Below are positions 1 through 64,000 of a DNA stretch of 64,000 bases, piece by piece. Origin of the DNA: Marisediminicola senii. Its GTDB lineage: Bacteria > Actinomycetota > Actinomycetes > Actinomycetales > Microbacteriaceae. The notes below the pieces were generated by a model. That model was not told where the DNA came from. It made no database searches and worked only from the letters and a program-made list of their open reading frames with translations. The position numbers were made by a program, and so were the translations under genes. Numbering within the stretch: the stretch's first letter is position 1; each line of letters opens with the position of its first letter. The DNA lies in the NCBI RefSeq assembly GCF_011057645.1, contig NZ_JAALGE010000008.1, forward strand, positions 1 through 64,000. The letters are read 5' to 3'.

Positions 1-237
1 GGGGGCGGGGCGCGGCGTGGGCGTGGGGGTGGGGGGGGCGCTCGGGGTCGCGCCCCCCGCTCTCGGGCGGGCGCCCGGGCCGAGGGGGGGCTCTTTGGCG
101 GGGCCCCCGCTGCTCCCGCCGTTCCCATTCGGATCGATGGACGTGACGGTGACGCCGCTGCAGGGGCAGTGACAGAGACGGGGGTCAGTGGCGGGGGCAG
201 TGGCAGCGACAGGGGCAGTGACGGTGACGCGGGGTCG
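1..237. other. GC-rich low-complexity stretch, no gene recognised
   Basis: The first ~100 bases are runs of G and C, including several G-runs of three to eight bases at 1-40 that could form a G-quadruplex. Bases 137-237 carry imperfect copies of a GGGGCAGTGAC-like unit near 161, 195 and 211. A plus-strand reading frame stays open from base 2 to a TGA at 170-172 and could be the low-complexity tail of a gene lying to the left. The peptide resembles nothing I know, so no CDS is called. Confidence 0.4.
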
Positions 238-419
238 CTTTCACCATTCAGGAACGCGCCGCGCGAGACGGCGGCGTGAGGGGGTGGATGCCGCGGTGAC
301 GGGCGATTTCGGAGGCGAAACGGGTGCTGCAGCATCCAATTTCCTGAATAGTGCAATTCCCGCAGAAGCTGTTCCTGAATGATGCAACTTCTGCGGGCGC
401 CGTTCCTGAATGATGAAAG
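238..419. repeat. Structured intergenic element, copy 1 (one inverted + three direct 18-nt motifs)
   Basis: An 18-nt motif, consensus GTTCCTGAATGATGAAAG, occurs inverted at 238-255 and directly at 340-357, 371-388 and 402-419. The direct copies start exactly 31 bp apart. A 10-bp stem, CCCGCAGAAG (359-368) with CTTCTGCGGG (388-397), encloses the middle copy. The element ends 16 bases before the stop codon of the minus-strand VOC gene. A second copy with the same layout lies at 35673-35855. The role is unknown; the position resembles that of REP/BIME-type elements. Confidence 0.85.
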
Positions 420-435
420 GTGTGTGGGGGCGGGG

Positions 436-960
436 TCAGGCGGCGGCGTCGAGGATCCAGGTGATGCCGAAACGGTCGGTCAGCATTCCGAAACCCGGGC
501 TCCACGCCGACGCGGCGAGGGGTTCGACGATGGTCGCGCCGGATGCGAGCGCGCTCCAGTAGCCCTCGACCTCGGCAAGGGTCTCGCCGCGCACCGAGAC
601 GAAGAACGGCTGGTCGGTGATGGTGACCCCGTTGGCGCGGTGGGTGGATGCGGCGGCTGGCCGGGTGCCAGGGTCGGCGCTCCCGGCGTCGCTCTTGGCG
701 GAACCGGCGCTCTCAGCGGAACCCGCGCCCTCGGCGGCGCGGTCTCCCTCCCCCGGAATGTCGTACGCCATCACGCGGAAGCCCGCGTCGGAGACGACCT
801 GCCCGAACACGACGTTCGCGGCACCGGGCGCTTCGGCAGGCATGCCGAAGTCCCCGTAGGTCGCGATCGTGAGGTCGCCGCCGAACACGGACTGGTAGAA
901 CTCGAGCGCAGCCCGGGCGTCGCCGTGGAAGTTGAGGTGGGTAGTGGTTGTGATGGTCAT
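436..960 (-). CDS. VOC-fold (PhnB-like) glyoxalase-superfamily protein
   Basis: A 174-residue protein of the vicinal oxygen chelate superfamily, PhnB/3-demethylubiquinone-methyltransferase-like branch. The N-terminal beta-alpha module begins with HLNFHGDARAALEFYQSVFG. The second module contains a DQPFFVSVRG strand and ends with the typical FGMLTDRFGITWILD. The two modules are joined by a Gly/Ser/Ala-rich linker at about residues 76-105, longer than usual for the family. The substrate is not known; related proteins are cytosolic dimers. The gene is divergent from a WYL regulator, a common pairing that suggests local control. The repeat element at 238-419 lies just past its stop codon. Confidence 0.85.
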   Translation of the reverse strand: MTITTTTHLNFHGDARAALEFYQSVFGGDLTIATYGDFGMPAEAPGAANVVFGQVVSDAGFRVMAYDIPGEGDRAAEGAGSAESAGSAKSDAGSADPGTRPAAASTHRANGVTITDQPFFVSVRGETLAEVEGYWSALASGATIVEPLAASAWSPGFGMLTDRFGITWILDAAA

Positions 961-1022
961 GACTGCTCCTTGTGAGATGACGCCGGGGCCATTCCCGACA
1001 TCACTGACACTTCCACCCGTCT

Positions 1023-1039
1023 AGGACAGGTTCGGTCCT
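1023..1039. promoter_or_regulatory. Candidate operator between VOC and WYL genes
   Basis: Inverted repeat AGGAC (1023-1027) and GTCCT (1035-1039) separated by 7 bp lies in the 102-bp divergent intergenic region, just upstream of the -10 box of the WYL gene. This is a plausible autoregulatory site; binding is inference. Confidence 0.45.
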
Positions 1040-1049
1040 GCACTCGGCA

Positions 1050-1055
1050 TAGCAT
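1050..1055 (+). promoter_or_regulatory. -10 box, leaderless promoter
   Basis: TAGCAT followed by 7 nt and the GTG start at 1063. The spacing places transcription start at or next to the start codon. Confidence 0.5.
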
Positions 1056-1062
1056 CGAACTC

Positions 1063-2040
1063 GTGCCCACGACCACCGCCCGCCTGCTCGAACTGCTCTC
1101 GCTGCTGCAGCTGCGGCGGGACTGGCCGGGCCCGGTGCTGGCGGAGAAACTCGGCATCAGTCATCGCACGGTCCGTCGTGACGTCGACCGGCTGAGGGAG
1201 ATGGGCTACAGCATCCATTCATCGATGGGGCCGGATGGCGGCTACCGCCTCGATGCCGGAACCGAGCTGCCACCCCTGCTCTTCGACGACGACCAGGTGA
1301 TCGCGTTGGCGGTCGCGCTGCAGGCAGCCACGGCGTTCAACGCCGGAATCGAGGAAGCGGCCCTGCGCGCCCTGACCACGGTGCGGCAGGTGATGCCGTC
1401 GCGTCTGCGGCACCGGCTCGACGCGATCGAGTTCACCGCTATCGGGCGGGGGCCCGGCGAGGCGCCACCCGAACCGGTCGCGCCGGAGGTGCTGGTCGCG
1501 GTGTGGGCTGCGGTGCGCGCCCGGAGCGTGCTGCGGTTCGACTACGCGGGGTCCGATTCCGAACCGACGACGCCGCCGAGACGGGTCGAGCCGCATCACC
1601 TCGTGACCTCTCGAGGCAGGTGGTACCTCGTCGGGTGGGACCTCGACCGCGACGACTGGCGGATCTTTCGCGCTGACCGCATCGCCCCGCGGTCACCGAC
1701 CGGCCCGCGCTTCGCGCCGCGGGAGGTGCCGGGCGGCGACGTCGTCGACTACGTGTCGGGGCGCTTCAGGGGTTCCGATGGGGGCAACCGGTGGCCGTGC
1801 ACCGGAACGGTGATCGTGCACCGGCCGGCGAACGAGGTGCTGCCGTTCGTGGGCGACGGTGTCGCGGAAGACATCGGCTCGGGTCGGTGCAGGCTCGAAA
1901 CGGGGTCGTGGTCGTGGGTGGCGCTCGCGGCATCCATCGGTCGATTCGATGCCGAGGTCGAGGTGGTCGGCCCGCCGGAGTTGCGGGAGGCGTTCGCGCT
2001 GCTCGCGGCTCGGAATGCGGCGAGCGTGACTGTGACCTGA
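1063..2040 (+). CDS. WYL-domain transcriptional regulator (YafY/DeoR type)
   Basis: A 325-residue regulator. An HTH_11-type winged helix occupies about residues 4-58, with recognition-helix region LGISHRTVRRDVDRLREMGY. The WYL domain (about 135-220) contains the eponymous WYLVGWDLD near residue 187 and the following FRADRI. A C-terminal WCX-like extension runs to the end. WYL domains bind ligands or nucleic acid, and such proteins usually regulate the adjacent gene, here the divergent VOC gene. The GTG start at 1063 is supported by a leaderless -10 box and by the HTH beginning almost at residue 1. Confidence 0.9.
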   Translation: MPTTTARLLELLSLLQLRRDWPGPVLAEKLGISHRTVRRDVDRLREMGYSIHSSMGPDGGYRLDAGTELPPLLFDDDQVIALAVALQAATAFNAGIEEAALRALTTVRQVMPSRLRHRLDAIEFTAIGRGPGEAPPEPVAPEVLVAVWAAVRARSVLRFDYAGSDSEPTTPPRRVEPHHLVTSRGRWYLVGWDLDRDDWRIFRADRIAPRSPTGPRFAPREVPGGDVVDYVSGRFRGSDGGNRWPCTGTVIVHRPANEVLPFVGDGVAEDIGSGRCRLETGSWSWVALAASIGRFDAEVEVVGPPELREAFALLAARNAASVTVT

Positions 2041-2057
2041 GCGCGAGGGCGGCGTGA

Positions 2058-2089
2058 GCCCGGGGCGCCGACTAGACGACACCCCGGGC
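2058..2089. terminator. Bidirectional hairpin between convergent genes
   Basis: GCCCGGGG (2058-2065) pairs with CCCCGGGC (2082-2089), loop 16 nt, between the convergent WYL (+) and secreted-protein (-) genes. It has no U-tract, so termination is inferred from position and stem strength. Confidence 0.5.
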
Positions 2090-2106
2090 CCGGCACCCCA
2101 TCACGA

Positions 2107-4203
2107 TCAGCGTGTCACCACCACGAACCCTCCCCCAAGCAGCTGCACGGACGTCTCGCCGCGGATGTCGCGCTCCTCGACCAGCACGCCACTCGAGTCG
2201 TAGCTGCGGAGTACCGCGCGCGTGCCGCGTTCGCCGACCCTCGTGCGCTGCGCTTGCGGCGATGTCGAGTGCACGAGCTGGGTTGCTGCGGAATTGCCTG
2301 CAAGACTCAACCGCGACACGAATGGGCGCAGCATCACGGCGTCGAGGTCGACTGTTCCGCGGGCCGCCGTCACCTGCACCGAACTGCGTGAACCCTGCAA
2401 CGCCGTGGCGAGGGTCTGCGGCAGGATCGCACCGGGCGCCGCCGTGATGCCCTGCTCGCCGACGCCGTGCCGGAGGAGTCCGAGCGGTCGCCTGTCGCCA
2501 CGCCACTGCGATGACACCGTTCCTGGATACGGTTGCAGCGTCACTGGTTCGACGTGACGAGGGCCGTCAGCGACGCCCACCTCGATCGTGGCCGACTCTC
2601 CGCGTTCCATCCGGAGGTATGCCCCGCCGCCAACCTGCGATTCACCGGTCCACGCCGATTCCGGCGTCACGACCTCACCCGTGGTCGATGTCGCCCCCTC
2701 GGCCTGCACGACGGTCAGGCCGGAGCGGTCGACGACCTCGATCGCGCCCTGGGCTGCAGCTGAGACGTCTGGATTCGCATCGAGCGCGATCATCGACAGC
2801 AGCCCGTGGATAGTGCTCTCCGCGCCGCTGTTGCGGTTGATCGTCCCGTCGGCCTGCACCCCGTCGTAGGTGACACCGGTCGCCGGGTCGTAGACGGGCT
2901 CGGCGGCCTTGTTCATGCCGAAGTACCAGGCACCCATGATGCCGGCGAGTTGGCGTATGCCGTCACGGTCGGTGGCGTCGGCGACCGCGAGCAACGACTG
3001 CAGTCGCGAGTCCGCGCCGTAGGCGATCTGCACGGTGTCGACCGGAGTCGGGAACCAGCCGTTGTCCGGGCCACCCGCGGTCAGCAATGTCGGCGTGAAC
3101 TGAACCGAGTCGGCGATGGCGGGCTGCAGCAGCTTCTCGTCGCCCAGAACGATGGATGCCTCGGCGAGCGCCGCTGGCATCTGCGACGCCCAGGCGTGCC
3201 ACATCGACCGCGACTGGCCCCACGGAAGAACCGCGCCGTACGGCCAGGTCTGCACGTCGCCTGCCGCCATCTTCGCGATCCCCTCGGCGAGTTTCGAGAG
3301 TGCAGACCGGGCGGCCGCGTCGTCGGGCGCCGCCTCCGAATACGCGGCGAGTCCGAGCACGGCTTCGGCCGACGCATCCGCCCCATCGACGATCAGCCAG
3401 GCGGGGACACGCACGCCGTCGGCGATCTCGTACTGCCCGTAGGCGTCGAGCGTCTGCCGCTCGAGCGCGCCGACACTGAGCTGGAGTCGCTCCTGCAGGA
3501 ACGCGGCGAACTCCGGATCCTCGGCGGCGAACGCGGCATACCCCTCGCCGAGCGCCCAGATGGTGCGGGCGAGCCAGTAGCTTTCGCCGCTGTCCGAGGG
3601 ATCGGGCAGCTCGACGGGCTCCGGGCTCGGGTTGAACGTGCCGTCGGGTTGCATCCACAGCACGACGTTGCCTGCGTTCGGGCCCGTCGTGGTCTGGAAG
3701 TAGGCGACGCTGCGCAACAGCTCGTAGGCCTTCTCGCGGCTCTCATCGGAACCGGTCAGCTCCCAGTGCCGGAGGTAGACGACGGCGGTGCGGGTGATGT
3801 CGTCGGAGTTATAGGCGCCTTGGCCCCAGTACCCGGTTGCCGGGTCAAGCGGGCCGCCGCCGACCCGCTCGAAGGTACCGCCGTCCCGGGCGTCGGCGTA
3901 GGTCCACGGCATGGTGATGTCGGGCTCGGTGTCGAGGCGGTAGGTGGTGTGGCCATCGACCTCACCCGGCGTCGCGGTGTCGAGCAGGAAGTCGAGGTGC
4001 GCCACGTTGGTGAGCGCGGCGGGCGCGGGGGTGCCAGGGTCAGCGGGAGCACTCGGGCCGGGGTGACCGAGTGCGGCGCCGCGGGCGATCGAGCCCGCTG
4101 GCGTCGTGGTGACCGCCGCCGCTCCGGCCGGGATGGCGAGGGCGATGCCCGCCACCATGCTCGTGGCGGCGGCGAGGGCCATCCACCGTTTTCTGTTCTC
4201 CAT
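2107..4203 (-). CDS. Secreted alpha/alpha-barrel protein, probable glycoside hydrolase
   Basis: A 698-residue exported protein. Residues 1-28 form a signal peptide (KR-rich start, hydrophobic core, AGAAA-like cleavage region). Residues ~65-470 are helical with aromatic-rich stretches (MPWTYADARDGG, GYWGQGAYNSDD, MWHAWASQMPAALA), typical of six-hairpin glycosidases. Residues ~480-620 look like a beta-sandwich carbohydrate-binding module. I do not recognise a numbered GH family or its catalytic residues. It follows the GH130 gene in an operon with a sugar ABC transporter, suggesting it trims an extracellular oligosaccharide, probably mannose-containing. An AAGGAG ribosome site precedes the ATG. 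Confidence 0.7.
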   Translation of the reverse strand: MENRKRWMALAAATSMVAGIALAIPAGAAAVTTTPAGSIARGAALGHPGPSAPADPGTPAPAALTNVAHLDFLLDTATPGEVDGHTTYRLDTEPDITMPWTYADARDGGTFERVGGGPLDPATGYWGQGAYNSDDITRTAVVYLRHWELTGSDESREKAYELLRSVAYFQTTTGPNAGNVVLWMQPDGTFNPSPEPVELPDPSDSGESYWLARTIWALGEGYAAFAAEDPEFAAFLQERLQLSVGALERQTLDAYGQYEIADGVRVPAWLIVDGADASAEAVLGLAAYSEAAPDDAAARSALSKLAEGIAKMAAGDVQTWPYGAVLPWGQSRSMWHAWASQMPAALAEASIVLGDEKLLQPAIADSVQFTPTLLTAGGPDNGWFPTPVDTVQIAYGADSRLQSLLAVADATDRDGIRQLAGIMGAWYFGMNKAAEPVYDPATGVTYDGVQADGTINRNSGAESTIHGLLSMIALDANPDVSAAAQGAIEVVDRSGLTVVQAEGATSTTGEVVTPESAWTGESQVGGGAYLRMERGESATIEVGVADGPRHVEPVTLQPYPGTVSSQWRGDRRPLGLLRHGVGEQGITAAPGAILPQTLATALQGSRSSVQVTAARGTVDLDAVMLRPFVSRLSLAGNSAATQLVHSTSPQAQRTRVGERGTRAVLRSYDSSGVLVEERDIRGETSVQLLGGGFVVVTR

Positions 4204-4246
4204 TGAACTTCTCCTTGCGTGGTCGTGCGTTATGGGAGGAGCCGGG

Positions 4247-5323
4247 TCACGAATTGACCCGGTCGAGTCGCGCTACTCCGATCTTCGAATCGGCCATCCC
4301 GTAGAACACCCACTGCTGCCCATCGATGCTTTCGATGGCGGTGGGGAATACGACATTCGGCACGATGCCGCTGCGCTCGTCGTCGGTCTCCGGCGCGAGC
4401 AGGGGTTCGCTCGTTCTCGCGAGCACGATGGTGGGGTCATCGGCGTCGAGAATCATCGCGCCGGCTGCATAGTTGACCTTCTGCTGCTGCCCGAAGGCTC
4501 CCTCGATGACTCCGGTGACCCCGTGATAGATCACGAGCCAGCCCTCGTCGATGCGTACGGGCGGTGGCCCACCGCCTATCTTGAGCTCCTCCCAGGCGGT
4601 CTCCGGGCCGGCGAGAAAGCGGTGCCCCCGCCAGTTGACGATGGAGCGGATGTCGGCGAGCACCTCGTCGAGAGGCACGTAGCTGATCCAGATGCTCTGC
4701 CTGGTGTCGTCGACGCCGGCAGGTACGCGGATGCCCTCGCCGGGGCGTACTTCGCCAATGTCCCACATCGGTCGGTGCAAGACAGCGAGGCTGGTCACCC
4801 CGTCGGGTGCGGTGACGGGCTCGGGAAAGAAGACCGTGTCCTTGTTGTGGAACAGGTTGAGATCCATGTCGAGTGCATCGTCGTAGGCGAACAGCGCGGG
4901 CCCGAGTCTCGTCCATTCGCGCAGGTCAGTGGATGTCGCGACCGCCGTACGAGGACCGAGCGGCCCGAACGCCACGTAGGTCATCACATGGAGTGACAGC
5001 GCGGGGATGAACGTGACCCTCGGGTCCTCGACCCCAGAATTCGTGGCGCCCCGCTCCCACCCGCGGTCGGGTTCGAGCACAATGCCCTCTCGTTCGACGC
5101 CGACCGGAACGCCGTCCTCGAGGATGACCCTCGCAAGACCGACCCGGCTGACGTTGCCGGTCGCCACCATGCGGGGCAGCAGGTACAAAGTGCCGTCTGG
5201 CGCGTGCCCGGTAGCGGGGTTGAGCACCCCTTCTGCCTCGAGGGGGTTGCCCGGTTCGGGAGTCATGATGACGCCCGCCCTGGTGAGGGCATAGGGAAAC
5301 TGGGTTTGGTTGTGTGTGGTCAT
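4247..5323 (-). CDS. GH130-family beta-mannoside phosphorylase-like enzyme
   Basis: A 358-residue cytosolic five-bladed propeller of family GH130, whose members phosphorolyse beta-mannosides (for example mannosylglucose or mannobiose) to mannose 1-phosphate. Family-like segments are GVEDPRVTFIPAL, DLNLFHNKDTVFFPEP, GPETAWEELKIGGGPPPVRI and GWLVIYHG. No signal peptide is present, which fits intracellular action on imported sugar. The ATG start overlaps the permease stop in ATGA, so translation is coupled. The substrate is inferred from family and context only, and some GH130 members are hydrolases. Confidence 0.85.
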   Translation of the reverse strand: MTTHNQTQFPYALTRAGVIMTPEPGNPLEAEGVLNPATGHAPDGTLYLLPRMVATGNVSRVGLARVILEDGVPVGVEREGIVLEPDRGWERGATNSGVEDPRVTFIPALSLHVMTYVAFGPLGPRTAVATSTDLREWTRLGPALFAYDDALDMDLNLFHNKDTVFFPEPVTAPDGVTSLAVLHRPMWDIGEVRPGEGIRVPAGVDDTRQSIWISYVPLDEVLADIRSIVNWRGHRFLAGPETAWEELKIGGGPPPVRIDEGWLVIYHGVTGVIEGAFGQQQKVNYAAGAMILDADDPTIVLARTSEPLLAPETDDERSGIVPNVVFPTAIESIDGQQWVFYGMADSKIGVARLDRVNS

Positions 5324-6168
5324 CCTTTGACTCCTGAGCCGATGTCGTTGGAAATGAAGTAGCGCTGGAAGAAGATGAAGAGAAGTACTACAGGGCCGGC
5401 CAGCACGACGGCACCCGCAAGCGTCGCGCCGAACGGGTTGGCCGCCGAGGCCGCGACATTCGAGATGTAGTTCGCGAGCGATACCGCGAGAGGTTGCAAC
5501 GCGGCATCCTTCGTAATCAGGAACGGCCAGAGGAACTCGTTCCACGGACCGATGAACGTCAGGAGCACCACGGTGATGATCGCCGGGCGCACGAGCGGCA
5601 GCGCGATCCGCCACAGCAGGGCCAGTTCTCCCGCACCGTCGATCCTGGCCGCTTCGAAGAGCTCCTTGGGGAGCTGCAGGAAGTACTGCCGGAAGATGAT
5701 GACGGCGGCCGAATTGATGAAGAACGGCAGGATCATGCCGAGGTAGTTGTCCGACAGGCCGTAGTCGCGTGCGATCAGCACGTACAGCGGAATGATCAGC
5801 AACTGGAACGGCACCACCTGAACGAGCAGGGCGAGCGCGAACGTCGCTCCGCGTCCCCGCCACTGCAGCTGGGCGAGCGCGTAGCCCACGAGTAGTCCGA
5901 AGACCATGGTGCCGATGAGTACGCCACCAGTGAAGATGCCGGAGTTGACCAAGCCCTGGAACAGGTTGATCCGCTCGTTGATGGCGACGTAGTTCTCACC
6001 GGTGAGGTTGCCCGGGTTGGGAAATGCCCCCGCGACGGTCGGGTCCGGTTCGGTTTGCAGCGAGCCGATGACCATGTAGTAGAACGGGAACAGGAAGACG
6101 AGGGCGCCGATGGCGAGCACCGTGCCGCGCAACCTGACCTGGAATTTTGACATCGTGCGGTCGGTCAT
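5320..6168 (-). CDS. Carbohydrate ABC transporter permease, MalG type (CUT1)
   Basis: A 282-residue inner-membrane permease with about six membrane segments. The coupling (EAA) loop ELFEAARIDGAGELALLWRI matches the CUT1 consensus. The C-terminus QRYFISNDIGSGVKG is typical of MalG-like partners. The start at 6168 overlaps the upstream permease stop by one base (TGATG), and the 3' end overlaps the GH130 start. It works with the adjacent MalF-like permease and the lipoprotein at 7163-8461. No ATPase gene is in the operon. Confidence 0.93.
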   Translation of the reverse strand: MTDRTMSKFQVRLRGTVLAIGALVFLFPFYYMVIGSLQTEPDPTVAGAFPNPGNLTGENYVAINERINLFQGLVNSGIFTGGVLIGTMVFGLLVGYALAQLQWRGRGATFALALLVQVVPFQLLIIPLYVLIARDYGLSDNYLGMILPFFINSAAVIIFRQYFLQLPKELFEAARIDGAGELALLWRIALPLVRPAIITVVLLTFIGPWNEFLWPFLITKDAALQPLAVSLANYISNVAASAANPFGATLAGAVVLAGPVVLLFIFFQRYFISNDIGSGVKG

Positions 6169-7154
6169 CAGTCCCTCTCCCCCGCGAATCGGTTCTGCAG
6201 GTAGGCGATGATGAGCACCAGCACAACCAGGATGACGCCGATTGCGGCGGCGACATCGGGTTGCCCCTGCTGCAAGCCCTTTTGATACATGATCAGCACC
6301 GGTGACGCGGATGCCCCGTTCGGGCCGCCCCCGCCGGTGAGCAGGTACGGCTCCGTGAAGAGATTCGCCCCGGTAACGGTGGCGAGCAACAGCACCAACA
6401 CCGTCGCGGGTCGAACGCCGGGAACCGTGACTGAGAAGAAGGTGCGTATGGCACCCGCTCCGTCGGTCGATGCCGACTCGTACAGTTCCTTCGGTACCGC
6501 CTGGAGTGCCGCGAGGTAGAGCAGGATGTAGAACCCGAGGCCCTTCCAGGTCACGAAAAGCGCGATCGTCGGCATTGCCCAGACGCTGCTGATGAGCCAG
6601 GACGGATCGGGGGCCAGGGGCCCGAGGACCTGGTTGACCAGGCCGCTGCCGTTGAACAGGAAGATCCACACCGCGACGATGGCGACGCTCGCCGCGACGT
6701 ATGGCAGGTAGAAACTCACCCGCAGGAACGTGCGAAACCGCACCACCTTGTTGAGCGCGGTCGCGAGCACCATCGACAGCACGACGGTCAGTGGCACGTT
6801 GATGATGAGGAACACGCCGACGTTGACGAACGACTGGCGCACGGCGGAGTCGCCGAGGGCGGTAGCGAAATTGTCGAGGCCGACGAATGGTCGGTCGACC
6901 TCGGCTCCGGGAGCAGTGAAGAAGAAGTCGTGGAAGGAGATCCACACCGAGTATCCGAGAGGGTACGCGAAGATGAGCCCGACGAACACGAGGTACGGCG
7001 CGCTGAATAGCAGGCCGATGGGGTTGCGGCCGAGGGGCCGCCCCCGGCGGTTGGTACCGCCGGGAGCACCCCTGCTGTCGCGCCTACTGCGCTTGCCGCC
7101 GGTTTCGGGGGCCGGGGACCCTGGGGTCCCCGGCGGTGTCGCGATGGCAGTCAT
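6168..7154 (-). CDS. Carbohydrate ABC transporter permease, MalF type (CUT1)
   Basis: A 328-residue permease. A basic, Gly/Pro-rich cytoplasmic N-terminus of about 45 residues precedes the first membrane helix (IGLLFSAPYLVFVGLIFAYP). Six membrane segments and an EAA loop (ELYESASTDGAGAIRTFFSV) place it in the CUT1 sugar importer family. It lies directly downstream of the solute-binding lipoprotein gene (8-bp gap) and is coupled to the MalG-like gene. Expected partner of a shared MsiK-like ATPase, as is common in actinobacteria. Confidence 0.93.
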   Translation of the reverse strand: MTAIATPPGTPGSPAPETGGKRSRRDSRGAPGGTNRRGRPLGRNPIGLLFSAPYLVFVGLIFAYPLGYSVWISFHDFFFTAPGAEVDRPFVGLDNFATALGDSAVRQSFVNVGVFLIINVPLTVVLSMVLATALNKVVRFRTFLRVSFYLPYVAASVAIVAVWIFLFNGSGLVNQVLGPLAPDPSWLISSVWAMPTIALFVTWKGLGFYILLYLAALQAVPKELYESASTDGAGAIRTFFSVTVPGVRPATVLVLLLATVTGANLFTEPYLLTGGGGPNGASASPVLIMYQKGLQQGQPDVAAAIGVILVVLVLIIAYLQNRFAGERD

Positions 7155-7162
7155 GGCGTCGC

Positions 7163-8461
7163 CTACGGCTGCTGCGCGATCTCGGTGACCTCGGTGGCGA
7201 CCGCGTCGAGGGATTCGCGCACGTCTCCCTCACCGAAGATCACCGACTCCGACCACGCGTCGCGGAACGCCTGCAGCATCTGTACGGTGTTCGGCCCGGG
7301 CGGCACTTCGACCGTGCGAGATGCCTGGTCTCCGAATGCGGTGTACGCCGGGTTCGCTTCGAAGTAGTCTGCGTACGTCTCCTGCAGGTTCTCGCGGAGC
7401 GGCATCTGGCCGGTCAGCTCGACCAGCTGGCCGTCCTGCTCCTCGCTGGTGGAGAACTTGAGTACGTCCCATGCAGTCGCCTGGTTGTCACACGCGGAGT
7501 ACAGGCCGACGTTCTTGGCGTCGCTGAACGTCCAGGTCTCCTCGGCGCTGATGCCCTCGCTGGTGGGTACGGGAACCGAACCCCAGTTCACGCTGTCGTA
7601 TACCGAGACCGCCCACGGGCCGACGATGGCCATGGCGGCGTCTTCATCGGCGAACGCGTCGCCCTGGGCCTGCTCCCTGCCGGACAGTCCCTCTTCGTAC
7701 ATAGTCGCCCAGAACTCAGCGACCTCGTATCCGGCCTCATCAGCGAATGTGGCTTCGCCATCCTCGACGATCTGGGTGCCGCCCGTCGCTGCGGCGTAGA
7801 GCGGGTAGAAATCGAACTGGGTCTGGAAGAACTCGCTGGTGGGTGCCGGCAGGATCGCGTTTGGCGCAACACCCGACTCGACCAGGGTTCGCGAAGTGGC
7901 GAGGAAGTCGTCGTACGTCGACAGGGCCGGGTTCTCGGCGTCGAGGCCTGCCGCGGTGAACATGTCCTTGTTGTAGAAGATGACAACGGGGTTCGATTTC
8001 CAGGGCATCTGGAAGTACGCGCCTTCGGTGTTCTGGTATTGCTCGGCGAGGTCGCCGCTGCGCTCTTCGATGTAGTCCGCACCGTCATCCATGCTCGACA
8101 GGTCGACGAGTCCGCCCTGCTTCTCGAACTGGCCGACGGCGGCAGGAGCTGTGTTGTAGATCAGGCACGGGGCATTGCCCGCGGTGATTGCGGCACCGAT
8201 GACTTCCTCGCTGCTCGTTCCGGCCGGGATCTCCTGGCCGCTGATCTGCTCATCGGGGTTGTCGGCATTCCACGCTTCGACCATCTGCTTGCCCCATGCG
8301 ACCTCTGATTCGTTGTTGGAGTACCAGATGGTGATGTCGCCTCGGCCGTCGGCGGAATCTCCTCCGCCTCCTCCGCCACTGCAGGCGCTGAGGGCCAGTA
8401 TTCCGACGGCGAACACGGCCGTGGACACGACCGCTCGAGTGCCTCCCGTTTTCTGTGACAC
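7163..8461 (-). CDS. Sugar ABC transporter substrate-binding lipoprotein
   Basis: A 432-residue extracellular binding protein. The signal peptide ends in the lipobox LSAC followed by a glycine-rich tether, so the mature protein is lipid-anchored. The body is a family-1 (MalE-like) solute-binding protein: DITIWYSNNESEVAWGKQM, PWKSNPVVIFYNKDMF, AAMAIVGPWAVSVYD. First structural gene of the operon after the LacI regulator. The GTG start is preceded by GGGAAGAG. It presumably binds the oligosaccharide processed by the GH130 enzyme. Confidence 0.93.
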   Translation of the reverse strand: MSQKTGGTRAVVSTAVFAVGILALSACSGGGGGGDSADGRGDITIWYSNNESEVAWGKQMVEAWNADNPDEQISGQEIPAGTSSEEVIGAAITAGNAPCLIYNTAPAAVGQFEKQGGLVDLSSMDDGADYIEERSGDLAEQYQNTEGAYFQMPWKSNPVVIFYNKDMFTAAGLDAENPALSTYDDFLATSRTLVESGVAPNAILPAPTSEFFQTQFDFYPLYAAATGGTQIVEDGEATFADEAGYEVAEFWATMYEEGLSGREQAQGDAFADEDAAMAIVGPWAVSVYDSVNWGSVPVPTSEGISAEETWTFSDAKNVGLYSACDNQATAWDVLKFSTSEEQDGQLVELTGQMPLRENLQETYADYFEANPAYTAFGDQASRTVEVPPGPNTVQMLQAFRDAWSESVIFGEGDVRESLDAVATEVTEIAQQP

Positions 8462-8481
8462 GGTTCTCTTCCCTTCGTTGC

Positions 8482-8501
8482 GAACGGCGTCGTTGCCGTT
8501 C
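8482..8501 (-). promoter_or_regulatory. Stem-loop between lacI-type gene and binding-protein gene
   Basis: GAACGGC (8482-8488) pairs with GCCGTTC (8495-8501) across a 6-nt loop in the 54-bp gap. No T-tract follows on the minus strand. It may set differential expression or processing between regulator and binding-protein mRNA. Confidence 0.4.
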
Positions 8502-8515
8502 TTCCTCGCGAGCGG

Positions 8516-9559
8516 CTACATGGCCGATCGGATGGTTGCGGTACCCGGGCGAGCGCTGGATTCTCTAATTACGAGCGTCGCGGGGGTGAGTTCGATGTCG
8601 TCGACGGTCTCGCCGGCGATGACGCGGAGCAGGGCCTCGGCTGCCTGGCGTCCCCAGGCCTGCGCCTCGGTCGTGACGGTAGTAAGAGCGGGATGGATGT
8701 ACTGGCCGACTTCGCTGCCATCGAACCCCGTGATCGACAGGTCACCTGGCACCGTGAAGCCGGCGCGCTGGGCGATGCCGAGGCCGGCGATTGCCATCGG
8801 GTCGTTGGCATAGACGATGGCCGTCGGCCGGTCGGCGAGTGCAAGAAGGTCGCGTGTGGCGCGGGCACCGTCAGCCGCGCTGTAGTCCGTTTCGACAATG
8901 GGACCTGGCTGCAGGTCGAGGCCGGCGAGTGCCTGGGCGAATGACGCACTGCGGCGCGACCCATGCAGCATCCGGGACGGACCGCTCACGTGCGCAATGC
9001 GACGGTGCCCGAGCTCGACGAGGTGAGCGACGGCGGACTGGATGCCGGGTCCGTCGTCGAGCGAGACCGCGGGCAACGCCGACGGAATGTCAGGATGCCC
9101 GAGGGTGACCGCCTTGAGTCCCAGCGACTGCACGAGGGCAATGCGTGGGTCGGCGCGGCGGAGGTCGCTCAGGATGACGCCGTCGACGCGGGCGTGCGAC
9201 GCGAGTTGGCGGTAGGTCGTGATCTCCGACGCCTCATCACCGACCATGCTCAGCACGAGCGCCTGGCCGACCGGCGCAAGTGCGCTTTCGACACCGGCGA
9301 TGAAAGCGGGGAAGAACGGGTCGCCAGAGATGATCTCGGGGTCACGGGCGATGACCAGCCCCAACGCGAACGCCCGGTCTGAACTCAGCGACCGGGCTCG
9401 AAGACTCGGGCTGAAGCCGAGGTCCTTCGCGACCGCGAGAATGCGAGTCTTCGTCTCAGCCGAGACTCCGGGCCGGTCGTTCAGGGCGAACGAGACGAGT
9501 CCCTTGCTTACGCCCGCCTCGCGGGCAACGTCGGCGATGGTCGGTCGTTCTCCCACCAC
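8516..9559 (-). CDS. LacI-family transcriptional repressor of the sugar locus
   Basis: A 347-residue LacI/GalR regulator. The N-terminal HTH is TIADVAREAGVSKGLVSFAL (residues ~7-26), with the hinge region ending FSPSLRARSLSS. The periplasmic-binding-like effector domain contains the usual VDGVILSDL, LGHRRIAHVSG and LSITGFDGSEVGQYIHP. It is transcribed in the same direction as, and immediately upstream of, the transporter genes. Two CG-centred palindromes upstream of its own start are probable operators, so autoregulation and sugar induction are likely. The GTG start is preceded by a GGGGGAGGG ribosome site. Confidence 0.93.
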   Translation of the reverse strand: MVGERPTIADVAREAGVSKGLVSFALNDRPGVSAETKTRILAVAKDLGFSPSLRARSLSSDRAFALGLVIARDPEIISGDPFFPAFIAGVESALAPVGQALVLSMVGDEASEITTYRQLASHARVDGVILSDLRRADPRIALVQSLGLKAVTLGHPDIPSALPAVSLDDGPGIQSAVAHLVELGHRRIAHVSGPSRMLHGSRRSASFAQALAGLDLQPGPIVETDYSAADGARATRDLLALADRPTAIVYANDPMAIAGLGIAQRAGFTVPGDLSITGFDGSEVGQYIHPALTTVTTEAQAWGRQAAEALLRVIAGETVDDIELTPATLVIRESSARPGTATIRSAM

Positions 9560-9601
9560 GGCTGCCCTCCCCCTCGAGTCACGGTCGAACCCTCAGTGTC
9601 C

Positions 9602-9635
9602 TTAACCGGTTTAGCCGGGACTCTATACCGGTTTA
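9602..9635. promoter_or_regulatory. Tandem LacI-type operators
   Basis: TTAACCGGTTTA (9602-9613) and TATACCGGTTTA (9624-9635) are near-perfect CG-centred palindromes with centres 22 bp apart, about two helical turns. They lie upstream of the LacI-type gene, as expected for its own sites. Confidence 0.75.
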
Positions 9636-9677
9636 GTGGACGGGGGCAAGCATTTTCTGATCACGGGGGCGCGACCT

Positions 9678-10154
9678 CTACCCCACCGGGTACTTGAACC
9701 CGCGGTGCGACCCCACGAACCCGAGCCGGTCGTAGAACCGGTGCGCGTCGGTGCGCGCCTCGTCGGAGGTCAGCTGCACCAGCGACACATCCAGCGCGGG
9801 CGCCGCGACGTCGGTGACCCAGCGCATCATCGCGGTTCCGATACCCGCCGACCGCTGGTCGCTGCTGACGCGGACGGCCTCGACGGTCAGCCGGGTCGCC
9901 CCGCGACGGGCCATTCCCGGGATGCGCGTCAACTGCATGGTGGCAAGTGGATGCTGCGCCGCATCCACCGCGATGAGCAACTCGTTCGCCGGGTCGGCAG
10001 TCACGTTGAGGAGCGCCGCGCGGTAGGCCGCCGCATCCGCGTCGCTGGCCAGGTCGCCGCGGGAGGCGCTGATCGGATCGTCCGAGAGTAGGCGCATGAG
10101 CGCGGGCAGGTCGGACTCGTCGGCGCGACGCAGGGTGATGTGGCCGGAGCGCAT
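9678..10154 (-). CDS. GNAT-family N-acetyltransferase
   Basis: A 158-residue GNAT enzyme. The fold starts at ITLRRADESDLPALMRLL. The acetyl-CoA site contains VEAVRVSSDQRSAGIGTAMM (motif A, R-x-x-G-I-G). The C-terminus has the typical AHRFYDRLGFVGSH. The substrate is unknown; it is probably a soluble small-molecule or peptide acetyltransferase. The ATG at 10154 was chosen because the conserved fold begins six residues later; an in-frame GTG 12 codons upstream is possible. The gene is divergent from the MerR gene at 10338. Confidence 0.87.
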   Translation of the reverse strand: MRSGHITLRRADESDLPALMRLLSDDPISASRGDLASDADAAAYRAALLNVTADPANELLIAVDAAQHPLATMQLTRIPGMARRGATRLTVEAVRVSSDQRSAGIGTAMMRWVTDVAAPALDVSLVQLTSDEARTDAHRFYDRLGFVGSHRGFKYPVG

Positions 10155-10312
10155 GGCGAGGTCGACGGGGAGGGTCAGGGCGGAGAGCACGCGTTCATCC
10201 TCGCAGTCGCCGAGCGCCGCGCCGGGATCGCCGGGTGCGTGGCCAGGCTGGTGCCAGCCCGGCGGGCGGCAGCATCCACTTTCAAACACTGAAACTCCCA
10301 CTGGTAGCACCA

Positions 10313-10332
10313 CTATCGATAGCGCTACTATC
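10313..10332. promoter_or_regulatory. Overlapping palindromes, candidate MerR operator
   Basis: CTATCGATAG (10313-10322) is a perfect palindrome. It overlaps a second inverted repeat, GATAG (10318-10322) with CTATC (10328-10332). Both overlap the -10 box of the MerR-family gene, suggesting autoregulation. Confidence 0.5.
10326..10331 (+). promoter_or_regulatory. -10 box, leaderless promoter
   Basis: TACTAT, 6 nt, then ATG at 10338. Confidence 0.55.
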
Positions 10333-10337
10333 AGTTC

Positions 10338-10973
10338 ATGCTGATCGCCGAACTCGCGGAACTCTCCGACACCCCTCCCGCCACCGTCAAGTACTACGTG
10401 CGCGAGGGGCTCCTCCCCGCGGGGGCACGCGAGCGCGGCAATCGTACGAGCTACGACGAGTCGCACGTGCACCGGCTGCGCCTGATCCGCGCGATGCTCG
10501 AGGTCGGAAAGCTCTCCGTCAGCTCGGTCGCCGCCGTGCTCGCGGCGCTCGACGACCAGACCACCACGATCGGCGAGACGTTCGCCGTCGCGCAGAACGC
10601 GCTCTCGCGCGACGCCGTCTCGACCGTGAGCGAGCCCTCGCCCGAGAGCATCGCGCGCGTCGACGCCCTGGTCGAACGCGTCGGCTGGCCGCCGTGCGGC
10701 GACAACGTGGGCGTGCGGATCGTCGCACAGACCATCGACGGGTTCGCGAAGGCGGGGCATCCACTCGCCGACGACTACCTCGACCGCTACGCCGAGGCAG
10801 CCGCCGTCGTAGCCAAGGCCGACCTCGACGCCGTCACCCCGGGAGCCCCCGGAACCGACGACGAGGCCGACCTCACCGAGCTCATGGTGGTCGGCACCGT
10901 GCTCGGCGACACGCTCTCCCTCGGCCTGCGGCGCATCGCCCAGGCCACCCTGACCGCTGAGAGGAATCTCTGA
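10338..10973 (+). CDS. MerR-family transcriptional regulator
   Basis: A 211-residue regulator. The MerR HTH begins at residue 2 (LIAELAELSDTPPATVKYYV, then REGLLP), followed by the wing and a dimerisation helix. The C-terminal ~130 residues are helical and not a recognised metal- or drug-binding domain; a lone cysteine lies in WPPCGDN. The first gene of a three-gene operon with two membrane proteins, coupled to the next gene by TGATG. It probably controls that operon through the palindromes over its own promoter. Confidence 0.9.
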   Translation: MLIAELAELSDTPPATVKYYVREGLLPAGARERGNRTSYDESHVHRLRLIRAMLEVGKLSVSSVAAVLAALDDQTTTIGETFAVAQNALSRDAVSTVSEPSPESIARVDALVERVGWPPCGDNVGVRIVAQTIDGFAKAGHPLADDYLDRYAEAAAVVAKADLDAVTPGAPGTDDEADLTELMVVGTVLGDTLSLGLRRIAQATLTAERNL

Positions 10974-12049
10974 TGAGCACGAAACCGCGCACCAGCGCGA
11001 GCACAAACCCGCGCACGCGCACCAGCACCAGCACCACCCGGATCATGACAAGACCAGTGGATGCTTCCCCCGCCCGCTCCCCTTTGATGCGCGCCTATGA
11101 CTGGCATCGACCCCTCATGCTGCTCGCCGCGCTGATGGCGGTCAGCACCGTCGTGTGCCTCGTCGGCATCGCGGTCGACTCCCGGCAGGTGCTCGGCGTC
11201 GACACCTGGATCAAGCCGCTCAAGTTCTCGATCTCCGGCCTCATCTACGGCGTCACCTGGGCGTGGCTGATCGCGCACCTCCCCCGGTTCCAGCGCCTCA
11301 CGCACCGCGCCGGAACCGTGATCGCCGTCGCCCTCGCAATCGAGCAGGTCCTCATCGTGGGCATCGCCGCCGCCGGAACCACCAGCCACTTCAACGTCTC
11401 GACCGCATTCTCGACCGCGCTGTGGAGCATCATGGCGACCTCGATCACCGTGCTCTACGTCGCGACCTTCGTCACGACCGTGGCCGTGCTGTGGCTGCGC
11501 CTGCCCACCCGCTCCCTCACCATCTCCGTGCGCGCCGGCGCCCTCCTCGCGCTCGCCGGCATGGGGCTCGCGTTCCTCATGACGGGGCCGACCGCCGACC
11601 AGCTCAACGACTTCCAGGGCATCGCCGGCGCACACACCGTCGGCGCGAGCGACGGCGGACCCGGCCTCCCCCTCCTCGGCTGGAGCACCGTCGCGGGCGA
11701 CCTGCGTATCCCGCACTTCGTCGGCATGCACGCGCTGCAGGTGATCCCGCTGCTCGCGATCGCCCTCGACGTGCTCGGGCGGCGCGCGAAGGTGCTGGCC
11801 GACGACCGCACCCGCACGCGCCTCGTCGTGGTGGCCGTCGCCGCGTACACCGCGACGCTGGCGGTGGTGACCGCGCAAGCGCTCGCGGGGCAGTCGATCG
11901 TGCAGCCCGCGGGCGTGTTCCTCGCCGCGGGGTGGGCTGTCGGCCTCGGGGCTGCGGTGGCGGCGGGGGTCGTGCTGGCGGTGGGCTGGCGGCATCCACT
12001 CGACGTTTCCGTGGACGAATCGCGCACCGACGCCGAGGTGCAGCGATGA
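10973..12049 (+). CDS. Polytopic membrane protein of unknown function
   Basis: A 358-residue protein with a Ser/Thr/Arg-rich cytoplasmic N-terminus (residues 1-35) and about eight hydrophobic segments. Recognisable points are YDWHRPLML before the first helix, DTWIKPLKFSISGLIYGVTW, and a loop with GPTADQLNDF and IPHFVGMHALQV carrying histidines. I know similar actinobacterial membrane proteins beside MerR regulators but no function. The start overlaps the MerR stop; the end overlaps the DUF2834 start (ATGA), so the three genes are probably translated together. Confidence 0.8.
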   Translation: MSTKPRTSASTNPRTRTSTSTTRIMTRPVDASPARSPLMRAYDWHRPLMLLAALMAVSTVVCLVGIAVDSRQVLGVDTWIKPLKFSISGLIYGVTWAWLIAHLPRFQRLTHRAGTVIAVALAIEQVLIVGIAAAGTTSHFNVSTAFSTALWSIMATSITVLYVATFVTTVAVLWLRLPTRSLTISVRAGALLALAGMGLAFLMTGPTADQLNDFQGIAGAHTVGASDGGPGLPLLGWSTVAGDLRIPHFVGMHALQVIPLLAIALDVLGRRAKVLADDRTRTRLVVVAVAAYTATLAVVTAQALAGQSIVQPAGVFLAAGWAVGLGAAVAAGVVLAVGWRHPLDVSVDESRTDAEVQR

Positions 12050-12411
12050 GGTGGATGCGGGGCGGCTGGACCCCCGCCGCGATCGTCTACCTCGTGCTCG
12101 CGATCGCGGGACTCGTCGGCACCTGGACGTTCAACGTCATCGCCATCGTCGAACAGCGCGACTTTCTCGGCGAATGGTTCGGCAGCGGGCCCTCGGTCGG
12201 ATCGCTCGGCGTCGACCTGGGCGTGGTGGCGATCGCGGCGGTCGTGTTCATGATCGCGGAGGCGGCGCGGCTGGGCATGCGCCGCGTCTGGGTGTACATC
12301 GTGGTGGTGCCGTTCGTGGCGATGGCGTTCGGCTTTCCGCTGTTCCTGTGCGCGCGCGAGCGGCACCTCGAGCGGGACCGGAGGCACGCCGCGACGCAGC
12401 CTGTCTCCTAG
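12046..12411 (+). CDS. DUF2834-type small membrane protein
   Basis: A 121-residue protein with three hydrophobic helices: TPAAIVYLVLAIAGLVGTW, VDLGVVAIAAVVFMIAEA and VWVYIVVVPFVAMAFGFPLF. The segment FGSGPSVGSLGVDL between helices one and two is typical of DUF2834. The function is unknown. It is the last gene of the MerR operon, with a 4-bp overlap with the preceding gene. Its TAG stop is part of the -10 box of the next gene. Confidence 0.85.
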   Translation: MRWMRGGWTPAAIVYLVLAIAGLVGTWTFNVIAIVEQRDFLGEWFGSGPSVGSLGVDLGVVAIAAVVFMIAEAARLGMRRVWVYIVVVPFVAMAFGFPLFLCARERHLERDRRHAATQPVS

Positions 12412-12414
12412 GCT
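12409..12414 (+). promoter_or_regulatory. -10 box, leaderless promoter
   Basis: TAGGCT, 6 nt, then ATG at 12421. The TAG is also the stop codon of the DUF2834 gene. Confidence 0.5.
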
Positions 12415-12420
12415 GGAACG

Positions 12421-13110
12421 ATGGATCCCATTGCCGCGGCGGGCCGCTTCATGGCCGCAACATTCCCCAACGCGGAGGCCGCCGTCGTCGCCGGCAGTGC
12501 GGCCAGGGGAACCCGCACGCGCACCAGCGACATCGACATCCTCGCGGTCGGCGGTGACGACCTGTTCGACGACGACCGCGACGCGCTCGCGGCGACCTTC
12601 GATTTCGAGGGGCAGCCGGTCGAGGTGTTCGCCTATACGCGCGAGGGTTTCGAGCGCTGGGCGAATCCCGGCATGACGTTTCGTCCGACGATCGTGCGGA
12701 TGCTGGTCGAAGGCACCCCGATTCGCGGCGACCTCGAACTCGCGCTGCTGCGCGCACGCTGGAAGCCCGTGCTCGACGCCGGCCCCGACCCGTCACCGCA
12801 CGAGCTCGCCCGCCGCCGCTACGTGATCACCGACCTGCTCGACGACCTGGTCGACGCACAGGACACCCTCGAGCAACGCGTGATCGCGGCATCCCTCTTC
12901 GAACGCACCGCCGAGCTCATGCTGCTCTCGCGCCACCGCTGGCTCGGGCAGGGCAAGCACCTCGTTCGCGAGCTGCGCGAATGGAACAGCGACCGCGCCA
13001 ACGCCCTCGCCCGGCCGCTGCTGCAGCTCGATTTCGCCGGTTTCGCCGAGCGGGTGCAAGCCGAATTGGATGCCGCGGGCGGCCGTGTGCAGGCCGGATT
13101 CGTTCGGTGA
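12421..13110 (+). CDS. Pol-beta-fold nucleotidyltransferase domain protein
   Basis: A 229-residue protein. The nucleotidyltransferase signature GSAARGTRTRTSDIDI (residues ~25-40) gives the GS motif and the two metal-binding Asp residues; a third acidic position may lie in VEVFAYT. The C-terminal half (~120-229) is helical and HEPN-like in character. This could modify an antibiotic, a nucleotide or act as a minimal NTase; no activity can be assigned. A leaderless -10 box precedes the ATG, and the 3' end overlaps the GNAT start (GTGA). Confidence 0.8.
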   Translation: MDPIAAAGRFMAATFPNAEAAVVAGSAARGTRTRTSDIDILAVGGDDLFDDDRDALAATFDFEGQPVEVFAYTREGFERWANPGMTFRPTIVRMLVEGTPIRGDLELALLRARWKPVLDAGPDPSPHELARRRYVITDLLDDLVDAQDTLEQRVIAASLFERTAELMLLSRHRWLGQGKHLVRELREWNSDRANALARPLLQLDFAGFAERVQAELDAAGGRVQAGFVR

Positions 13111-13592
13111 ACCAGCTGGTCATCGACCTGACGCAGCCCGGAACACCCTCCTCCGACGAGATCGTGCGCACCTACATGACCGACGTCATGACGCTGCACC
13201 GCGGCCGGCCGGTGCCACCGGAGGACGTCGATGGTGCGCTCGCGAGTGAGCCGTACCTCGACCTGCAGGGTGAGACGGGGGCGTTCCTGACCGCGGTGGA
13301 GGACGGGGCTGGCGGCTACCCGGTGGCGTGCGTCGGGGTCCGATTCCTCGGCGATGTGGCCGAGCTGACGAAGGTGTTCACGCGTCCGGGGGCACGCGGG
13401 CGGGGCGTCAGTCGGCAGCTGATCGCCCGCGTGGAGGAGCTGTGTCGGGAGCGCGGCATCCACACCCTGCGTCTCGATACCCACAGCAGGTTCGCCGCCG
13501 CGTGCGCGCTGTACGAGCGGCTCGGTTTCGTGCAGACGGCGCCGCACAACGACGTGTCGTACGCCGACCGCTGGTACGCGAAGCAGCTGTAG
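13107..13592 (+). CDS. GNAT-family N-acetyltransferase
   Basis: A 161-residue acetyltransferase. Motif A reads LTKVFTRPGARGRGVSRQLI (R-x-x-G-R-G-V), followed by IHTLRLDTHSRFAAACALYE and the end-of-fold YERLGFVQTAPHND. The GTG start at 13107 overlaps the nucleotidyltransferase stop by 4 bp; an upstream extension would lie inside that gene. The stop overlaps the GTG of the next gene by one base. The substrate is unknown. The tight coupling suggests a shared function with its neighbours. Confidence 0.87.
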   Translation: MNQLVIDLTQPGTPSSDEIVRTYMTDVMTLHRGRPVPPEDVDGALASEPYLDLQGETGAFLTAVEDGAGGYPVACVGVRFLGDVAELTKVFTRPGARGRGVSRQLIARVEELCRERGIHTLRLDTHSRFAAACALYERLGFVQTAPHNDVSYADRWYAKQL

Positions 13593-13978
13593 TGGGCGGG
13601 TCTGCGGCGGCACTCGACGTGCTCGAAGCGGTGTTTCCGTGGCTGGGGGTCGCGCTGTTCGTGGGCTCGCTGGTGATGGTTCTCGTGGTGTATCCGCGGC
13701 AGCTGCGAAAGCCCGATCGGCTGCGCGACCTGCAGCTGGGCCTGAACGCGACCCCGCGCATCACGATCGTCTCGGCGGTATTGCTCGCGGGATATGCACT
13801 GATGACGGCGCTGCTCGGCATCGCGTTCGTTGCAGCGGGCTACACCTTCGCGTGGGGCATGTTCCCGATGGCGGCCGCCGCGGTGCCGTACCTCGGCGCG
13901 TTCATCTACCTGTGGCGCCTGCCGTTCCCCGGTTTTGACGACGGGGACGACGTCGGCCACGGCACCGTCGCACACTGA
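13592..13978 (+). CDS. Small membrane protein, unknown function
   Basis: A 128-residue protein with four hydrophobic stretches (PWLGVALFVGSLVMVLVVYP, ITIVSAVLLAGYALMTALLG, FAWGMFPMAAAAVPYLGAFI and a shorter first part) and an Asp-rich tail FDDGDDVGHG. No family is recognised. The GTG start shares its G with the TAG stop of the GNAT gene. Convergent with the ABC permease gene downstream. Confidence 0.7.
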   Translation: MGGSAAALDVLEAVFPWLGVALFVGSLVMVLVVYPRQLRKPDRLRDLQLGLNATPRITIVSAVLLAGYALMTALLGIAFVAAGYTFAWGMFPMAAAAVPYLGAFIYLWRLPFPGFDDGDDVGHGTVAH

Positions 13979-14009
13979 GCGCCCGCACGGTGAGCGTCCC
14001 GCACGCGCA

Positions 14010-14038
14010 AGAGGGCCGACCCATCACGGGCCGACCCT
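14010..14038. terminator. Possible hairpin between convergent genes
   Basis: GAGGG and CCCTC flank two direct copies of GGGCCGACCC with an inner CCC/GGG pair. It forms an imperfect stem in the 97-bp convergent gap and has no U-tract. Confidence 0.35.
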
Positions 14039-14075
14039 CCCCCAGCACCGGACGCGAACCGCCCGGCACCACTCA

Positions 14076-15380
14076 CTACTCGTACCGCAGCGACTCCACC
14101 GGGTCGGCCCGCGCCGCGCGAACCGCGGGGAACGTGCCGGCGAGGAACGCGATGCCCGTCACCAGCAGGATGATCGCCGCGACCGAGACCGGGTCGAACG
14201 CGATCAGCGTGAGGCCCGGCAGATCGGCGAGCAGGGTGTCGGCGGCCGCGGCGCTGATGCCGGAACCTGCGACCATCGCGATGCCGACGCCGATCGCGCT
14301 GCCGAGCAGTCCGAGGAACGCCGCCTCGAGGCTGAACAGGGTGAACACCCGGCCGGAGCCCATGCCCATCGCCTTCATCAGGCCGATCTCGCGGGTGCGC
14401 TCTTGCACCGACATGTAGAGGGTGTTGACGATGCCGAACGACGCCGCGAGCAGCGCGATGATCGCGAACGCGTTGAGCACGAGCACGATGCCGTCGATCA
14501 CCGTCGTGACGATGCCGAGCTGGTCGGCGATCGTCGTGCCGGTGAAGCCCTCATCGGCCAGGTTGTCTTTCAGCACCTGGATCTCGTCGTCGGTCGCGGC
14601 CGGGTCGAACCAGACCGTCGCCGAGGTGTAGCGGTCGGCCTGTTCCGCGGTGAGTCCGGTGCTCTGCAGGTCGAACAGCGCATCGCCGAGGGCCTCGTTG
14701 GTGAGGATGCTCTGGCCGGTCGGGCTCGCCAGGGCCTCCTCGGTCACGCCCACCACGGTCGCCTCGACGGTGTGCTGGGTGCGCTCGGCGTCGGTGATCG
14801 CGAGGGTGACGGTCTGCCCCACGGCATCGTCGTCGCTCGAGAAGCCGAGCGGTTCGACGTAGGCCACCGGAATGGCGACCTGCAGCTCGGAGGCGTCGGC
14901 GTCGGGTTCCGCGCCCGCCGCGAGCACCGTGGTTTGGCCGGGCACCAGGCTGCCGACAGTCGCCGTGTACGGCGTTCCGTCATCGAACTGCACGTAGTCC
15001 GGGGTGATGGTGCGCTGCGCGTCGACCCGCAGCACCCCGTCGACGCCCTCGACGGTGTCGATATCGTCCGATGTCATCGCGGTGACCGACTGCCCGGGGA
15101 TACCGGTGTCGACGGCGTTCGCGTCGTACTCGGCCGGTTCGTCGCTGCCGGCCCCGGGAAGGGTGGCGGCATCCTCGCTCGGCTTCGTGACGGTCATCGC
15201 GTCGGAGGCGCCGACCCCACTGACGGTGTCGGCGAGGTAGGCGTTGATTCCGGTGCCGAGCCCGCTGGTGAGGGTGAGCGTGAACGCGCCGACGAAGATC
15301 GCGAGGATGGTCAGGATGGTGCGGGTCTTCGACCGGAAGGTGTTCGAGACGGCCGAGCCGATCAGGGCGGTGGTTCTCAT
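14076..15380 (-). CDS. MacB/FtsX-type ABC transporter permease
   Basis: A 434-residue permease. The first membrane helix is TRTILTILAIFVGAFTLTLT (~18-37). A large extracellular domain (~45-290) is rich in Asp, Thr and Val. Three C-terminal helices include the FtsX core NTLYMSVQERTREIGLMKAM. The protein ends AVRAARADPVESLRYE, a typical MacB-family terminus. Such type VII ABC systems do mechanotransmission or export/resistance rather than import. Coupled by ATGA to the ATPase gene and divergent from a two-component system, so it is probably its regulatory target, as in antimicrobial-peptide sensing modules. Confidence 0.92.
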   Translation of the reverse strand: MRTTALIGSAVSNTFRSKTRTILTILAIFVGAFTLTLTSGLGTGINAYLADTVSGVGASDAMTVTKPSEDAATLPGAGSDEPAEYDANAVDTGIPGQSVTAMTSDDIDTVEGVDGVLRVDAQRTITPDYVQFDDGTPYTATVGSLVPGQTTVLAAGAEPDADASELQVAIPVAYVEPLGFSSDDDAVGQTVTLAITDAERTQHTVEATVVGVTEEALASPTGQSILTNEALGDALFDLQSTGLTAEQADRYTSATVWFDPAATDDEIQVLKDNLADEGFTGTTIADQLGIVTTVIDGIVLVLNAFAIIALLAASFGIVNTLYMSVQERTREIGLMKAMGMGSGRVFTLFSLEAAFLGLLGSAIGVGIAMVAGSGISAAAADTLLADLPGLTLIAFDPVSVAAIILLVTGIAFLAGTFPAVRAARADPVESLRYE

Positions 15381-16078
15381 GCTGCGACCTCCGCACGGGA
15401 ATCCTCGACGATGCGACCGTCGCGGATGAGGATGCGCCGGTCGCAGCGCGCAGCGAGGTCCTCGTCGTGGGTGACGACGATGAGGGTGATGCCGTGCTCG
15501 CGGTTGAGCCCGAACAGGATGTCCTCCACGACCGCGCCGGTGGCGGTGTCGAGGTTTCCGGTGGGCTCGTCGGCGAAGATGATGCGCGGGTTGTTGACCA
15601 GCGCACGGGCGATCACGGTGCGCTGCTTCTGCCCACCGGAGAGGTTCGCGGCCTTGTTCTTCGCCTTGTCGGCGAGCTCCAGCTGTTCGAGGGCGGCCAT
15701 CCCGCGGCGCCTGCGTTCGGCACCGCCGATACCGGCGATCTTCATCGGCAGCACGACGTTCTCGAGCACCGTGTTGCTGCCGGTGAGGAAGAACTGCTGG
15801 AAGACGAACCCGAACGTCTTGTTGCGGGTTCTGTTGAGGCGCGACCCGCGCAGTTGTGCGGTGTCGTTGCCCTCGAGGGCGACCGTGCCGGAGCCCGGCA
15901 CGTCGAGCAGCGCGAGGATGTGCATGAGGGTCGACTTGCCGGATCCGCTCTTGCCGACGATCGCGATGCTCTCCCCCTCGCTGATGTCGAAGCTCACTCC
16001 GCGCAGCGCGTCGAAGCGGTTCTGTCCCCGGCCGTACGACTTGTGCACGTCGCGGACCGAGATGATCGGGGTACTCAA
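15377..16078 (-). CDS. MacB/LolD-type ABC transporter ATPase
   Basis: A 233-residue ATPase. Walker A is GKSGSGKST, Q-loop FQQF, signature LSGGQKQR, Walker B IIFADEPTGNLD and switch His VVTHDED. The start is TTG at 16078: AAGGAG lies 5 nt upstream and the next in-frame ATG is far inside the domain. The 3' end overlaps the permease ATG. It powers the MacB-like permease. Confidence 0.93.
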   Translation of the reverse strand: MSTPIISVRDVHKSYGRGQNRFDALRGVSFDISEGESIAIVGKSGSGKSTLMHILALLDVPGSGTVALEGNDTAQLRGSRLNRTRNKTFGFVFQQFFLTGSNTVLENVVLPMKIAGIGGAERRRRGMAALEQLELADKAKNKAANLSGGQKQRTVIARALVNNPRIIFADEPTGNLDTATGAVVEDILFGLNREHGITLIVVTHDEDLAARCDRRILIRDGRIVEDSRAEVAA

Positions 16079-16163
16079 TGGGGCTCCTTGGTAGTGGTGT
16101 TCTGACGGTGTCCAGCGTGCCCGCGGCCCGCCCGCCGCACGTCCCCCACCGGCGGTCACTCGT

Positions 16164-16181
16164 ATACCGCGATCGCGGTAT
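16164..16181. promoter_or_regulatory. 18-bp perfect palindrome in divergent promoter region
   Basis: ATACCGCGATCGCGGTAT is a perfect 18-bp palindrome placed between the ABC ATPase (-) and the sensor kinase (+). It is the best candidate for the binding site of the NarL-type response regulator encoded by this locus. Confidence 0.7.
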
Positions 16182-16226
16182 GGGTGGATGCTGCGCCGGG
16201 GCGACCCGTCGGCCTCGCGCCTCCTG

Positions 16227-16232
16227 CACACT
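16227..16232 (+). promoter_or_regulatory. Weak -10 box, leaderless promoter
   Basis: CACACT, 6 nt, then GTG at 16239. It deviates from TANNNT at position 1 but has the spacing seen elsewhere in this window. Confidence 0.3.
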
Positions 16233-16238
16233 GGGAAC

Positions 16239-17513
16239 GTGAGCAATCCCGACCGGAACGGCAGCGTGCACTCCGACGCGCCGCATTCCGCGAGCGACGC
16301 GACGACCGCGGCGCCCGCGACGTCTGCCGCGACGACCGCCGTGCCCGTCGACCCGCACCCGCGGGTTCCGAACTGGGTGAACGACGTCGTGCTCAGCGTG
16401 CTGATCCTCGGCGTGACGTTCGCGCCGGCGCCGGTGGCCGGCCTCAACCCGAGCGGCCCGCTGGAGACCGCGATCGTGCTGTCGCCGCTGCTGATCCTCC
16501 CGTGGCGCCGCCGCTGGCCCCTGCCCGTGCTCGCGGTGCTGCTCGGCCTGTTCGGCGTCGCAGCGTTGCTCGGCACCCTCTCCCCCGGCATCGGCATCGC
16601 GGTGGCCGCCGCGGTGTTCAACGTCACCAACCGGCTCCCCCGCCGCATCGGCCTCATCGCCACGGGTGTCGCCGTCGCCGCGGTGATCGTGCTTAGCCTG
16701 CCGGCGTCGCTCGGCGACGTGTTCGAGCCCCGGGTGGTGCAGTTCGGCCTGTTCGTGGCGCTCGCCGCGGCCGCGGGTGACGGCGGACGCTCCCGCCGCG
16801 ACTACATCGCCGCGATCACCGAGCGCGCCGAGCGCGCGGAACGCACCAGGGAAGACGAAGCCCGCCGCCGCGTCACCGAGGAACGCCTGCGCATCGCGCG
16901 GGACCTGCACGATGCGGTCGCGCACCAGATCGCGGTGATCAGCCTGAACGCCGGGGTCGCGTCATCCACCATCGACAGCCGCCCGGAGAGGGCGAAGGAG
17001 GCCCTCGCGACCATTCGCGGTGCCGCCCGCAGCGTGCTCGGCGAGATCGGCGACCTGCTCGGGGTGCTGAGGGCGGACGACGACGTGGATGCCGCGGCAC
17101 AGCCCCAGCCCGGACTCGACCGTCTCGACGAGCTCGTGGCCCAGTTCGCGAGTACCGGCCTCGACGTGCACACCCGCATCGACGGCGACCTGTCGCGCGT
17201 GACGGGAACGCCATCGCGGGTCGGCTACCGCGTGCTGCAGGAGGCCCTCACCAACGCACACAAGCACGGGGTCGAGCACCGCGCGCACGTGCTCGCCGAG
17301 GTCGACGACGCCACGCTCGCGCTGACGGTGACGAACCCGACCATGGGGGCGGGAAGTGTCACGGGCACCACCGACGACACGACGCGCTCGGGTCTCGGCC
17401 TGATCGGGCTGCGTGAGCGGGTGACCGCGGCGGGCGGCACCGTCGAGACCGGGCCCGCGGCCGCCGGCTGGAAGGTCGTGGCACGGATGCCGCTGCGGGA
17501 GGGCGCACGATGA
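16239..17513 (+). CDS. Sensor histidine kinase (NarX/DesK-like, HisKA_3)
   Basis: A 424-residue membrane kinase. About five membrane helices lie at residues 45-190. The HisKA_3 phospho-acceptor region is RIARDLHDAVAHQIAVISLN with the acceptor His in DLHDAVAH. The HATPase_c domain has an N-box in GYRVLQEALTNAHKHG and G-box GLGLIGLRERV. GTG at 16239 is preferred over an ATG 17 codons upstream because of the -10 spacing and because upstream residues look non-coding. Overlaps the response regulator by ATGA. It likely senses membrane stress and controls the divergent MacB-like transporter. Confidence 0.92.
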   Translation: MSNPDRNGSVHSDAPHSASDATTAAPATSAATTAVPVDPHPRVPNWVNDVVLSVLILGVTFAPAPVAGLNPSGPLETAIVLSPLLILPWRRRWPLPVLAVLLGLFGVAALLGTLSPGIGIAVAAAVFNVTNRLPRRIGLIATGVAVAAVIVLSLPASLGDVFEPRVVQFGLFVALAAAAGDGGRSRRDYIAAITERAERAERTREDEARRRVTEERLRIARDLHDAVAHQIAVISLNAGVASSTIDSRPERAKEALATIRGAARSVLGEIGDLLGVLRADDDVDAAAQPQPGLDRLDELVAQFASTGLDVHTRIDGDLSRVTGTPSRVGYRVLQEALTNAHKHGVEHRAHVLAEVDDATLALTVTNPTMGAGSVTGTTDDTTRSGLGLIGLRERVTAAGGTVETGPAAAGWKVVARMPLREGAR

Positions 17514-18175
17514 TCCGCGTTCTCGTGGTCGACGACCAGGCGCTGATCCGCCAGGCGGTCACCGACATCCTCGCCGGGCAGCCCGGCATCGACGTGGTGG
17601 GCGATGCGACGAACGGGCGCATGGCGGTCGCCCTAGCCGCGCAGCTGCGTCCCGACGTGATCGTGATGGACATCCGCATGCCCGAGCTCGACGGCATCGG
17701 CGCGACCGAGCGCATCTGCGGTGACCCGGCGCTCGCCGAGTCGCGCGTGCTCATCCTCACCACGTTCGAAGAAGACGAATACCTGGTCGCCGCACTGCGC
17801 GCCGGGGCGAGTGGGTTCGTGGGCAAGGGCGCGGAACCCGAGGAGATCGTGCAGGCCGTGCGCGCCGTGCACGCGGGCGACGCACTGCTGTCGCCCATCG
17901 CGACCCGCGCGCTCATCGACCGGTTCCTGAAGAGCGCCCCCGACGCCGACCCGACGACGGAACCCGCCCTGCAGCACCTCACCGACCGCGAGCGCGAGGT
18001 GCTGTTGCTCGTTGCCCGCGGCCGCTCCAACCAGGAGATCGCCGACGACCTGGTGATCTCCCCGCACACCGCGAAGACCCACGTGAACCGCATCATGACC
18101 AAGCTGCACGCGCACGACCGGGCGCAACTGGTGATCATCGCCTATGAATCGGGGCTGCTCACCCCCGGCAATTGA
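17510..18175 (+). CDS. NarL/LuxR-type response regulator
   Basis: A 221-residue regulator. The receiver domain has acidic pocket VVDDQ, phospho-acceptor Asp in VIVMDIRMPELDG, Thr in ILTTFEED and Lys in GFVGKGAEP. The LuxR HTH at the C-terminus reads LTDREREVLLLVARGRSNQE then TAKTHVNRIMTKL. Partner of the upstream kinase through a 4-bp overlap. The perfect palindrome at 16164-16181 is its probable target. Confidence 0.95.
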   Translation: MIRVLVVDDQALIRQAVTDILAGQPGIDVVGDATNGRMAVALAAQLRPDVIVMDIRMPELDGIGATERICGDPALAESRVLILTTFEEDEYLVAALRAGASGFVGKGAEPEEIVQAVRAVHAGDALLSPIATRALIDRFLKSAPDADPTTEPALQHLTDREREVLLLVARGRSNQEIADDLVISPHTAKTHVNRIMTKLHAHDRAQLVIIAYESGLLTPGN

Positions 18176-18265
18176 CTGCAAGCCCCCGTTCAGCCGCGCC
18201 GACCCGTGCAACTATTGGCAAGCCTGGGTCAATCGCGGGGGTCGCGAACCAGCAGGGGGAACAGC

Positions 18266-19168
18266 ATGACGATTCTGCACGGGGAACGCTCGCCCGAGAG
18301 CATGACCGCGAGCGCGGCCGAGAGCGCGGTCAGTGCAGCCGCGCCGAGTGCGCACGCGCGGAGCGTGCTGGCGCGCAACAACGTCTCGATCCTCGGCCCC
18401 GACGACGGCCCCGTCATGGTGCTCGTGCACGGATTCGGATGCGACCAGCACATGTACCGCCGCATCCTGCCGTTCTTCACCGACCGGTTTCGCGTCGTGC
18501 TCTTCGACCACGTCGGGTCGGGCGGCTCGGCGATGGACGCCTACGACCCGGTCGAGTACGCCACCGTCGACCGCTACGCCGCCGACCTGCTCGAGCTCTG
18601 CGACGCGCTCGGGCTGCGCGACATCACCCTCGTCGGCCACAGCGTCGGCGCGATGATGTCGATCAGCGCCGCGGTGCAACGCCCGGAACTGTTCAGCCGG
18701 ATGCTGCTGCTCGCCCCGTCCCCGTCGTACATCGACGACGACGCGGCCGGCTACACCGGCGGTTTCTCGTCCGACGACGTGCAGGAGCTGCTCGCCTCGC
18801 TCGACGACAACCACCTCGCCTGGGCCGCGGCCATGGCGCCGATGATCATGGGCGCGGGCAATTCCGCGGAGCTCGCCGGGGAACTCGAGACGAGCTTCTG
18901 CCGCGTCGACCCGCGCGTGATGCGCACCTTCGCCAGGGTGGCGTTCCTCTCGGACATGCGCGGACGGCTCGGTGAGGTCACGGTGCCGAGCCTCGTCGTG
19001 CAGTGCGCGAACGACCCGCTCGCCCCGGTGTCGGTCGGGCGGTACCTGCACGAGCGGCTGGCCGGCAGCGAACTCATCGTGCTCGACGCCGCCGGGCACC
19101 TGCCGCAGGTGAGCGCACCCGTCGCGACCGCCGAGGCGATGCTGCGCTACATCGACGCGACGCCGTGA
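18266..19168 (+). CDS. RsbQ/KAI2-like alpha/beta-hydrolase
   Basis: A 300-residue alpha/beta-hydrolase close to Bacillus RsbQ and the plant KAI2/D14 receptors. Nucleophile elbow GHSVGAMM (Ser), acid CANDPLAP (Asp) and base AAGHLPQVS (His) form the full triad; LVHGFGCDQHMY gives the oxyanion loop. RsbQ is known to enable a PAS-domain phosphatase, RsbP, probably by making or delivering a small ligand. Here the coupled next gene (GTGA overlap) encodes a PAS-GGDEF-EAL protein, so the hydrolase probably feeds that PAS domain. ATG 18266 follows AGGGGGA; residues 1-~35 are low-complexity. Confidence 0.88.
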   Translation: MTILHGERSPESMTASAAESAVSAAAPSAHARSVLARNNVSILGPDDGPVMVLVHGFGCDQHMYRRILPFFTDRFRVVLFDHVGSGGSAMDAYDPVEYATVDRYAADLLELCDALGLRDITLVGHSVGAMMSISAAVQRPELFSRMLLLAPSPSYIDDDAAGYTGGFSSDDVQELLASLDDNHLAWAAAMAPMIMGAGNSAELAGELETSFCRVDPRVMRTFARVAFLSDMRGRLGEVTVPSLVVQCANDPLAPVSVGRYLHERLAGSELIVLDAAGHLPQVSAPVATAEAMLRYIDATP

Positions 19169-20940
19169 CCGGCGGCGCCGGCGACGGGCCGGACTTCGAG
19201 GCGCTGTTTCGGGCGGCGCCGATCGGGTTCGTCGTCACGGCCCCCGATGGCCGCATCATCGACGTCAACGACGCGTTCGCCGCGTGGTCGGGCCTCGACC
19301 GCGATCGACTGCTCGGAACGCCGTTCCTTCGACTACTCGCGGTCGGCGACCGCATCCTGTTCTCCACCCACACCGCGCCATCGCTCGACCTCGCCGGGCG
19401 GGTCGCCGACGTCGCGGTGACCTTGCTCGGCCGCGACCGCGCACGGTTACCCGCGCTGCTCAGCGCATCCAGGATCGGCACGTCGACGGTCGGTCGATCG
19501 ACTCAGCTCGCGGGAGGGTCGATGGATGCGGCATCCACCCTGTACCTGCTGGCGGAGCGGCGAGAGCGATCCTTCGAGGAGGCGCAGCTGATCTCGGCGG
19601 TGCACCGGGCAGAACACGCGGATTCCCGGCGCAAGGAGGCGCAGGAGGGGCTCGCGCACCTCGAGAACCACGACCCGATGACCGGGCTGCTCAATCGGCA
19701 GGGGCTGCTCGCCGCGCTGGTGGACCACCTCTCCGGTGCGCGCCACTCCGACGACGTGACCGTGCACTGGATCGGGCTCGACCACTTTCGGGTCGTCAAT
19801 GACAGCCTCGGCAGGCCGGTAGGCGACCTCATCCTGGGCACGGTCGCCGACCGGCTGCGCGAGCGGTACGGCGACGGGGCAGTCGTCGCGAGGACCGGCG
19901 GGGACATGTTCGTCGTGGCATCCCGCAGCACGACGGGCTTCGCCGATGCGATCCTCGCCCTGCTCGCCGAGCCGATGATGGTCGACGACGTCGAGATCGT
20001 GATGTCGGCGAGCATCGGCATCGCGTCGGAGCGCCTCGCCGACCCGGTCGACCGTACCGCGGCGACGGCGGTGGCGGAGGAGCTCGCGCGCACGGCGTCG
20101 ACCGGCATGTACGAGGCGAAGGCCGCGGGGCGGGGCCGCTGGAAGCGCTCGTCTACGGCGCTCGACCAGGCCGCGGTGAGCGAGATCCGCCTGCTGGGCG
20201 AGATTCGCGCGGCGCTGGCGGGCGATCAGCTGCGGCTCGAGTTCCAGCCGCAGCTCGACCTGCGCACCGGGCGGGTGCACGGGGTCGAGGCGCTCCTGCG
20301 GTGGGACCACCCCGAGCGCGGCCCGGTGTCGCCCGCCGGGTTCATCGAGGTCGCCGAGAAATCGGGACTGATCGCGCAGCTCGGCACCTGGGTGTGCCGC
20401 ACCGCGATCGCGGAGGCGGTGGAGTGGGGCGCGGGTGCGCTGCCGCTGCAGGTGTCCGTCAACGTGTCGGCACGGCAGCTCGGGGATTCCGGGTTTGCGG
20501 GCGCCGTGGCATCCATGCTCACTGAATTCGCACTCGACCCCGCACGCCTGACCGTCGAGCTCACCGAGACCGGACTGGTGCTCGACACCGCCTCCGCCCG
20601 CGAGACGATGGCCGCGCTGCGGGCCATCGGGGTGCGGGTCTCGATCGACGACTTCGGCACCGGGCACGCCGGCTTCTCGTACCTGAAGGAATTCGAGATC
20701 GACGAGGTCAAGATCGACCGCTCGTTCGTCGACCGCCTCGACGCGACGCCCGAAGACACCGCAATCATCGTCAGCTGCATCGAGGTCGCGCACGCGCACG
20801 GGGCGACCGTCGTCGCGGAGGGCGTCGAGACGGCCGCGCAGCTCGCGCGCCTCACCGAGCTCGGCTGCGACGTCGCGCAGGGATTCCACTACGCGCGCCC
20901 GCTGCGGTCGGATGCCCTCGTGGAGTTCCTGGCGCGCTGA
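19165..20940 (+). CDS. PAS-GGDEF-EAL cyclic-di-GMP protein
   Basis: A 591-residue protein. The PAS domain (~5-125) contains APIGFVVTAPDGRIIDVNDA and GDRILFSTHTAPSLDLAG, a PAS type I associate with RsbP/RsbQ systems. A coiled linker (~130-165) leads to a GGDEF domain (~170-325) whose signature is GGDMF, so cyclase activity is doubtful. The EAL domain (~335-590) keeps EALLRW, NVSARQL, ELTETG, DDFGTG, VKIDRSF and VVAEGVET, so phosphodiesterase activity is likely. No membrane helix. Translationally coupled to the RsbQ-like hydrolase, which probably supplies its signal. Confidence 0.93.
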   Translation: MTGGAGDGPDFEALFRAAPIGFVVTAPDGRIIDVNDAFAAWSGLDRDRLLGTPFLRLLAVGDRILFSTHTAPSLDLAGRVADVAVTLLGRDRARLPALLSASRIGTSTVGRSTQLAGGSMDAASTLYLLAERRERSFEEAQLISAVHRAEHADSRRKEAQEGLAHLENHDPMTGLLNRQGLLAALVDHLSGARHSDDVTVHWIGLDHFRVVNDSLGRPVGDLILGTVADRLRERYGDGAVVARTGGDMFVVASRSTTGFADAILALLAEPMMVDDVEIVMSASIGIASERLADPVDRTAATAVAEELARTASTGMYEAKAAGRGRWKRSSTALDQAAVSEIRLLGEIRAALAGDQLRLEFQPQLDLRTGRVHGVEALLRWDHPERGPVSPAGFIEVAEKSGLIAQLGTWVCRTAIAEAVEWGAGALPLQVSVNVSARQLGDSGFAGAVASMLTEFALDPARLTVELTETGLVLDTASARETMAALRAIGVRVSIDDFGTGHAGFSYLKEFEIDEVKIDRSFVDRLDATPEDTAIIVSCIEVAHAHGATVVAEGVETAAQLARLTELGCDVAQGFHYARPLRSDALVEFLAR

Positions 20941-20977
20941 GCCGCCAGACCACCTCGCGCGCCCGCCCGAATCGTCC

Positions 20978-21129
20978 CTACCGAAAGTCCTTCTCCGGCT
21001 CCGTTCCGTTCAGCAGGTAGTCGCCGATCGCCGCCTCCCGGAAGATCGCCGGGTTGTGCGACGCGATTGTGCGGGCGTTGCGCCAGTGCCGGTTGAGCCC
21101 GGCACTGCTACGGAGGCAATCTCCTCGCG
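20978..21129 (-). pseudogene. C-terminal remnant of an acyl-CoA dehydrogenase/DszC-like monooxygenase
   Basis: The minus strand reads CLRSSAGLNRHWRNARTIAS, then HNPAIFREAAIGDYLLNGTE and PEKDFR before a TAG at 20978-20980. RHWRNARTxxSHNP...A.GDYLLNGT is the characteristic end of acyl-CoA-dehydrogenase-fold flavin monooxygenases of the DszC/SfnB group. Nothing of the ~350 upstream residues is present; the frame runs directly out of the LCP-gene stop at 21130. It lies between two convergent genes. It is most simply a deletion scar of a once complete gene. Confidence 0.75.
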
Positions 21130-22407
21130 CTATCCGCCCGAACTCTGCCCGGCCGTGCAGGTCTCCTGCGCGGCGGTCTGCCCCTCGACCGCCTCGGAGA
21201 GTTCGACGCGGTCGTCGGTCTCCGGTGCGGCAGACGCGGATGCCCCGGGCTCGCCCGACGGCGTCGGGGTCGGGTTGACCGGAGCATCGGGGTCGGCGGT
21301 CGGCTCGCCCGGTGCGGTGACGTCGATGGTGCCGCGGCCGGTTCCGCCGGTGAGACCGATCGCCTGGTCGGCCTGGATCGCGGCGATGAGCTCGTCCGCC
21401 GCGTCGCTGATCGGCACCAGGCCGTTGCCCTGGTCGGCGGTCGGGTACTTGGCGAACACGACCTCCTCGAGCGGGATGTCGCGCAGCGCACCGGCGATCG
21501 ACACCATGGTGTCGACGTTGCGGAGGCTGTTCGAGAACTCGAGGTTGTTAAGCGCGGCCGAGGCGATGCCGTAGAGCTTGACCGGGTTCGACAGCGTCTC
21601 CGAGCTCTTCAGCGTGCGCACCAGCGACGAGAGGAACTGCTGCTGGTTGCTGATGCGGGTCAGGTCGCTGCCATCGCCGACGCCGTAGCGCGAGCGGAGG
21701 AACTGCAGCGCGTCGCGCCCCGACAGCGAGTGCTCGCCTGCCTCGAGCTGGAATGAGATCTGCCGGTCGTCGATGTCGGTGGCGACGCACACCGGCACGC
21801 CCCCGACGGCGTTCGACATCGCGATCACGCCGTCGAACTCGATGACCGCGGCGTAGGGGATGTCGATGCCGGTGAGCTGGTTCACGGTCTGCACGACGCA
21901 CGACAGGCCGGCCTGGCTGAGCGCCTGGTTGATCTTTGCGCCGTACTGCGGCTCGTACTGCGTGCCGTCGGGCCCGGTGCAGGCCGGAATGTCGACGTAG
22001 AGGTCGCGGGGAAAGCTCACCACGGTGGCGCGCTGGTGGTCCTCCGAGATGTGCAGCAGCATCGTGACGTCGTTGAGCACTTCGCCGCGCTCCCCGTATG
22101 CGGCGTTGCCGCCTCCGCTGTCGCTGCCGACGAGCAGCAGGTTGACGGCTCCCTCGATGGCGCCGATCTCCGGTGCGTTCTCGTCGTCTTCGCCCTCGAG
22201 GGCGACCCCGGGCTGCACCGCGGAGGCGAGCTGCGCCACGGCTATGCCGACGACCGACAGCCCGCTGACGAGCAGTACGGCGAGTGACGCGGCGACTATT
22301 TTCAGAACGAAGGCGAGTGGATGCTTGCGCCCCAGGTTTCCGTGACGGGCTACGGGCGTCGCCGACCCTTCCGCGCGGCGGCGGGCGGCAGGCGACGAGT
22401 CAGACAT
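21130..22407 (-). CDS. LytR-CpsA-Psr (LCP) family cell-wall glycopolymer ligase
   Basis: A 425-residue membrane-anchored protein. A basic cytoplasmic N-terminus precedes one membrane helix (FVLKIVAASLAVLLVSGLSV, ~33-52). The LCP domain (~88-320) has NLLLVGSDSG, the conserved VVSFPRDLYVDIP Arg-Asp, IEFDGVIAMSNAVGGV and LRSRYGVGDGSDLTRI with its phosphate-binding arginines. Two cysteines in ACTGPDG and LSCVV and one in PVCVATD are extracellular. The C-terminal ~100 residues are Pro/Thr/Ala-rich. It transfers teichoic-acid or arabinogalactan-like polymers to peptidoglycan outside the membrane. TACCAT lies 7 nt before the ATG. Confidence 0.93.
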   Translation of the reverse strand: MSDSSPAARRRAEGSATPVARHGNLGRKHPLAFVLKIVAASLAVLLVSGLSVVGIAVAQLASAVQPGVALEGEDDENAPEIGAIEGAVNLLLVGSDSGGGNAAYGERGEVLNDVTMLLHISEDHQRATVVSFPRDLYVDIPACTGPDGTQYEPQYGAKINQALSQAGLSCVVQTVNQLTGIDIPYAAVIEFDGVIAMSNAVGGVPVCVATDIDDRQISFQLEAGEHSLSGRDALQFLRSRYGVGDGSDLTRISNQQQFLSSLVRTLKSSETLSNPVKLYGIASAALNNLEFSNSLRNVDTMVSIAGALRDIPLEEVVFAKYPTADQGNGLVPISDAADELIAAIQADQAIGLTGGTGRGTIDVTAPGEPTADPDAPVNPTPTPSGEPGASASAAPETDDRVELSEAVEGQTAAQETCTAGQSSGG

Positions 22408-22414
22408 TCCGTCG

Positions 22415-22420
22415 ATGGTA
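22415..22420 (-). promoter_or_regulatory. -10 box, leaderless promoter
   Basis: On the minus strand TACCAT, 7 nt, then ATG at 22407. Confidence 0.45.
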
Positions 22421-22526
22421 ACGGAAAGGTATCGGCTGCCGCTGCACGCCGGCCCACCCCCGTTCGCGGCCCCCGGCAGCCCCCGCCCGCCTGACGCCTC
22501 GGCGCCCCGTGAAAGAATGAGCCGAT

Positions 22527-22898
22527 ATGAGCGACGACCACCCAGAACTCGCCGGCTACGAGCCGGGTGACGGGCGACCGTTGCGCAGCCGCCGGCTGCT
22601 CATCATGATGCGCGTCATCGTGATCGTCGGCATCGTCGCCCTCGTGCTCCCCGGCATCGTGACCATCGTCACCGTCGGGTCGTCGACGGCGTCCCGCGCC
22701 TGCGCCCTGTGGGTCGAGAGACTCGAACCCGGCGCGACCGGGTCGTCGGCACGCTTCGAACTGTTCGGTCCGGGCGGCGTCGGCTGGCAGTGCTACACGA
22801 CGGGCCTGTTCGGCGGCGACGTGCTCGTCGCGTCGCTCGGACCGATCCCCAGCGGCGCGCGGCTGCCGGTGTCGGTGCCCGACACGATCAATTCTTAG
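22527..22898 (+). CDS. Small single-span membrane protein, unknown
   Basis: A 123-residue protein: an acidic N-terminus, a basic stretch RSRRLL, one long hydrophobic segment VIVIVGIVALVLPGIVTIVT (~36-55), then an extracellular domain with two cysteines (RACALWV, WQCYTTG) that could form a disulfide. No family recognised. It is divergent from the LCP gene (119-bp gap) and its last 11 bases overlap the end of the convergent DUF7882 gene. Confidence 0.75.
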   Translation: MSDDHPELAGYEPGDGRPLRSRRLLIMMRVIVIVGIVALVLPGIVTIVTVGSSTASRACALWVERLEPGATGSSARFELFGPGGVGWQCYTTGLFGGDVLVASLGPIPSGARLPVSVPDTINS

Positions 22899-23208
22899 GA
22901 ACTTCGGTCTCCGGTGGTTCCGGGACGACGCGCAGCCCCGACGGGGTGTTCGACATGCGCACGAGGTTCTCGATCCATGCTCGGTTGAGGCGTGGCTCCT
23001 TGCTGCCCGCGAAGTCGAACTGCAGTGGAATGGTGGGGTGCACCCAGATGGTGCTGTGCCCGCTGCCACTCGCCGCGGAGTACTCCCACGAGAACGAGAA
23101 GCTCTCGCCCCTGCGCACCTTCGAGAGGATCACGACCTTGAGGTGGGCGAGCACGCGGTCGTCGAACTCGACCGCGACCGCCGGGTTGCCGTAGATGAAC
23201 CTGCCCAT
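22888..23208 (-). CDS. DUF7882-type small protein
   Basis: A 106-residue soluble protein starting MGRFIYGNPAVAVEFDDRVL and containing HLKVVILSKVRRGESFSFSW, SGHSTIWVHPTIPLQF and LNRAWIENLVRMSNTPSGL. This pattern matches a family widespread in Microbacteriaceae, now DUF7882 and often mis-annotated as ATP-dependent DNA ligase; it has no ligase motif. The function is unknown. Translation is coupled to the small acidic gene 3 bp upstream, whose stop lies inside the ribosome site GGAGAATAG. Confidence 0.7.
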   Translation of the reverse strand: MGRFIYGNPAVAVEFDDRVLAHLKVVILSKVRRGESFSFSWEYSAASGSGHSTIWVHPTIPLQFDFAGSKEPRLNRAWIENLVRMSNTPSGLRVVPEPPETEVPKN

Positions 23209-23211
23209 GAC

Positions 23212-23415
23212 CTATTCTCCCAACCCGTTGTCGATCTCGTCCATCACGGCATTGACATCCCTGGCGGTGCGGGTGGCGTCGCCGGTGGTCTCGGGAACGG
23301 CGTGCGGCTGCTGCGCGGGCGACGGCTCCGCGTCGGCCGCGGGCGCGTCGTCGCGCGGGGCCTCGGTCGCGTCGGCGGTCACGGGGGTGCCGCCGTCGTG
23401 CGGGTGTGACGTCAT
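23212..23415 (-). CDS. Small acidic, disordered protein
   Basis: A 67-residue Ala/Asp/Glu/Pro-rich protein with no hydrophobic core except its end, ARDVNAVMDEIDNGLGE. That tail superficially resembles the DEID..L segment of the prokaryotic ubiquitin-like protein Pup but lacks the Pup GGE/GGQ terminus. A strong -10 box (TACGGT, 6 nt, ATG) and tight coupling to the DUF7882 gene support a real gene. No function can be assigned. Confidence 0.65.
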   Translation of the reverse strand: MTSHPHDGGTPVTADATEAPRDDAPAADAEPSPAQQPHAVPETTGDATRTARDVNAVMDEIDNGLGE

Positions 23416-23421
23416 GGCTCG

Positions 23422-23427
23422 ACCGTA
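23422..23427 (-). promoter_or_regulatory. -10 box, leaderless promoter
   Basis: On the minus strand TACGGT, 6 nt, then ATG at 23415. Confidence 0.5.
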
Positions 23428-23465
23428 GACCCTGGCGGTGAACGCGTGGGGATGGGTTACCTGCG

Positions 23466-24881
23466 CTACCAGGTGGCGTCGTCGGCCCCGAGGGCACGCG
23501 GGCCGCGGTCGAATGCCATCGGTGCGCCGTCGATGTCGAGCGGCGGCCGCAGCATCCGTGCACCGCCCCACGGCGTCTCGAGCGGCTCGGTCGGCTCGCA
23601 CCGGTCGATGAGGGCGCCGCCGTCGGCCTGCTCTCCGCCGGCGACGAGCAGTTCGCCGACCCTGGCGAGCGAGGTGCGCACCGCCGAGCCGCGGTTCTCG
23701 GTGAGCGATTGGATGACGCCGCGCACGGCAGCGGCGGCGAGCAGGTACCCGGTCGCATGGTCCAGTGCCTGCACCGGCAGCGGGGTCGGCGTCTCGGCGG
23801 TCGCCCACGCCATGCCGCGGGCGGCGATGCCGTCGCTCATCTGCACGAGGCTGTCGAACCCGCGCCTGCCCGACCACGGGCCGGTGGACCCGTAGGCGGT
23901 GAGCGACACGTCGATGAGCCCGGGGCGCAGCTCCCGCCGGGCGGCGGCGTCGAGCCCGAGCGCGTCGAGGGCGCCGTCGCGGTAGCCGTGCACGAGCACG
24001 TCGGCCCCCGCGACGAGGTCGCGCAGCCGGGCGGCGCCGTCGGGGGTGGTCGCATCGATGCGAGCGGCGCGCTTGCCGAGGATCATGTTCGCGAGCAGGG
24101 CGTCTTCGTTCCAGTCCGGCGGGTCGATGCGCAGCACGTCGGCGCCGTACCCGGCGAGGAACCGCGTGGCGACGGGACCGGCGATCACGCGCGTGAGGTC
24201 GAGCACGCGCAGCCCGGCGAGGGGGCGCTGCCGGGTGCCGGCGAACGCGGCGCCGACGGTTCCCGGCTGGCCGGTCGCCCAGCCCAGCAGTGGCTCGGCC
24301 GCGACAGCGGAGCCCTGTGGATGCCGCGCCCACTCCCCGCGCGTTCGCATGACGGCGGCGCATCCACCGGCCTGCACGATCGCGGTCTCGAGGGCCTCGG
24401 CGTCCCACCTCGCGACGGCACGGCGGGCATCGACGTGGTCGGGATTCTCGGCGAGGCCCAGCACGCCGAGAGCCGCGGTCTGGTGGCGTGCCACGTTGGC
24501 GTGCAGGCGGATCCACTGGCCGTCGCGGGACCGGTAGTTGCGGGTGAGCGGATCCCACACGCTCGGTTGCGGCCAGTCGATCGGGGTGACGGCGGATCCG
24601 AACCAGGAGGAGGCGAGCGCCCGGTCGACCGTGGTGGCGGGCGGCGCGGCATCCATCGCCACTGCGCTACCCGACCCCGCGCTGCCCGACCCCGCGCCCA
24701 GCACCCCGGCGAGCTCCGCGACCGCGAGCCCGGCGACGCCGACTACCGCGACGGCGAGGTCGGTCACCCGGTACACCGACGGCAGGTCGCCGTCGCCCGT
24801 CACCGACAGCCGGCCGGCGCGGGCGGGGTCGGCGCGGAGGGCCGACTGGAGTTCGTCAGTGAACGGCAGAGCTGTGGTCAC
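23466..24881 (-). CDS. Family III CoA-transferase (CaiB/BaiF)
   Basis: A 471-residue protein related to type III CoA-transferases, which move CoA between carboxylic acids through an aspartyl-CoA anhydride. The core signature is LRVLDLTRVIAGPVATRFLA then GYGADVLRIDPP. Other family segments are ILGKRAARID, DVLVHGYRDGAL and SLTAYGSTGPWSGRRGFDSL. The N-terminal ~200 residues are a degenerate duplicate half. Substrates unknown. The GTG start at 24881 follows a leaderless -10 box; prs lies 10 bp beyond, on the same strand, but the two genes are probably separate units. Confidence 0.88.
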   Translation of the reverse strand: MTTALPFTDELQSALRADPARAGRLSVTGDGDLPSVYRVTDLAVAVVGVAGLAVAELAGVLGAGSGSAGSGSAVAMDAAPPATTVDRALASSWFGSAVTPIDWPQPSVWDPLTRNYRSRDGQWIRLHANVARHQTAALGVLGLAENPDHVDARRAVARWDAEALETAIVQAGGCAAVMRTRGEWARHPQGSAVAAEPLLGWATGQPGTVGAAFAGTRQRPLAGLRVLDLTRVIAGPVATRFLAGYGADVLRIDPPDWNEDALLANMILGKRAARIDATTPDGAARLRDLVAGADVLVHGYRDGALDALGLDAAARRELRPGLIDVSLTAYGSTGPWSGRRGFDSLVQMSDGIAARGMAWATAETPTPLPVQALDHATGYLLAAAAVRGVIQSLTENRGSAVRTSLARVGELLVAGGEQADGGALIDRCEPTEPLETPWGGARMLRPPLDIDGAPMAFDRGPRALGADDATW

Positions 24882-24887
24882 CTCAGA

Positions 24888-24893
24888 AGGTTA
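24888..24893 (-). promoter_or_regulatory. -10 box, leaderless promoter
   Basis: On the minus strand TAACCT, 6 nt, then GTG at 24881. It overlaps the last codon and stop of prs. Confidence 0.45.
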
Positions 24894-25865
24894 CGCCGCT
24901 CCGTCGAACATCGAGGTGACGGATCCGTCATTGAACACGGCGCTGATCGCGCGGGCGATGAGCGGGGCGATCGGCAGCACGGTGAGGGTGTCGAAGCGCT
25001 CCTCCGGCGGAATCGGCAGGGTGTCGGTGACGACGACCGAGTCGATGAACTCGCTCTGCAGCAGGTCGATGGCGGGCGGCGAGAACACCGCGTGCGTCGC
25101 CGCGACGATCACGCGCGTTGCGCCGTGCGCCTTGAGCGCCTCGGCGGCCTTCGCGATGGTGCGGCCGGTGTCGATCATGTCGTCGACGATGAGGCAGGTG
25201 CGGCCCTTGACCTCGCCGACGATCTCGCGCACCTCGACCTGGTTGTGCACGCGGGGGTCGCGGCGCTTGTGGATGATGGCGAGCGGGGCGCCGAGCTTGT
25301 CGCTCCAGATGTCGGCGACGCGCACGCGGCCCATGTCGGGCGAGACCACCGTGAGGGTGGACGGGTCGAGGTCGGCGAAGTGCTCGAGCAGCACGGGCAT
25401 CGCGAAGAGGTGGTCGACGGGGCCGTCGAAGAAGCCTTGGATCTGGGCGGCGTGCAGGTCGACGCTCATGATGCGGTCGGCGCCGGCGGCGTGGAACAGG
25501 TCGGCGATGAGGCGGGCCGAGATCGGCTCGCGTCCGCGGCCCTTCTTGTCCTGCCGCGCGTACGGGTAGAACGGGGCGACCACGGTGATGCGCTTGGCCG
25601 ATGCGCGCTTGAGCGCATCGACCATGATCAGCTGCTCCATGATCCATTCGTTGATCGGAAAGGTGTGCGACTGGATGACGAACGCGTCGCAGCCGCGCAC
25701 GCTCTCGTCGTAGCGCGCGTAGATCTCGCCGTTCGCGAAGGTGCGGGCGTCGGTGTGCACGAGCTCGGATCCGAGCTCCACCGCGATGTCCTTGGCGAGC
25801 TGCGGGTATGCGCGGCCCGAGACCAGCACAAGCCTCTTCTGTCCGTCGATCTTGATCTCGGCCAC
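24891..25865 (-). CDS. prs: Ribose-phosphate pyrophosphokinase
   Basis: A 324-residue class I PRPP synthase: ribose 5-phosphate + ATP gives PRPP + AMP, supplying nucleotide, His and Trp synthesis. Catalytic flexible loop and ATP site in ITVVAPFYPYARQDKKGRG, metal and ribose loops in MSVDLHAAQIQGFF, and PRPP-binding LIVDDMIDTGRTI. Full length. It follows glmU in the order typical of actinobacteria and many other bacteria. The start is GTG with an AGGA site. Confidence 0.97.
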   Translation of the reverse strand: MAEIKIDGQKRLVLVSGRAYPQLAKDIAVELGSELVHTDARTFANGEIYARYDESVRGCDAFVIQSHTFPINEWIMEQLIMVDALKRASAKRITVVAPFYPYARQDKKGRGREPISARLIADLFHAAGADRIMSVDLHAAQIQGFFDGPVDHLFAMPVLLEHFADLDPSTLTVVSPDMGRVRVADIWSDKLGAPLAIIHKRRDPRVHNQVEVREIVGEVKGRTCLIVDDMIDTGRTIAKAAEALKAHGATRVIVAATHAVFSPPAIDLLQSEFIDSVVVTDTLPIPPEERFDTLTVLPIAPLIARAISAVFNDGSVTSMFDGAA

Positions 25866-25907
25866 GTGTCCTGCTCTCTGCCGTTCAGGTGATGCCGGCG
25901 AGCCGAC

Positions 25908-27353
25908 CTAGGACTCCGGGTCCGGCTTCTGCTCGTGCGCGGCCGCGGCCGCGGTAGCGGCAGCAGTACCGGCACGGTTCGTCTGGACCCAGTCAGTGAT
26001 GTTGCGTTGCGGAGCCGCCGTGATCGACAGCGCTCCGGCCGGAACGTCCTTGCGAACGACCGTGCCAGCGCCGGTGTAGGCGCCGTCTCCGATTCTAACC
26101 GGCGCGACGAACACGTTGTGCGACCCGGTGCGCACGTGCGACCCCACCTCGGTGCGGTGCTTGTTCACGCCGTCGTAGTTCGCGGTGATCGTGCCAGCCC
26201 CGACATTCGACCCGACGCCGACGGTGGTGTCGCCGAGGTAGCTGAGGTGCGGAACCTTGCTGCCCTCGCCGATCACCGAGTTCTTGGTCTCGACGAAGGT
26301 GCCGATCTTGCCGTCGGCGCCGAGCACGGTTCCGGGCCGAAGGTAGGAGAAGGGGCCGACGGATGCCGCGGCTCCGATCACCGCGAGGGTCGCGTCGGTG
26401 CGCTTGACGACCGCGTACTCCCCCACCTCGCAGTCCACGAGCGTGGTGTCCGGCCCGACGATCGCGCCGCGCTCGATCGTGGTGGCGCCCTTGAGCTGGG
26501 TGCCAGGCAGCACCTCGACGTCTTCGGCGAGGGTGACCTTGAGGTCGATCCAGGTGGTGGCCGGGTCGTGCACGGTGACGCCCGCGAGCTGCCAGCGGCG
26601 GATGATGCGGGCGTTCAGCTCGGTCGCCGCCGCGGTGAGCTGGGCGCGGTCGTTGACGCCCGCGATGAGCCAGGGGTCGGAGACGGGCATGGCCGCGATG
26701 GCGCCGCCCGCCGCCTTCATGCCGGCCGCGGCATCCGTCAGGTATTTCTCCTTCTGGGCGTTGTCGGCGCCGATGCCGGCGAGCACGGTGCGCAGCAGCG
26801 GCACCCCGAACACGTAGACGCCGCCGTTGACCTCGCGCACCTCGAGCTGTTCGGGCGAGGCGTCCTTCTGCTCGACGATGGAGTGGAACCGGCCGGCGTC
26901 GTCACGCAGGATGCGGCCGCCGCCCGTGGGGTCATCGAAGTGCGCGCTGAGCAGGGTGAGGGCGTTGCCCGCGGCGCGGTGCGATGCGACCATCGCGGCG
27001 ATGGTGCCGGCGTCGAGCAGCGGAACGTCGGCGCTGAGCACCACGACGTCGCCGGTGAACGTGTCGGGCAGCGCCTCCAGGGCGACCTCGACGGCGCGGC
27101 CGGTGCCCGGCAAGTCGTCCTGGTCGACGATGACCGCGGAGGGCAGGTAGTCGACGATCGCGGCGGCGACGGCGTCGCGTTCGTGGCGCACGACGGCGAT
27201 CACGTGGGCAGCGTCGAGCTCGTCGGCGGTCGCGACGACGTGGCCGACGAGGGGCACCCCGGCGATGGAGTGCAGCACTTTGGCGCGGGCGGATCGCATG
27301 CGGGTGCCCTGCCCGGCGGAGAGGATGATCACGGCGAGGTCGGCATCGGTCAT
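25908..27353 (-). CDS. glmU: Bifunctional GlcNAc-1-P uridyltransferase / GlcN-1-P acetyltransferase
   Basis: A 481-residue enzyme making UDP-GlcNAc for peptidoglycan. The N-terminal uridyltransferase (~1-230) has the nucleotide loop ILSAGQGTRMRSARAKVLH and VVVLSADVPLLD. The C-terminal left-handed beta-helix (~255-450) has hexapeptide repeats, the acetyltransferase His region GPFSYLRPGTVLG and ANYDGVNKHRTEVG. An Ala-rich tail follows. ATG 27353 has AAGGAA upstream; any longer frame runs into the tRNA gene. Organised glmU-prs. Confidence 0.96.
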   Translation of the reverse strand: MTDADLAVIILSAGQGTRMRSARAKVLHSIAGVPLVGHVVATADELDAAHVIAVVRHERDAVAAAIVDYLPSAVIVDQDDLPGTGRAVEVALEALPDTFTGDVVVLSADVPLLDAGTIAAMVASHRAAGNALTLLSAHFDDPTGGGRILRDDAGRFHSIVEQKDASPEQLEVREVNGGVYVFGVPLLRTVLAGIGADNAQKEKYLTDAAAGMKAAGGAIAAMPVSDPWLIAGVNDRAQLTAAATELNARIIRRWQLAGVTVHDPATTWIDLKVTLAEDVEVLPGTQLKGATTIERGAIVGPDTTLVDCEVGEYAVVKRTDATLAVIGAAASVGPFSYLRPGTVLGADGKIGTFVETKNSVIGEGSKVPHLSYLGDTTVGVGSNVGAGTITANYDGVNKHRTEVGSHVRTGSHNVFVAPVRIGDGAYTGAGTVVRKDVPAGALSITAAPQRNITDWVQTNRAGTAAATAAAAAHEQKPDPES

Positions 27354-27400
27354 GGCGGATTCCTTCTGGTCGTGGGCCGCGGCCGACGCCGCGTTCTGGG

Positions 27401-27472
27401 CTCCGCCTCCAGGATTCGAACCTAGACCGAACAGCTCCAAAGGCTGTCGTGCTGCCGTTACACTAAGGCGGA
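27401..27472 (-). tRNA. tRNA-Gln (anticodon TTG)
   Basis: A 72-nt cloverleaf on the minus strand. The acceptor TCCGCCT pairs with AGGCGGA, discriminator G. The anticodon stem ACAGC/GCTGT encloses CTTTGGA with anticodon TTG (reads CAA). The T arm contains GGTTCGAATCC. The 3' flank reads CCCA, so a CCA end is not encoded. It lies 48 bp upstream of glmU on the same strand. Confidence 0.95.
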
Positions 27473-27497
27473 TCACGCCGTCGGACGCGGCTCAAGT

Positions 27498-27576
27498 CTG
27501 CCAGATCGATCGTGCGGCGGTAGCACCGCACCTCACTGCCGGATCGCTCGCACGGCCTGCCGGATCGCTCGCGCGG
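27498..27576. repeat. Three degenerate 20-bp repeats upstream of MarR gene
   Basis: The unit CTGCCRGATCGMTCGYRCGG occurs at 27498-27517, 27536-27555 and 27557-27576. Copies 1 and 3 are followed by hairpin-forming GCGGCGGTRGCACCGC. They lie between the tRNA-Gln and MarR genes and may be regulator sites or drift of a duplicated segment. Confidence 0.6.
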
Positions 27577-27612
27577 CGGTGGCACCGCGAATCGGCCCCG
27601 TGCCTGGCACGG

Positions 27613-27618
27613 GATAAT
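27613..27618 (+). promoter_or_regulatory. -10 box, leaderless promoter
   Basis: GATAAT, 6 nt, then ATG at 27625. Confidence 0.5.
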
Positions 27619-27624
27619 GGCCTG

Positions 27625-28116
27625 ATGCCGAGCAGCGACGAAGTGGACCGAATCGTCGACGCGTGGACCCGCGAGCGTCCCGACCTCGACTTCGCGCCAC
27701 TGCAGGTGCTCAGCCGCGTGGGCCGACTGTCGAAGCACCTCGATCGGGCGCGTCGCACCGCGTTCGCGGCATCCGGCCTCGAGGCATCGGAATTCGACGT
27801 GCTGTCGGCACTGCGCCGGGCGGGCGAGCCGTACCAGCTGACACCCAAGGCGCTGCTGCAGCAGACCCTGGTGAGCAGCGGCACGATGACGAACCGCATC
27901 GACCGGCTCGTGCAGCGCGCGCTGGTGGAACGCCGCACCGACCCGAACGACGGCCGCGGCATCCTCGTCGTGCTCACCGCCGAGGGGCGCACCCGCGTCG
28001 ACACCGCGATCAGCGAGTTGCTCGCGGCCGAGACCGAGGTGCTCGGCGGGCTGTCGGTGCTCGACCAGGAACGCCTCGCCGGGCTGCTGCGCAAGCTCAG
28101 CCTCGACTTCGACTGA
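27625..28116 (+). CDS. MarR-family transcriptional regulator
   Basis: A 163-residue winged-helix regulator. SGLEASEFDVLSALRRAGEP is the start of the DNA-binding domain. TPKALLQQTLVSSGTMTNRI is the recognition-helix region and RRTDPNDGRGILVVLTAEGR the wing (DxRD/G motif). Terminal helices serve for dimerisation. It senses a small ligand in most relatives; no target is obvious here because both neighbours are housekeeping genes. The ATG at 27625 is supported by a leaderless -10 box. Confidence 0.92.
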   Translation: MPSSDEVDRIVDAWTRERPDLDFAPLQVLSRVGRLSKHLDRARRTAFAASGLEASEFDVLSALRRAGEPYQLTPKALLQQTLVSSGTMTNRIDRLVQRALVERRTDPNDGRGILVVLTAEGRTRVDTAISELLAAETEVLGGLSVLDQERLAGLLRKLSLDFD

Positions 28117-28145
28117 CGCGGTTCGCCGCTTGCGGGGCACGCCGT

Positions 28146-28157
28146 CCCCTTGCGGGG
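28146..28157. terminator. Short GC hairpin between convergent genes
   Basis: CCCC (28146-28149), loop TTGC, GGGG (28154-28157), within a 54-bp gap between the convergent MarR and ABC-F genes. Weak evidence. Confidence 0.3.
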
Positions 28158-28170
28158 AGCGGTGAATGCC

Positions 28171-30018
<1,848 letters not shown>

Positions 30019-30024
30019 TAGTAG

Positions 30025-30030
30025 AGGATA
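30025..30030 (-). promoter_or_regulatory. -10 box, leaderless promoter
   Basis: On the minus strand TATCCT, 6 nt, then GTG at 30018. Confidence 0.5.
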
Positions 30031-30078
30031 GGCGGGTGGGGAGGGGCCGAGAGCCGCCTCCCCCGTCTGTGCCGGTCG

Positions 30079-30501
30079 CTACGCCGCGCGGCGGTCGGCG
30101 ATGATGCTGTCGGCGCGCTGGCGAGAGGAGATGACGGCGCCCGCGGGGATGCGCGAGTCGCGGTCGACGGATGCCCCGGCGCCGACGCGTGCGTGGCTGC
30201 CGATGCGGGAGTGGCTGCCGATGGTGGCTCCGGGGGCGACGACCGCGCCCTGCCCGACCCGAACGTTGACGCCGATCACGACGCCCGCGCCGACGGCGGC
30301 ATCGGACTCGATCCAGACGCCGGCCCCGAGGCGTGCCGCCCGGCCGACCTGTGCGCCCGCCTCGACCCAGGCGGTCGAGTCGATGAATGCGGACGGATCT
30401 ACCGTCGCGCCGCTGGCGACGAGCCCGCGGCCATTGGGGTGCTTGCGGTAGCGCGTGATGGTTCCGTTGTCGTCTTCGATTTCTTCCCAGACTGTGCCCA
30501 T
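30079..30501 (-). CDS. Hexapeptide-repeat (left-handed beta-helix) protein
   Basis: A 140-residue protein. MGTVWEEIEDDNGTITRYRK forms a short N-terminal lead. Residues ~33-125 are isoleucine/valine/alanine-rich hexapeptide repeats (VDPSAFIDSTAWVEAGAQVG, GAVVAPGATIGSHSRIG) of the LbetaH type used by acyl- and acetyltransferases. No acceptor-specific residues are recognised. ATG 30501 was chosen for the AGGGG site 8 nt upstream; further upstream residues have no family resemblance. Confidence 0.8.
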   Translation of the reverse strand: MGTVWEEIEDDNGTITRYRKHPNGRGLVASGATVDPSAFIDSTAWVEAGAQVGRAARLGAGVWIESDAAVGAGVVIGVNVRVGQGAVVAPGATIGSHSRIGSHARVGAGASVDRDSRIPAGAVISSRQRADSIIADRRAA

Positions 30502-30557
30502 AGGAGTGCCCCTCGCAGAATGTGACCGGTGCGCTGGTGCGCGCACCGTTGCAGTGT

Positions 30558-30571
30558 TCAACACATGTTGA
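30558..30571. promoter_or_regulatory. Palindrome upstream of the hexapeptide gene
   Basis: TCAACA (30558-30563), CA, TGTTGA (30566-30571): a 14-bp perfect inverted repeat about 57 bp upstream of the ATG at 30501. A candidate operator. Confidence 0.45.
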
Positions 30572-30641
30572 GTGGTCGGGATTCCTTCGCGCGCCCCCCT
30601 GCGGCTGATAGTCGCCTGTGAAGTTTCTATCAACCAGCTGG

Positions 30642-30707
30642 CGTCACGCTGGGGTCACTGCGGGGTGATGGGGCTGCGGGGTCATCGACGCCGGGCCCAG
30701 CGTGACG
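30642..30707. repeat. 12-bp inverted repeat past the moaE stop
   Basis: CGTCACGCTGGG (30642-30653) is perfectly complementary to CCCAGCGTGACG (30696-30707), separated by 42 nt containing two TGCGGGGT-type direct repeats. It begins 6 bases after the moaE stop codon and may be the transcription end of the moa/moe operon. Confidence 0.65.
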
Positions 30708-30713
30708 GCGAGC

Positions 30714-31193
30714 TCAGCCGAGGGACGCGACCCATTCGGAGGTGCCGTCGTCGAACTCCTGCTGCTTCCAGATCGGCACCGACTCCTTGACGGCGTCGAC
30801 CAGGCGCGAGCATGCCGCGAAGGCCTCGGCGCGGTGGGCGGATGACACTGCGCACGCCAGCGCGACGTCGCCGATGCCGAGGGTGCCGACCCGGTGCGCG
30901 ACCGCGATGGTCACCGGATACTCATCGGCCACGAAGTGCGCGACCGACGTGATGACTTCGCCGGCCGACGGGTGCGCGCTGTAGGTGAGCTCGTGCACGG
31001 CCTTGCCGACGTCGTGGTTGCGCACCACTCCGGCGAAGGTCACGACGGCGCCTGCGGTGTCGTCGGCGACGGCATCCGCGCACTCCTCCACCGTGATGGG
31101 GTCGTCGCTGATGCGCGCAAACACCACTCTTCCGAGGGGCGCGACGCGTCCGCCCGCGGTGTCGGCATTCTCGATCCTGGGTACATCACTCAT
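30714..31193 (-). CDS. moaE: Molybdopterin synthase catalytic subunit MoaE
   Basis: A 159-residue MoaE, the large subunit that with thiocarboxylated MoaD converts precursor Z to molybdopterin. Family segments are GAVVTFAGVVRNHD, LTYSAHPSAGEVI, AVAHRVGTLGIGDVAL, SSAHRAEAFAACSRLVDAVK and the catalytic-lysine region ESVPIWKQQEF. The first ~30 residues are an extension. Overlaps mogA by 8 bp; last gene of moeA-moaC-mogA-moaE. Its MoaD partner is at 49308. Confidence 0.95.
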   Translation of the reverse strand: MSDVPRIENADTAGGRVAPLGRVVFARISDDPITVEECADAVADDTAGAVVTFAGVVRNHDVGKAVHELTYSAHPSAGEVITSVAHFVADEYPVTIAVAHRVGTLGIGDVALACAVSSAHRAEAFAACSRLVDAVKESVPIWKQQEFDDGTSEWVASLG

Positions 31194-31734
31194 CGTGGCG
31201 TCCTCCCGCTAGTTGGTCGATCACATGGTCGACGACCTCGTCGAGCAGCGCCAGGCCGTCGCGCACCCCGCCGGTGGATCCGGGGAGGTTGACGACGAAC
31301 GCGTTGCCCGCGACCCCCGCCAGGCCGCGGCTCATCAGGGCGAAGGGGGTGACGGCGGATCCGCGGCGGCGCAGCTCCTCCTGGAACCCCGGCAGCAGCT
31401 GCTGCAGCACCGGCGCGGTCGCCTCGGGCGTGGTGTCGGTGGGCGCGATGCCCGTGCCCCCCGTGGTGACGATGAGGTCGGGGTCGACCGCGAGGGCGCG
31501 CTCGAGCGCCGCGGCAACGTCGGGGCCATCGGCGACGACGGAAGCGGCATCCACTTCGAATCCCCTCGCCCTCGCCCACTCGACGATGACCGGACCGGTC
31601 TCGTCCGCGTAGATTCCGGCGGCGGCGCGAGTGGATGCCACGATCACGACGGCCCGGCGGGTGCGCCTGCCCGCGCTGTCGGCTGCGGTGCCGGGCGCCG
31701 CGGTGTCGAGCCCTACCGCGCTGGTCTCGCTCAT
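31186..31734 (-). CDS. mogA: Molybdopterin adenylyltransferase MogA/MoaB type
   Basis: A 182-residue MoCF-fold protein that adenylates molybdopterin before molybdate insertion. A Ser/Ala-rich N-terminus precedes [20 protein letters not shown]. The MPT-binding loop is [40 protein letters not shown] and [12 protein letters not shown] close the domain. The MogA versus MoaB distinction cannot be made from sequence alone. Overlaps moaC by ATGA and moaE by 8 bp. Confidence 0.92.
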
Positions 31735-32237
31735 TCGCGCACCCAGTCGCCGGACTTGCCGCCCTGCTTCTCCAGCACGCGGATGTCGGTGATCGACGCG
31801 AGCTTGTCGACGGCCTTGATCATATCGTAGAGCGTGAGGGCGGCGACCGACGCCGCGGTGAGGGCCTCCATCTCGACCCCGGTGACGCCCGCCGTCTTGA
31901 CAGTCGCGATCACGGTGACGCGGTCGCCCTCGCCCGTGATGTCGACCGTGATCTTGGTCAGCGGCAGCGGGTGGCAGAGCGGGATGAGCGACGAGGTCTG
32001 CTTGGCGGCGAGGATGCCGGCGATGCGCGCGGTGCCGACCGCCTCGCCCTTGGGCAGGTCGCCGGTGAGCACCGCCCGCACGACGTCGTCGCGGGTAACG
32101 AGCACGGCCTGCGCCACGGCGCGGCGGCTAGTGACGGCCTTGGCGCTGACGTCGACCATGTGCGCCGAGCCGTCGTCGCGCAGGTGGGTGAGGCCAGCGG
32201 CGGTGTCGGTGTCGGCTTGCGGAAGCTGGTCAGTCAT
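31731..32237 (-). CDS. moaC: Cyclic pyranopterin monophosphate synthase MoaC
   Basis: A 168-residue MoaC, which together with MoaA converts GTP to cyclic pyranopterin monophosphate. Diagnostic segments are [38 protein letters not shown] with the active-site His, and [20 protein letters not shown] then MIKAVDK. ATG 32237 lies 8 bp inside the moeA 3' end, so the genes are coupled. Confidence 0.97.
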
Positions 32238-33501
32238 CGATGCTCCAGACGTCGACGGTGTCCCCGGCAGCGAGGTGCGAGACCCCGACCGGCACGTGGA
32301 CCAGGAGGGTGGATGAGGCGTAGCCGTGCAGCAGGTGCGAACTCGGGCCGCCGACGAGTTCGACCGCGCCCGTGGCATCCATTCGCCCCCGCCTGACCTG
32401 GTGCTTGCCCTCCGGCGAATCGAGATCGGCCGCGAGCGGCGCGCGCCAGGTGCGGCGGCGGGGCGGCAGGCCGTGCAGTTCGCGCAGCACCGGGCGCAGG
32501 AACATCTCGAACGACACCAGCGCGCTGACCGGGTTGCCGGGAAACGAGATCACCGGCACCTCGAACGCGACGCCGAGCGGGTCGAAGAGCGACGCGGTCC
32601 CGCACCCCTGCGGGCCGCCCGGCTGCATCGCGACCGAGTCGAACACCACGCCGGATGCTTCGAACAGGTCGCGGGCGACCTCGTAGATGCCCGCGCTGAC
32701 ACCGCCCGTGGTAACGACGAGGTCGGCCCACGGGGCGTGCTCCGAGAGCATTGCGCGGGCGGTGTCAAGGTCGTCGTTGGTGACCAGCACCGACTCGAGG
32801 GTGGCGTGGCATTCGGTGAGCGCGATGGCGAGAGCCATGCCGTTGGCGTCGTAGATCTGGCCGGGCTGCAGGGGTTCGCCCGAGGGGCGGAGCTCGTCAC
32901 CGGTCGAGATCAGCAGCACGTGCACCGGACGCACGAAGTCGAGGGTGGTGACTCCGGATGCCGCCACGATGCCCCACTGCGCAGGCCCGAGCGTGCGCCC
33001 GGCGTGCACGAGCTCGGTACCCTCTGCCACGTCGGAACCCCTAGGCCGAATGTAGGCGCCGGGTTGCGGCATCCGGTCGAACCGCACGGTGGCCGGTCTC
33101 GCCGATCCGGCATGCGAGGCCTGCGGAAAGTGCGCGGGCGTCGCCGCCTCGATCGGGATGACGGCGTCCGCGCCACGCGGGATGGGGGCGCCCGTCATGA
33201 TCGGGGTCGCTTCGCCCGGCCGGTGGGTGCGCGGGCCGGAACCGGCGGCGACGGGAGCGGCGACCGTGAGCGAGCGACCCGGCACGACGTCGGCGGCGCG
33301 CACGGCGTAGCCGTCCATCTGCGAGTTGTCGAACGGCGGCAGGTCGATGGGCGACACCACGGCGGTGGCGAGCACCCGGTGGTAGTCGCGGAACTGGGCG
33401 AGCGCGGCGGGCCCGAGGCCGGTGACGGCGAGTGGTTCGCGGTTCGCGAGGGGCGCCAGCAGGTCGCGGATGACTCGCTGGTGCTCGGCCACGGAACGCA
33501 T
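32230..33501 (-). CDS. moeA: Molybdopterin molybdenumtransferase MoeA
   Basis: A 423-residue MoeA that inserts molybdate into adenylated molybdopterin. Domain signatures are [52 protein letters not shown], the MPT-site [17 protein letters not shown] and [21 protein letters not shown]-terminal domain IV beta-barrel is present. The ATG at 33501 has GATGAT 6 nt upstream, the local leaderless pattern. A longer in-frame start would read through the minisatellite at 33596-33670 and is rejected. First gene of its operon. Confidence 0.95.
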
Positions 33502-33577
33502 TGGTCCATCATCACCCGTTTGCCTGCGGGGTGGGTACCGGCGGTGGTGCCCGGGTGCCGAGTGATTGACTGGGCGC

Positions 33578-34516
33578 ATGAATGACGTCACAGCGCCAGT
33601 CTCCACAGTGCCACTCTCCACAGTGCCAGTCTCCACTGCGCCAGTCTCCACAGTGCCACTCTCCACAGCCACCGTCGCCGTGATCGGCGGGTCGGGGCTC
33701 TACAGCCTGTTCGACCCGGCCGACTCCGAGACCCGCACCATCGCGACCCCCTACGGACCGGCGCAGGTGACCATCGGCGACCTCGGGGGGCGTCGCACCG
33801 CCTTTCTCACCCGGCACGGAACGGATCACTCGGTCGCCCCGCACCTCATCAACTACCGGGCGAACATCTGGGCGCTCGCGTCGCTCGGCGTCACCGCGAT
33901 CGTCTCCAGCGCCGCGGTCGGCGGGGTCAGCCCGGAGTACCCGCCGGGCACCCTCGTGCTCACCGACCAGTTCATCGACCGCACCCACGGGCGCGCCGAC
34001 ACCTTCTACGACCGCGGGTCGGTGCAGCACCTCGCCGCGGCCGACCCGTTCTGCCCGACGCTGCACGCCGTCGCCGTCGATGCGCTCGCCTCGATCGGCG
34101 ACGAGGCACGCGACTCCGGCACCGTCGTCGTGATCCAGGGCCCGCGGTTCTCGACCCGCGCCGAGTCGCTGTGGTTCCGCGCGGCTGGCGCCCACACCGT
34201 GAACATGACGCTGTATCCGGAGGTGCCGCTCGCGGCCGAACTCGGCATGGGCACGGTAAACCTGTCGTTCGTGACCGACGCGGACGCGGGGCTGGCGCCG
34301 GCCGCGCGGGCCGGAGGGGACGCCTCGTCTGACGACGACGTCTCTGCCGAACTCGTGTTCGCGCGTCTCGCGGAAGCGCAGCCGCGCATCATCCGGGCCA
34401 TCGAGGCCATCATCCATTCGATCCCGGAGGACTACTCGCCCCGAGAGCTCATCGCGCCTGCCGAGATCGCGGCCGTGCTGGCGCGCGAGACCGTCGCTGT
34501 GGAGACGGCGTCATGA
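33578..34516 (+). CDS. mtnP: S-methyl-5'-thioadenosine phosphorylase
   Basis: A 312-residue purine phosphorylase of the MTAP type: 5'-methylthioadenosine + phosphate gives adenine + methylthioribose 1-phosphate. After an unusual repeat leader (five PVSTV-like pentapeptides, residues 7-31) comes VAVIGGSGLYSLF, then FLTRHGTDHSVAPHLINYRA (phosphate and ribose loops), VIQGPRFSTRAESLWFR and AHTVNMTLYPEVPLAAELGM. ATG 33578 is preferred over a TTG 12 bp upstream. Couples by ATGA to the epimerase gene; MTAP next to a galE-like gene is, to my knowledge, an old actinobacterial arrangement. Confidence 0.93.
   Translation: MNDVTAPVSTVPLSTVPVSTAPVSTVPLSTATVAVIGGSGLYSLFDPADSETRTIATPYGPAQVTIGDLGGRRTAFLTRHGTDHSVAPHLINYRANIWALASLGVTAIVSSAAVGGVSPEYPPGTLVLTDQFIDRTHGRADTFYDRGSVQHLAAADPFCPTLHAVAVDALASIGDEARDSGTVVVIQGPRFSTRAESLWFRAAGAHTVNMTLYPEVPLAAELGMGTVNLSFVTDADAGLAPAARAGGDASSDDDVSAELVFARLAEAQPRIIRAIEAIIHSIPEDYSPRELIAPAEIAAVLARETVAVETAS
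33596..33670 (+). repeat. Minisatellite of five 15-bp units in mtnP leader
   Basis: Five head-to-tail 15-bp units, consensus CCAGTCTCCACAGTG, encode PVSTV, PLSTV, PVSTA, PVSTV and PLSTA. Unit length is a multiple of three, so slippage would change leader length without a frameshift. Confidence 0.9.
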
Positions 34517-35607
34517 CCCTGCTCATCACCGGTGGAGCCGGGTTCATCGGATCGGCCATCGTGACCGCGGCACTCGACCGCGGCGACGACGTGCGCGTGC
34601 TCGACTCGCTGCGCGACGACGTGCACGGCGGGCAGCCCGACATCGATCCGCGCGTCGACTTCATCCGCGGTGACGTTCGCGACGCCGACGTGGTGCGCTC
34701 CGCCCTCGACGGCGTCGACGTGGTGTGCCACCAGGCGGCGAAGGTCGGCCTCGGCGTGGACTTCGCCGACGCTCCCGACTACGTGTCGTCGAACGACCTC
34801 GGCACCGCGGTGCTGCTGGCCGCGATGGCCGAGGCGGGCGTGATGCGGCTCGTTGTCGCGAGCTCGATGGTCGTCTACGGCGAGGGCAGCTACCGCGGCG
34901 CCGCCGGACTCACCCGCCCCGCGCCCCGCCGGGTCGAGGACCTCGACGCCGGCCGGTTCGACCCGCTCGACGCCGACGGCGGGGCGCTGGTGCCACAGCT
35001 CATCGCCGAGGATGCCCCGCTCGACCCCCGCAATGTCTACGCGATCACCAAGCTCACGCAGGAGTACCTCGCCACGTCGTGGGCCCGCAGCACCGGCGGG
35101 CGCGCAGCGGCACTGCGGTACCACAACGTCTACGGGCCGGGGATGCCGCAGAACACGCCGTACGCCGGTGTCGCGTCGCTGTTCCGGTCGGCGTTGCAGC
35201 GCGGCGAGGCGCCGCGAGTGTTCGAGGACGGCGCGCAACGCCGCGACTTCGTGCACGTGCGCGACATCGCCTCGGCGAACCTCGCGGCGATCGACTTCAC
35301 GGCCGGGCCTGGCGCGGGCGGGCCGGGGGCTGCCGGGTCAGGGGCGATGGATGCCTCGTTCCGCCCGTTCAACGTCGGAAGCGGAACCGTGCACACGATC
35401 GGCGAGATGGCCGAGCAGTTGAGCATCCACGCGGGTGGGCCGGCTCCGGTCGTGACGGGTGAGTACCGGCTGGGCGACGTGCGACACATCACCGCGTCAT
35501 CCGCTCGCCTGCAATCGGAGCTGGGCTGGACCCCGCGCGAGACCTTCGAGAGCGGCATGCGCGAGTTCGCGACGGCGCCCCTGCGCGCGGCGGTCACCCC
35601 GAAGTAG
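34513..35607 (+). CDS. NAD-dependent sugar epimerase/dehydratase
   Basis: A 364-residue extended short-chain dehydrogenase. Rossmann motif LLITGGAGFIGSAIV (GxxGxxG), catalytic Ser-Met-Val in ASSMVVYGEG and Tyr-x3-Lys in VYAITKLTQEY. RDFVHVRDIASANLAAIDF and FNVGSGTVHTIGEMAE follow UDP-glucose-4-epimerase-like proteins. Substrate not determined. The 4-bp overlap with mtnP and the glycosyltransferases downstream suggest nucleotide-sugar supply. The element at 35673-35855 lies just past its stop. Confidence 0.88.
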   Translation: MTLLITGGAGFIGSAIVTAALDRGDDVRVLDSLRDDVHGGQPDIDPRVDFIRGDVRDADVVRSALDGVDVVCHQAAKVGLGVDFADAPDYVSSNDLGTAVLLAAMAEAGVMRLVVASSMVVYGEGSYRGAAGLTRPAPRRVEDLDAGRFDPLDADGGALVPQLIAEDAPLDPRNVYAITKLTQEYLATSWARSTGGRAAALRYHNVYGPGMPQNTPYAGVASLFRSALQRGEAPRVFEDGAQRRDFVHVRDIASANLAAIDFTAGPGAGGPGAAGSGAMDASFRPFNVGSGTVHTIGEMAEQLSIHAGGPAPVVTGEYRLGDVRHITASSARLQSELGWTPRETFESGMREFATAPLRAAVTPK

Positions 35608-35672
35608 GTGTGGGTGCGGCCGGGCAGCCGCGCTACGAGACCGCGTGGCGCGGGACCCCGTGGCGCGGGCAG

Positions 35673-35855
35673 CTTTCATTATTCAGGAGTGGTTGGCCAG
35701 GGGTCGGGGGTGGATGCCGCGGTCCAGGCGCCTTTCGCGCCTGGACGCTGCACTTCCGCACCATTCGGCGCCCCTGTTCCTGAATATGGAGAGTTACCGG
35801 CCGCCGGTTCCTGAATACTGAAAGTTTCAGCCGGCCGGTTCCTGAATGATGAAAG
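35673..35855. repeat. Structured intergenic element, copy 2 (one inverted + three direct 18-nt motifs)
   Basis: The motif GTTCCTGAATRNTGAAAG is inverted at 35673-35690 and direct at 35776-35793, 35807-35824 and 35838-35855, again exactly 31 bp apart. Inverted-to-first-direct distance is 103 bp (102 in copy 1). A 10-bp perfect hairpin (GTCCAGGCGC 35722-35731 with GCGCCTGGAC 35737-35746) lies in the spacer. CCGGCCG (35797-35803) can pair with CGGCCGG (35832-35838) around the middle copy. It fills the gap between two convergent genes, ending 22 bases from the stop of the right one. Confidence 0.88.
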
Positions 35856-35877
35856 CCGCGCTGCCCGACCGGCCGCG

Positions 35878-37614
35878 CTACGAGACCGAGACGGTCACGG
35901 AGTGCAGTCCGCTGCTGCCGTTGGGCGCGGGCGACGCTTCGACCTCGGTCTGCACGAGCCCCGCGGCATCCGTCGCCCGAACGGTGATGCGGTGGTCGCC
36001 GGGGGTCGCGTCCCACGGGTACGACCACTGCAGCCAGCTGTCGACGGTGACCTCGCGGGCGAGGTCGGCCTCGCGCCACGCGCCGTCGTCGATGCGCACC
36101 TCGACGCGCGAGACGCCGATGTGCTGCGCCCAGGCGACCCCGGCGACGACCACGTCGCCCGCGTCGACCCCGGAGCGTGGGGTGTCGATGCGCGACGACA
36201 GCTTGATCGGGCCGCGGTCCGACCAGCCGCGCGGCGTCCAGTACGCGATGTCGTCGGCGAACGTCGTGACCTTCAGCTCCACGACCCACTTCGTCGCCGA
36301 CACGTAGCCGTAGAGCCCAGGCACGACCATGCGCACCGGAAACCCGTGCTGCAGCGGCAGCGGTTCGCCGTTCATGCCGACCGCGAGCAGCGCGTCGGTC
36401 GCGTCGTCCTGCAGCACCTCGAGCGGGGTCGACGCCGTGAAGCCGTCCGAGCTCGTCGACAGCACCATGTCGGCATCGGCGGACGGGCCGGCCATCGCGA
36501 GCACCTCGCGGATCGGATACCCGAGCCACAGCGCGTTGCCGATCAGGTCGCCCCCGACGGTGTTCGACACGCACGCGAGCGTCACGTAACGCTCGACGAG
36601 GGGCATCGCGAGCAGTTCGTCAAAGCCGATCTCGACCTCGCGGTCGACCATTCCGGTCACCCGCAGCCGCCATCCAGCCGGATCGAGCGACGGCACCTGG
36701 AGCGCTGTATCGATGCGGTAGAACTGGTCGTTCGGCGTGACGTAGGGCGTGAGCTCGGCGATGTCGAGCGCGCCGCCGTCGGGAATCGCGGGAGCGGGAT
36801 CGGCAGCCCCGGGCAGCCGGATCATGTCTCGCAGGTCGCTCACGGCGGTGGCCGCGGCACTCATCACGCGCGCACCGGCCCCGACCAGCGCGCTGCCGAC
36901 GCCGACCACGACGACCATGCGCAGAAAGCTGCGGCGCGCGTAGCGAACGCCAGGGGTCTGCGCCTGCAGCACCGGCAGCGGCATGTCGGCCGTCGCCCCG
37001 TCGTGCAGGTCCCGCGCCGACCCTGCCGCCTCACCCGCGCCGCCTGCACTGCCCGCACCGCCCGCACCGCGCGCCAGCTGCCCGCGCTCCGCGAGCTGCG
37101 ACACCACGTGCGCCCGCCGCGCGACCACGCGGTCCCACACCACGAGCCGCGCGACCAGCAGCCGCAGCATCGTCGCGCCGGCGAGCGCCCCGGCGACCGT
37201 CGGAAGGGCGTGGAGAATGGATGCGTCGGCGCGCGTCACCGCCGCGAACACCGCGAGCGCGGCAATCGACCCCAGCACCGCGATCCCCCACGGCGGCCGC
37301 CGCAGCTGCAGGATGCCGGCCGCAACGGCAAGCACGACGACCACCGCACCGAGCGACAGGAACAGCACGAGCTTGTCCGCGGTGTCGAACAGCGCGATGA
37401 CGAGGTCCTTGATGCCCGCGGGCACCAGGTCGATGACGAGCGACCCCACGGCGAGGATCGGGTTGCCGATACCGCCGAACAGCAGCGACACGACCTCGGC
37501 GACCGCGAGGGTGAGCAGGGCCGAGACGGTCCCGGCGACGGCGGCCCAGCCGGCGAGCCTGGTGGGGGCGATGCCCTGGTCGGCGGCGGGGCGAGTGGCG
37601 GCGAGCGAAGTCAC
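35878..37614 (-). CDS. Membrane-bound sulfite-oxidase-fold molybdoenzyme
   Basis: A 578-residue molybdopterin-dependent oxidoreductase. Residues ~20-160 hold four membrane helices and a further hydrophobic signal-like helix lies at ~228-250. The SUOX catalytic domain (~285-470) has the Mo-ligand Cys in YVTLACVSNTVGGDLIGNAL (~348). MVVPGLYGYVSATKWVVELK completes it, followed by a Mo-co dimerisation-like Ig domain to the end. The reaction is unknown; relatives reduce S- or N-oxides or oxidise sulfite outside the membrane. No twin-Arg pair is obvious at the very N-terminus. TATCCT precedes the GTG start with 6-nt spacing. Confidence 0.9.
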   Translation of the reverse strand: MTSLAATRPAADQGIAPTRLAGWAAVAGTVSALLTLAVAEVVSLLFGGIGNPILAVGSLVIDLVPAGIKDLVIALFDTADKLVLFLSLGAVVVVLAVAAGILQLRRPPWGIAVLGSIAALAVFAAVTRADASILHALPTVAGALAGATMLRLLVARLVVWDRVVARRAHVVSQLAERGQLARGAGGAGSAGGAGEAAGSARDLHDGATADMPLPVLQAQTPGVRYARRSFLRMVVVVGVGSALVGAGARVMSAAATAVSDLRDMIRLPGAADPAPAIPDGGALDIAELTPYVTPNDQFYRIDTALQVPSLDPAGWRLRVTGMVDREVEIGFDELLAMPLVERYVTLACVSNTVGGDLIGNALWLGYPIREVLAMAGPSADADMVLSTSSDGFTASTPLEVLQDDATDALLAVGMNGEPLPLQHGFPVRMVVPGLYGYVSATKWVVELKVTTFADDIAYWTPRGWSDRGPIKLSSRIDTPRSGVDAGDVVVAGVAWAQHIGVSRVEVRIDDGAWREADLAREVTVDSWLQWSYPWDATPGDHRITVRATDAAGLVQTEVEASPAPNGSSGLHSVTVSVS

Positions 37615-37620
37615 GGCCTC

Positions 37621-37626
37621 AGGATA
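37621..37626 (-). promoter_or_regulatory. -10 box, leaderless promoter
   Basis: On the minus strand TATCCT, 6 nt, then GTG at 37614. Confidence 0.5.
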
Positions 37627-37685
37627 GGTGGGGCACCTGCCAGCCCGCCCGGCCAGCCCACCTCAGCCAGCACCAGGAGACCACG

Positions 37686-38582
37686 ATGACGAACTACCAG
37701 GCACGACCGGCCACCGCAGAGTCCTTCCGGCTGTCGGAGGGTCCGCTCTGGGACGCACCGCGAAACCGCGTGCTCTGGGTCGACATCGAGGGCCGGGCCG
37801 TGCTCGAGGGGTCGCTCGCCGGCGACCTCGTGCTGGTGACCGCGCGCCACGAGTTCGACACCAGGGTCGGTGCCGTCGTGCCCGCCGCCGACGGCCGCCT
37901 GCTCGTCGCCGCGCAGGAGCAACTACTCGTCGTGCAGCCGAACGGCGACCGCACGCCTGGGCCGCGCTTCGTCACCTCCGGGGTCGACAGCCGCGCCAAT
38001 GACGGATCCGTCGACCCCGCCGGGCGCTTCCTCATCGGAACCTTGGCCCTCGACGAGCGCGAAAAGCAGGAGTCGCTGTACCGCGTCGAGGACGACGGCT
38101 CGCTGACCACGATCGACGACGACCTCACCCTGTCGAACGGTCTCGCCTGGTCGCCTGACGGCGCCGTCTTCTACAGCACCGACACCACGTCGAAGACGAT
38201 CTACTCGCGCAGCTACGACAAGGCGACCGGTGACGTCGGTGAGCGCCGCGTGCACCTGACGCTGGACTCCGGATCGCCCGACGGACTGTGTTGCGACGCC
38301 GACGGCACCCTGTGGGTCGCGGTGTTCGGCGAGGGCGAGATCCGGCACTTCGGCACCGACGGCGCGCTTCTCGATACCGTCACCGTCCCCGCGCCGAACA
38401 CCACGAGCGTCGCGTTCATCGGCCCGAACCTCGACACGCTGCTCATCACCACGGGACGCGACAACCTCTCCCCCGAGGAGCTCGCCGAGTACCCCGACTC
38501 CGGCAAGCTCTTCACCGCCCGAGTCGGCGCGACCGGCCAGTACTCCACACCGTGGTCGGGTTCCTGGGCGGCGGACGCCTAG
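37686..38582 (+). CDS. SMP-30/gluconolactonase-family protein
   Basis: A 298-residue six-bladed propeller of the SMP-30/regucalcin family, divalent-metal lactonases. Metal-site and blade motifs: RLSEGPLWDAPRNRVLWVDI, SRANDGSVDPAGRFLIGTLA, LTLSNGLAWSPDGAVFYSTD and SPDGLCCDADGTLWVAVFGE. Probably cytosolic; the lactone substrate is unknown. The ATG has AGGAG 8 nt upstream. Divergent from the molybdoenzyme gene and followed by the GT2 gene with 92 bp between. Confidence 0.93.
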   Translation: MTNYQARPATAESFRLSEGPLWDAPRNRVLWVDIEGRAVLEGSLAGDLVLVTARHEFDTRVGAVVPAADGRLLVAAQEQLLVVQPNGDRTPGPRFVTSGVDSRANDGSVDPAGRFLIGTLALDEREKQESLYRVEDDGSLTTIDDDLTLSNGLAWSPDGAVFYSTDTTSKTIYSRSYDKATGDVGERRVHLTLDSGSPDGLCCDADGTLWVAVFGEGEIRHFGTDGALLDTVTVPAPNTTSVAFIGPNLDTLLITTGRDNLSPEELAEYPDSGKLFTARVGATGQYSTPWSGSWAADA

Positions 38583-38662
38583 CCCGGTTTGTAACCCAGC
38601 CGCGGGTCATACCGCACGGCACGCCGCAGCACCACCCGCAGCGGTGCACAGCATCCACCTCG

Positions 38663-38668
38663 TACAGT
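38663..38668 (+). promoter_or_regulatory. -10 box, leaderless promoter
   Basis: TACAGT, 6 nt, then ATG at 38675. Confidence 0.55.
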
Positions 38669-38674
38669 CGGGGG

Positions 38675-39379
38675 ATGACGAACCCGGGGGAACGCCCAGA
38701 CATCACCGTTGACGTGGTGTTCCCCTGCCTCAACGAGGAGCAGGCGCTGCCGTGGCTGCTCGGTCGCCTGCCCGCCGGCTACCGCGCCATCGTGGTCGAC
38801 AACGGGTCGACTGACCGCTCCGCCGAGGTCGCCCGCGAACACGGCGCAACGGTCGTCACCGAAGCCCGCCGCGGGTTCGGCGCCGCCGCGCACACCGGGC
38901 TGATGGCGGCGACCGCGCCCTACGTCGCCTTCTGCGACGCGGATGCCTCGATGGATCCCGCCGACCTGCCCCTCGTCGTCGACCCCATCCGCTCCGGCCA
39001 GGTCGAGCTCGTACTCGGACGCCGCCGCCCCACCACCCGCGCCGCCTGGCCCATCCACGCGCGCATCGCCAACCTCGTCCTCGCCCTGCTCATGCGCAAT
39101 GCGACCGGCCTCCCCCTGCACGACCTCGGACCGATGCGCGCCGCGAACCGGCCCGCCCTCGTCGCCCTCGCCCTCACGGACCGCCGCAGCGGCTACCCGC
39201 TCGAGATGGTGCTGCGCGGCAACGCGGAGGGCTGGCGCATCCGCGAGGTCGACACCCCCTACGCGCCGCGCGTCGGGCGCTCCAAGGTGACCGGAACCGT
39301 CAAGGGCACCATCACCGCGGTGCGCGACATGTCGCGCCTGCTGCGCGAGCAGCGCCGCGCCGGGGTACCGACCTCGTGA
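38675..39379 (+). CDS. GT2-family glycosyltransferase
   Basis: A 234-residue GT-A enzyme. N-terminal VDVVFPCLNEEQALPWLLGR, nucleotide-binding VVDNGSTDRSAEVAREHGA and metal-binding FCDADASMDPADLPLVV (DAD) define a dolichyl-phosphate-mannose-synthase-like GT2. It ends in a basic region without membrane helices. The donor and acceptor are unknown; transfer to a polyprenyl phosphate is a reasonable guess given the GT87-type gene nearby. Coupled to the DUF2064 gene by GTGA. A leaderless -10 box fixes the start. Confidence 0.9.
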   Translation: MTNPGERPDITVDVVFPCLNEEQALPWLLGRLPAGYRAIVVDNGSTDRSAEVAREHGATVVTEARRGFGAAAHTGLMAATAPYVAFCDADASMDPADLPLVVDPIRSGQVELVLGRRRPTTRAAWPIHARIANLVLALLMRNATGLPLHDLGPMRAANRPALVALALTDRRSGYPLEMVLRGNAEGWRIREVDTPYAPRVGRSKVTGTVKGTITAVRDMSRLLREQRRAGVPTS

Positions 39380-40026
39380 CGACCCTGGTACTCATCGCCA
39401 AGGAGACCATCCCGGGCAGGGTGAAGACCCGCCTGCACCCTCCGCTGACCCTCGAGCAAGCCGCAGAACTCGCAGCCGCGGCCATCGCCGACACCCTCGA
39501 TGCCGCCGCCGGGGTACCCGCCGACCGCCGCGTTCTGCTCTTCGACGGAAACCGCGTGCCCCCCGGCTCCGAACACTACGACGTGATGACTCAAGTGAGC
39601 GGCGACCTCGACGAGCGCCTCGGCGCGATGTTCGACGCGTGCGACGGCCCGACCGCGCTCATCGGCATGGACACCCCGCAGCTCACCGCCGACCTGCTCG
39701 CCCCCATGTTCACCGACTGGCCAGCCGACGTCGACGCGTTCTTCGGCCCCGCCACCGACGGCGGCTTCTGGTGCCTCGCGCTGCGCGAACCCACCGGTGA
39801 CCTGCTGCGCGGCGTACCCATGTCACGCGACGACACCGGCGAGATCCAGCTCCAGCGATTGCGCGATGCAGGACTCAGGGTGTGGATGCTGCAGCCCCTG
39901 ACCGACGTCGACACGATCGACGACGCCCGCGAGGTCGCGGCCGACGCACCCCACACTCGCTTCGCGAACACCCTCACGCGCTTTCTCGCGTCCGACAGCA
40001 CCAGCGCCGTGGAGGTGCCCCGATGA
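39376..40026 (+). CDS. DUF2064 (GT-A-fold) protein
   Basis: A 216-residue protein of the DUF2064 / TIGR04282 family, related to nucleotide-sugar transferases. Diagnostic parts: TLVLIAKETIPGRVKTRLHP, QVSGDLDERLGAMFDACDGP, TALIGMDTPQLTADLLAPMF and DAFFGPATDGGFWCLALREP. The reaction is unproven; relatives are found beside GT2 enzymes and, in some bacteria, arsenosugar genes. Overlaps the GT2 gene before it and the methyltransferase after it by 4 bp each, so the three act together. Confidence 0.9.
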   Translation: MTTLVLIAKETIPGRVKTRLHPPLTLEQAAELAAAAIADTLDAAAGVPADRRVLLFDGNRVPPGSEHYDVMTQVSGDLDERLGAMFDACDGPTALIGMDTPQLTADLLAPMFTDWPADVDAFFGPATDGGFWCLALREPTGDLLRGVPMSRDDTGEIQLQRLRDAGLRVWMLQPLTDVDTIDDAREVAADAPHTRFANTLTRFLASDSTSAVEVPR

Positions 40027-40739
40027 GCATCGCTGCGAACACCAACGACATGGCCAACGACATGGCCGAATCCGACGCCACCTTCGGCGCGGGCGGCTCT
40101 GAGCCGTACGCCACCGCGCTGCGCCGCAACGAGTCGGCAGTGCTGCACCTGCACGACGACCTCGAGGGCACCGTCAGCGCCTCGTCGACCATGGACGTCG
40201 CCAAGTGGAACGCCGACGCCGACGCCGCCGACCTCACCCTGCTGCGCAGCGTGACCGGGCCGGTGCTCGACATCGGCTGCGGCCCCGGCCGCATGGTGCG
40301 CGCCGCCCGCTCCCTCGGCATCGAGGCGCTCGGCATCGACGTGTCGCCGACCGCGGTCTCCATCGCGATCGACGCCGGACTCGCCGTCATCCAGGGATCG
40401 ATCTTCGACCCGATGCCGTCCGAGGGGCAATGGCAGACCGCCCTGCTCGTCGACGGCAACATCGGCATCGGCGGCGACGTCTCCGCCATGCTGCAACGCT
40501 GCACGGAACTGCTGTCGCCCACCGGCGAGATCGTGGTCGAACTGCACGCCGACCCCGAGCACGATCGCACCTACCGCGGCATGCTGGTCGGAACCGACGG
40601 CACGGCGAGCGCGTCGTTCCCGTGGGCCGAGATCGGCCTCGAGCGCCTGCTGGAGCGTGCAGCGGCCCTGGGGCTCGTCTCGCGGCAGAGCTGGCTCGTC
40701 GCCGGTCGCAGCTTCGTGCGCCTCGCGCCCGCGGCGTAG
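40023..40739 (+). CDS. Class I SAM-dependent methyltransferase
   Basis: A 238-residue methyltransferase. SAM-binding motif I is VLDIGCGPGRMVRAARSLGI, motif II acid in ALGIDVSPTAV, then LVDGNIGIGGD as motif IV. The N-terminal ~55 residues (EPYATALRRNESAVLHLHDD) are family-specific. The acceptor is not predictable from sequence. ATG 40023 overlaps the DUF2064 stop (ATGA). Convergent with the membrane gene at 40746, 6 bp away. Confidence 0.9.
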   Translation: MSIAANTNDMANDMAESDATFGAGGSEPYATALRRNESAVLHLHDDLEGTVSASSTMDVAKWNADADAADLTLLRSVTGPVLDIGCGPGRMVRAARSLGIEALGIDVSPTAVSIAIDAGLAVIQGSIFDPMPSEGQWQTALLVDGNIGIGGDVSAMLQRCTELLSPTGEIVVELHADPEHDRTYRGMLVGTDGTASASFPWAEIGLERLLERAAALGLVSRQSWLVAGRSFVRLAPAA

Positions 40740-40745
40740 GACGCG

Positions 40746-41243
40746 CTACGACCTCGCGCTGCCTGTCCGCGCCCTGCGCGCCCGCACCGCGAGGTACCCC
40801 GCGATCACCGCGGCGGTGAGCGCAGCCAGCACGACGTAGAACACGACGAGGTTGCCCGCGTAGTCCAGCGGCAGCACGGTCGGGTTGAGCGTTCCGACAC
40901 CCTGCTTGTAGATCTGCGGGAACACCACCAGCGCGACGATCGCCCCGACCACGATGGCGCCCTGCAGGATGGCGAGCACCGCGACCGGCACGCGCCTGCC
41001 GGCCCTGCGCAGCACGAGCGAGACGCCGAGTACCCCGAACGCGATGATGCCGTCGTGGATGACCAGTGCGCCGATGAACCAGGCGAGGATGCCGAGGTAC
41101 CGCGACGGGTTGACCTGGTCGAGCAGCACGACGCCGCCGAGCACGAGGCCCGCGACGCCGAGCACGATGAATCCGATGCGCCACGCCCGCATGGCCGCGG
41201 CAGACATCGGCGGGCGTTGCCCGGCACGAGAAATGCCCGACAT
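40746..41243 (-). CDS. Four-helix membrane protein beside molybdoenzyme
   Basis: A 165-residue protein with four hydrophobic helices: WRIGFIVLGVAGLVLGGVVL, GILAWFIGALVIHDGIIAFG, VAVLAILQGAIVVGAIVALV and LVVFYVVLAALTAAVIAGYL. A His-Asp (IHDGIIA) lies in helix two. Function unknown. Start overlaps the stop of the molybdoenzyme gene by one base (TGATG), suggesting a membrane partner or assembly factor for that enzyme. Confidence 0.78.
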   Translation of the reverse strand: MSGISRAGQRPPMSAAAMRAWRIGFIVLGVAGLVLGGVVLLDQVNPSRYLGILAWFIGALVIHDGIIAFGVLGVSLVLRRAGRRVPVAVLAILQGAIVVGAIVALVVFPQIYKQGVGTLNPTVLPLDYAGNLVVFYVVLAALTAAVIAGYLAVRARRARTGSARS

Positions 41244-42493
41244 CAGATCACCTCCAGCGAACTCAGCCACTTGGTCTGCAGCACCCCTGGCCTGGCCGGC
41301 GCGATCATGCGCGCCGGGTAGCCGTGGTCGATATCCAGCACGTCGCCGTTGAGCTCCAAGGCAACGAGGGTGAGCTCGTCGCGCACGAATTCCGGGCCCA
41401 TCTCCATGACGGCGTAGATGCTGTCCTGCTCGAGGCTGGTCGCGCGAAAGTACACGTCGGGCCCGGCGCCGACCAGGTCGGCGAGGTCGCGCATGCGGGG
41501 TCCACGCCAGGTCGCCCACTGGCTCCAGCCCTCGACGCACGCGATCGGCAACCGCACGGTGTACTGCTGCATCGCGAGCAGGTCGTCGCGGCTGAATAGC
41601 ATCGACCGGTCGCCGTTCGTCACGGTCAGCGTCCAGTTCGCGGCGTTCGCGGTGGTGAGCACGTCTGCCGCCTCGGCGGTGCGGTTGATCGGTACCCCGC
41701 TCGGGCCGGTACCCATCTTGCGAGGCCCGAAGGCGTTGGCGAAGTCCAGTACCCGAAAGGACTGGCCGGCGGTGAGGGCGACGAGGGCGGCGGATGCCAC
41801 GGCGATCGTCGCCAGGAAACCCCGGCGACTGGTGCGCGCATCGGCGGGGCTCGGGTGCTGCCCCGGCGTCTGGTCGATCCACGCGAACACCCGGCCGGTG
41901 ACACCGCGCGTGGCCGTGGCCGGAGCTTTCGGGGCGCCCCCGGTCGAGAACGTCAGCTGTCGCGCGACGCGCTCTGGCTTCTTGCGCCAGTGCTTGGCGA
42001 TGACGGGCAGCTTGACGCCGATGTGGATCGCGAGCGACCCGATCACGACGAACGACAGCGCCCAGTGCGTCTGCCGGAACGGGAACGGGAACAGCGCGTA
42101 GAGCTGGAAGGTGTTGAGCAGCCCGATGGTGATCTGCACGAGCGATGCCGCGACGAACAGGGCGATCGACGCGCGTTCGAGAAAGTGCGGGAACGAGCGC
42201 ACCGGCGGCGACTGGAACAGCTCGGGAAAGACCACGTAGAGCTTGCCGAGGATGAGCGGAAAGCACACGATCCCCGCGGTGATGTGGATGCCCTGGCTCA
42301 CCTGGTAGAGCCAGGTCGGGCGGGTGGCGAAGTGCATCCACGGCAGCGGGTCCTGCAGAAAGTGGCTGTACAGGCCGGTGGCGAAGCAGACCACGAAGGC
42401 GAGTCCGAGCAGGCGGCCGAGCACGGTGGCCATGCGCGGCGTGCGCGACGGCGACGCGAGGGAGCGTCGCATGTCGTGCAGGAGGCGCTGCAT
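41243..42493 (-). CDS. Cytochrome-b-like membrane domain fused to sulfite-oxidase-fold molybdoenzyme
   Basis: A 416-residue protein. The N-terminal ~180 residues hold about five helices with histidines (LYSHFLQDPLPWMHF, SQGIHITAG, THWALSFVVIGSLAIHIG), resembling a diheme cytochrome b. After a linker containing TSRRGFLATIAVASAALVA (twin-Arg-like helix) comes a SUOX domain with the Mo-ligand Cys in RLPIACVEGWSQWATWRG (~319) and HGYPARMIAPARPGVLQTKW. It combines the roles of MsrQ-like and MsrP-like proteins in one chain. Start uncertain: ATG 42493 (TTGAAT 6 nt upstream) or GTG 42547. Confidence 0.88.
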   Translation of the reverse strand: MQRLLHDMRRSLASPSRTPRMATVLGRLLGLAFVVCFATGLYSHFLQDPLPWMHFATRPTWLYQVSQGIHITAGIVCFPLILGKLYVVFPELFQSPPVRSFPHFLERASIALFVAASLVQITIGLLNTFQLYALFPFPFRQTHWALSFVVIGSLAIHIGVKLPVIAKHWRKKPERVARQLTFSTGGAPKAPATATRGVTGRVFAWIDQTPGQHPSPADARTSRRGFLATIAVASAALVALTAGQSFRVLDFANAFGPRKMGTGPSGVPINRTAEAADVLTTANAANWTLTVTNGDRSMLFSRDDLLAMQQYTVRLPIACVEGWSQWATWRGPRMRDLADLVGAGPDVYFRATSLEQDSIYAVMEMGPEFVRDELTLVALELNGDVLDIDHGYPARMIAPARPGVLQTKWLSSLEVI

Positions 42494-42607
42494 AGTCACA
42501 TTCAACCCCGCGGGGCCCTCGCGCTGCGTCGTCACCGGAGTACTCACGGCCTGTGTTCGTAGCCGAGGCGGCAAACGACGGCCCGGGGGTCGGCGAAGAT
42601 AGTGCGC

Positions 42608-44023
42608 ATGCGCATTGCCGTCACCGCCCTCCTGCTCGCGGTGACCACGGTCGTGACGGTGATCTCGATCACCACCCAGCCGTACTACGAGAACAAGTCG
42701 GGCGACGAGCTGCGCTTCATCGTCGGCATCACGGCGCTGCTCTGGCTGCTGTTCACGCTGTCGTTCCTCGCGCTCCGGCGGGTTCCGCTGAAGGCCGCCG
42801 TCGTTCTGGTGATCGCCGGGTCGGTCGCCATCGGCGGCGCGTCGATGGCGGGCCCGCCGAACACGAGCACCGACTCCGCCCGCTACGCGTGGGACGGCAT
42901 CGTGCAGAACGCCGGCATCTCGCCATACGCCTACGTGCCGGCCGACCCCGCCCTCGAGCACCTGCGCACCGACTGGCTGTTCCCCGCCGCGACGATCGAC
43001 GCCGACGGCGACCCGCGCTGCGTCGGTGAGCGCGTGATGCGCGCGGTCGATGCCGACACCGGCGAGGTCACCTGCACGACCATCAACCGGCCGACGGTGC
43101 CCACGATCTACCCGCCGACCAGCGAGCTGCTGTTCGCCGGCGTGCGCTTCGTCACCGGGCCGGAGCCGCAGTACTGGCCCATGCAGCTCGTCGGCCTGCT
43201 GATGAGCCTCGGCATCACCGGCGTGCTGCTGCGCGCGCTGCACACCCGCGGCAAGGATCCGCGTTGGGCCGCCCTGTGGGGCTGGAGCCCGCTCGCCGCG
43301 ACCGAGGCGGTGACGAACTCGCACATCGACGTGCTGTCGGCGGTGCTCGTGCTCGCGGCGACGTTCGCGGTCGCCGCCGGTCACCGCTGGCGCGGAGGGA
43401 TCGCGCTGGGCGCCGCCATCGCGGTGAAGCTCGTGCCCGTGATCGCCGCCCCCGCGCTGCTTCGTCGGCAGCCGTACAAGGTGATCGTGGCATCCATCGC
43501 CACCTTCCTGCTGCTCTACGTTCCCTACGTGCTGACCACGGGCATCGCGGTGCTCGGCTACCTACCCGGGTACATCAGCGAGGAGGGGTACTCAAGCGGC
43601 GACCGGTTCGTGCTGCTGTCGGCCTTTCTGCCCGGGGTCGCCGCGACCGTGCTCGCCATCGTGATCCTCGGGGTGACCGCCGGGCTGGTGTGGTGGAAGA
43701 CACCGCCCACCTCGCCCTGGCTCGGCCAGCTGGTGATGATCGGCGTCACCCTGCTCGTGGTCGCGCCGCGCTACCCCTGGTACGGACTCATGCTGGTGCC
43801 GTTCATCGCGATGACCGGGCGCTGGGAGTGGTTCGCGGTGCCGCTCGCGCTCACCGCGCGGCTGCTGATTCCGACCACCGAGGTGGCGCAGGTCGCGATC
43901 GCCGTGGCGGTGGCCATCGTGGTGGCGGCGTCGGTGCATCGTGCGGGGCCCGGTGCGCTGCCCAGGCTGGGGCGCTGGCTGCGGCATCCACTTCGCGCAC
44001 CTGAGGCGATATCGATGCGCTAG
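42608..44023 (+). CDS. GT87-type polyprenyl-phosphate-dependent glycosyltransferase
   Basis: A 471-residue integral membrane protein with about ten to twelve helices. The first extracytoplasmic loop carries the acidic pair region STDSARYAWDGIVQNAGISP and YAYVPADPALEHLRTDWLFP, typical of GT-C mannosyltransferases of families GT87/DUF2029. TIYPPTSELLFAGVRFV lies in the next loop. It probably transfers a sugar from polyprenyl phosphate, outside the membrane. Start ATG 42608 (GATAGT just upstream) or GTG 42602. The likely donor maker is the GT2 at 38675. Confidence 0.85.
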   Translation: MRIAVTALLLAVTTVVTVISITTQPYYENKSGDELRFIVGITALLWLLFTLSFLALRRVPLKAAVVLVIAGSVAIGGASMAGPPNTSTDSARYAWDGIVQNAGISPYAYVPADPALEHLRTDWLFPAATIDADGDPRCVGERVMRAVDADTGEVTCTTINRPTVPTIYPPTSELLFAGVRFVTGPEPQYWPMQLVGLLMSLGITGVLLRALHTRGKDPRWAALWGWSPLAATEAVTNSHIDVLSAVLVLAATFAVAAGHRWRGGIALGAAIAVKLVPVIAAPALLRRQPYKVIVASIATFLLLYVPYVLTTGIAVLGYLPGYISEEGYSSGDRFVLLSAFLPGVAATVLAIVILGVTAGLVWWKTPPTSPWLGQLVMIGVTLLVVAPRYPWYGLMLVPFIAMTGRWEWFAVPLALTARLLIPTTEVAQVAIAVAVAIVVAASVHRAGPGALPRLGRWLRHPLRAPEAISMR

Positions 44024-44040
44024 CGCCGCGAATGCGGCAG

Positions 44041-44046
44041 TAGCAT
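44041..44046 (+). promoter_or_regulatory. -10 box, leaderless promoter of the mod operon
   Basis: TAGCAT, 6 nt, then ATG at 44053. Confidence 0.55.
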
Positions 44047-44052
44047 GGGGTC

Positions 44053-44478
44053 ATGAGCACCCACCTCAAAGTCAGCGAAGCCGCGGCCCTCGTCGGGGTG
44101 AGTGACGACACCATCAGGCGGTGGGCGGATGCCGGCAGGCTCACGCTCATCACGGCGGAGAACGGTCGCTACGTGATCGACGGTGCCGAGCTCGCGCACC
44201 TCGTGCAGCAGCTCGCCACCGAATCCCCGCTCGCGCCGCAGCCCCGGAGCCCGGGCGGCAAGCCATCCGCCCCGAGAACCTCGCAGCGCAACCGGCTCAC
44301 CGGCATCGTGACGCGCATCACCAGGGACACCGTGATGGCGCAGGTCGAACTGCAAGCCGGCCCGTTCCGGCTGGTGTCGCTGATCAGCCGCGAGGCGGTC
44401 GACGAGCTCGGGCTCGAGGTGGGCTCCGTCGCCGCCGCGAGCATCAAGGCGACCTCGGTCGGGATCTCGCTGCCGTGA
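44053..44478 (+). CDS. HTH-TOBE molybdate-binding regulator
   Basis: A 141-residue protein. The N-terminal excisionase/MerR-like HTH is LKVSEAAALVGVSDDTIRRW then ADAGRLTL (residues ~4-32). The C-terminal TOBE/Mop domain is NRLTGIVTRITRDTVMAQVE then LISREAVDELGLEVGS and AASIKATSVGIS, the molybdate-binding fold. Likely senses molybdate or tungstate and represses the coupled modABC genes. It differs from ModE, which has a LysR-type HTH and two TOBE units. Confidence 0.92.
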   Translation: MSTHLKVSEAAALVGVSDDTIRRWADAGRLTLITAENGRYVIDGAELAHLVQQLATESPLAPQPRSPGGKPSAPRTSQRNRLTGIVTRITRDTVMAQVELQAGPFRLVSLISREAVDELGLEVGSVAAASIKATSVGISLP

Positions 44479-45281
44479 GGGGTGGACGATCTGCCGCGAC
44501 GCGGACGGGCGCCGCAGCAGCGGCCGCGGCGGGTGTCGCGCTGCTACTCGCCGGGTGCGCCGGCACGGCCCCGGGCGACGCGATGACCAGCACCGGCACC
44601 GACACCAGCGCCGACGTCACCGTCTACGCCGCCGCCTCGCTCACCGAATCCCTCGGGCGAATCGCCGACCGGTACGAGGCTGCGAATCCCGGCGCGACCG
44701 TGACCCTGAACTTCGCCGGCTCGTCGGCGCTCGCGCAGCAGATCATGTCGGGCGCCCCGGTCGACGTGTTCGCCTCGGCGAGCGCCGACACCATGCGGGT
44801 CGTGGTCGACGCGGGGCTCGCCGACGGCGACCCGGTCGTGTTCGCCGGCAACACCCTCGAGATCGCCGTTCCGCCGGGCAACCCCGCCGGGGTCAGCGGG
44901 CTGACGGACCTCGCGAATACCGCGCTCACCATCGCGCTGTGTGCCCCCGAGGTGCCGTGCGGCGCGGCATCCACTCGCGTCCTCGACGCCGCGGGCATCA
45001 CGGCCGCGCCAGACACGCTCGAGACCGACGTGCGGGCGGCGCTCACCAAGGTCGAGCTCGGCGAGGTCGATGCCGCACTGGTGTACCGCACCGACGTGCT
45101 CGCCGCGGGCGACGCGGTCGAGGGCATCGAGTTCGCGGGGGCGGCCGATGCGGTCACCGACTACGCGATCACCAGGGTGATGGATGCCGCGAACCCGGCC
45201 GCAGCCGCCGCATTCGTCGACCTCGTGCTGGGCGACGACGGCAGGCGGGTGCTCGCCGATGCGGGGTTCACGAACGGGTAG
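44475..45281 (+). CDS. modA: Molybdate-binding lipoprotein ModA
   Basis: A 268-residue binding protein. Signal peptide with an Ala-rich core and lipobox LLAGC. The mature chain has VTVYAAASLTESLGRIADRY, TVTLNFAGSSALAQQIMSGA then VDVFASA (oxyanion-binding Ser residues), and DAALVYRTDVLAAGD with the conserved Tyr. GTG 44475 overlaps the TOBE gene stop by 4 bp. Binds molybdate/tungstate outside the cell for ModBC. Confidence 0.95.
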   Translation: MRGGRSAATRTGAAAAAAAGVALLLAGCAGTAPGDAMTSTGTDTSADVTVYAAASLTESLGRIADRYEAANPGATVTLNFAGSSALAQQIMSGAPVDVFASASADTMRVVVDAGLADGDPVVFAGNTLEIAVPPGNPAGVSGLTDLANTALTIALCAPEVPCGAASTRVLDAAGITAAPDTLETDVRAALTKVELGEVDAALVYRTDVLAAGDAVEGIEFAGAADAVTDYAITRVMDAANPAAAAAFVDLVLGDDGRRVLADAGFTNG

Positions 45282-46113
45282 CCCGGGGCTGCGGGCACCG
45301 CGGTCACCGGACGCCCGCCGCTCCGGCATCCCCGCCGCGCTGTGGGCCCCGGCCGTGCTCGCCCTCGCATTCCTGGTGCTGCCGCTGGTCGCGCTCGTCG
45401 TGCGCGTGCCGTGGTCGCGCCTGCCCGAGCTGCTCGCCGCCCCCGAGATTGCGACGTCCCTCGGCCTCTCGCTGGGCAGCGCGGCCGCCGCGACCGCGCT
45501 GAGCCTGCTGTTCGGCATTCCGCTGGCGTGGGTGCTGGCGAGGAGCGCGCACTGGAACCCGGTCGCCCGGCGGTCGCTGCGCGCGCTCGTGACCGTGCCG
45601 CTCGTGCTGCCCCCGGTGGTCGGCGGCGTCGCGCTGCTGCTGCTGCTCGGGCGCCGCGGCCTGCTCGGCCAGTACCTCGACGCGTGGTTCGGCATCCAGC
45701 TGCCGTTCACCACCGCGGCCGTCGTGATCGCGCAGACCTTCGTGGCCATGCCGTTCCTCGTGCTCGCCGTCGAGGGCGCCCTGCGCGGGGCAGACCGGAG
45801 GCTGGAGGATGCCGCGGCCACCCTCGGCGCATCGGACTGGTTCATCTTCCGCCGGGTGACGCTGCCCCTCATCGCGCCGGGAGTCGCCGCCGGCGCCGTG
45901 CTGTGCTTCGCCCGCGCGCTCGGCGAATTCGGGGCGACCATCACGTTCGCCGGAAACTTTCCCGGCGTCACGCAGACCATGCCGCTCTCGGCCTACCTGG
46001 CACTGCAGAGCAATCCCGACGCTGCCTATGTGATTTCGCTCGTGCTGCTCGTCGTGTCGGTGCTCGTGCTGGTCAGCCTTCGCGACCGCTGGGTCAGCGG
46101 GGTGACCGCGTGA
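45259..46113 (+). CDS. modB: Molybdate ABC transporter permease ModB
   Basis: A 284-residue permease with about six helices: GIPAALWAPAVLALAFLVLP first, and a coupling loop RRLEDAAATLGASDWFIFRR followed by VTLPLIAPGVAAGAVLCFAR then LGEFGATITFAGNFPG, diagnostic for ModB. The only sensible start is ATG 45259, 23 bp inside the modA 3' end in another frame, so translation is probably coupled. The N-terminus is about 30 residues of basic, low-complexity sequence. Confidence 0.95.
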   Translation: MRGSRTGSPGLRAPRSPDARRSGIPAALWAPAVLALAFLVLPLVALVVRVPWSRLPELLAAPEIATSLGLSLGSAAAATALSLLFGIPLAWVLARSAHWNPVARRSLRALVTVPLVLPPVVGGVALLLLLGRRGLLGQYLDAWFGIQLPFTTAAVVIAQTFVAMPFLVLAVEGALRGADRRLEDAAATLGASDWFIFRRVTLPLIAPGVAAGAVLCFARALGEFGATITFAGNFPGVTQTMPLSAYLALQSNPDAAYVISLVLLVVSVLVLVSLRDRWVSGVTA

Positions 46114-47180
46114 ACGCGGCCGGCCTCGCGGCCGGGTTCACCGTCGACCGCGGCACCTTCCGCCTCGACCTCGAGCTCGCGGTGCCCCCGGGCGGGGTCA
46201 CCGCGATCGTCGGTCCGAACGGCGCGGGCAAGTCGACGGCCCTGCGCACCATCGCGGGCCTGGTGCGCCCATCGACCGGGCGGGTCTCCCTCGCCGGACG
46301 GGTGCTCGACGACGCGGCATCCATGACCCACCTGCCCCCGGCCGCCCGCGGCATCGGCGTCGTCTTTCAGGACTACCTGCTGTTTCCGCACCTGACCGCC
46401 GCCGAGAACGTGGCGTTCGGGCTGCTCGCGCAGGGAATGCCCCGGCGTGACGCCCACCGCACGGCACGGGAATGGCTCGACCGGTTCGGCCTCTCCGCGC
46501 ACGCAGACTCCCGCCCCGGCGCACTGTCGGGCGGGCAGGCGCAACGGGTCGCCCTCGCCAGGGCACTCGTGCTCGAGCCGGCCCTGCTGCTGCTCGACGA
46601 GCCGCTCGCCGCCCTGGATGCCGCGACCCGACTCGACGTGCGCGCCGACCTCGTCGAACGGCTGCGGGAGTTCGGCGGGGCGACCGTGCTCGTGACGCAC
46701 GACCCCCTCGACGCGGTGGTGCTGGCCGATGAGATCGTCGTGCTCGAGCATGGGCGGGTGGCCCAGCGGGGCGCCCCGACCGAGGTCACCCGCTCCCCCG
46801 CCAACGACTACGTGGCGCGGCTGGTCGGCCTGCACCTGCTGCGGCTCGCGCCGACGACGGAGGGCGCCGGGCGCGGGGGCGACGGTGCTGTCGGCGGCGG
46901 CAGCGGCGAGCGCACGGTCGTGGTCTCGCCGTCGGAGGTGCGCGTCTCGGTCGAGCGGCCGGCGGACGCGGCATCCATCACCGGCGAATCGGGCAGCGCG
47001 ACCTGGGAATGCCGCGTGACGGGCGTCGAGGAGCTCGGCGGGCGCACCCGGATCCTGCTGGAATCGATCGCCGACGGGCACCGATTCTCTGCCGAGCTCG
47101 CGCTGCGCGACGTTCCGCCGTTCGGCTACGGCGTCGGTTCCACGGTGTGGGCGACACTGCCGATCGCGGCCCATCGCTGA
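46110..47180 (+). CDS. modC: Molybdate ABC transporter ATPase ModC
   Basis: A 356-residue ATPase. Walker A GPNGAGKST, Q-loop FQDYLLFPHLTAAENVAFGL, signature LSGGQAQRVALARAL, Walker B LLLLDEPLAALD and His VLVTHDP. The C-terminal ~110 residues form a TOBE-like regulatory domain after a Gly-rich linker (~250-270). GTG 46110 overlaps the modB stop by 4 bp. Last gene of the mod operon, followed by a strong terminator. Confidence 0.95.
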   Translation: MNAAGLAAGFTVDRGTFRLDLELAVPPGGVTAIVGPNGAGKSTALRTIAGLVRPSTGRVSLAGRVLDDAASMTHLPPAARGIGVVFQDYLLFPHLTAAENVAFGLLAQGMPRRDAHRTAREWLDRFGLSAHADSRPGALSGGQAQRVALARALVLEPALLLLDEPLAALDAATRLDVRADLVERLREFGGATVLVTHDPLDAVVLADEIVVLEHGRVAQRGAPTEVTRSPANDYVARLVGLHLLRLAPTTEGAGRGGDGAVGGGSGERTVVVSPSEVRVSVERPADAASITGESGSATWECRVTGVEELGGRTRILLESIADGHRFSAELALRDVPPFGYGVGSTVWATLPIAAHR

Positions 47181-47204
47181 AAAACCCCGGAATTCCGGGC
47201 TTTT
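47181..47204. terminator. Intrinsic terminator after modC
   Basis: AAAA, then the palindrome CCCGGAATTCCGGG (47186-47199), then CTTTT. The stop codon of modC directly precedes it. Confidence 0.8.
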
Positions 47205-47345
47205 CGCTCGCCGTTAGCTGGACGTTTGCTGGGACAGATAACGGAAAGGTCACGGAACGAACCAATTCCAAACCGATTCGCGCACCGGGGCCGAACTCCT
47301 GTCAACACCAACCGCAAGACACACTCCAGCAAAGGATGAGAAATC

Positions 47346-48035
47346 ATGCGCAAGATCTACAAGTCCACGATCGGCATCGCCGCCGCCGCACTCCTCGTCG
47401 GAAGCCTCGCCGCCTGCTCCACCGCAGAAGCCGAGCCCACCACGGATGACGCCAGCGCCAGCGCCAGCGAAGAGCCCATGGCCGACCCCGAGCCCCTCGC
47501 CTCGATCCCCGAGCTCGGTGGAGTCGACACGCAGGTCACCCTCGACCAGGGCTTCGTCGACGCCCTCACCAGCCTCGGCCTCACCCCCGGCGTCATCGGC
47601 ACCGCGACCCTCACCGACGGTGTGCTCGCGTTCCCGATCACCGGCGGAAACGTCGACTACTACGACCCCGAAGAGGACTACCGTCCCTACGTCCAGGGCT
47701 CCGTCGAGCACGATGGATCGGGAATCTCCCTCACCGCCGGCGAGACCGTCGTCGAGCTGACCGACTTCCGCATCGACCCGGGCACCTCGCAGCTGTTCGG
47801 CACCGTCACCGCGAACGGCGAAGAGGTCGGACAGGATGTCTTCATCTTCAACCTCGACGGCACCACGCTGAACCCGCTGGCCGAAGACGCTGACGGCAAC
47901 GCCGTTCTCGAGGGCACCACCGTGCTCATCAGCGAGGACGCCGCTCCCCTGCTGAACGAGACCTTCGGAACCGACGCCGTCACCGACGAGCTCGTCGTGG
48001 GAATCGCCAAGATCACCGCGGCACCCGCCGAGTAG
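47346..48035 (+). CDS. Secreted lipoprotein, unknown function
   Basis: A 229-residue lipoprotein. Signal peptide with lipobox LAAC (Cys ~24), then an acidic Ser/Ala/Glu linker (~25-55). The body contains GFVDALTSLGLTPGVIGTAT, FPITGGNVDYYDPEEDYRPY and SVEHDGSGISLTAGETVVEL, ending with LLNETFGTDAVTDELVVGIA. I have seen this fold type in secreted proteins of many actinobacteria, but no function is known to me. A good ribosome site (AAGGATGAG) precedes the ATG. It stands alone between two terminators. Confidence 0.85.
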   Translation: MRKIYKSTIGIAAAALLVGSLAACSTAEAEPTTDDASASASEEPMADPEPLASIPELGGVDTQVTLDQGFVDALTSLGLTPGVIGTATLTDGVLAFPITGGNVDYYDPEEDYRPYVQGSVEHDGSGISLTAGETVVELTDFRIDPGTSQLFGTVTANGEEVGQDVFIFNLDGTTLNPLAEDADGNAVLEGTTVLISEDAAPLLNETFGTDAVTDELVVGIAKITAAPAE

Positions 48036-48093
48036 TACCCCGCCTCCGGGCGGCCAGCACGACAGCAACACCGCAACATCATCCACAGCCAGA

Positions 48094-48125
48094 GGGCCCG
48101 TCGCGAACATCGCGGCGGGCCCTTT
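48094..48125 (+). terminator. Intrinsic terminator after lipoprotein gene
   Basis: A 12-bp stem with one G-U pair (GGGCCCG 48094-48100 with CGGGCCC 48116-48122, continued by CGCG/CGCG), loop AACAT, followed by TTT. Confidence 0.8.
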
Positions 48126-48216
48126 GGCGTTGAGGCGAGTTCGCGAACTGACAGGGCCAGGGCATGATCGAGACGATCGCACCACCGCGGTGGACCATTC
48201 ACCCATACGGGTCGCT

Positions 48217-48222
48217 TACGGT
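48217..48222 (+). promoter_or_regulatory. -10 box, leaderless promoter of moaA
   Basis: TACGGT, 6 nt, then ATG at 48229. Confidence 0.55.
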
Positions 48223-48228
48223 TGAACC

Positions 48229-49305
48229 ATGAGTGTTTCCCTCGGCATGCCGATGATCCCCGGCGTCAGAGCGCAAACGCCGCCCCGCCCCACCACCGCC
48301 CCCGGCCTGCTCGACAAGTACGGGCGCGTCGCGACCGACCTGCGCATCTCGCTCACCGACCGTTGCAACCTGCGCTGCACGTACTGCATGCCCGCCGAGG
48401 GCCTGCCGACCCAGCCCGCCAGCTCGCTCCTGCAGGCACACGAGATCGGTCGCCTGGCCCGCATCGCCGTCGAAGAGCTCGGCGTGCGCCAGATCCGGTT
48501 CACCGGCGGCGAGCCGCTGCTGCGCAAGGACCTCGTCGACATCATCGCCGCGTGTGCCGCCCTCGAGCCGCGCCCCGAGATCTCGCTCACGACCAACGCC
48601 ATCGGACTCTCCAGCCGTGCCGCCGCCCTCAAGGCCGCAGGACTCGACCGCATCAACGTGTCGCTCGACACCGTGCACGCCGACACCTTCCTCGCCGTGA
48701 CCCGTCGCCCGTTCCTCGACCGCGTCATCGCGGGCATCGACGCCTCCGCCGCCGCCGGCCTCACCCCGATCAAGATCAACGCGGTTCTGCTGCGCGACGT
48801 CAACGACTTCCAGGCCGTCGAACTGCTCACCTGGGCCCTGCAGCGCGGACACCAGCTGCGCTTCATCGAGCAGATGCCGCTCGACGCCGACCACGCGTGG
48901 GAGCGCGGCACCATGATCACCGCCGAGGAGATCCGCGGCCGCATCAGCGAGCTCTACACGCTGGTACCCGACGAGGAGCCCCGCGACGGCGCGCCCGCCG
49001 AGCTGTTCCGCGTGCTCTCACGGGAGAACGGCACCGACCTCGGCACCGTCGGCATCATCGCGTCGGTCACCGAGGCATTCTGCGCCGACTGCCGCCGCGT
49101 GCGCCTCACCGCCGAGGGAGGAGTGCGCAGCTGCCTGTTCTCGCACACCGAGACCGACCTGCTCACCCCCATGCGCGAGGGCCTCGACGACCGCGGCGTC
49201 GCCGACCTCTGGCGCGACGCCATGTGGGCCAAGCCCAAGGGCCACGGCCTCGACACCGGGCTCTTCGTGCAGCCCGCCCGCTCCATGAGCGCGATCGGCG
49301 GCTGA
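48229..49305 (+). CDS. moaA: GTP 3',8-cyclase MoaA
   Basis: A 358-residue radical-SAM enzyme for the first step of molybdenum cofactor synthesis. N-terminal cluster motif CNLRCTYC (Cx3Cx2C), GGEPLLRKDLVDII, and the C-terminal second cluster in FCADCRRVRLTAEGGVRSCL. The C-terminus ends SMSAIGG, the conserved double-Gly tail. Product is passed to MoaC (31731-32237). moaD follows after 2 bp. Confidence 0.97.
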   Translation: MSVSLGMPMIPGVRAQTPPRPTTAPGLLDKYGRVATDLRISLTDRCNLRCTYCMPAEGLPTQPASSLLQAHEIGRLARIAVEELGVRQIRFTGGEPLLRKDLVDIIAACAALEPRPEISLTTNAIGLSSRAAALKAAGLDRINVSLDTVHADTFLAVTRRPFLDRVIAGIDASAAAGLTPIKINAVLLRDVNDFQAVELLTWALQRGHQLRFIEQMPLDADHAWERGTMITAEEIRGRISELYTLVPDEEPRDGAPAELFRVLSRENGTDLGTVGIIASVTEAFCADCRRVRLTAEGGVRSCLFSHTETDLLTPMREGLDDRGVADLWRDAMWAKPKGHGLDTGLFVQPARSMSAIGG

Positions 49306-49307
49306 CC

Positions 49308-49562
49308 GTGCCCGACGTGCGCATGCGCTTCTTCGCCTCGGCGAGGGCCGCGACCGGCCTCGACGAGACCACCCTCAGCCTGCCGACCGGCGCGACCATC
49401 GGTGACGCCCTCTCGCGTCTCGACGCGGCCCCCGGGCAGCCCCTCGACCGGGTGCTCGCCCGCTGCTCGTTCCTCGTGAACGCGGTCGCGACGACCGACC
49501 GCGCAGTGACACTGGGCGACGGCGACCTGGTCGACGTGATGCCCCCGTTCGCCGGGGGCTAG
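49308..49562 (+). CDS. moaD: Molybdopterin synthase sulfur-carrier subunit MoaD
   Basis: An 84-residue ubiquitin-fold protein ending in the diagnostic Gly-Gly (MPPFAGG), which is thiocarboxylated and donates sulfur to MoaE. RMRFFASARAATGLDETTLS and FLVNAVATTDRAVTLGDGDL match the family. The start is GTG 49308, two bases after the moaA stop; an ATG five codons later is possible. The activating enzyme is probably the convergent moeZ gene. Confidence 0.92.
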   Translation: MPDVRMRFFASARAATGLDETTLSLPTGATIGDALSRLDAAPGQPLDRVLARCSFLVNAVATTDRAVTLGDGDLVDVMPPFAGG

Positions 49563-49577
49563 CGATTGACTGCGGCC

Positions 49578-50735
49578 TCAGTACCGCTGCCCGTCGGGGT
49601 CGACCAGGTCGAGCCACGACTGGATGCCGCCCCGCAGCGACACCGCGTCGATGCCCGCCTTCCCCAGCGCCGCGACGGCCGCGGCCGACCGCACTCCGGA
49701 CTTGCAGTACACGACGACCGGACGTCCGCTCGCCGGCACCCGCTCGCGCACCAGCCCGGGCTCCGCCAGCAGCTCGGCGAGCGGCAGGAGCGTCGCACCC
49801 TCGATGCGCACGATGTCCCACTCGAACGACTCGCGCACGTCGACGATGCCGTCGGTGCCCCGCGCGACGAGGTCGGCGACCGAGATCGTGGCGCCGTCGT
49901 CGTTCCCCGCCGCGGGAACACCGCAGAACAGGGCGTAGTCGATGAGCCCGGTCACGGGCTGGCGTCCAGGGCTGCGGCTGACCCGCATCTCACGCCAGTC
50001 TCCGGCGAGGGCATCCAGGGTCTGCACCCGGCCGAGCAGCGGTTCGCCGACGCCGGTGATGAGCTTGATCGCCTCGGTCGCCATCATCGAGCCGATGGTT
50101 CCGCACACCGAACCGAGCACGCCAGCCTCGTCGCACGACAGCACGTCGCCGGGCGCGGGCGGGGTGGGGTGCAGGTCGCGGTAGTCGAGGCTGCGGCCGT
50201 CGGGCGCGTTCTCCCAGAACACGGTGACCTGGCCGTCGAAGCGGTACACCGAACCCCACACGTATGGCATGCCGAGCATGGCCGCCGCGTCGTTGGCGAG
50301 GTAGCGGGTGGCGAAGTTGTCGCTGCCGTCGAGGATGAGGTCGTACCCGGCGAACAGGTCGAGCGCGTTCGAGCTGTTGAGGCGCAGGTCGTGCTCGTGA
50401 ACGTCGACCAGGGGGTTCGACTCGGCGATACCGCGGGCGGCGCTGGCGGTCTTCTTCTCGCCGATCGACGAGGTGCGGTGGATGACCTGGCGCTGCAGGT
50501 TCGAGGTGTCGACGACGTCGAAGTCCACGATGCCGATGGTGCCGATCCCGGATGCCGCCAGGTACTGCAGCGCGGGCGATCCGAGTCCCCCGGCGCCGAT
50601 GACCAGCACTCGCGCCGCGGCGAGACGCTGCTGCCCCTCGACGCCGAGCCCGGGAAGCATGATGTGCCGCGATCCGCGTTCCACCTGCTCGCGGCTGAGC
50701 TCCACGACCGGGTTCTGCAGCGCCAGCAGCGGCAT
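49578..50735 (-). CDS. moeZ: ThiF/MoeB adenylyltransferase fused to rhodanese (MoeZ type)
   Basis: A 385-residue protein that adenylates and then sulfurates MoaD-like carriers. The E1-like domain (~1-250) has the ATP loop VLVIGAGGLGSPALQYLAAS, DFDVVDTSNLQRQVIH and DGSDNFATRYLAND. The rhodanese domain (~280-385) has the active-site Cys in VVYCKSGVRSA and LRGGIQSWLDLV at the end. The usual two CxxC zinc pairs of MoeB are not seen. ATG 50735 was chosen since upstream residues lack family similarity. Convergent with moaD. Confidence 0.92.
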   Translation of the reverse strand: MPLLALQNPVVELSREQVERGSRHIMLPGLGVEGQQRLAAARVLVIGAGGLGSPALQYLAASGIGTIGIVDFDVVDTSNLQRQVIHRTSSIGEKKTASAARGIAESNPLVDVHEHDLRLNSSNALDLFAGYDLILDGSDNFATRYLANDAAAMLGMPYVWGSVYRFDGQVTVFWENAPDGRSLDYRDLHPTPPAPGDVLSCDEAGVLGSVCGTIGSMMATEAIKLITGVGEPLLGRVQTLDALAGDWREMRVSRSPGRQPVTGLIDYALFCGVPAAGNDDGATISVADLVARGTDGIVDVRESFEWDIVRIEGATLLPLAELLAEPGLVRERVPASGRPVVVYCKSGVRSAAAVAALGKAGIDAVSLRGGIQSWLDLVDPDGQRY

Positions 50736-50787
50736 GGGAGCCTGCGATGCTCCGAGAGCCTGCGATTCTTCAAAGGCCAGGGTGGCG

Positions 50788-52347
50788 ATGACTGACCTCC
50801 TGCGACGCGAAACCGGTGCGACCGACCGGCTATCCAGTCTAACGACCGCAATGCGCGGCAGCCGTGCCACGGCCCCCGCGCTGGTCGGCCTGCTCGGCCT
50901 GCTGGTCTCGCTGATCGGCATCGGCACCCCGTCGGTCTGGTACGACGAGGCCGCGACCATTACCGGCGCGACGCGCAGCTGGCCGCAGCTGTGGGAGATG
51001 CTGCAGAACGTCGACGTCGTGCACGGGGCGTTCTACGCGCTCATGCACGTGGTGTTCGACGTCATCGGGTACTCCCCCGTGACGCTGCGGCTGCCCAGCG
51101 CGATCGCGATCGGCGGCGCCGCGGCGCTGACCGTCGTGCTCGCGCGGCAGCTGGGCGGGAGCCGCTGGATCCCCGTCATCGCGGGGCTCGTCTTCGTCTT
51201 CCTCCCCCGCACGGTCTGGATGGGCGGCGAAGGTCGCTCGTTCGCCATCTCGGCCCTGTTCGCGGTCGCGATCACCGTGGTCACGGTGCACGCGCAGCGA
51301 CGCGCACGCTGGCGCTGGTGGGTGCTCTATACCGCCCTGATCGTGCTCGGCAGCCTGTTCTACGTCTACCTGACCCTGATCGTGGTCGCCCACGGCGCCG
51401 CGATGCTGTGGTGGTGGCTCGCCGCCGGGCGCCCCGTCATCGCCGAGGTGTTGCGCTGGGCGGTCGCGGCGGTCGCGGCCGCGGTCGCCCTGCTGCCGCT
51501 GGTCTCGCTGGTGGCCGACCAGAGCGGACAGCTGTTCTGGATCGACCCCCTCTCGGCCGAGACCTGGCCATCGGTGTTCGTCGTGCAGTGGTTCACCGGC
51601 TCGGTGCCGATGGCCGTCGTCGGCTGGACGCTCATCGTCGCGGGCGCCGCGATCCTGCTCCGTCGAGCCGCTGGCCGTAGCGACGGGCACACCGCCGCGC
51701 CGCGCCTCCCCGCCGCCGCGGTGCTCCTGCCCGCCGTCGTGCTGCCCGCCGCCGCGCTGATCGTCATCACCGCGGTCTCCGACCCGCTGTACTCGCCCCG
51801 CTACGTGAGCATGTGCGCGCCATTCGTCGCGATCGTGATGGCGACAGCGATCGACGCCATACGCCCGCGCTGGGCGGCATCCATCGTCGTCGTGCTGCTG
51901 GTGGCCCTGTCGGTGCCCACCATCGTCGCCCAGCGCGCCCCCGAGGCGAAGCAGCAGTCGTCGTGGGCCGAGGTCGCTGACCTGATCGCCGCCCAGCGTG
52001 CAGGAATGCCGGTGGATGCCACGGTCGGCGTCATCTGGGGGTGGGTGCGCTACCACCCCACCGCGACCACGAAGGTGATCGACTACGCCTACCCCGACGC
52101 CTTCGAGGGCGTGATCGACGTCAACGTGAACACCCCGGCCGCCGAGACCGGCGAGCTGTGGGAGACCCGCACGCGCGTCGACGAGTCGCTCGACCGCATC
52201 GCCGATGCCGACGTGGTGTACCTGATCACGAGCATCAAGCGCGACAAGCGGCCGGGAATCACGGCGACGCTCGTGGCCGACGGCTGGCGCGTGGCAGGCG
52301 AGTACGCCACGACCGACATCAACATCGTGAGGTACGAGCGGCCGTAG
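50788..52347 (+). CDS. Integral membrane glycosyltransferase (GT39/ArnT-like)
   Basis: A 519-residue GT-C-fold protein with about eleven helices. The first extracytoplasmic loop has the acidic catalytic motif PSVWYDEAATITGATRSWPQ. Other segments: YSPVTLRLPSAIAIGG, FLPRTVWMGGEGRSFAISAL, YSPRYVSMCAPFVAIVMATA. The C-terminal ~120 residues form a soluble extracellular domain. It is expected to use a polyprenyl-phosphate sugar to glycosylate a protein or envelope glycan. Start uncertain: ATG 50788 (AGGG upstream) or ATG 50851 just before the first helix. Confidence 0.85.
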   Translation: MTDLLRRETGATDRLSSLTTAMRGSRATAPALVGLLGLLVSLIGIGTPSVWYDEAATITGATRSWPQLWEMLQNVDVVHGAFYALMHVVFDVIGYSPVTLRLPSAIAIGGAAALTVVLARQLGGSRWIPVIAGLVFVFLPRTVWMGGEGRSFAISALFAVAITVVTVHAQRRARWRWWVLYTALIVLGSLFYVYLTLIVVAHGAAMLWWWLAAGRPVIAEVLRWAVAAVAAAVALLPLVSLVADQSGQLFWIDPLSAETWPSVFVVQWFTGSVPMAVVGWTLIVAGAAILLRRAAGRSDGHTAAPRLPAAAVLLPAVVLPAAALIVITAVSDPLYSPRYVSMCAPFVAIVMATAIDAIRPRWAASIVVVLLVALSVPTIVAQRAPEAKQQSSWAEVADLIAAQRAGMPVDATVGVIWGWVRYHPTATTKVIDYAYPDAFEGVIDVNVNTPAAETGELWETRTRVDESLDRIADADVVYLITSIKRDKRPGITATLVADGWRVAGEYATTDINIVRYERP

Positions 52348-52348
52348 G

Positions 52349-52383
52349 AGTTGTCTTTAGTCAATCAAAACAACTGCTAATGT
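52349..52383 (+). promoter_or_regulatory. AT-rich promoter with inverted repeat
   Basis: AGTTGT (52349-52354) and ACAACT (52370-52375) form an inverted repeat. TAATGT (52378-52383) is a -10 box 7 nt before the ATG at 52391. This is by far the most AT-rich stretch in the window. Confidence 0.55.
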
Positions 52384-52390
52384 TGATGTC

Positions 52391-52672
52391 ATGACTTCGC
52401 TGACCAACACGGCCAACTTTCCCACCATCGACCTCGGCGCCATGCGCACCCAGGGCGCACGCCGCACCCGCACCGGCTCGATCCCGACGACGTCTGCACC
52501 CACCACCGCGAGCATCGCGCGAGTCGGCAGCTATGTCTCGGGTGCCGTCGCGATTGACGACATGACCTCCGGCTACGTCACCGCACCGAACGCCCGTACG
52601 CGCGCCGTCGGAAGCTACGTGAGCACTTTCGCCGCGAGCACCCGCGCCGTCGGAAGCTACATCACGCTCTAA
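52391..52672 (+). CDS. Small repeat protein with GSY motifs, unknown
   Basis: A 93-residue Thr/Ser/Ala-rich protein with no signal peptide, few charged residues other than arginine, and no cysteine. Its C-terminal half repeats a short motif: ARVGSYVSG, MTSGYVTAP, TRAVGSYVST and TRAVGSYITL, the last at the very C-terminus. The N-terminal ~40 residues (TNTANFPTIDLGAMRTQGAR) would then be a leader-like segment. It has its own promoter and stands alone between two unrelated genes. No family known to me; a multi-core peptide precursor or a self-assembling surface peptide are speculative options. Confidence 0.7.
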   Translation: MTSLTNTANFPTIDLGAMRTQGARRTRTGSIPTTSAPTTASIARVGSYVSGAVAIDDMTSGYVTAPNARTRAVGSYVSTFAASTRAVGSYITL

Positions 52673-52691
52673 CGCCGCACCCTGCGTCGAA

Positions 52692-52725
52692 TTGCCCGCT
52701 ACTGGTTTATGCCCGCTACTGGTTG
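52692..52725. repeat. Direct repeat duplicating the ispE stop region
   Basis: GCCCGCTACTGGTTTAT at 52692-52708 repeats as GCCCGCTACTGGTTGAT at 52709-52725, with the second copy inside the ispE 3' end. On the minus strand this yields TAG followed 6 bases later by an in-frame TAA. Confidence 0.75.
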
Positions 52726-53651
52726 ATGATGCGCGCGCCGTGCACCGGGCCGGTGGCCCGCACGACGGTGAGCCTGGCCGCGCTGAGCGCGATCTGCAGC
52801 TCGAGGGCGCTGTCGAGGTCGGCGGCGAGGAACGCGACGGTCGGACCAGATCCCGACACCATGCCGGCCAGGGCACCGTTCTCCTCGCCCAGCTCGATGA
52901 TCGCGCCGAGCCCGGGCTCCAGGTGCAGCGCGGGGGCCTGCAGGTCGTTGTGGAGCACCTCGGCGAGCATGTGCGGGTCGCCCGCACGCAGCGCCTGCAG
53001 CACCTCGGCGTCGACCTGGGGCTGCACCTCGGCGGGAAAGATGTCCTGCGCGTGCCGGTCGCGGTGCCGGTCGAGTTCTGAGTAGACCATCGGGGTCGAC
53101 AGGCCGAATTCGGCGAGGGCGAGCACCCACTGGAAGTTGCCCTTCGCCAGCGCCGGGCTGAGCTGGTCGCCGCGCCCGGTGCCGATCGCCGTTCCGCCGG
53201 TGAGGGCGAACGGCACGTCGGCCCCCAGCTCGGCGGCCAGCGTGAGCAGCTCGTCGCGGCCGATGTCGGTGCCCCACAGGGTGTCGCACGCGAGCAGGGT
53301 GGCCGCCGCATCCGCCGATCCCCCGCCCATGCCCCCGGCGATCGGAACATGCTTGTCGATCTCGAGGCGAACCCCGCCGCGGTACCCGGTGGTGCGCGCG
53401 AGCAGCACGGCCGCGCGGATCGCGAGGTTCGACGCGTCGGTCGGGAGGCTCGAGGTGTCGATCGTTCCGGCGAAGCTCACCGAGAAGTCGTCGGCAGGGT
53501 ACGCCCGCACGTCTTCGCTCAACGACACCGCCTGATAGGCGGTCGCGACGTCGTGAAAGCCATCGTCGAGGAGTGCTCCCACTTTGAGGAACACATTGAT
53601 CTTTCCCGGGGCCCTGGCATGCACCACCGTGGAATTCGCCTCAACGGTCAT
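52716..53651 (-). CDS. ispE: 4-diphosphocytidyl-2-C-methyl-D-erythritol kinase
   Basis: A 311-residue GHMP kinase of the MEP isoprenoid pathway. [16 protein letters not shown] at the start with the conserved Lys, ATP loop [20 protein letters not shown], and [14 protein letters not shown] at the end. Full length. The minus-strand order metG-tatD-rsmA-ispE is typical of actinobacteria. TAGGTT 6 nt upstream of the ATG gives it its own leaderless promoter. Confidence 0.96.
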
Positions 53652-53657
53652 TCTTCC

Positions 53658-53663
53658 AACCTA
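53658..53663 (-). promoter_or_regulatory. -10 box, leaderless promoter of ispE
   Basis: On the minus strand TAGGTT, 6 nt, then ATG at 53651. Confidence 0.5.
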
Positions 53664-53726
53664 GTCGGATAACCCGGAGCGGGTATTCACGCGCGCGTCA
53701 CGCGACTCACGCGCGGGTCTCGCCAC

Positions 53727-54593
53727 TCACTCTGCCGCGCGGACGATGCGCAGGAAGTCGTCGACGGTGAGCTGCTCGCCGCGGGTGGTCGGGTCGACAC
53801 CGGCCAGCGTCATCCGTTCCGCAGCAACCGTCGAGTCGCCGAGCACGCCAGACAGCGACTGCCGCAGCATCTTGCGGCGCTGCTGGAATGCGGCATCCAC
53901 GAGCGCGAAGGTCGCGAGGCGTTCCTCCTCGGTGCCGATCGGCTCTTCGCGCAGGGCGAACGACACCAGGATCGAGTCGACGTTCGGCACCGGCCAGAAC
54001 ACCTGCCGGCTCACCTGGCCCGACGTTCTCCAGTGGCCGAACCACGCGGCCTTGACGCTGGGGCTGCCGTAGACCTTCGACCCCGGGGGCGCGGCGAGGC
54101 GCTGCCCGACCTCGGACTGCACCATCACGAAGCCGCTGCGAATGCCGCGGAAGGTCTCGAGAAAGTGCAGCAGCACCGGCACCGAAATGTTGTACGGCAG
54201 GTTCGCGACGAGCACGGTCGGGTCGCCCGGCAGCTCGGTGACACGCATCGCGTCGGCGGTGACCACGGTGAGGGGCGCTCCCGGCTGCATCGTGTCGACG
54301 GTGAGCGGCAGCTGGGCGGCGAGCCGGTCGTCGATCTCGACGGCGATGACGGATGCCCCGGCCTCGAGCAGCCCGAGGGTCAGCGAGCCGAGCCCCGGTC
54401 CGATCTCGACCACCGTGCTGCCCGCCTCGATCCCGGCGGATCGGACGATGCGCCGCACGGTGTTGGCGTCGATGACGAAGTTCTGGCCGAGCTTCTTGGT
54501 GGGCTGGATGTCGAGCAGCGCGGCGAGGTCGCGGATCTCGGCGGGGCCGAGCAGCTTGCCCGGGAGTGGGCCAGGGGCGATCGAGTCAGTCAC
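53727..54593 (-). CDS. rsmA: 16S rRNA dimethyladenosine transferase
   Basis: A 288-residue RsmA/KsgA that dimethylates the two adjacent adenosines near the 3' end of 16S rRNA. KKLGQNFVIDANTVRRIVRS, SAM motif VVEIGPGLGSLTLGLLEAGA, catalytic ANLPYNISVPVLLHFL (NLPY) and QRRKMLRQSLSGVLGD are all family hallmarks. The GTG start is 8 bp after the tatD stop, so the genes are probably cotranscribed. Confidence 0.97.
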   Translation of the reverse strand: MTDSIAPGPLPGKLLGPAEIRDLAALLDIQPTKKLGQNFVIDANTVRRIVRSAGIEAGSTVVEIGPGLGSLTLGLLEAGASVIAVEIDDRLAAQLPLTVDTMQPGAPLTVVTADAMRVTELPGDPTVLVANLPYNISVPVLLHFLETFRGIRSGFVMVQSEVGQRLAAPPGSKVYGSPSVKAAWFGHWRTSGQVSRQVFWPVPNVDSILVSFALREEPIGTEEERLATFALVDAAFQQRRKMLRQSLSGVLGDSTVAAERMTLAGVDPTTRGEQLTVDDFLRIVRAAE

Positions 54594-54601
54594 GCGATGC
54601 G

Positions 54602-55561
54602 TTAGGCGAGCTGCGCCGGGTCGACCGCGTCGTCCCAGGGCGAGCCGGCGTCGCCGGAGACCGGTTCAGCGTCCCACTGGCCGTAGACGAGCTCGGTGTT
54701 TGACGAGATCTGCGCGGCCAGCACCGAGACGTCGGTACCGAGGTGGTCGGCCATGAAGCGCAGCGTGTAGGGAATCAGGTACGGCGAGTTGGGGCGTCCG
54801 CGCAACGGCGCCGGGGTGAGGAACGGGGCGTCGGTCTCGACCAGGATGCGGTCGCGGGGAACCACCTCGAGCGCCTCGCGCAGGTTGCCAGCGTTCTTGA
54901 ACGTGATGTTGCCGGCGAACGAGAGGTACCATCCGTTGTCAGCGCAGAGCCTGGCCATGTCGGCGTCGCCGGAGAAGCAGTGGAAGACGGTGCGCTCGGG
55001 CGCCCCGACCCGCAGCAGGGTCTCGATCACGGCGTCGTGCGCATCGCGGTCGTGGATCTGCATCGCGAGGTCGTGCTTCTTCGCGATCGCGATGTGCGCC
55101 TCGAAGGAGCGGTGCTGGGCGCCGCGGCCCGACTCCTCGGTACGGAAGAAGTCGAGTCCGGTCTCGCCCACGGCGCGAACCCGGGGGCGACCGGCGAGCT
55201 CGTCGATCTGCGCGATGGCGTCGTCGAGCGTACCTGCGGCCTCGTAGCGCGGGGCCTCGTTGGGGTGGATCGCCACGGCCGCGAGCATGCGCGGTTCACG
55301 GGCGGCCATCTCGGCCGACCAGCGGGAGGTCTCGACGTCGCCGCCGACCTGCACGACACCGCGGATTCCGACGCTCGACGCCATGTCGAGCTGCTGCAGG
55401 TAGTCGAGGGGGTCGTCGCCGTCGGCGATCTCGAGGTGGGTGTGGTTGTCGTAGCAGGGGACGACGAGGGCGGGCGGCAGGGGCGGGTAGCTGAGGTCGC
55501 GGGACTGGCCGGTTTCCGCTCGGCTCTCCCTTTGACGGATGTAGTTCGACCCGTCGGTCAC
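54602..55561 (-). CDS. tatD: TatD-family metal-dependent hydrolase
   Basis: A 319-residue TatD-like DNase. Metal ligands: CYDNHTHLEIADGDD (HxH), GETGLDFFRTEESG (Glu), MQIHDRDAHDAV, TVFHCFSGDADMA and LVETDAPFLTPAPLRGRPN (Asp). The N-terminus is ~37 residues longer than usual and polar. GTG 55561 overlaps the metG stop by 4 bp, giving coupling. Confidence 0.95.
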   Translation of the reverse strand: MTDGSNYIRQRESRAETGQSRDLSYPPLPPALVVPCYDNHTHLEIADGDDPLDYLQQLDMASSVGIRGVVQVGGDVETSRWSAEMAAREPRMLAAVAIHPNEAPRYEAAGTLDDAIAQIDELAGRPRVRAVGETGLDFFRTEESGRGAQHRSFEAHIAIAKKHDLAMQIHDRDAHDAVIETLLRVGAPERTVFHCFSGDADMARLCADNGWYLSFAGNITFKNAGNLREALEVVPRDRILVETDAPFLTPAPLRGRPNSPYLIPYTLRFMADHLGTDVSVLAAQISSNTELVYGQWDAEPVSGDAGSPWDDAVDPAQLA

Positions 55562-57147
55562 GCCACGACCTCCGCAGCATCGATTCTGGGAAACAGCGCC
55601 TCGATCGCGTGCACCCGGCTCGCGGGTGGCAGCTGACCCCAGTGCCCTGCATCGACGATGACCTGGTCGGTGAGGTGTCCCAGTTCGCTGGCCGCGCCGA
55701 GCGCGCTCCACAGCTTGTGGGTCGCCGCCGGGATGACGGGAGACAGCAGCACGGCGAGCGCGCGCAGCCCCTCGGCCGCCGTATACAGCACGGTGCCCAG
55801 GCGTTCGAGGGTGTCCTCGCTCTTGGCGAGCACCCACGGCTCCTGCAGGGTGATGTATCCGTTGAGCTCGTCGACGATGGTCCAGATGCCCTCGATCGCG
55901 GTGTGGATCGCGAAACGCTCCATCGCGGCATCCGCCGACTCGGCTGCCTCCCTGACCACGCGCTGCACGGTGAGGTCGGCCTCGGAGTACTCGGCGGGCG
56001 ACGGCACGGCGCCGTCGAAGTACTTGTTGACCATCGCGATGACGCGGGAGGCCAGGTTGCCGAAGCCGTTCGCGAGCTCGGCCTGGTAGCGGGCGGCGAG
56101 GTCCTCCCAGCTGAACGAGCCGTCCTGCCCGAAGTTGATCGCGCTCATGAAGTAGTAGCGAAAGGCGTCGACCCCGAAGGTGTCGGTGATCTGGCTCGGC
56201 GCGATGCCGGTCAGCTTGGACTTCGACATCTTCTCGCCGCCGACGAGCAGCCAGCCGTGGCCGAAGACGCGCCTCGGAACCTCGAGGCCGGCGGCCATCA
56301 GCATCGCGGGCCAGATCACGGCGTGGAAGCGCGCGATGTCCTTGCCGACGAGCTGGTTGGCTGGCCAGCGCCTGCGGAAGTTGTCATCGTCGGTGCCGTA
56401 CCCGATGGCGGTGATGTAGTTGAGCAGCGCGTCGAACCACACGTAGAGCACGTGGCTGTCGTCCCACGGCAGCTTGATGCCCCAGTCGAAGCTCGATCGG
56501 GAGATCGAGAGGTCCTGCAGCCCGGAATTCACGAACTGGATGATCTCGTTGCGCACGCTCTCCGGCTGGATGAAGTCGGGGCGCGTTTCATAGAGGTCGA
56601 GCAGGCGCTGCTGAAAGTCGCTCATCCTGAAGAAGTAGTTGCGCTCCTTGAGGATCTCGACCGGGCGGGTGTGGATCTTGCACACCAGCTGGCCCGCGTA
56701 GTCGCCGACCTCGGTCTCGAGCAGGTCATCGAGCTGCTTGTACTCCTCGCAGCCGACGCAGTAGTAGCCCTCGTACTCGCCCGAGTAGATGAACCCGTCG
56801 TCGTAGAGCTTCTGCAGGAAGATCGTGACGGCCGACTCGTGCCGTTCGTCGGTAGTGCGGATGAAGTCGTCGTTCGCGATGTCGATGGTCTCGAGCAGCG
56901 GAAGCCAGGCCTCCTCGACGAGCTTGTCTGCCCACGCCTGCGGCGTCGTGTCGTTGGCCACGGCGGTGCGCAGGATCTTCTGGCCGTGCTCGTCGGTTCC
57001 GGTGAGCAGCCAGGTGTCGTCGCCGCTCTGGCGGTGCCAGCGCGCGAGAACGTCGGCGGCCACCTCGGTGTACGCGTGCCCGATATGCGGAACGTCATTG
57101 ACGTAGAAGATGGGGGTCGCGATATAGAAAGAGTCTCCGGCGGCCAT
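55558..57147 (-). CDS. metG: Methionyl-tRNA synthetase
   Basis: A 529-residue class I aminoacyl-tRNA synthetase. HIGH motif in FYVNDVPHIGHAYTEVAADV, KMSKS in GGEKMSKSKLTG, and a zinc-site part YYCVGCEEYKQLDD. The C-terminal anticodon-binding helical domain ends at the stop; no EMAP-II-like extension. TAGGAT 7 nt upstream of the ATG; head of the metG-tatD-rsmA operon. Confidence 0.97.
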   Translation of the reverse strand: MAAGDSFYIATPIFYVNDVPHIGHAYTEVAADVLARWHRQSGDDTWLLTGTDEHGQKILRTAVANDTTPQAWADKLVEEAWLPLLETIDIANDDFIRTTDERHESAVTIFLQKLYDDGFIYSGEYEGYYCVGCEEYKQLDDLLETEVGDYAGQLVCKIHTRPVEILKERNYFFRMSDFQQRLLDLYETRPDFIQPESVRNEIIQFVNSGLQDLSISRSSFDWGIKLPWDDSHVLYVWFDALLNYITAIGYGTDDDNFRRRWPANQLVGKDIARFHAVIWPAMLMAAGLEVPRRVFGHGWLLVGGEKMSKSKLTGIAPSQITDTFGVDAFRYYFMSAINFGQDGSFSWEDLAARYQAELANGFGNLASRVIAMVNKYFDGAVPSPAEYSEADLTVQRVVREAAESADAAMERFAIHTAIEGIWTIVDELNGYITLQEPWVLAKSEDTLERLGTVLYTAAEGLRALAVLLSPVIPAATHKLWSALGAASELGHLTDQVIVDAGHWGQLPPASRVHAIEALFPRIDAAEVVA

Positions 57148-57154
57148 GGCTTAC

Positions 57155-57160
57155 ATCCTA
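57155..57160 (-). promoter_or_regulatory. -10 box, leaderless promoter of metG
   Basis: On the minus strand TAGGAT, 7 nt, then ATG at 57147. Confidence 0.5.
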
Positions 57161-57239
57161 GGCGCGGCACTGTGCCGGTTACGGACGTGCCCATGACGGA
57201 CGCGCGGGAGTCACGGCGGGGGCCCGCTACCGCCCGCCC

Positions 57240-57245
57240 TACGCT
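57240..57245 (+). promoter_or_regulatory. -10 box, leaderless promoter
   Basis: TACGCT, 6 nt, then ATG at 57252. Confidence 0.55.
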
Positions 57246-57251
57246 TGGCCC

Positions 57252-58085
57252 ATGAGATATCGCCGCATCGGGTCGACCAGGGTCAGCGCCATCGGCCTCG
57301 GCACGCTCGGCCTCACCGCCGAGGGCGGCCCTGACCGCCCGCAGGCGATCACCACTATCAGAGCGGCCGTCGAGTCGGGAATCACGCTCATCGACACGGC
57401 CGATGCCTATGGCGACGGCGCGTGCGAGCTGCTCGTCGCCGAGGCGCTCGGGTCGAATGCCGACGACGTTCTCGTAGCCACCAAGGGCGGTATCGCCTAC
57501 CTGCCGGGCGGGGGCTGGGAACACCGCGGCTCCCCCGCCCAGCTGCGCGCGGCCGCCACCGATTCAGCCCGGCGGCTCGGAGTCGACGCGGTCGGGCTGT
57601 TCCAGTTCCACCACCCCGACCCGGCGGTGCCATTCGACGAGTCGGTCGGCGCGCTGCTCGAGCTGCTCGACGAGGGCGTCATCCGCCTCGCCGGCGTCTG
57701 CAACGTGACCCTCGAGCAGATGCAGACGGCACACCGCATCCTCGGCCGCCGGTTGTCGTCGGTGCAGAACCGGTTGTCACCCCGCGAGCGCGGGAGCGAA
57801 CCCCAGCTCGACCTCACGGCCGACCACGACATCGCCTTCCTCGCGTGGTCGCCGCTCGGCGGCGCGCGGCGTGCGGCGTCGCTCGGTGCCGATAATCCCG
57901 AGTTCGCGCGGGTCGCGCGGGAGCTGGGCGTGAGTGTGCACCGCACGACGCTGGCCTGGGAGCTGGCCATGCAGCACACGGTGATCCCGCTCGTGGGGGC
58001 TACCCGGCGCACCAGCATCCGGGATTCCGCCCTCGCCGCCGACCTCGTGCTGACCTCGGGCCAGCTGGACCGGCTCGGAGCCTAG
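57252..58085 (+). CDS. Aldo/keto reductase
   Basis: A 277-residue (beta/alpha)8 NADPH-dependent reductase. The catalytic tetrad is visible: Asp and Tyr in LIDTADAYGDGACELLVAEA, Lys in VLVATKGGIAYL and His in GLFQFHHPDPAVPFDES. The cofactor region near the end reads HTVIPLVGATRRTSIRDSAL. Substrate unknown. Divergent from metG (104 bp between), convergent with the EamA gene. Leaderless -10 box present. Confidence 0.93.
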   Translation: MRYRRIGSTRVSAIGLGTLGLTAEGGPDRPQAITTIRAAVESGITLIDTADAYGDGACELLVAEALGSNADDVLVATKGGIAYLPGGGWEHRGSPAQLRAAATDSARRLGVDAVGLFQFHHPDPAVPFDESVGALLELLDEGVIRLAGVCNVTLEQMQTAHRILGRRLSSVQNRLSPRERGSEPQLDLTADHDIAFLAWSPLGGARRAASLGADNPEFARVARELGVSVHRTTLAWELAMQHTVIPLVGATRRTSIRDSALAADLVLTSGQLDRLGA

Positions 58086-58100
58086 GGCGCTCGAGCGCGA

Positions 58101-59072
58101 CTAGGGCGCCAGCGCGTCAGTCGGTGCTGGCACGGCCGCCTTCTCGCGCTCGAGCTTGATGGCGATCACCCCGCCGACGACGAGCAGTCCGCCGAGCGCC
58201 TGCATCAGCGTCGGTACCTCGCCGAGCAGCAGCCACGACAGCAGCACCGCGAACAGCACTTCAGACAGCCCGACGAACGAGGCGACGCGGGAGCCGAGCC
58301 TGGCCGCGCCGACCAGGCCGGTCAGGTAGGCGAACGCCGTCGACACCAGCACGACGACCGCGAGCGGGACGAACCACGGCACGCCGTCGGTGCCGAGCAG
58401 GGTGACCGGTTCGAGGGTGACGGTGAGCGGCAGCAGCCCGGTGACGCCGATGACGAGCAGGGTCGCCGCGCCGACGAGCAGCCCTGCGCACACGAGCACC
58501 ACGGGCGGCAGGCCCTCGGTGGGGGTCGCGGAGAGCAGAAAGTAGCAGGCCAGGCAGGCCGCGGCGCCGGCCGCGAACGCGATGCCGAGCGGGTCGAGGT
58601 CGCCCAGGCCGCTCGGGCCGATCACGAGCACGAGGCCCGCGATGCTCAACAGGGTGCCCAGAATGGTCACCGCGGCGGGGGCGCGCCGCGTACGCGCCCA
58701 GGCGAGCAGCACGAGCAGCACGGGGGCCGAGTACTCGATGAGCAGCGCCACGCCGATCGGCAGGCGCTCGATGGCCGCGAAGTACAGCACCTGGGTGCCC
58801 ATCACCGCGATGAGCCCGTAGGCGACGATGAAGCGCGCGTGCTGCAGCAGCAGGCGGTAGCGGCCGTGCAGCGCCATCAGCGCGGGCACGAGCAGCACGA
58901 GACCGGCGAGGCCCGCGCGCGCGGCGACTGCGGCGACCGGTGACCAGCCCGCTTCAAGAAGGGGCTTCATGAATGGGCCGCTCGCCCCGAAGGCCGCGGC
59001 AGACAGCAACGCGAGCACGAGGCCCGACTGGCGGGGAACCGTGACGACGGGTGCCCGCATCGTCGACGCCAT
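58101..59072 (-). CDS. EamA-family (DMT) transporter
   Basis: A 323-residue membrane protein with ten predicted helices in two EamA repeats (FGASGPFMKPLLEAGWSPVA opens repeat one, LLIEYSAPVLLVLLAW closes it; AYLTGLVGAARLGSRVASFV, EVLFAVLLSWLLLGEVP in repeat two). Likely metabolite or amino-acid exporter. ATG 59072 has GGGAG upstream; a GTG at 59099 would add nine residues. Divergent from the CGNR regulator. Confidence 0.92.
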   Translation of the reverse strand: MASTMRAPVVTVPRQSGLVLALLSAAAFGASGPFMKPLLEAGWSPVAAVAARAGLAGLVLLVPALMALHGRYRLLLQHARFIVAYGLIAVMGTQVLYFAAIERLPIGVALLIEYSAPVLLVLLAWARTRRAPAAVTILGTLLSIAGLVLVIGPSGLGDLDPLGIAFAAGAAACLACYFLLSATPTEGLPPVVLVCAGLLVGAATLLVIGVTGLLPLTVTLEPVTLLGTDGVPWFVPLAVVVLVSTAFAYLTGLVGAARLGSRVASFVGLSEVLFAVLLSWLLLGEVPTLMQALGGLLVVGGVIAIKLEREKAAVPAPTDALAP

Positions 59073-59113
59073 CGCCCGCTCCCGCCTGGCCCGCAACACG
59101 GGTCTGTCATTAC

Positions 59114-59126
59114 CTAAATCGTTTAG
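59114..59126. promoter_or_regulatory. Operator-like inverted repeat between EamA and CGNR genes
   Basis: CTAAA (59114-59118), TCG, TTTAG (59122-59126): a 13-bp inverted repeat in the 92-bp divergent gap; AT-rich relative to its surroundings. Candidate site for the CGNR regulator. Confidence 0.55.
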
Positions 59127-59164
59127 ACTAGTGACAGTAATGGTCCCGGCTGTCAGGAGTCAAC

Positions 59165-59722
59165 ATGCAGTTCACCTATGACACCGAAGCGACGCTGAAG
59201 ATGACGGCGGCGCTCGTGAACACGGTCGCCGGGGCGTCCAGGTCCGGCGACGACGAGCTGTCGACCGTCGAGCAACTCGCGGCCCTCCTCGACGGCAACG
59301 TGTGGACCGGCCGGCGCGATCGCGACGCCACCGAGCTCGACCAGATGCGGGCGCTGCGCCCGGAGCTGCGCGAACTGTGGACCCTCAGCCGCGACGACGC
59401 GGCGGAGCGCGTGAACGAGATCCTGCGCACCGAGGTCGCACTCCCCCAGCTGGTGCGGCACGACGGCTGGGACTGGCACCTGCACGCCACCGACCCCCAG
59501 TCCCCGCTGGCGACCCGCATGCGGGTGGAGGTCGCGATGGCGTTCATCGACGTGATCCGGGCCGACGAGCTGCATCGCCTGCAGCGGTGCGGGGCAGACG
59601 ACTGCGACGCCGTGTTCGTCGACTTCTCGCGCAACCGGTCGAAGCGCTACTGCGACGTCGGCAACTGCGGCAACCGCATGCACGTCAACGCCTACCGGGC
59701 CCGCGCCGCCGCCCACGACTAG
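59165..59722 (+). CDS. CGNR zinc-finger (ABATE-domain) regulator
   Basis: A 185-residue protein. The N-terminal ~135 residues form the ABATE stress-response domain (ALVNTVAGASRSGDDELSTV; WDWHLHATDPQSPLATRMRV). The C-terminal zinc finger has CGADDCDAVFVDFSRNRSKR and YCDVGNCGNRMHVNAYRAR with the eponymous CGNR. Family members are treated as transcription regulators. The ATG follows CAGGAG. Divergence from the EamA exporter suggests it controls that gene. Confidence 0.93.
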   Translation: MQFTYDTEATLKMTAALVNTVAGASRSGDDELSTVEQLAALLDGNVWTGRRDRDATELDQMRALRPELRELWTLSRDDAAERVNEILRTEVALPQLVRHDGWDWHLHATDPQSPLATRMRVEVAMAFIDVIRADELHRLQRCGADDCDAVFVDFSRNRSKRYCDVGNCGNRMHVNAYRARAAAHD

Positions 59723-59747
59723 ACGCGCGCACGCCGCGCGCACGAGA

Positions 59748-59774
59748 AAGGGCCACCCGATCCGGATGGCCCTT
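59748..59774. terminator. Bidirectional terminator between convergent genes
   Basis: AAGGGCCA (59748-59755) pairs with TGGCCCTT (59767-59774), 11-nt loop, between CGNR (+) and alkaline phosphatase (-) genes. A/T at both stem ends gives short U-tracts in each direction. Confidence 0.7.
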
Positions 59775-59834
59775 CCCCGCGAGGTCAGTACGCGCGCGCG
59801 GCGGCGCGTGCTGGTGCTGCCGCGTTCTGTGGTG

Positions 59835-61784
59835 CTATGCGGTGACGTCCTTGCGGCCGCCGCGCAGGGCGAGGCCGAGAACGAGCATGAGCCCGGCGAG
59901 CACCGCGATAGGCGTGACGACCGCACCGGTCGACGCGAGGCCGCCCGTGCTGGCGCCGCTGCCGTTGCTGCTGCTGCCGATTCCGCCGCCGACGGATCCG
60001 GCGGGGCCGGCACCCGTTCCATTGCCCGTGCCGTCGCCCGGGGTGACCGGGGCCGACGGTGACGGCGACGGGTCGGTGGGTGCCGGAGCCCCTGCCGCAA
60101 CCGTCATCTCGGCGCTCACCGTGACGCCGCTCTGCACGCCGGTCAGGGTGACCGTCTGCACTCCCTCGGCCTCGGGTGCGGTGAGGTCGTAGGTCACCGT
60201 GCCGTCGATCACGTCGACGGCAGGCAGCTCGAGCCCGGCCGGTTCGATGGTTCCGGTCACCTGGCGGTCGCCCGCGAAGGCGGTACCCGTCACGGTGAAC
60301 TCGGCGCCCGGCTCCACGGTGACCGGGTCGATCTGCACGGTGGCCGCCGCGCTCTGCGCCGGCAGGTCACGATCCAGCTGCAGGGCCTGCGCCATGGTGA
60401 AGAAGGTGTCGGTCTGGTCGGTCAGTCCCGAGACGTTGGCCGCTCCCGGACCGTAAGCCGCGATGCGCACCTGCGAACCGGTGTGCTGCTGCGATCCGCC
60501 GAGTTCCGCGGTGCCGTAGGAGACCTTCATCGTGGTGCCGTCGGCCGTGACCAGCGCGGTGCTGAGCGCGGTCGGCGGGGTGTTGTCGACGATCTGGCTG
60601 GAGTGGGCGTGGTCGGCGGTGACGATCACCAGGGTGTTGCCGTCGGCCTCGGCGTACTCGAGCGCGGACTGCACGGCCTCGTCGAGGTCGATGGTCTCGC
60701 CGATCTGGCCGCAGGCGTTCGCGGCGTGGTCCTGCTTGTCGATCGAGGCGCCCTCGACCTGGAGGAAGAATCCCTCGCTGTCGTCGGTGTCGAGCAGCGA
60801 GATGGCCTTGTCGGTGAGTGACGAGAGCGACAGCTCGCCCGGCAGGCGGGTCGGGTTCTCGGTGCAGGCGGCTGCCGGGGCATCCGCTCCCCCGACGGTC
60901 GCGACGGTCGGCGCGTATCGGGTCGGGAAGTTGCCGGCGGTGAACAGGCCGAGCACCGGTGCGGTCTGATCGGCGGATGCCACGGCGGCGAGCTCCTCGG
61001 CGGTGCCGGCGAGCTGGTACCCGCGGGCCTCGGCCTGGGCGAACAGCGTCTGCCCCTCGTACTGGCCGGCCTTGGCGGTCTGCAGGAAGCTGGCGGAGCC
61101 TCCACCGAGCGTCACGTCGGCGCGAGTGTCGATGAGCTGCTCGCTGATCGATCCGAGTCCGCCGGCCGCGAGGGCATCGTCACCACAGGTGGTGCTGTCG
61201 GGGCCGTAGCAGCTGCGCGCGTCGACGTGCGCGACCTGCACCGCGGGGGTGGCGTCCTGGATCTCGGCGGTCGAGACGTTGCCGGTCCTGAGCCCGTTGG
61301 CCTTCGCGATCTCGATCAGGGTGTCCTGGGGAGCACCGTCGATGTCGACCGACACGGCGTTGTCGTAGGTCTTGGTACCGGTGGCCCAGGCCGACCCGGT
61401 GGCCGCGGAATCCGGCACGTAGTCGGGCTTGCCCTTGTTCGCGCCGTCCTTGTACAGCCCGTAGGTCGTGTACTGGCCGGTGATGGGCAGGGCATCGATG
61501 CCCGGCAGTTCGCCCGCTGCACCGTAGGCGTAGTTGCGGGCGACGGTGATCTCGGAGTCGCCCATGCCGTCGCCGATCAGCAGGATGACGTTCTTCGCGG
61601 GCCCGTCGACGATGGAGTCGCGCAGCAGCTGCGCGTTGTCTCCCTCGTTGCGGGTGGCGCCGCCGTTGTCTTTCGGTGCGGCCATTGCCGCAGCGGGAAC
61701 CGCGATCGCGGATCCGGCCAGGAGGGCGGCGGAGACGAGCACGAGTGCCCTCCGCGATCCGCTCCGGTTCGAGAAAAGTGCCAT
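59835..61784 (-). CDS. Secreted alkaline phosphatase with LAxTG wall anchor
   Basis: A 649-residue PhoA-type phosphomonoesterase. Signal peptide ~1-35. Metal site [17 protein letters not shown], nucleophile Ser in [20 protein letters not shown], later metal ligands in [15 protein letters not shown] and [12 protein letters not shown]. Residues ~505-590 form an Ig-like domain, then a Pro/Ser/Gly-rich stalk. The end has LASTG, a hydrophobic helix ([19 protein letters not shown]) and a RGGRK tail: a class E sortase signal (LAxTG). So it is probably wall-attached and releases phosphate from organic esters. GGGGAG precedes the ATG. Confidence 0.93.
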
Positions 61785-61903
61785 GTGCTGAATGCTCCCC
61801 AGGGGTGAAGGGGTCGGTGGTGACCCTCGTACAGGTCACGCTCCGATGGTGAATTCGCGGCAAAGTCGCGGGGGCGATCACCTGCACGAGGGGTGTCGGG
61901 CAG

Positions 61904-62722
61904 CTACGCCGGCTTTCTCGCGGCGAGCGCCCCCTGGTAGAGGTCGCGGCGACCGAGCCCGGTCGTCGAGGCGACCTCGGTGGATGCATCCTTCAGCGTG
62001 ACGCCGGAGGCGACGAGTGCCTGCACCTGCGAGATGCCCGCGCCGAGGTCGACCTCGAGTGCGGCGGCTCCCTCGATGACGATGCAGATCTCGCCCTTGA
62101 CCCCGGCAGCGGCCCATTCCGCGAGCTCGGCCGCGGTGCCGCGCCTGACCTCCTCGTAGAGCTTGGTGAGCTCGCGGCAGACGGCGACGCGGCGGTCGTC
62201 GCCCATGGCGGCGGCGATGTCGGCGAGCGATTCGGCGAGGCGGTGCGGCGACTCGAAGAAGACCATGGTGCGGGGCTCGCGCGCGAGCACGCCGAGTGCG
62301 GCCTTGCGCCCCTTGCGGGGCATGAATCCCTCGAAGCTGAACCGGTCGGTGGGCAGGCCGGAGAGGGCGAGGGCGGTGATCACGGCCGATGGCCCGGGGA
62401 TCGCGGTCACGGTGACGCCGGCGGCTGCCGCGGCGGCGACCAGGGGGAACCCGGGGTCGCTGATGGCGGGCATGCCGGCATCCGACAGCACGAGAACGTC
62501 GGAGTCGCGGGCGAGCTCGACGAGTTCGCCCGCCTTCTCTGACTCGTTGTGCTCGTGCAGCGCGACGAGGCGGGGACGGTTCTCGATGCCGAGAGCCCGC
62601 ATCAGGTGGATGGTGACCCTGGTGTCCTCTGCCGCGATGACCTCGGCGTTGGTGAGCGCTTCGATGAGCCTGCGGGAGGCGTCGCCCAGGTTGCCGATGG
62701 GCGTCGCCGCGAGAATGATCAC
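61904..62722 (-). CDS. rsmI: 16S rRNA (cytidine-2'-O)-methyltransferase
   Basis: A 272-residue tetrapyrrole-methylase-fold enzyme that 2'-O-methylates C1402 of 16S rRNA. IILAATPIGNLGDASRRLIE at the start, EVIAAEDTRVTIHLMRALGI, LVLSDAGMPAISDPGFPLVA, VTAIPGPSAVITALALSGLP and FFESPHRLAESLADIAAAMG are the RsmI signatures. The GTG start has GACAAT 6 nt upstream. Confidence 0.97.
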   Translation of the reverse strand: MIILAATPIGNLGDASRRLIEALTNAEVIAAEDTRVTIHLMRALGIENRPRLVALHEHNESEKAGELVELARDSDVLVLSDAGMPAISDPGFPLVAAAAAAGVTVTAIPGPSAVITALALSGLPTDRFSFEGFMPRKGRKAALGVLAREPRTMVFFESPHRLAESLADIAAAMGDDRRVAVCRELTKLYEEVRRGTAAELAEWAAAGVKGEICIVIEGAAALEVDLGAGISQVQALVASGVTLKDASTEVASTTGLGRRDLYQGALAARKPA

Positions 62723-62728
62723 CGGTTC

Positions 62729-62734
62729 ATTGTC
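62729..62734 (-). promoter_or_regulatory. -10 box, leaderless promoter of rsmI
   Basis: On the minus strand GACAAT, 6 nt, then GTG at 62722. Confidence 0.4.
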
Positions 62735-62782
62735 GCAGCCGGCGGGGGTTGGCCGCGGGGGTTGGCTGCGGGCTACCGACCG

Positions 62783-63541
62783 TCAGGCCCTGGGCACCTC
62801 GACCGGGCGAAGTACCGCGCTCTTCGGCTCGCGGTTGTCGCCGGACGACCGGCCGGTGATGCGACGCCCCACCCACGGCAGCACGTACTCGCGCCAGTAG
62901 TCGGCGGTGCGCTGCGCTGGGACGGCGACGACTTCACCGGTCGAGACGTCGGGAACGGGCAGCCCGAGCCCGGCGAGCACGTTACCCGCGACCCGTTCGT
63001 GGCCGCGCGAGTTGAGGTGCAGCTTGTCCCTCGACCAGTACCGGACATCGCCGAGGCCGGGGTCGGCCCAGTTGTCGACGAACGTGACGCCGTGCTCGGG
63101 GATGCGCTGCCGCACCGCTTCGGCGAGGGCATCGCCGCGCCGCTGGAACACCGCGCCGAGCGGGAGGTGGGCAGACGGGTTTCCTCCGCTGACGAGCAGC
63201 ACGTGTGCGCCGCTCGCGCTCGCCCTGTCGACGGCGGCCTCGATCTGGTCGGCGATCGACGCGATCGCGACGCGCGGGCGGAGGATGTCGTTGCCGCCGC
63301 CGTTGAGGCTGAGCAGGGCGGGGTGCAGGGCGATAGCGGCATCCAGTTGGCCGGTGATGATGGGGGCGAGCAGGCGCCCGCGAATGGCGAGGTTGGCGTA
63401 GGTCACCGGGGTCGTCGACGTGAGAGCGAGGCCGAGGGCGACGAGGTCGGCCCAGCCGCGCACGCTGCCGTCTGGCTGGTCGTCGCCGAGTCCCTCGGTG
63501 AAGCTGTCGCCGATCGCGACGTAACTGCGGTATTCATGCAC
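62783..63541 (-). CDS. SGNH/GDSL-family hydrolase
   Basis: A 252-residue esterase/lipase-fold enzyme. Block I YVAIGDSFTEGLGDDQPDGS (nucleophile Ser), block II Gly in NLAIRGRLLAPI, block III LSLNGGGNDILRPR (Asn; NGGGND) and block V DKLHLNSRGHERVA (His, with Asp lost to DKLH spacing). No signal peptide, so probably cytosolic. Substrate unknown. No operon partner is clear; rsmI lies 60 bp downstream on the same strand. Confidence 0.92.
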   Translation of the reverse strand: MHEYRSYVAIGDSFTEGLGDDQPDGSVRGWADLVALGLALTSTTPVTYANLAIRGRLLAPIITGQLDAAIALHPALLSLNGGGNDILRPRVAIASIADQIEAAVDRASASGAHVLLVSGGNPSAHLPLGAVFQRRGDALAEAVRQRIPEHGVTFVDNWADPGLGDVRYWSRDKLHLNSRGHERVAGNVLAGLGLPVPDVSTGEVVAVPAQRTADYWREYVLPWVGRRITGRSSGDNREPKSAVLRPVEVPRA

Positions 63542-63603
63542 CGGTCGAGTCCATCACATCGGGGCGAGCGACCAGAGCACATCGGGGCGAGGGGCCAGAG
63601 CAG

Positions 63604-64000
63604 CTATCGGATCCGCGCGCGCACCGCGACCGCCGCGCACAGCACCACCGCCGCGCCGCCCGCGACGGTGGCCCAGGTCAGCTGCTCGTGCAGGATCAGC
63701 GCCGCCCACACGATGCTCAGCACCGGTTGCACGAGCTGCACCTGGCTGACCCTCGCCATCGGTCCGATCGCGAGGCCGCGGTACCAGGCGAAGAACCCGA
63801 GGAACATGCTGACGACCGCGAGGTAGCCGAACGCGGCCCACTCCGCGGCAGTCGCCGCGGGCGGTTCGACCCCGACCGAGACCGCGGTCAGCGCGATCAT
63901 CACCGGGGCGACGAGTACGAGCGCCCAGGAGATGGTCTGCCACGATCCGAGCTCCCGCGACAGCTTTCCCCCCTCGGCATACCCGATCGCACCCGCGACC
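63604..64000 (-). CDS. EamA-family transporter, C-terminal part (cut by window end)
   Basis: The visible 131 codons give four to five helices of the second EamA repeat: KLSRELGSWQTISWALVLVA, WAAFGYLAVVSMFLGFFAWY, RGLAIGPMARVSQVQLVQPV and LSIVWAALILHEQLTWATVA. RVSQVQLVQPVLSIVWAALI is the usual last-repeat signature of DMT transporters. The 5' part lies beyond base 64000. It is a paralogue of the transporter at 58101-59072, not a duplicate. Confidence 0.9.
   Translation of the reverse strand, partial: VAGAIGYAEGGKLSRELGSWQTISWALVLVAPVMIALTAVSVGVEPPAATAAEWAAFGYLAVVSMFLGFFAWYRGLAIGPMARVSQVQLVQPVLSIVWAALILHEQLTWATVAGGAAVVLCAAVAVRARIR

Follow-up and report, generated by a model that had tools for sequence, protein, structure and literature searches.

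Does the RsbQ-type hydrolase gene that overlaps a PAS-GGDEF-EAL gene in Marisediminicola senii belong with it to one sensor and, if so, in which direction would that sensor move cyclic-di-GMP (c-di-GMP)? Nadezhdin, Brody and Price defined the RsbQ-PAS module in 2011, with phosphatase, kinase and cyclase outputs (PMC3183031), and it was revisited in 2025 (PMC12143880). We analyzed a 64,000-nucleotide window, i.e., positions 1 to 64,000 of the forward strand of contig NZ_JAALGE010000008.1. We consider it probable that the locus is an RsbQ-PAS bipartite sensor module with a predicted c-di-GMP phosphodiesterase output. The basis by sequence comprises the gene pair and its overlap, the hydrolase family, the PAS type, the neighborhood, the EAL residues and the GGDEF signature, and from these we infer that the hydrolase senses a ligand and docks on its partner, that the partner is a GTP-regulated phosphodiesterase, and in which direction it responds to the signal.

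The hydrolase and its overlap with the partner gene

The upstream gene encodes an alpha/beta hydrolase of 300 residues (18,266 to 19,168, forward strand; ATG at 18,266, TGA ending at 19,168; Pfam Abhydrolase_1). Its first 28 or so residues are poorly predicted in the structural model, and the real start may lie slightly downstream of the ATG. The Ser-Asp-His triad is intact. By sequence and homologue alignment, the nucleophile Ser126 (codon 18,641 to 18,643) lies in the motif GHSVGA, and Asp250 (19,013 to 19,015) and His278 (19,097 to 19,099) are the other two members. The triad is conserved across 133 aligned homologues from the loci compared, except in L065, where Ser is replaced by Cys, and L071, where a contig end cuts the sequence before Asp and His. 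The top PDB sequence match is RsbQ (1wom, E 1.3e-72), on which the model superposes with Z 42.5 and 1.2 Å over 270 residues. Thus, the triad, the motif and the RsbQ type described in an earlier note on this DNA are all confirmed.

The same note placed the origin of the plant receptors KAI2/D14 in this hydrolase branch, a claim that our analysis does not support. The fold and triad are indeed shared (Z about 37-40), but in the hydrolase tree, which took in only two plant sequences, these formed a separate long branch without grouping with the bacterial protein, and RsbQ was closer to the hydrolase. The tree therefore gives nothing for a KAI2-like origin beyond a common superfamily. KAI2 and D14 also signal through other partner proteins.

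The partner gene (19,165 to 20,940, forward strand; GTG at 19,165, TGA ending at 20,940) encodes 591 residues with Pfam PAS, GGDEF and EAL domains. The hydrolase stop and the partner start overlap in the tetranucleotide GTGA (19,165 to 19,168), as the earlier note had observed, which we take as a sign of translational coupling. In 47 of 56 hydrolase places of the family, the stop is likewise overlapped by a start codon.

Conservation of the gene pair

Among 299 genomes of the same family, the PAS type lies directly downstream in 54 of the 56 hydrolase places; one of the other two is a contig end, and L070 is a family hydrolase place with no adjoining PAS. Conversely, 47 of 48 PAS places adjoin a hydrolase. 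An order-wide search of 396 genomes with a profile of RsbP-associated PAS domains gave 54 strong places (E up to 1.8e-11), of which 53 adjoin a hydrolase, and 16 weaker ones (E up to 1e-7), none of which does; from the hydrolase side, 53 of 55 were accompanied by a PAS. The assignment of this PAS to the RsbP-associated type is thereby supported, as is the proposed co-occurrence of the genes, since the PAS stood alone only once in each sample (1/48 and 1/54 strong). For the EAL-type partner, a single case without an adjoining hydrolase was found (G404, L204). The pair was present in 73 of the best 80 loci from named genomes, the remaining seven, all Arthrobacter or Pseudarthrobacter, having an RsbQ-like hydrolase without PAS, and in one of six genomes of the window's own genus. 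The hydrolase-PAS neighborhood is near-obligatory.

These exceptions bear on the possibility that the hydrolase is a metabolic enzyme that is simply co-expressed with its neighbor and forms no physical sensor complex with it. The PAS-less hydrolases (the seven loci, L070 and two places in the order) favor it, as does the replacement, in the window PAS, of a residue that contacts RsbQ in B. subtilis. Nevertheless, the hydrolases adjoin one particular PAS subtype in four output classes, the PAS scores split sharply, and RsbQ has been shown to contact RsbP in B. subtilis (PMC3183031), all of which makes this explanation very unlikely.

When antisense and other-frame shadows were set aside, the hydrolase and its partner were the only genes common, among the matches listed, to 19.5 kb of the window and the 16-kb stretches of G241, G248 and G238. 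A third conserved gene that would make or remove the ligand was sought in the surroundings of these three distant members, and none was common to them among those matches; the two-component pair just upstream (about 16,188 to 18,175) was not found around relatives in the same comparison and was likewise rejected as part of the system. The other matches listed for the window were weak, with four loci of a single genus at about 30% and L168 at 45% in a 106-aa frame.

Across 52 pairs, hydrolase distances track those of the PAS (r 0.78), a value that none of 2000 permutations reached. Partial correlations, used to control for common ancestry and compared with the tie to the output domain, were mixed across forms. 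In the GGDEF form (n 44), the hydrolase-PAS value was 0.74 and that of the output domain 0.00; in the EAL form, it was 0.45-0.53, weaker than the 0.61-0.74 of the output domain (n 10); and in the phosphatase form, the co-variation was absent (0.10 versus 0.63, n 59).

The PAS domain and the linker helix

The RsbP-like PAS is the most N-terminal domain of the partner, spanning about residues 10-131 (19,192 to 19,557) according to Pfam, the PAS profile and the model. The nine residues of the RsbP-PAS class were located by a constant offset of 10, not by alignment to the RsbP sequence. On this map, L48 and P86 are identical, E72 is conservatively changed to Asp, and Q53, C56 and Y59 correspond to Arg, Phe and His, which fit the class types as we assigned them; C10, L13 and F55, replaced by Ile, Val and Leu, depart from the published class residues. 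The Leu at the F55 position, Leu65 (19,357 to 19,359), is a feature absent from the earlier note. In B. subtilis, the substitution F55A in RsbP abolishes RsbQ binding (PMC3183031). The equivalent residue is Leu in 10 of 10 members of the EAL class and mostly aromatic in the other classes. For one such PAS, no RsbP-named PDB entry occurred among the best 60 of 66 matches.

At the end of the PAS, the DIT motif is absent, as is typical of the RsbQ-PAS module (PMC3183031), and the last strand is followed by ERRERSFEEAQ. A continuous 32-residue helix (residues 137-168; 19,573 to 19,668) leads from the PAS to the GGDEF domain in the AlphaFold2 model (block pLDDT about 52-86), and this modeled helix is likely the signal lever between them. 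A coiled-coil joins PAS and output in 36 of 45 published modules, the members with an added EAL domain being among the exceptions (PMC3183031).

The GGDEF and EAL domains

The GGDEF domain (19,666 to 20,136; Pfam and residue check) carries the signature GGDMF (19,897 to 19,911), a second feature absent from the earlier note, in place of the GG(D/E)EF cyclase signature. Asp206, Asn212 and Asp221 are retained in 9 of 9 aligned members. Thus, the domain is predicted to have lost cyclase activity while keeping its nucleotide-binding residues. Only two of eight EAL-form members of the family have a canonical signature, and these two could be bifunctional; in the Q-PAS-GAF-GGDEF form, 42 of 44 members carry the canonical one. 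In the EAL phosphodiesterase domain (20,200 to 20,901), all the catalytic residues checked are present: the E and R of EALxR, N, E, D, D, K, E and Q, whose metal-binding and catalytic roles we take to be those of RocR. All nine residues are unaltered in each of the 9 aligned members. With the degenerate GGDMF and the intact EAL residues, the predicted output of the window protein is c-di-GMP breakdown. The c-di-GMP turnover proposed earlier therefore keeps its place in c-di-GMP metabolism, but is narrowed, because of the degenerate cyclase signature, to what is most likely breakdown only. The M. senii genome has four GGDEF and five EAL matches, those of the window protein included, so there should be c-di-GMP to remove. 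Judged by GGDEF sequence, the two GGDEF-EAL proteins in the M. senii genome are no nearer to the window protein than is the GAF-GGDEF form.

If GGDMF still permitted synthesis, the protein would be bifunctional or a net diguanylate cyclase, and the module would raise or toggle c-di-GMP. The signature residues Asp247 and Phe249 are kept together with Asp206, Asn212 and Asp221, and two family relatives (L040, L041) have RVGGDEF; we nonetheless regard this as unlikely, given the Met at the fourth signature position and the loss of the canonical signature in six of the eight family members alongside uniformly intact EAL residues. It is also quite unlikely that the GGDEF-EAL part is, in the manner of LapD or FimX, a non-enzymatic c-di-GMP or GTP receptor through which the module would act on contacts between proteins rather than on the amount of messenger. 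Receptor roles of degenerate GGDEF and EAL domains are described for other proteins (review PMC7288161). LapD and FimX do match by sequence or structure, but more weakly than PA0575, MorA, DosP and PA0861. Moreover, LapD and FimX have lost EAL catalytic residues; those checked are all present in the window protein and its aligned relatives.

For the predicted phosphodiesterase module, we propose that the hydrolase would bind, and perhaps cleave, a small molecule and dock on the PAS of a dimeric partner, and that the state of this complex would pass through the 32-residue helix to GGDEF-EAL. The GGDEF domain would most likely not synthesize c-di-GMP, but probably bind GTP and modulate the EAL domain, which would then hydrolyze c-di-GMP. 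The model for this step is Caulobacter CC3396, where a degenerate GGDEF domain with GTP activates the fused EAL domain (review PMC7288161). The likeness is one of description, not sequence; GTP activation is a feature of CC3396, and the review's account of it mentions no hydrolase partner.

Comparison with known systems

The locus shares with B. subtilis RsbQ/RsbP the hydrolase fold and triad, the downstream PAS partner and a helical linker. Unlike RsbQ/RsbP, its predicted output is a c-di-GMP phosphodiesterase and not a PPM phosphatase for sigma-B; sigma-B control through such a phosphatase was rejected, as no SpoIIE match in the M. senii genome exceeded the Pfam cut-off (best 22.1 bits versus 25). 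RbdA/PA0861 and DosP have the same PAS-GGDEF-EAL order and overall architecture (Foldseek), but we know of no RsbQ hydrolase partner for either. NCBIfam names DosP an oxygen-sensing phosphodiesterase.

The closest precedents are the three of 45 published modules with an added EAL domain, e.g., A1SX34 of Psychromonas ingrahamii (PMC3183031). Like them, the window pair has an RsbQ homologue immediately upstream, an N-terminal RsbP-like PAS and a GGDEF-EAL output. Its PAS runs straight into GGDEF, whereas A1SX34 has a second PAS, and the Leu at F55 sets it apart from the published class. Its GGDEF is degenerate; the signature state of the three published cases is not given in the pertinent sections of that paper. 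As the link from hydrolase and PAS to c-di-GMP was already published in 2011, the locus is a new example and not a new kind of system. What is new is the degenerate GGDMF with intact checked EAL residues, and hence the predicted breakdown; such an output for RsbQ was not found in the titles and abstract openings listed for it in the open-licence literature.

Two c-di-GMP forms in one family

In the family, the commoner form of the module is Q-PAS-GAF-GGDEF, with an intact cyclase, and the rarer one is Q-PAS-GGDEF-EAL. Their hydrolases do not group together, and the hypothesis that every c-di-GMP-coupled hydrolase in the family goes back to one origin was rejected (AU p 0.00016). A single origin for all EAL-coupled hydrolases was not rejected (p 0.13), although in the free tree kinase- and GGDEF-coupled hydrolases fall between the two EAL groups. 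Counts of change on a tree cannot separate gain from loss; the simplest reading, though no proof, is that the sensor became connected to c-di-GMP on two occasions, once toward synthesis and once toward breakdown.

Both forms occur in one genome, e.g., that of Subtercola boreus (G248). We put forward, as a possible but doubtful scenario, that within one family the same hydrolase-PAS sensor was independently tied to both arms of c-di-GMP metabolism, the breakdown form arriving on the phosphatase/kinase branch, and that the two forms make a push-pull pair for related signals, insulated by PAS changes at hydrolase-binding positions (Leu in place of F55 in one form, Arg in place of Y59 chiefly in the other).

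Within one order, the output behind the sensor appears to have changed often, among phosphatase, kinase, cyclase and phosphodiesterase, which fits the published idea of an "exchangeable toolkit" (PMC12143880). The cue of the RsbQ-PAS module was termed mysterious in 2011 (PMC3183031), and the natural ligand of KAI2 is described as still undiscovered (PMC10504578). A soluble and easily assayed output, as the phosphodiesterase is predicted to be, would serve as a convenient readout when ligands are sought or outputs exchanged, and the many natural cognate pairs, with differing outputs on closely related hydrolases, would add to its use.

The gene pair in the window

The RsbQ-type alpha/beta hydrolase (300 aa; 18266-19168, + strand; Pfam Abhydrolase_1) shares a GTGA overlap with the gene of its 591-aa partner (19165-20940, + strand), in which Pfam identified PAS, GGDEF (E 2.2e-24) and EAL (E 8.3e-74) domains. 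Sequence and alignment place the hydrolase's catalytic triad at Ser126, Asp250 and His278; the intact triad, gene overlap and partner make-up claimed in the earlier note were thus all borne out. Among PDB sequences, the hydrolase matched RsbQ of B. subtilis best (E 1.3e-72), ahead of Olei00960 and the plant D14/KAI2 receptors. Its AlphaFold2 model (mean pLDDT 90.2) superposed on RsbQ with Z 42.5 (1.2 A, 270 residues), tied with Olei00960 (Z 42.7), and on D14/KAI2 with Z of ~37-40, scores that re-examine Foldseek matches and are not a separate search. It is the only RsbQ-type hydrolase in its genome, where the next-best matches are far weaker (E 6.5e-13).

Two genes named from sequence lie directly upstream (16188-18175, + strand), one resembling a histidine kinase and the other a response regulator of the NarL/LuxR type. 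They end 90 bases before the hydrolase; this arrangement was not found around the relatives compared with the window.

Co-occurrence of hydrolase and PAS partner

PMC3183031 already describes the module, its adjacency rule and its GGDEF and GGDEF-EAL outputs; therefore, the window pair is an instance of a known module. Among 299 Microbacteriaceae genomes, we located 56 RsbQ-type places in 51 genomes (E<=1e-35), and a PAS-domain profile detected a PAS directly downstream in 54 of them; of the two misses, L071 ends with its contig and L070 is an orphan within the extent of the fetched DNA. The hydrolase stop shares bases with an ATG, GTG or TTG at 47/56 places, as it does in the window; this tally is of letters only. 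The reverse search with the window PAS (E<=1e-8) returned 48 places in 45 family genomes, all adjoining a hydrolase except that of G036. Across 396 genomes of the order Actinomycetales, a sample overlapping that of the family, 55 hydrolase and 70 PAS places were compared. PAS lies alongside 53/55 hydrolases, and a hydrolase adjoins 53/54 PAS places with E<=1.8e-11 and 0/16 weaker ones; a cut-off at 1e-11 gives 52/53 and 1/17, respectively, the latter being G627 (E 1.8e-11). The two genes, whose co-occurrence the earlier note had proposed to check, are thus nearly always together, and the PAS partner is rarely alone (1/48 family places, 1/54 strong order places). Among the matches listed, only the hydrolase and partner genes are common to the window and three distant members. 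One of six genomes of the window's own genus carries the pair; its distribution is therefore patchy.

In named genomes, PAS accompanies the hydrolase in 73 of the best 80 loci of at least 575 relatives, a set sharing members with the others (L073 = G241, L074 = G248, L075 within G404) and counting one strain twice (L108, L109). All seven PAS-less loci (L078, L080, L081, L082, L085, L086, L100) are Arthrobacter or Pseudarthrobacter RsbQ-like hydrolases with intact triads; RsbP-type PAS was not found beside them in up to 5 kb of fetched DNA on each side (less for L086 and L100), and a weak multi-PAS match lies 3-4 kb from L086 on the opposite strand. In the hydrolase tree, they form one group next to the window's clade.

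Some loci depart otherwise. An EAL-type PAS-GGDEF-EAL protein, L204 (G404:C2:119000-129000), lacks an adjoining hydrolase; its genome holds a second, complete hydrolase-PAS pair. In L200, L201 and L202 (G391, G565, G583; same order), the module has a histidine kinase output, with HisKA and HATPase_c identified by Pfam for L200 and by a custom profile for L201 and L202. The hydrolase of L076 groups with Arthrobacter ones; its record is filed under Vibrio cholerae strain 35D, probably a mislabelling, and the partner gene is broken across two frames.

Output domains

Family partners comprise 44 PAS-GGDEF and eight PAS-GGDEF-EAL proteins, the window included; another GGDEF-type partner, L165, was added after this tally. 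A GAF domain separates PAS from GGDEF in L017, the sole GGDEF-only partner submitted to Pfam, and the name GAF-GGDEF for the remainder relies on like length and alignment with L017. The GGDEF signature is intact in 42/44 GGDEF-type partners (exceptions L057, L063) and canonical in two of the eight EAL-type ones (L040, L041), the other six carrying GGDMF, GDDEF (four) or GEDSF; these signature and residue counts are phylogenetically non-independent. In the nine aligned EAL-type members (eight from the family, one from Arthrobacter), the nine EAL residues checked, whose roles we assign after RocR, are identical in 9/9, as are GGDEF Asp206, Asn212 and Asp221, which by PleD we take to be metal- and guanine-binding; within the signature, positions 3 and 5 alone are invariant. 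In L077, a further Arthrobacter EAL-type member, the Pfam EAL match falls short of the model end.

An altered GGDEF with an intact EAL is the expected pattern of a phosphodiesterase with a predicted GTP-binding regulatory GGDEF. The c-di-GMP turnover proposed in the earlier note is upheld as to the domains and most likely means breakdown, the cyclase signature being the degenerate GGDMF. The window partner would share this pattern with Caulobacter CC3396, reviewed as such an enzyme in PMC7288161. Counting the partner, the window's genome yields five matches to EAL and four to GGDEF, so c-di-GMP breakdown would have a substrate there.

Phylogeny of the two c-di-GMP forms

In a tree of 69 hydrolases, picked by hand out of larger sets, the eight family EAL-type hydrolases form a single group (100/98), placed alongside those coupled to phosphatases in Streptomyces and relatives (97/93). 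Also in this neighbourhood are hydrolases from another family of the order, coupled to kinase and GGDEF outputs (98/91), EAL-type ones from Arthrobacter and its kin (96/88), and the Arthrobacter orphans (100/99). The family GGDEF-coupled hydrolases lie apart, themselves split in two parts. The PAS tree recovered the family EAL group (99) and joined all ten EAL-type PAS (90), leaving the deeper branching order unsettled.

A single group of all family c-di-GMP-form hydrolases was rejected (p-AU 0.00016, 27 rows), and a constraint joining all 12 EAL-type hydrolases was not (p 0.13); the constrained groups were chosen after viewing the first tree, in which 11 EAL-type rows grouped (81).

Both forms are present in G241 and G248. 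The GGDEF form of G248 is intact (L046); in G241, the GGDEF-only partner L063 is degenerate and the GGDEF-EAL partner L040 canonical (RVGGDEF), the reverse of the usual.

Putative PAS contact residues and co-variation

When RsbP residues are mapped by a constant shift of 10, L48 and P86 are retained in the window PAS, position 53 is basic, 59 is His and 62 is Pro; E72 is replaced by Asp, and the departures are at C10 (Ile), L13 (Val) and F55 (Leu). Leu at 55 occurs in 10/10 EAL-type, 6/44 GGDEF-type, 0/59 phosphatase-type and 0/5 kinase-type partners; position 59 is His in 64/64 phosphatase and kinase types and Arg in 38/44 GGDEF and 7/10 EAL types (counts omit the duplicate or incomplete L073, L074, L109, L129, L131, L076 and L001; L093 is unclassified). 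The changes at 55 and 59 indicate that the putative contact surface is altered in both c-di-GMP forms, with the hydrolase retained.

Distances between hydrolases are correlated with those between PAS domains (r 0.779, n=52, 0/2000 permutations as high; EAL 0.911, GGDEF 0.791, phosphatase 0.658). Once the same protein's output domain is controlled for, the GGDEF form (n=44) shows a PAS-specific tie, with a partial r of 0.741 against 0.003 for hydrolase and output. In the EAL form, the PAS tie (0.525, 0.452) is present but not stronger than the hydrolase-output tie (0.613, 0.741; n=10). No PAS-specific tie was seen in the phosphatase form (n=59), where the PAS value of 0.100 was reached by 88/1000 permutations and that for hydrolase and output is 0.627. 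Co-variation thus gives partial support to hydrolase-PAS coupling.

Proposed mechanism and significance

According to PMC3183031, B. subtilis RsbQ binds the RsbP PAS, an interaction that is inhibited by F55A in RsbP, with signalling abolished. A 2025 study (PMC12143880) places RsbQ between PAS domains and linkers in an AlphaFold2 2:2 model and argues for exchangeable outputs. Our partner model (mean pLDDT 78.4, pTM 0.47) comprises a PAS fold, a continuous helix (residues 137-168), GGDEF and EAL, an architecture resembling DosP and RbdA/PA0861 by Foldseek, with overall TM <0.5 by query length and single domains fitting much better than the whole. By analogy with RsbQ/RsbP, the hydrolase may dock on the partner's PAS and linker and, once docked, would control its enzyme part.

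Four points were not found in the open-licence literature, which is weak evidence of absence, and are presented as new: a degenerate GGDEF with an intact EAL behind RsbQ-PAS; two separate branches tied to c-di-GMP within one family; kinase outputs in this actinobacterial order (L200-L202); and orphan RsbQ-like hydrolases in Arthrobacter. Kinase outputs in Gram negatives are reported in PMC3183031.

At L065 (G122:C5:204105-204905), an RsbQ homologue beside a PAS-GGDEF gene has its nucleophile Ser changed to Cys (GHCVSG). This variant is natural material that could test the need for catalysis.
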